A stretch of DNA of 9,217 nucleotides from Deltaproteobacteria bacterium RIFOXYA12_FULL_61_11 (lineage in GTDB: Bacteria; Bdellovibrionota_F; JAHFAK01; YA12-FULL-61-11), in the NCBI GenBank assembly GCA_001799195.1, contig MGSU01000152.1:1-9217 (forward strand), given 5' to 3'. Positions 1 to 9,217 of this stretch are shown here, in pieces. Below the pieces are notes generated by a model. It saw only the letters and a list, made by a program, of their open reading frames with translations. It was not told where the DNA came from and searched no databases. The translations under genes and the position numbers were made by a program. How positions within the stretch are numbered: position 1 is the first letter of the stretch; every line of letters begins with the position of its first letter.

Positions 1-343
1 CGCTCTGGTGCTTGTAGTACACCCATTTCTCGTGGACCGTACCTACCTTCTTGCCGTGGCTGATGATATCGCGTTCGATGATCTTCTCTTCGCCGAGAAT
101 CGGTTGAGTCATGAATTGGCCTTCTTTGCCGGGCCGTTCGTCGCGGATCACCAACACCGGGTATTTACTGCTCTTCCAAAGGCCGGGGTCGAAGCTGATG
201 CCGCGAACATAGGTCGAGCCGTTGTCCTTGATCTCCATGATTTTCCACTCACCGCCGACATGGGCCCAGCCCTTGAACGAGACCTGAGCCGCGAAGAGGT
301 TGCAACAGAACAAGAACATCATCAGGGTCGAGAACAGTTTCAT
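1..343 (-). CDS. Small secreted protein of unknown function, 3' end cut by window edge
   Basis: The minus-strand reading frame stays open for 114 codons from ATG 343-341 to the window edge, so the C-terminus is missing. It begins with a basic residue (MK) followed by a hydrophobic stretch (about residues 3-18, including Cys13-Cys14), which looks like a signal peptide. Cleavage near Ala18/Ala19 is likely, although the -3 position is not the usual small residue. The mature part is polar, rich in Lys, Glu, Gly and aromatics (GWAHVGGEW at 25-33), with no membrane segment or recognised motif. A strong Shine-Dalgarno GGAGG at 352-348 sits four bases before the ATG and supports this start. The gene lies 233 bp beyond the Cys-rich lipoprotein stop, so it may have its own promoter. 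I do not recognise the family; a periplasmic or secreted beta-rich protein is a guess. Confidence 0.72.
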   Translation of the reverse strand, partial: MKLFSTLMMFLFCCNLFAAQVSFKGWAHVGGEWKIMEIKDNGSTYVRGISFDPGLWKSSKYPVLVIRDERPGKEGQFMTQPILGEEKIIERDIISHGKKVGTVHEKWVYYKHQS

Positions 344-576
344 GGTGCCTCCATGGTTTGATGGACCTCGTGACTGATGCGGCGCGTTATGCACGCCCCA
401 TGCCAGGGGGAATGGTCGCGAAGGACCTCGATACCATTGAGTTATGAAGATGTTGAGTGGAGCCGCGGACCGGTGTGGTGTCATTGGTCGGAGCCATGGG
501 GCCAGAGCGGAACTGGCACGTCAACCACGGGGAGAAGGTGGGGCGGCCAGGAAGGGTCGGGGAGGTTGTTCGGGGA
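344..576. other. Intergenic gap between Cys-rich lipoprotein and small secreted gene
   Basis: This 233-bp stretch lies after the lipoprotein stop (TAG 579-577) and before the small secreted gene. I see no convincing rho-independent terminator: one short hairpin (GCCAG 501-505 with CTGGC 513-517, 7-nt loop) has no T run. A TTGACG lies on the minus strand at 524-519 but has no matching -10 at 16-18 nt. CATAAC (minus, 446-441) could be a weak -10. No RNA gene is evident. Confidence 0.5.
348..352 (-). promoter_or_regulatory. Ribosome binding site of the small secreted protein
   Basis: GGAGG on the minus strand ends four bases before ATG 343-341. It is a near-consensus Shine-Dalgarno and decides the start of the gene running off the left edge. 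Confidence 0.65.
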
Positions 577-2367
577 CTACTGTGGTTTCATGGGGTTGAA
601 AGCGCAGTGATGGTCGCCCAGCTCTTCGCCCCGAGAGTGCCAGGTGTCCAGTTTCCCCCAACAGGTCTTGCACCGTTCGGCCAGGGCTTCCCCCACGACG
701 AGGGTGCTCGTGAACTGCAGGTTGAAGCAGAGCGGCACCGTGTAGTAGGTGCACTCGGAGACTCCGCGAGCCCGGTCGAGCAACCCCTGACAGGTGACAT
801 CGATGCTGCAGGTGTTGCGCGAGGCCGCGTACATGCTCACACTCCAGGTCTCGCCCTCGTCGAAGCACTGACGGCATCCCATGCTGAGCTGGTTGTACTC
901 CAGGACCTCGGTGTCGAGGGCCTCGATGCACTCCGGGGTGTGATAGTAGTAGCATTTATCTTTGGTCATGGTCGCACCGCGATCCAGACCGAAACGAGCG
1001 GTGCAGCGTTCCCGGGGGGTGATCGGTCGACAGGTGTTGCCGCTGATCGAGGAGTAATCGAAGACCCAGGTCGTGGTCGGGATACCGTCGGGTGGACGAG
1101 CCCAACAGGCCAGACAGCGGTCGCGCAGATTCTCGGCCGTGGCCAGGTTGGTGTTGAAGACGTCGCGGAAACAGACCGGTTCGACGTACTGCAGACACTG
1201 GTGGGCGTTCTGATGTCGTCCGACCAACCCTTGACAGGTGACGTCCTCGGAACAGGCATTGGCGGTGAGCGTTTCGAGCGCGAAGGTCCAGGTTCCCTCC
1301 AGTTCGGTGCACTGTTCGCAGCGGTGGGTCAAAACATTGCCGTCGAAGGCTTCGTACCCGAAGTGTTCGGCGCAGACCACGTTCGAATAGGTCATGCAGG
1401 GGTTGGAATAGAGTCCGGGTTGGTCGTAGTAGAGCTTGCACAGCTCCCCCGGGGTCGGGTCGGGTGGAGGCGGAGGTGGGGTGTAACAGCGGTTCAGCTC
1501 GCGGGCGGTCGGGTCCGTGAACCAGGTTCCGCCGCCCTCGTAGCAGGTTATGCAGTCGCGCTTGAGTTGATCGGCCCCGGCCTCGTCGAGCCCGAGACTG
1601 CGCACGCAGTCCCAGGAAGCGTAGTGAGGACAGTAATCCTTGGACACGATGGTCGCGAGCAGCGAGGTGCACAGGCGCAAGATATTATTGACCTCGTCGA
1701 GTTGAGCTTCGGTCGGAGCAGGCGGTACCACCGCGGGAGGCATTAACTCGGGTTCGACGGTCGGGGGGGGCGTGGTCCCCTGCCCTCCGTCCGAGGTGGA
1801 CCCTGTGCCCGTGGTGCTCCCTGCGGCAGGGCCTGAGCCGGTGGAGGGTTCTGAACCGCCTTGGGGGGACGTTCCGTTCAGGCAGGTCGGGTCCGTGGTT
1901 GGGTCGAGTACGAATTGGCCTCCCTGTTGGAAACAACGCTGACATTGCTCTTTCACGTCGGCGACCTCGTTGGCATCGAGGATGGTCTGGCATTCGGCGG
2001 CGTTCAAGAAGAGGTGGTCGAGGGTACTGACGTCAATGCGGTCTCGATAGCACCCCAAGGCAGTGGTGTCGCCCGGGACTTCCTTCCAGGTTTTGCCCTG
2101 GGGACAGGTACACGGAGGGGTAGCCTGGGGGAGCCAGGTACCGTCCGTGGCCTGACAAGCTTGGCAACGGGTTTGGGCGTTCTCGGTAGCAGGCTGGTTT
2201 TTACAGACCTCGCTGAGCTGACCGAAGTTCACCGGAGGGGTGGTGCCGGGTTGGACCGGTGAGGTGGACGGATCGGCAGTATCGACGGCGATGCGGCGAT
2301 CGGTTTGATCCTGACAGGCAAGGAATGCGACGAGGATTGTCCCCGCGAGGAAGGAAGAACGCAGCAT
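577..2367 (-). CDS. Cys-rich repeat lipoprotein, 596 aa
   Basis: It probably encodes an exported lipoprotein. The N-terminus has a basic residue, a hydrophobic segment (residues 5-17) and a lipobox-like end FLA-Cys18; Phe at -3 is atypical. Two shorter Cys units follow (Cys55-Cys86 and Cys126-Cys162), then a Ser/Thr/Gly/Pro linker (about 163-228), then five full units starting at Cys233, 310, 378, 455 and 526. Each full unit has six cysteines in the pattern C-x12-16-C-x7-C-x17-18-C-x2-C, then a Trp (usually in GTW or TW), then C after 11 residues. Units 1-2 and 3-4 look like a duplicated pair. No catalytic motif is visible. Even cysteine numbers in an exported protein favour disulfide bonds, though metal binding through CxxC is possible. 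TGGAG lies seven bases before the ATG. The gene starts 64 nt after the glycosyltransferase and may be co-transcribed with it. Function is unknown; an outer-membrane or surface role is inferred. Confidence 0.88.
   Translation of the reverse strand: MLRSSFLAGTILVAFLACQDQTDRRIAVDTADPSTSPVQPGTTPPVNFGQLSEVCKNQPATENAQTRCQACQATDGTWLPQATPPCTCPQGKTWKEVPGDTTALGCYRDRIDVSTLDHLFLNAAECQTILDANEVADVKEQCQRCFQQGGQFVLDPTTDPTCLNGTSPQGGSEPSTGSGPAAGSTTGTGSTSDGGQGTTPPPTVEPELMPPAVVPPAPTEAQLDEVNNILRLCTSLLATIVSKDYCPHYASWDCVRSLGLDEAGADQLKRDCITCYEGGGTWFTDPTARELNRCYTPPPPPPDPTPGELCKLYYDQPGLYSNPCMTYSNVVCAEHFGYEAFDGNVLTHRCEQCTELEGTWTFALETLTANACSEDVTCQGLVGRHQNAHQCLQYVEPVCFRDVFNTNLATAENLRDRCLACWARPPDGIPTTTWVFDYSSISGNTCRPITPRERCTARFGLDRGATMTKDKCYYYHTPECIEALDTEVLEYNQLSMGCRQCFDEGETWSVSMYAASRNTCSIDVTCQGLLDRARGVSECTYYTVPLCFNLQFTSTLVVGEALAERCKTCWGKLDTWHSRGEELGDHHCAFNPMKPQ
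604..1671 (-). repeat. Five tandem six-cysteine protein repeats
   Basis: Unit limits (first to last Cys) are 1671-1486, 1440-1252, 1236-1030, 1005-808 and 792-604, a period of about 63-77 residues. The spacing C-x7-C and the C-x2-C...W-x11-C end are constant across all five. Units 2 and 4 are both entered through C-S-x-D-V-T-C-Q-G-L, and their DNA matches at 17 of 18 bases (1225-1242 against 781-798), 444 bp apart. This points to duplication of a two-unit block. Confidence 0.85.
1684..1881 (-). other. Low-complexity Ser/Thr/Gly/Pro linker in the Cys-rich lipoprotein
   Basis: Residues 163-228 of the lipoprotein are almost free of Cys and dominated by Gly, Ser, Thr and Pro. They separate the two N-terminal short Cys units from the five full repeats. 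A second short proline run (residues 297-302) separates full units 0 and 1. Such linkers are usual in surface proteins and could be glycosylated; the upstream glycosyltransferase makes that a thought, not evidence. Confidence 0.7.
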
Positions 2368-2431
2368 GGTAGGACTCCAGTGGTGAGTTCGCTCGATACT
2401 ACCACGCCGAGCGGCCTCCTTGTATCCTGGG

Positions 2432-3415
2432 TCAGCGAGGAGAAAAGAGGTTGCGGCTCTGAGCCGGGGAAAGCCTCCTGCGTGCGTGGATCAGACCGCG
2501 TTTCCGGAGCATGCGCGGCACTAAACCGAGCAGCTCCGGCCAGGCCGAGAGGACCTCGGGTTCTCGGGCCAGCAGGTACGAGAGCGCGGGCAGCTCGAAG
2601 CGGAGCACGGGCCCGCAGTGACGCAAGATTTCGAGGGGATCGTCGTTCTTGAGGATCATCAGGTAGCGGTTGCGGTATTGGAGCCGCCGGAGCCGGCCGG
2701 GCAAAGACCGACGGGTGCGAGGGGCATAGGTGCGCAGGTGCCAGGCGGTGGCCCGGGGCGTGTACCCGGCGCGCCAGCCGAGTAGCCGGCAACGCCAGGC
2801 CAGGTCGACCTCTTCCCGGTAGATGAACATGTCCTCGTCGAAGACCTCGCCCACAATCGCTGCGTCCCGGAGCATGCTGCGGCGGTACAGGGGAGCGCAG
2901 CCGCTCACCCCGAAGGGTTCGGAGGTCTCTTCGAAGTGCCCCTCGGCGGGGAGGCCCTGGCCTCGATCGCGGTTGCGGCGATCGAGCAGCAGTTCCAGGC
3001 CCGTGGTGTCGATGAGGGGGCAGGGGGGCGGTTCGGCATCCACGTCCGACAGGGCCAGGATCTTGCCCTGCGCCATGCCCAGGCCGGGGTCGCGAAGGAG
3101 CAGGTCCAGCGTGGCGGCGACGTACTCGGGTCCGAGGAAGGCGTTGGCGTCACAGGACAGGTAGAACGGTTCGTCGGTTTTTGCCAGGGCGTAGTTGCGA
3201 CCGCCGGAGCAACCGAGGTTGCGTTCGCTGCGAAGGAGCGTGACCTCGGGGCCGAAGGTGCGACGGACGAAGTTGGCCGAGCCGTCGCGGGAACCGTTGT
3301 CGAGATAGTAGACGCGCACGCCGGGGTAGCTCTGTTCGAGACCGCACCGGAGGGAGCGATGGAGGAAGGCTCGCTCGTCGTGCCCGAGGACCACCAGGGC
3401 GACGGAGTCGCTCAT
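2432..3415 (-). CDS. Family 2 glycosyltransferase (rhamnosyltransferase-like), 327 aa
   Basis: It likely transfers a sugar from a nucleotide donor to a cell-surface glycan or other acceptor at the cytoplasmic face of the membrane. The GT-A fold signature is clear: beta strand VALVVLGHDE at 5-14, LDNGSRDGS at 38-46, NLGCSGGRN at 66-74 (the NxGxxGGxN motif of the WbbL-like branch), CDAN at 88-91 where the metal-binding Asp is expected, and DEDMFIYREEVDLAWR at 193-208 with the acidic catalytic region. A C-terminal basic region follows (RNRYLMILKND at 248-258). The classical DxD is not seen; Asp89 probably fills the role. I chose ATG 3415-3413, which overlaps the radical SAM TGA (ATGA) with AGGG upstream. 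The frame stays open back to 3676, but that extension is Arg/Pro-rich and lies inside the radical SAM gene. Length is normal for the family. Donor and acceptor cannot be read from the sequence. Confidence 0.9.
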   Translation of the reverse strand: MSDSVALVVLGHDERAFLHRSLRCGLEQSYPGVRVYYLDNGSRDGSANFVRRTFGPEVTLLRSERNLGCSGGRNYALAKTDEPFYLSCDANAFLGPEYVAATLDLLLRDPGLGMAQGKILALSDVDAEPPPCPLIDTTGLELLLDRRNRDRGQGLPAEGHFEETSEPFGVSGCAPLYRRSMLRDAAIVGEVFDEDMFIYREEVDLAWRCRLLGWRAGYTPRATAWHLRTYAPRTRRSLPGRLRRLQYRNRYLMILKNDDPLEILRHCGPVLRFELPALSYLLAREPEVLSAWPELLGLVPRMLRKRGLIHARRRLSPAQSRNLFSPR

Positions 3416-4881
3416 GCCCGATTGCCCTTGAACGTGGTCAGAAGATGTTGGGCGACGCCGAGAGGACCAACTCTCGTGAGGGCGCGGCGTGTTGCGTGGA
3501 ACAAGCCGTGCCGGCGGAGGTCGCGCAGGCCGCGGGAATGGTGTCCGAGATGGACCAGTCTTCGATAGACTGCATCGATGTCGGCCTTGGGGTAACCGGG
3601 GTACGAGACCACGGCACCGGATGAACCATCGTAGCGGCGCCAGTCGGTCGTCACGAGCCAGGAGTTCTTCCTGCACTGCTCGAAGAAGGGGGTGCCCGGT
3701 TGGGGGGTGCAGATCGAGACCTGCAGCTCGTCGACCAGACCGTGCTCCACCAGCTTGACCAACAGCTCGCCGGTCCTGAGATCAGCCTCGCGTTGGGAAC
3801 CCAACCCGCCCACGGTAAAGGTGCCGTAGACCGAAATGCCCTCATTTTTCGCCGCTTCAAGCACGGCCAGCAGGCGTTCCGGCATGTGCTTGTGCCCAAG
3901 CCGGTTGGCCTCGGCCACGGCGGGATCCGCGGTTTCGATGCCAAGCTTGAGCTGGCAGTAGCCTGCCCGACGCATGGCCGCAAGCACGTCCTTGTCGAGC
4001 CGGTGGTAGGCCGCCATGGCTGTGTGATGCAACGCCCCCAAACCCTCGGCTGTCATGCGGGCGCAAAGGTCGAGCGCTCGCCGTTTGTCGACCACGTGCA
4101 TCTCCTCGTCGAAGAAGAAGCCCTCGAAGCGGTCGTCGTAACGTCTCGCCAGGTGGAGGAGCTCGGCGACCACGTCGGCATTGTCGCGGGGACGCCAGTT
4201 CGGTTTTTGGTAATACGCATGCGCGGCGACGCAGAAAGAACACATCACCGGACAGCCGCGGCTGGCGTAGACCTGGAGCTGGCGGTAGCGGTGTCCGGGG
4301 AGAGGGCCGGCATACGCGAGCCGCGAGACGTCTTCGTCCTCGGGCCAGGGCAAGCGGCGCACATCGACCAGCGTTGCCGATCCGGGGTTTGGATAACGGC
4401 CGGGGAGGCCGGCCGGGTTCCTGCCGTGACAGAGAGCGCTGGTGAGATCGAGGAGGGCAGGCTCGTACTCGCCGCACAAGATGTGGTCGGCGTGCCGTGC
4501 GGCTTCGTTGGGAAAGGCCGTGGGGTGTTGGCCGCACAGCACGGTGATCGCGCCCGTGGCGCGCTTAACCCGATGCAGGACCGAACAATCTTCGGCAAAG
4601 GTACGCGAGGCGCTCTCCAGGACCAGGATCGCGGGAGCCTCCTCTGCGAGAATGCGAACATAGGCCGTTGCCGTGAGCGACTGCAAGCCGGCATCGACGA
4701 GCCGAACATTGGGGTGGAGGTCCCGCTTGAGCAGGGTTGCTGCGTGGCCGAGGTGGCAGGGGTAGAAGTGGAAGGGCGAGCGCGCGACGCTGGCCGCCCA
4801 GCGCGAAGGATAGTTGACGAGATAGCGGCCCGAGGCATCGCGGCCGATCGGGGTGCCGAGGACGATGCGCAGTCGTTTCAT
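3412..4881 (-). CDS. Radical SAM protein with N-terminal B12-binding-like domain, 489 aa
   Basis: It is a radical SAM enzyme that would cleave S-adenosylmethionine at a 4Fe-4S cluster. Residues 1-150 resemble a cobalamin-binding Rossmann domain (start KRLRIVLGTP, LVDAG at 61-65, ILVLES at 85-90, VLCGQHPTAFP at 114-124, CGEYE at 136-140). The cobalt-ligating DxHxxG motif is not visible, as in many members of this class. The radical SAM domain has Cys210-x3-Cys214-x2-Cys217, an FFFDEE strand at 255-260, GIETAD at 314-319 and CTPQPGTP at 391-398, all typical of the BchE/HpnR-like superfamily. Members methylate, cyclise or rearrange lipids, pigments, antibiotics or peptides; the substrate here is unknown. 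The start has no strong Shine-Dalgarno, but MKRLRIVLGTP is a natural beginning for the domain. Its TGA overlaps the glycosyltransferase ATG, so the two are translationally coupled and probably act in one pathway. Confidence 0.92.
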   Translation of the reverse strand: MKRLRIVLGTPIGRDASGRYLVNYPSRWAASVARSPFHFYPCHLGHAATLLKRDLHPNVRLVDAGLQSLTATAYVRILAEEAPAILVLESASRTFAEDCSVLHRVKRATGAITVLCGQHPTAFPNEAARHADHILCGEYEPALLDLTSALCHGRNPAGLPGRYPNPGSATLVDVRRLPWPEDEDVSRLAYAGPLPGHRYRQLQVYASRGCPVMCSFCVAAHAYYQKPNWRPRDNADVVAELLHLARRYDDRFEGFFFDEEMHVVDKRRALDLCARMTAEGLGALHHTAMAAYHRLDKDVLAAMRRAGYCQLKLGIETADPAVAEANRLGHKHMPERLLAVLEAAKNEGISVYGTFTVGGLGSQREADLRTGELLVKLVEHGLVDELQVSICTPQPGTPFFEQCRKNSWLVTTDWRRYDGSSGAVVSYPGYPKADIDAVYRRLVHLGHHSRGLRDLRRHGLFHATRRALTRVGPLGVAQHLLTTFKGNRA

Positions 4882-4921
4882 GAACTTATTTGTAGCACGA
4901 GCAGATCGGTGTGTCGATGGA

Positions 4922-4952
4922 ATTGTACTTTACCTCCCTCGCACCAGTGCAA
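4922..4952 (-). promoter_or_regulatory. Candidate promoter of the radical SAM-glycosyltransferase-lipoprotein unit
   Basis: On the minus strand TACAAT (4927-4922) is a good -10 hexamer, 40 nt before the radical SAM start codon. The best -35 is TTGCAC (4952-4947), a partial match, with a long 19-nt spacer. The weak -35 and long spacer would fit a promoter needing an activator; a candidate site lies 10 nt upstream. Confidence 0.4.
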
Positions 4953-4961
4953 CCTCACCCC

Positions 4962-4981
4962 TTGCTTGCAATATGTTGTAA
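4962..4981 (-). promoter_or_regulatory. Candidate regulator box upstream of the radical SAM gene
   Basis: The dyad TTGC-TT-GCAA (4962-4971) overlaps TTACAACATATT (minus strand, 4981-4970). Both elements recur upstream of the 944-residue lipoprotein, at 81 nt here and 85 nt there from the start codon, and 10 nt from the candidate -35 in both cases. No regulator is encoded in the window. Confidence 0.35.
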
Positions 4982-4992
4982 TCGTTACCCCT

Positions 4993-5028
4993 CGTACCAG
5001 CGTTCGAACCTCCTGTTGCGCTGGTACG
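4993..5028. repeat. Perfect 10-bp inverted repeat with 16-nt loop
   Basis: CGTACCAGCG (4993-5002) is repeated exactly in inverse as CGCTGGTACG (5019-5028). The loop begins with most of the palindrome GTTCGAAC (5002-5009). There is no T run on either side in either direction, so it is not an ordinary rho-independent terminator. It lies between the lipoprotein terminator and the radical SAM promoter. It could be an operator, an RNA hairpin or a remnant of a small mobile repeat. Confidence 0.7.
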
Positions 5029-5124
5029 TCTGCGTCCCAGCATCCAGCCCCATGGGAGAGGGGTAGTTGGCTACCGGTGATGGCACGTGTCGGAGTGAGG
5101 TGGGTGAGGTGAGTTTAGAGAAGG

Positions 5125-5159
5125 ACCCCGCGGGGGCGGACATGCCGACGCCGCGGGGT
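5125..5159 (-). terminator. Probable transcription terminator of the 944-aa lipoprotein
   Basis: In the minus-strand direction a perfect 9-bp stem, ACCCCGCGG (5159-5151) with CCGCGGGGT (5133-5125), closes a 17-nt loop that itself holds a small CGG/CCG pair. It starts eight bases after the stop codon and is followed by the pyrimidine-rich CCTTCTCT. The T tract is poor, but stem strength and position fit a terminator. Confidence 0.65.
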
Positions 5160-5167
5160 TGGGTCGA

Positions 5168-8002
5168 TTACCACTTCGGGATCCAGGTGTTACCCCAGGT
5201 GATGCAGTCGAATGCGGCCGGATCCAGGACGGCGGGGTTGTCGTCCTGCCAGTAGGTCGTGGTGTAGTAAAGGTCGAACTCATCGTAGGCGATGCAGGTG
5301 CCCATGGTCCACCACGGGTTGCAGCCTTCGGGTTGCCAGGTACCGCCTTGGGCATCGCACTGAGCGGCGGCGTCCCACGGGTAGCCCGCCATCTCGACGC
5401 AGGTTCCGGTCAGGTCGGATTGGCAGCCGCCGACCTCGGTGGTGCCGGCCCAGGTCCAGGTGCCGAACCACTGACACTCCTCGATGTCGTCGCTGACGTC
5501 GTTGAGGGTCGGGCCGTAGGTGTATTCGATCCGGAAGAAGACGTCCGGTTCGTTAAACTCAACACAGGCACCGTAGTGTGGCTCAGGGCAGGTATCGATA
5601 AGGATACCACCATCTTGTTGGCAGTCCATCGAGGGGTCGAATTCGTAGTAGAACTCGACGCAGTCGCCGGTCAGTTGCAGGCAGGCGCCGGTCGGGACCT
5701 GATCGCCCGACGGATCGACCGGGGGCTCTTCCCAGTACCAACTCATGAAGCTCCCGCCGAGGAGCGCACAGTCGGCCTCGTCTTCAGCTAAGGAAGCCGG
5801 GTCGCTGAGCAGGAAGTTGGCCATGGTGTCATTGGCCTGGTTGTAGAGCTTGCACTCGGCGATCACGCCGGTCCAGTCGCACCAGTCCACCAAGGTGCCG
5901 GAAGCTTGGTCACACGCTTCGGCAAAGTTGTAGGCCGAGTCGTTGGCCGCCATTTCGAAACAGCCGTCCGTGGTCTGGCAGGCGTTCCAGTACATGAAGG
6001 TCGGTGGCGGTTGTTCCCCGAGCACGTCCACCCAGAATTCCTGGGTCGTGGTGGCGCCGGTGTTGGGGTTCTTGGCCTGGAGGCGGAAGTTGCCGCCCCA
6101 GATGGTGTCGTCGCTGGGATCCGGGGTCCAGGTGAGCGTGGCGCCGTTGATCGCCGCGCCGGTCGGTCCCTCGAGCAAGTTGTACTGGAGGGTCGCTGCC
6201 GGGAAGTCCGGATCGAAGGCCTCGGCCGTGTAGGAGTAGGTCGCGCCGCGCACCACGTACCACGGATTGGGCCAGGTAATGAAGGAGAACTCGCCGTAGA
6301 TCGGCACGTTGTCCTCGAGCACGCGCAGGTCGAACTCTTGGGTGGCGATGGCGCCGTCCTCGGTACGCTCGACGCGGATCATGACGTGATGGTTCTGCAG
6401 GTCGGTCGGTGCGAGCGGCAGGAAGCTGACCTCGCCCCAGTTCCAGCTCTCGAGGCCGTAGGTACAATCCATCGGATTGGCATTCCAAAATGGGCAGACG
6501 TGCGTCATCGGGTGGGTGTCGACGTGATTGGGGTGCGTGGCCTCGACGGTCAGGACGTAGTTCTCGCCGTCGATCCAGGCGCCGTTCGGGTTTTCCGGGT
6601 CGAAGATATTCACCCAGTACCACCAATACCAGCCGGCGTTGGTCAGGAGCGGCGGCTGTGAGACGATGGCGAAGTTCCAGCTCGGGTCGATGACCTTGAG
6701 GGAGTAGTTCAGGTGGGCGACTTCTTGAGTCAGGGTGTTGGTGACCTTGACCTCGATCCAGAAGTCCTTGCCCGCGTCCTCGGCCTTGGGCACCCAGCGC
6801 AGATCGCCGGTGCGGGTGACGAACATGCCGTCCGGGCCGCTGGAGAGGTTGTAATTCAGGCCGAGGAAGGGCACGACCGGGTCGTCGAGCTTGGGATCCA
6901 GGGCCTCGATGTGGAAGAGATACTCTTCGCCGAGGTTGGCGAGCATCTGCTCGGGCGGTGGGAAGACCACGTGGAAGGTCTCCCAGGGAGCCGGACTATC
7001 GCAGATCCAGGCGCCGAACTCGTCGGTACAGCTATCCGGAACTTGATCTAGAGGATTGGGGCCGCAGGCCGAGTTCCAGGAGCCATTCTGGAGATAGCAG
7101 GAGGGCGGGATGTCGATGTTGGCGATATCGTCTTCCCAAGGTGCCGGACCAGCGCAGATCCAGTTCCAGTCCGCATCGTAGCAGGAGGTGTTCTGTTCCC
7201 ACGGGGTGTCATCACCGCAGGTCCAGTTGCCGTCGGCGTCAAAGCAGGTGTTCTGTTCCCAGGGGACTTCGTTGCCGCAGGTCCAGTTGCCCAACTCGTC
7301 GAAGCAGACGTCCTGCTGCCAGGGCGCGTCGTTCGTGAAGTCGGTCTGCCAGTCGGAGAACTCCTCCTGCCAGGGCGGAGTCGCGTCGCAGATCCAGGCG
7401 CCGGTGGCGTCGAGGCAGGAGGTATCCTCGGCGGTCACCATGATGCCGCGGGCCAGAAGGTCCCAGCGGTCGCCGTTCCAGATGTACGAGTTGCCCTTCT
7501 CGGTGTTGAAGTACGCCCAGCCCTCTTTCGGGTCGGCCGGGGCTTTGGCGAACTCGCCCTGCCACAGGACACCGGCCTTGCCCGGTTGCCCGTCTTGGCC
7601 CGGTTCGCCCTTGAGGAAGGAGACCTTCTCGGAATCCTCGCCCTCTTCGTTCTGGACGAAGAGCTTGTAGGTCACGCCGGCTTCGACGTCGCCGTTGAGG
7701 TAGGCTATGACGTCGCTGTTGCTGAGGAACTCCATGTCGAGGTCGATGCGGCCCTCTTCCTCCTCGAGCAGGAGGTAGGCTTCGGCCGGGACGAGGTAGA
7801 CGTCCATATCGTCGGTGAAATTCTCGCCCAGGACGAGGACTCCGTCTTTGACGTACTCGTCGGCGCCGTTGCCGACGATCTGGTCGATCGCGGGCGCGTC
7901 TTTGCTCTGTTTGTTGCCGTCATCATCGCTACCGCCCGGGATGACGGTACACGAGGTGAGCGCCAGCGTCGCGCTCAAAAGGAGCAGGACCAAGGTTTTC
8001 AT
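5168..8002 (-). CDS. Large multidomain Cys/Trp-rich lipoprotein, 944 aa
   Basis: It is exported and lipidated: MK, a Leu-rich segment, then a textbook lipobox LTS-Cys18. Modules in order: a TIG/IPT-like domain (about 37-130, VLGENFTDDM and YKLFVQNEEGE); four collagen-like Gly-X-Y triplets (132-144); a GWAYFNTEKGNSYIWNGDRW element (161-180) of the kind seen beside collagen-like stretches; six C-x8-C/PWE repeats (196-340); a putative Ig/cadherin-like domain (about 351-440); a Trp-rich region (441-565); a second Ig-like domain (566-662, YTAEAFDPDF and LTWTPDPSDD); and a C-terminal Cys-rich array with GGTW motifs (675-944). No enzyme motif is seen. I chose ATG 8002 because AAGGGGG lies five bases upstream and the signal peptide starts there; the frame is open to 8101. 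It diverges from the helicase and has its own likely promoter and terminator. A surface adhesion or matrix role is inferred from the modules. I do not recognise the whole protein. Confidence 0.92.
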   Translation of the reverse strand: MKTLVLLLLSATLALTSCTVIPGGSDDDGNKQSKDAPAIDQIVGNGADEYVKDGVLVLGENFTDDMDVYLVPAEAYLLLEEEEGRIDLDMEFLSNSDVIAYLNGDVEAGVTYKLFVQNEEGEDSEKVSFLKGEPGQDGQPGKAGVLWQGEFAKAPADPKEGWAYFNTEKGNSYIWNGDRWDLLARGIMVTAEDTSCLDATGAWICDATPPWQEEFSDWQTDFTNDAPWQQDVCFDELGNWTCGNEVPWEQNTCFDADGNWTCGDDTPWEQNTSCYDADWNWICAGPAPWEDDIANIDIPPSCYLQNGSWNSACGPNPLDQVPDSCTDEFGAWICDSPAPWETFHVVFPPPEQMLANLGEEYLFHIEALDPKLDDPVVPFLGLNYNLSSGPDGMFVTRTGDLRWVPKAEDAGKDFWIEVKVTNTLTQEVAHLNYSLKVIDPSWNFAIVSQPPLLTNAGWYWWYWVNIFDPENPNGAWIDGENYVLTVEATHPNHVDTHPMTHVCPFWNANPMDCTYGLESWNWGEVSFLPLAPTDLQNHHVMIRVERTEDGAIATQEFDLRVLEDNVPIYGEFSFITWPNPWYVVRGATYSYTAEAFDPDFPAATLQYNLLEGPTGAAINGATLTWTPDPSDDTIWGGNFRLQAKNPNTGATTTQEFWVDVLGEQPPPTFMYWNACQTTDGCFEMAANDSAYNFAEACDQASGTLVDWCDWTGVIAECKLYNQANDTMANFLLSDPASLAEDEADCALLGGSFMSWYWEEPPVDPSGDQVPTGACLQLTGDCVEFYYEFDPSMDCQQDGGILIDTCPEPHYGACVEFNEPDVFFRIEYTYGPTLNDVSDDIEECQWFGTWTWAGTTEVGGCQSDLTGTCVEMAGYPWDAAAQCDAQGGTWQPEGCNPWWTMGTCIAYDEFDLYYTTTYWQDDNPAVLDPAAFDCITWGNTWIPKW
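5171..5980 (-). repeat. C-terminal Cys-rich GxC...C..GGTW array of the 944-aa lipoprotein
   Basis: Residues 675-944 hold about six diverged units. Each opens with a Cys after Gly, often followed by VE or LQ (Cys774, 813, 868, 903), has a mid Cys (794, 843, 882, 933), and ends in a Gly/Thr/Trp motif such as QGGTW (885-889), FGTW or GNTW, usually with a closing Cys 5-11 residues later. Short (about 30-39 residue) and longer units alternate in the last four. The Cys-x3-4-GGTW element resembles the CxxC...GTW part of the repeats in the 596-residue lipoprotein. Confidence 0.65.
6983..7417 (-). repeat. Six C-x8-C/PWE repeats in the 944-aa lipoprotein
   Basis: Units begin at Cys196, 233, 253, 274, 302 and 325. 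The consensus is C-[FYLT]-D-x2-G-x-W-x-C, then about five residues, then PWE or PWQ. Unit 5 is diverged (C-x10-C, no PW). Units 2-4 are tightly packed at 20-21 residues. At DNA level a 17-bp block (7215-7231 and 7275-7291) and a 16-bp block (7186-7201 and 7246-7261) recur at exactly 60 bp, so this part expanded recently by tandem duplication. Confidence 0.88.
7571..7609 (-). other. Short collagen-like Gly-X-Y stretch
   Basis: Residues 132-144 of the 944-aa lipoprotein read as four Gly-X-Y triplets plus a closing Gly (GEPGQDGQPGKAG). This is too short for a stable triple helix alone. It probably marks a hinge or trimerisation boundary between the TIG-like module and the GWAYFN element. Confidence 0.6.
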
Positions 8003-8007
8003 GCATT

Positions 8008-8014
8008 CCCCCTT
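8008..8014 (-). promoter_or_regulatory. Ribosome binding site deciding the start of the 944-aa lipoprotein
   Basis: AAGGGGG on the minus strand ends five bases before ATG 8002-8000. An in-frame ATG further upstream (8101) has no comparable site and would put 33 residues before the signal peptide. Confidence 0.7.
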
Positions 8015-8048
8015 CTGTTGGAACTGTGCGAAAGAACCCACGGCGAGC

Positions 8049-8077
8049 ATGGTAGCGATCGACTGGAAGCCTGGCAA
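8049..8077 (-). promoter_or_regulatory. Candidate promoter of the 944-aa lipoprotein
   Basis: Minus-strand TTGCCA (8077-8072, five of six to TTGACA) and TACCAT (8054-8049, four of six to TATAAT) are separated by exactly 17 nt. The -10 ends 46 nt before the start codon. The shared regulator box starts 10 nt upstream of the -35. Confidence 0.4.
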
Positions 8078-8086
8078 GGAAAAAGA

Positions 8087-8111
8087 TTGCAAGCAAAACA
8101 TTATGTTGCAA
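8087..8111 (-). promoter_or_regulatory. Candidate regulator box upstream of the 944-aa lipoprotein
   Basis: It contains the dyad TTGC-AA-GCAA (8087-8096) and TTGCAACATAAT (minus strand, 8111-8100). Two copies of the palindrome TTGCAA (8087-8092 and 8106-8111) lie 19 nt apart. The same two elements occur before the radical SAM gene at the same distance from the candidate -35. Confidence 0.35.
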
Positions 8112-8116
8112 ATGAA

Positions 8117-8131
8117 GCTCCAGAATGGAGC
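8117..8131. repeat. Interrupted palindrome GCTCCA-GAA-TGGAGC
   Basis: A perfect 6-bp inverted repeat with a 3-nt centre lies five bases beyond the lipoprotein regulator box, in the divergent intergenic region. It could be an operator for either gene. It has no counterpart before the radical SAM gene. Confidence 0.4.
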
Positions 8132-8259
8132 GGCCTTGCCTCAGAAATTCGAGGGCATTCCTCGGGAAGTCGAGGGTGGGGGGCCCCTTCCCCTTTCGCC
8201 GGTGGACAAGAAGCGGGCTTTCGGTTACATAGGCAGACCCGCGGTGTAACGCGCGGGAC

Positions 8260-8277
8260 CGGCGGGACTGCCCGCCG
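8260..8277 (+). promoter_or_regulatory. GC-rich hairpin in the helicase 5' leader
   Basis: CGGCGGG (8260-8266) pairs perfectly with CCCGCCG (8271-8277) around the loop ACTG, 28 nt before the helicase ATG. No T run follows, so it is not a terminator. It could affect helicase mRNA stability or translation; RNA helicase genes are often controlled through leader structure, which makes this plausible but unproven. Confidence 0.45.
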
Positions 8278-8305
8278 ATCTGGTCCACGTTGTGGTAGAG
8301 GCAGC

Positions 8306-9217
8306 ATGCGTTTCGACGAACTCGAACTCTCCCCGGGCCTGCAGAGGGCGCTCACCGGGTTGCACTACGAAGATCTGACCCCGATTCAGGAGGCCACCTT
8401 CCAGGCCATCATGGCCGGCCGCGATCTCATCGGTCTGGCCGAGACCGGCTCGGGCAAGACCGCGGCCTGTGTCATTCCCCTGCTCTCCCGCCTCGGGGAG
8501 GGAGGGAAGGGCATCCGCGCCCTGGTCTTGGTCCCCACGCGCGAGCTGGCCATCCAGTACGTCGACGAGATCGGCTCCCTGGGGCGCTATGTCGGCATCG
8601 CGCCCTTCGCCGTTTTCGGCGGTACGTCCATGAGTATCCAACGGGCCAAGTTCAAGGACGGGGTCGACGTCCTGGTGGCCACGCCGGGCCGCTTGATAGA
8701 CCTGATGTACGCCGGCGATGTCGAATTCGCCGAGGTCGACACCGTGGTCCTCGACGAGGCCGACGAGATGCTCAAGATGGGCTTCGTCGACGACGTCCGC
8801 TTCATCCTCTCCTGCGTGGTGCGCCAGCACCAGACCCTGCTCTTCTCGGCGACCATGCTCCCCGAGGTGAGCGATTTGGCAGAGAGTTTCCTCCGCGACC
8901 CAATACGCATCGAACTCAACGCCGAGCAGCGGGCCCCGCAGAGCCTGATCCACAGCTTCAAGTTCACCACCGAGCGCAACAAGCTCGAGGCGGTGGCCGG
9001 TTACCTCAAGCAGAGCGAGGTGCGGCAGGCCATCGTCTTCTGCAATTCCCGGCACCGCAGCGAGCAGCTCTACGATCGGCTCAGCCCCATGCTGGAGGGC
9101 GTGGTCTGTCTGCACGGCGGCATGGACCAGGCCCGCAGGACCTCGATCTTCACGAGGTTCAAGCGCGGCGAGATCCGCATTCTCCTGGCCACGGACGTGG
9201 CCGGTAGGGGCCTCGAC
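8306..9217 (+). CDS. DEAD-box ATP-dependent RNA helicase, 3' end cut by window edge
   Basis: It unwinds short RNA duplexes using ATP, in the cytoplasm, in ribosome assembly or RNA decay. The first 304 residues are present and hold nearly the whole core: Q motif (LTPIQ at 24-28), motif I AETGSGKT (45-52), Ia PTREL (77-81), GG (105-106), Ib TPGR (126-129), motif II DEAD (150-153), motif III SAT (181-183), motif IV IVFCNS (243-248) and motif V ATDVAGRGLD (295-304), where the window ends. Motif VI and the C-terminal extension that would tell RhlE, CsdA/DeaD and DbpA types apart are missing, so I give no symbol. AGAGG lies four bases before ATG 8306. The conserved Q-motif region begins soon after this ATG, so a full N-terminus is present. 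It diverges from the lipoprotein gene and probably has an unrelated housekeeping or stress role. Confidence 0.96.
   Translation, partial: MRFDELELSPGLQRALTGLHYEDLTPIQEATFQAIMAGRDLIGLAETGSGKTAACVIPLLSRLGEGGKGIRALVLVPTRELAIQYVDEIGSLGRYVGIAPFAVFGGTSMSIQRAKFKDGVDVLVATPGRLIDLMYAGDVEFAEVDTVVLDEADEMLKMGFVDDVRFILSCVVRQHQTLLFSATMLPEVSDLAESFLRDPIRIELNAEQRAPQSLIHSFKFTTERNKLEAVAGYLKQSEVRQAIVFCNSRHRSEQLYDRLSPMLEGVVCLHGGMDQARRTSIFTRFKRGEIRILLATDVAGRGLD

Follow-up and report, generated by a model that had tools for sequence, protein, structure and literature searches.

Kazal-type serine protease inhibitor domains (PF00050/PF07648) carry a signature of six cysteines, with C-x7-C and C-x2-C spacings and a C3-x10-C4 interval that contains a tyrosine. 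Tandem cysteine-rich repeats are also found in Myxococcus TraA, in which nine repeat elements lie in a 71-Cys region proposed to act as a rigid stalk (PMC3325183). Here we describe a six-Cys repeat in a predicted lipoprotein; judged from its sequence, the repeat is real, is unnamed, and has so far been seen only in its source genome (4.64 Mb, 87% complete). It is new, though of a generally familiar kind.

The repeat lies in a gene within a 9,217-nt stretch of DNA (the window), to which all coordinates refer unless a contig (C66, C93, C112, C118, C133, C291, or C338) or other locus of the same genome is given (Table 1). Codon-position GC for the gene is 0.59/0.53/0.76, and a paralogue on C118 is in frame and 42% identical; of the 174 residues that the two have in common, 93 use different codons. 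The plus-strand open reading frame at 457-1746 was rejected: it overlaps this minus-strand gene and is read as a shadow frame due to the gene's high GC. By inspection only, the hydrophobic N-terminus ends in AFLA-C18 in the window protein and in LSLA-C17 in the paralogue, and the Cys18 context presumably agrees with the general lipobox rule. The putative lipoprotein may be exposed at the surface, but even one in the outer membrane may face the periplasm.

Table 1. Features of the Cys-rich putative lipoprotein gene and its product, in window coordinates
Feature	Position	Strand	Residues (aa)	Remarks
596-aa Cys-rich putative lipoprotein gene	577..2367	-		Lipobox ..AFLA-C18; ORF and translation
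Putative lipidated Cys18, after signal peptide	2314..2316	-		Sequence
Module a, six Cys	2050..2205	-	55-106	C-x12-C-x2-C..GTW..C-x-C-P..W..G-C
Module b, four-Cys putative truncated unit without C1 and C2	1882..1992	-	126-162	
Low-complexity Pro/Gly/Ser/Thr linker, module b to unit 1	1672..1881	-		Cys-free; sequence
Unit 1 (type A)	1486..1671	-	233-294	
Unit 2 (type B, first of first block)	1252..1440	-	310-372	
Unit 3 (type C, second of first block)	1030..1236	-	378-446	
Unit 4 (type B, first of second block)	808..1005	-	455-520	Modelled at pLDDT 86
Unit 5 (type C, second of second block)	604..792	-	526-588	

Directly upstream at 2432-4881 (-), and possibly co-transcribed, are genes for a family 2 glycosyltransferase and for a radical SAM protein that weakly matches B12-binding. 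A functional link to these neighbors was considered and set aside, as they are absent around the paralogue; since the two paralogues lie in different neighborhoods, context offers no functional clue. Downstream at 2-346 (-), a small exported-looking protein (MKLFSTLMMFLFCCNLFAAQ...) is cut by the window end and has no Pfam match.

An earlier note on this DNA had proposed five six-Cys units in the 596-aa lipoprotein, and we recovered them at exactly 604-1671 (aa 233-588), all five fitting C-x12-16-C-x7-C-x17/18-C-x2-C..W-x11-C; the strict pattern occurs five times in the real region and not once in 20,000 residue shuffles. The C-x7-C and W-x11-C spacings said to be invariant do hold in all five units, as does C-x2-C. 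Non-Cys identity between units inside the window protein is 14-26%. Alignment with the three units of the C118 paralogue gives an eight-unit consensus, C-x11-18-C-x2-Y-x4-C-x17/18-C-x2-C-...T-W-x11-C, in which only the six Cys, the Tyr, the Thr, and the Trp are invariant. There is no invariant His or acidic residue, and this restriction of invariance to Cys, Tyr, Thr, and Trp favors a scaffold over an active site.

Two Cys-containing modules precede the units. Module a is common to the window protein, the paralogue, and a lipoprotein on C291, and shows weaker similarity to the C93 lipoproteins described below. Module b resembles unit 1 (z 6.5) and unit 1 of the paralogue (z 7.9), with none of 1,000 Cys-fixed shuffles scoring as well, and we read it as a truncated copy of the unit from which both C1 and C2 are missing; the paralogue's own module b has a weak likeness to the unit (z 1.0 to 2.7). 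Besides the putatively lipidated residue, the mature window protein has 40 Cys, distributed as 6, 4, and 30 among module a, module b, and the units, and the paralogue has 28 (6, 4, and 18). Every module holds an even set, and the linkers have none. The earlier note had also pointed to a fixed even number of Cys in an exported protein, and this agrees both with the six per unit and with a genome that encodes an oxidative folding system. The genome yielded two hits to VKOR and, above the cut-off, four to the DsbA family; one VKOR-DsbA fusion, at C133:2249-3415 (+), was read through and scanned, a second is likely at C338:12107-13228 (-), judged by coordinates and frame spacing only, and two further DsbA-family matches are on C66 and C112. 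With DsbA and VKOR-DsbA enzymes encoded, disulfides in exported proteins are feasible.

Sequence comparison also gives the repeat a history. The note's observation that 17 of 18 bases match 444 bp apart (GTCACCTGTCA[A/G]GGGTTG) is correct, though the patch is small: DNA identity at this offset decays quickly and is at most 35/60 in 60-base windows, so the duplication is old. The two-unit block postulated on this basis does exist, but it comprises units 2-3 and 4-5 rather than 1-2 and 3-4, and the motif CSxDVTCQGL, said to enter the second units, is present and precedes units 3 and 5, which itself identifies the repeated block. In alignments in which the non-Cys residues were shuffled and the Cys fixed, unit 3 matches unit 5 with z=8.3 and unit 2 matches unit 4 with z=3.9, and block 2-3 matches 4-5 with z=9.5, against z=5.5 for block 1-2 with 3-4. 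The paralogue (425 aa) has the same N-terminal modules followed by three units of types A, B, and C, which is to say unit 1 plus a single block, and this further supports the 2-3/4-5 assignment. Its block is 41% identical to units 4-5 and 34% to units 2-3, whereas identity between units 2-3 and units 4-5 is only 29%, and the duplication is therefore probably older than the divergence of the window protein from its paralogue. One block was then probably lost in the paralogue, a reconstruction that draws on a small tree weakly supported at several nodes.

The same genome codes for other Cys-rich lipoproteins. The C291 lipoprotein (L019:2934-5441) shares with the window protein both six-Cys units and the N-terminal CxxC..GGxW..CxC module, of which it has four copies. 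Its two units are divergent; one was found by profile (E 5e-4), and the other was added by eye and hence has a later E-value that is not independent. The C291 protein differs from the window protein in having 67 Cys in its open frame, other Cys motifs mixed in, and no two-unit block. A further gene lies in the window at 5168-8101 (-). Its 977-aa product, a putative lipoprotein without a match in Pfam or NCBIfam, contains repeated PWExNTCFDxxGNWTC segments and a collagen-like GEPGQDGQPGKAG stretch, and its C-terminal part has motifs resembling C-x3-GGxW. Further Cys-rich putative lipoproteins are at L030:1756-3705 (-), L030:2-2182 (-), L041:1033-2268, and L042:1-2505; they have a different repeat of ~50 aa (C-x5-C..C..CCP..LN..C) and no credible match in Pfam or NCBIfam, and the C93 pair among them has 57 and 60 Cys in the open frames.

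The absence of the repeat from named domains, as originally claimed, is borne out by searches of Pfam, NCBIfam, and PHROGs, in which neither the window protein nor its units have a credible match; a strong Pfam match to single units, which the note said would refute the claim, was found for none of the eight. PDB sequences also gave no credible match, the hit to myosin Va (E 0.065) being noise, and we found no description of the six-Cys repeat in the published literature searched. No convincing relative of the repeat was found in genome contigs (two scans), viral contigs, or plasmids, or in the 386 genomes of the relatives set, and it was not found in G001, the only other genome of the phylum in the searched set (n=2). 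A search of 195 genomes of another phylum gave nothing convincing, which is weak evidence, as that set had no positive control. Weak profile matches in G226 and G058 were dismissed, one being a cytochrome-like protein and the other an open frame of 45 residues.

Predicting the structure of one unit had been suggested as a further check, and AlphaFold2 gave a helical model of unit 4 (pLDDT 86.1, pTM 0.73) with helices at 15-22, 24-29, and 34-49, from a shallow alignment of five sequences, unit 4 and the other four window units. The other four of the five models of this unit have pLDDT values of 80, 70, 70, and 58, and with this spread of 58 to 86 the fold is probable, not certain; the unit is thus probably a three-helix domain. 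Fold comparisons of the unit model returned only noise, both for the PDB (photoproteins at E over 1; Sol i 2, Z 2.2) and for a viral fold library. A model of the whole protein from the single sequence is uninformative (pLDDT 36), and the disulfide-knotted rod suggested in the note is at this stage a possible shape only.

We propose that the window protein is a lineage-specific envelope lipoprotein built, in its exported part, as a chain of small disulfide-closed helical domains, which would form an extracytoplasmic scaffold or binding arm that resists proteases and might serve in adhesion, matrix, or recognition; we put the probability of the scaffold reading at roughly 0.6. The protein would be exported, lipidated at Cys18, and oxidized by the VKOR-DsbA or DsbA enzymes of the same genome; module a, module b, and the five units would each fold independently, the Pro/Gly-rich linker would join module b flexibly to unit 1, a Pro-rich linker would join units 1 and 2, and length would change through gain or loss of the two-unit block. 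The joint absence of C1 and C2 from module b makes a C1-C2 bond likely, with two further bonds among C3-C6. The scaffold interpretation is supported by five units with constant spacing that are absent from shuffles, by a paralogue that repeats the architecture with three units, by mature Cys that fall in even per-module sets and never in linkers, by the three-helical one-unit model, and by a genome with DsbA/VKOR enzymes and several other Cys-rich lipoproteins.

Could the CxxC pairs instead ligate a metal or haem, making the units small metal-binding or electron-transfer domains? Every unit has C-x2-C, unit 3 of the paralogue reads CETCH, a haem-c-like motif, one of the eight units weakly matches a RING/U-box zinc domain (E 0.026), and the unit profile weakly matches a CxxCH-rich cytochrome-like protein (C203) via its CxxC. 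However, the CxxCH in each domain that marks a c-type cytochrome is found only in that one paralogue unit among the eight, the other seven, including all five in the window protein, lacking the His. With no His invariant, all six Cys conserved beyond the CxxC pair, and predicted export in a genome with DsbA/VKOR, we consider metal or haem binding improbable. Still less plausible, and in our judgment very improbable, is that the unit is a diverged Kazal-type domain. The Cys order, C2-x7-C3, and C4-x2-C5 are the same, and C5-C6 is ~18 residues in most units, but C3-C4 is 17-18 residues in the units as opposed to 10 in Kazal domains, and the invariant Tyr falls in the C2-C3 interval (C2-x2-Y-x4-C3), not in that from C3 to C4. 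The Pfam Kazal models match neither the whole protein nor any of the eight units at E<=10, an hhalign comparison with two Kazal sequences, itself thin, gave a probability of 2%, and the predicted unit is helical where Kazal domains have the inhibitory loop; no Kazal fold is among the fold matches listed for the model. We rejected a Kazal identity on the C3-C4 spacing, the Tyr position, and the HMM and profile comparisons.

A reading that overlaps with the scaffold is that of a recognition or adhesion lipoprotein, whose repeats are diversifying binding domains and not spacers. The strong divergence of the units within a fixed Cys frame fits this, as does a genome carrying several different Cys-repeat lipoproteins, although the divergence may merely reflect age, and we regard the idea as doubtful. 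A little less doubtful, if still tentative and on balance unlikely, is the reading that the unit founds a new disulfide-stabilized three-helix fold and occurs alongside one or more other unnamed Cys repeats in a family of surface lipoproteins specific to this candidate phylum.

The window protein adds to the few disulfide-rich envelope repeats of bacteria a well-defined, unnamed six-Cys repeat whose duplication history can be read. It comes from a phylum with two genomes in the searched set, and from a genome that combines an unusual set of Cys-rich lipoproteins with VKOR-DsbA enzymes; others could annotate the repeat with a profile built from the ten units known so far. The NCBIfam search returned no model at all for the window protein (E<=10) or the paralogue (E<=1), and so none for TIGR04201, the TraA repeat model, provided that release 20.0 includes it. 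TraA differs from the window protein in its PA14 domain and MYXO-CTERM tag; the window protein shows a putative lipobox and matches no Pfam family. Both are nonetheless proteins of the cell envelope with tandem Cys-rich repeats, exported or, for the window protein, predicted to be exported, and the Cys-rich repeat region of TraA is the closest comparison for the window protein.
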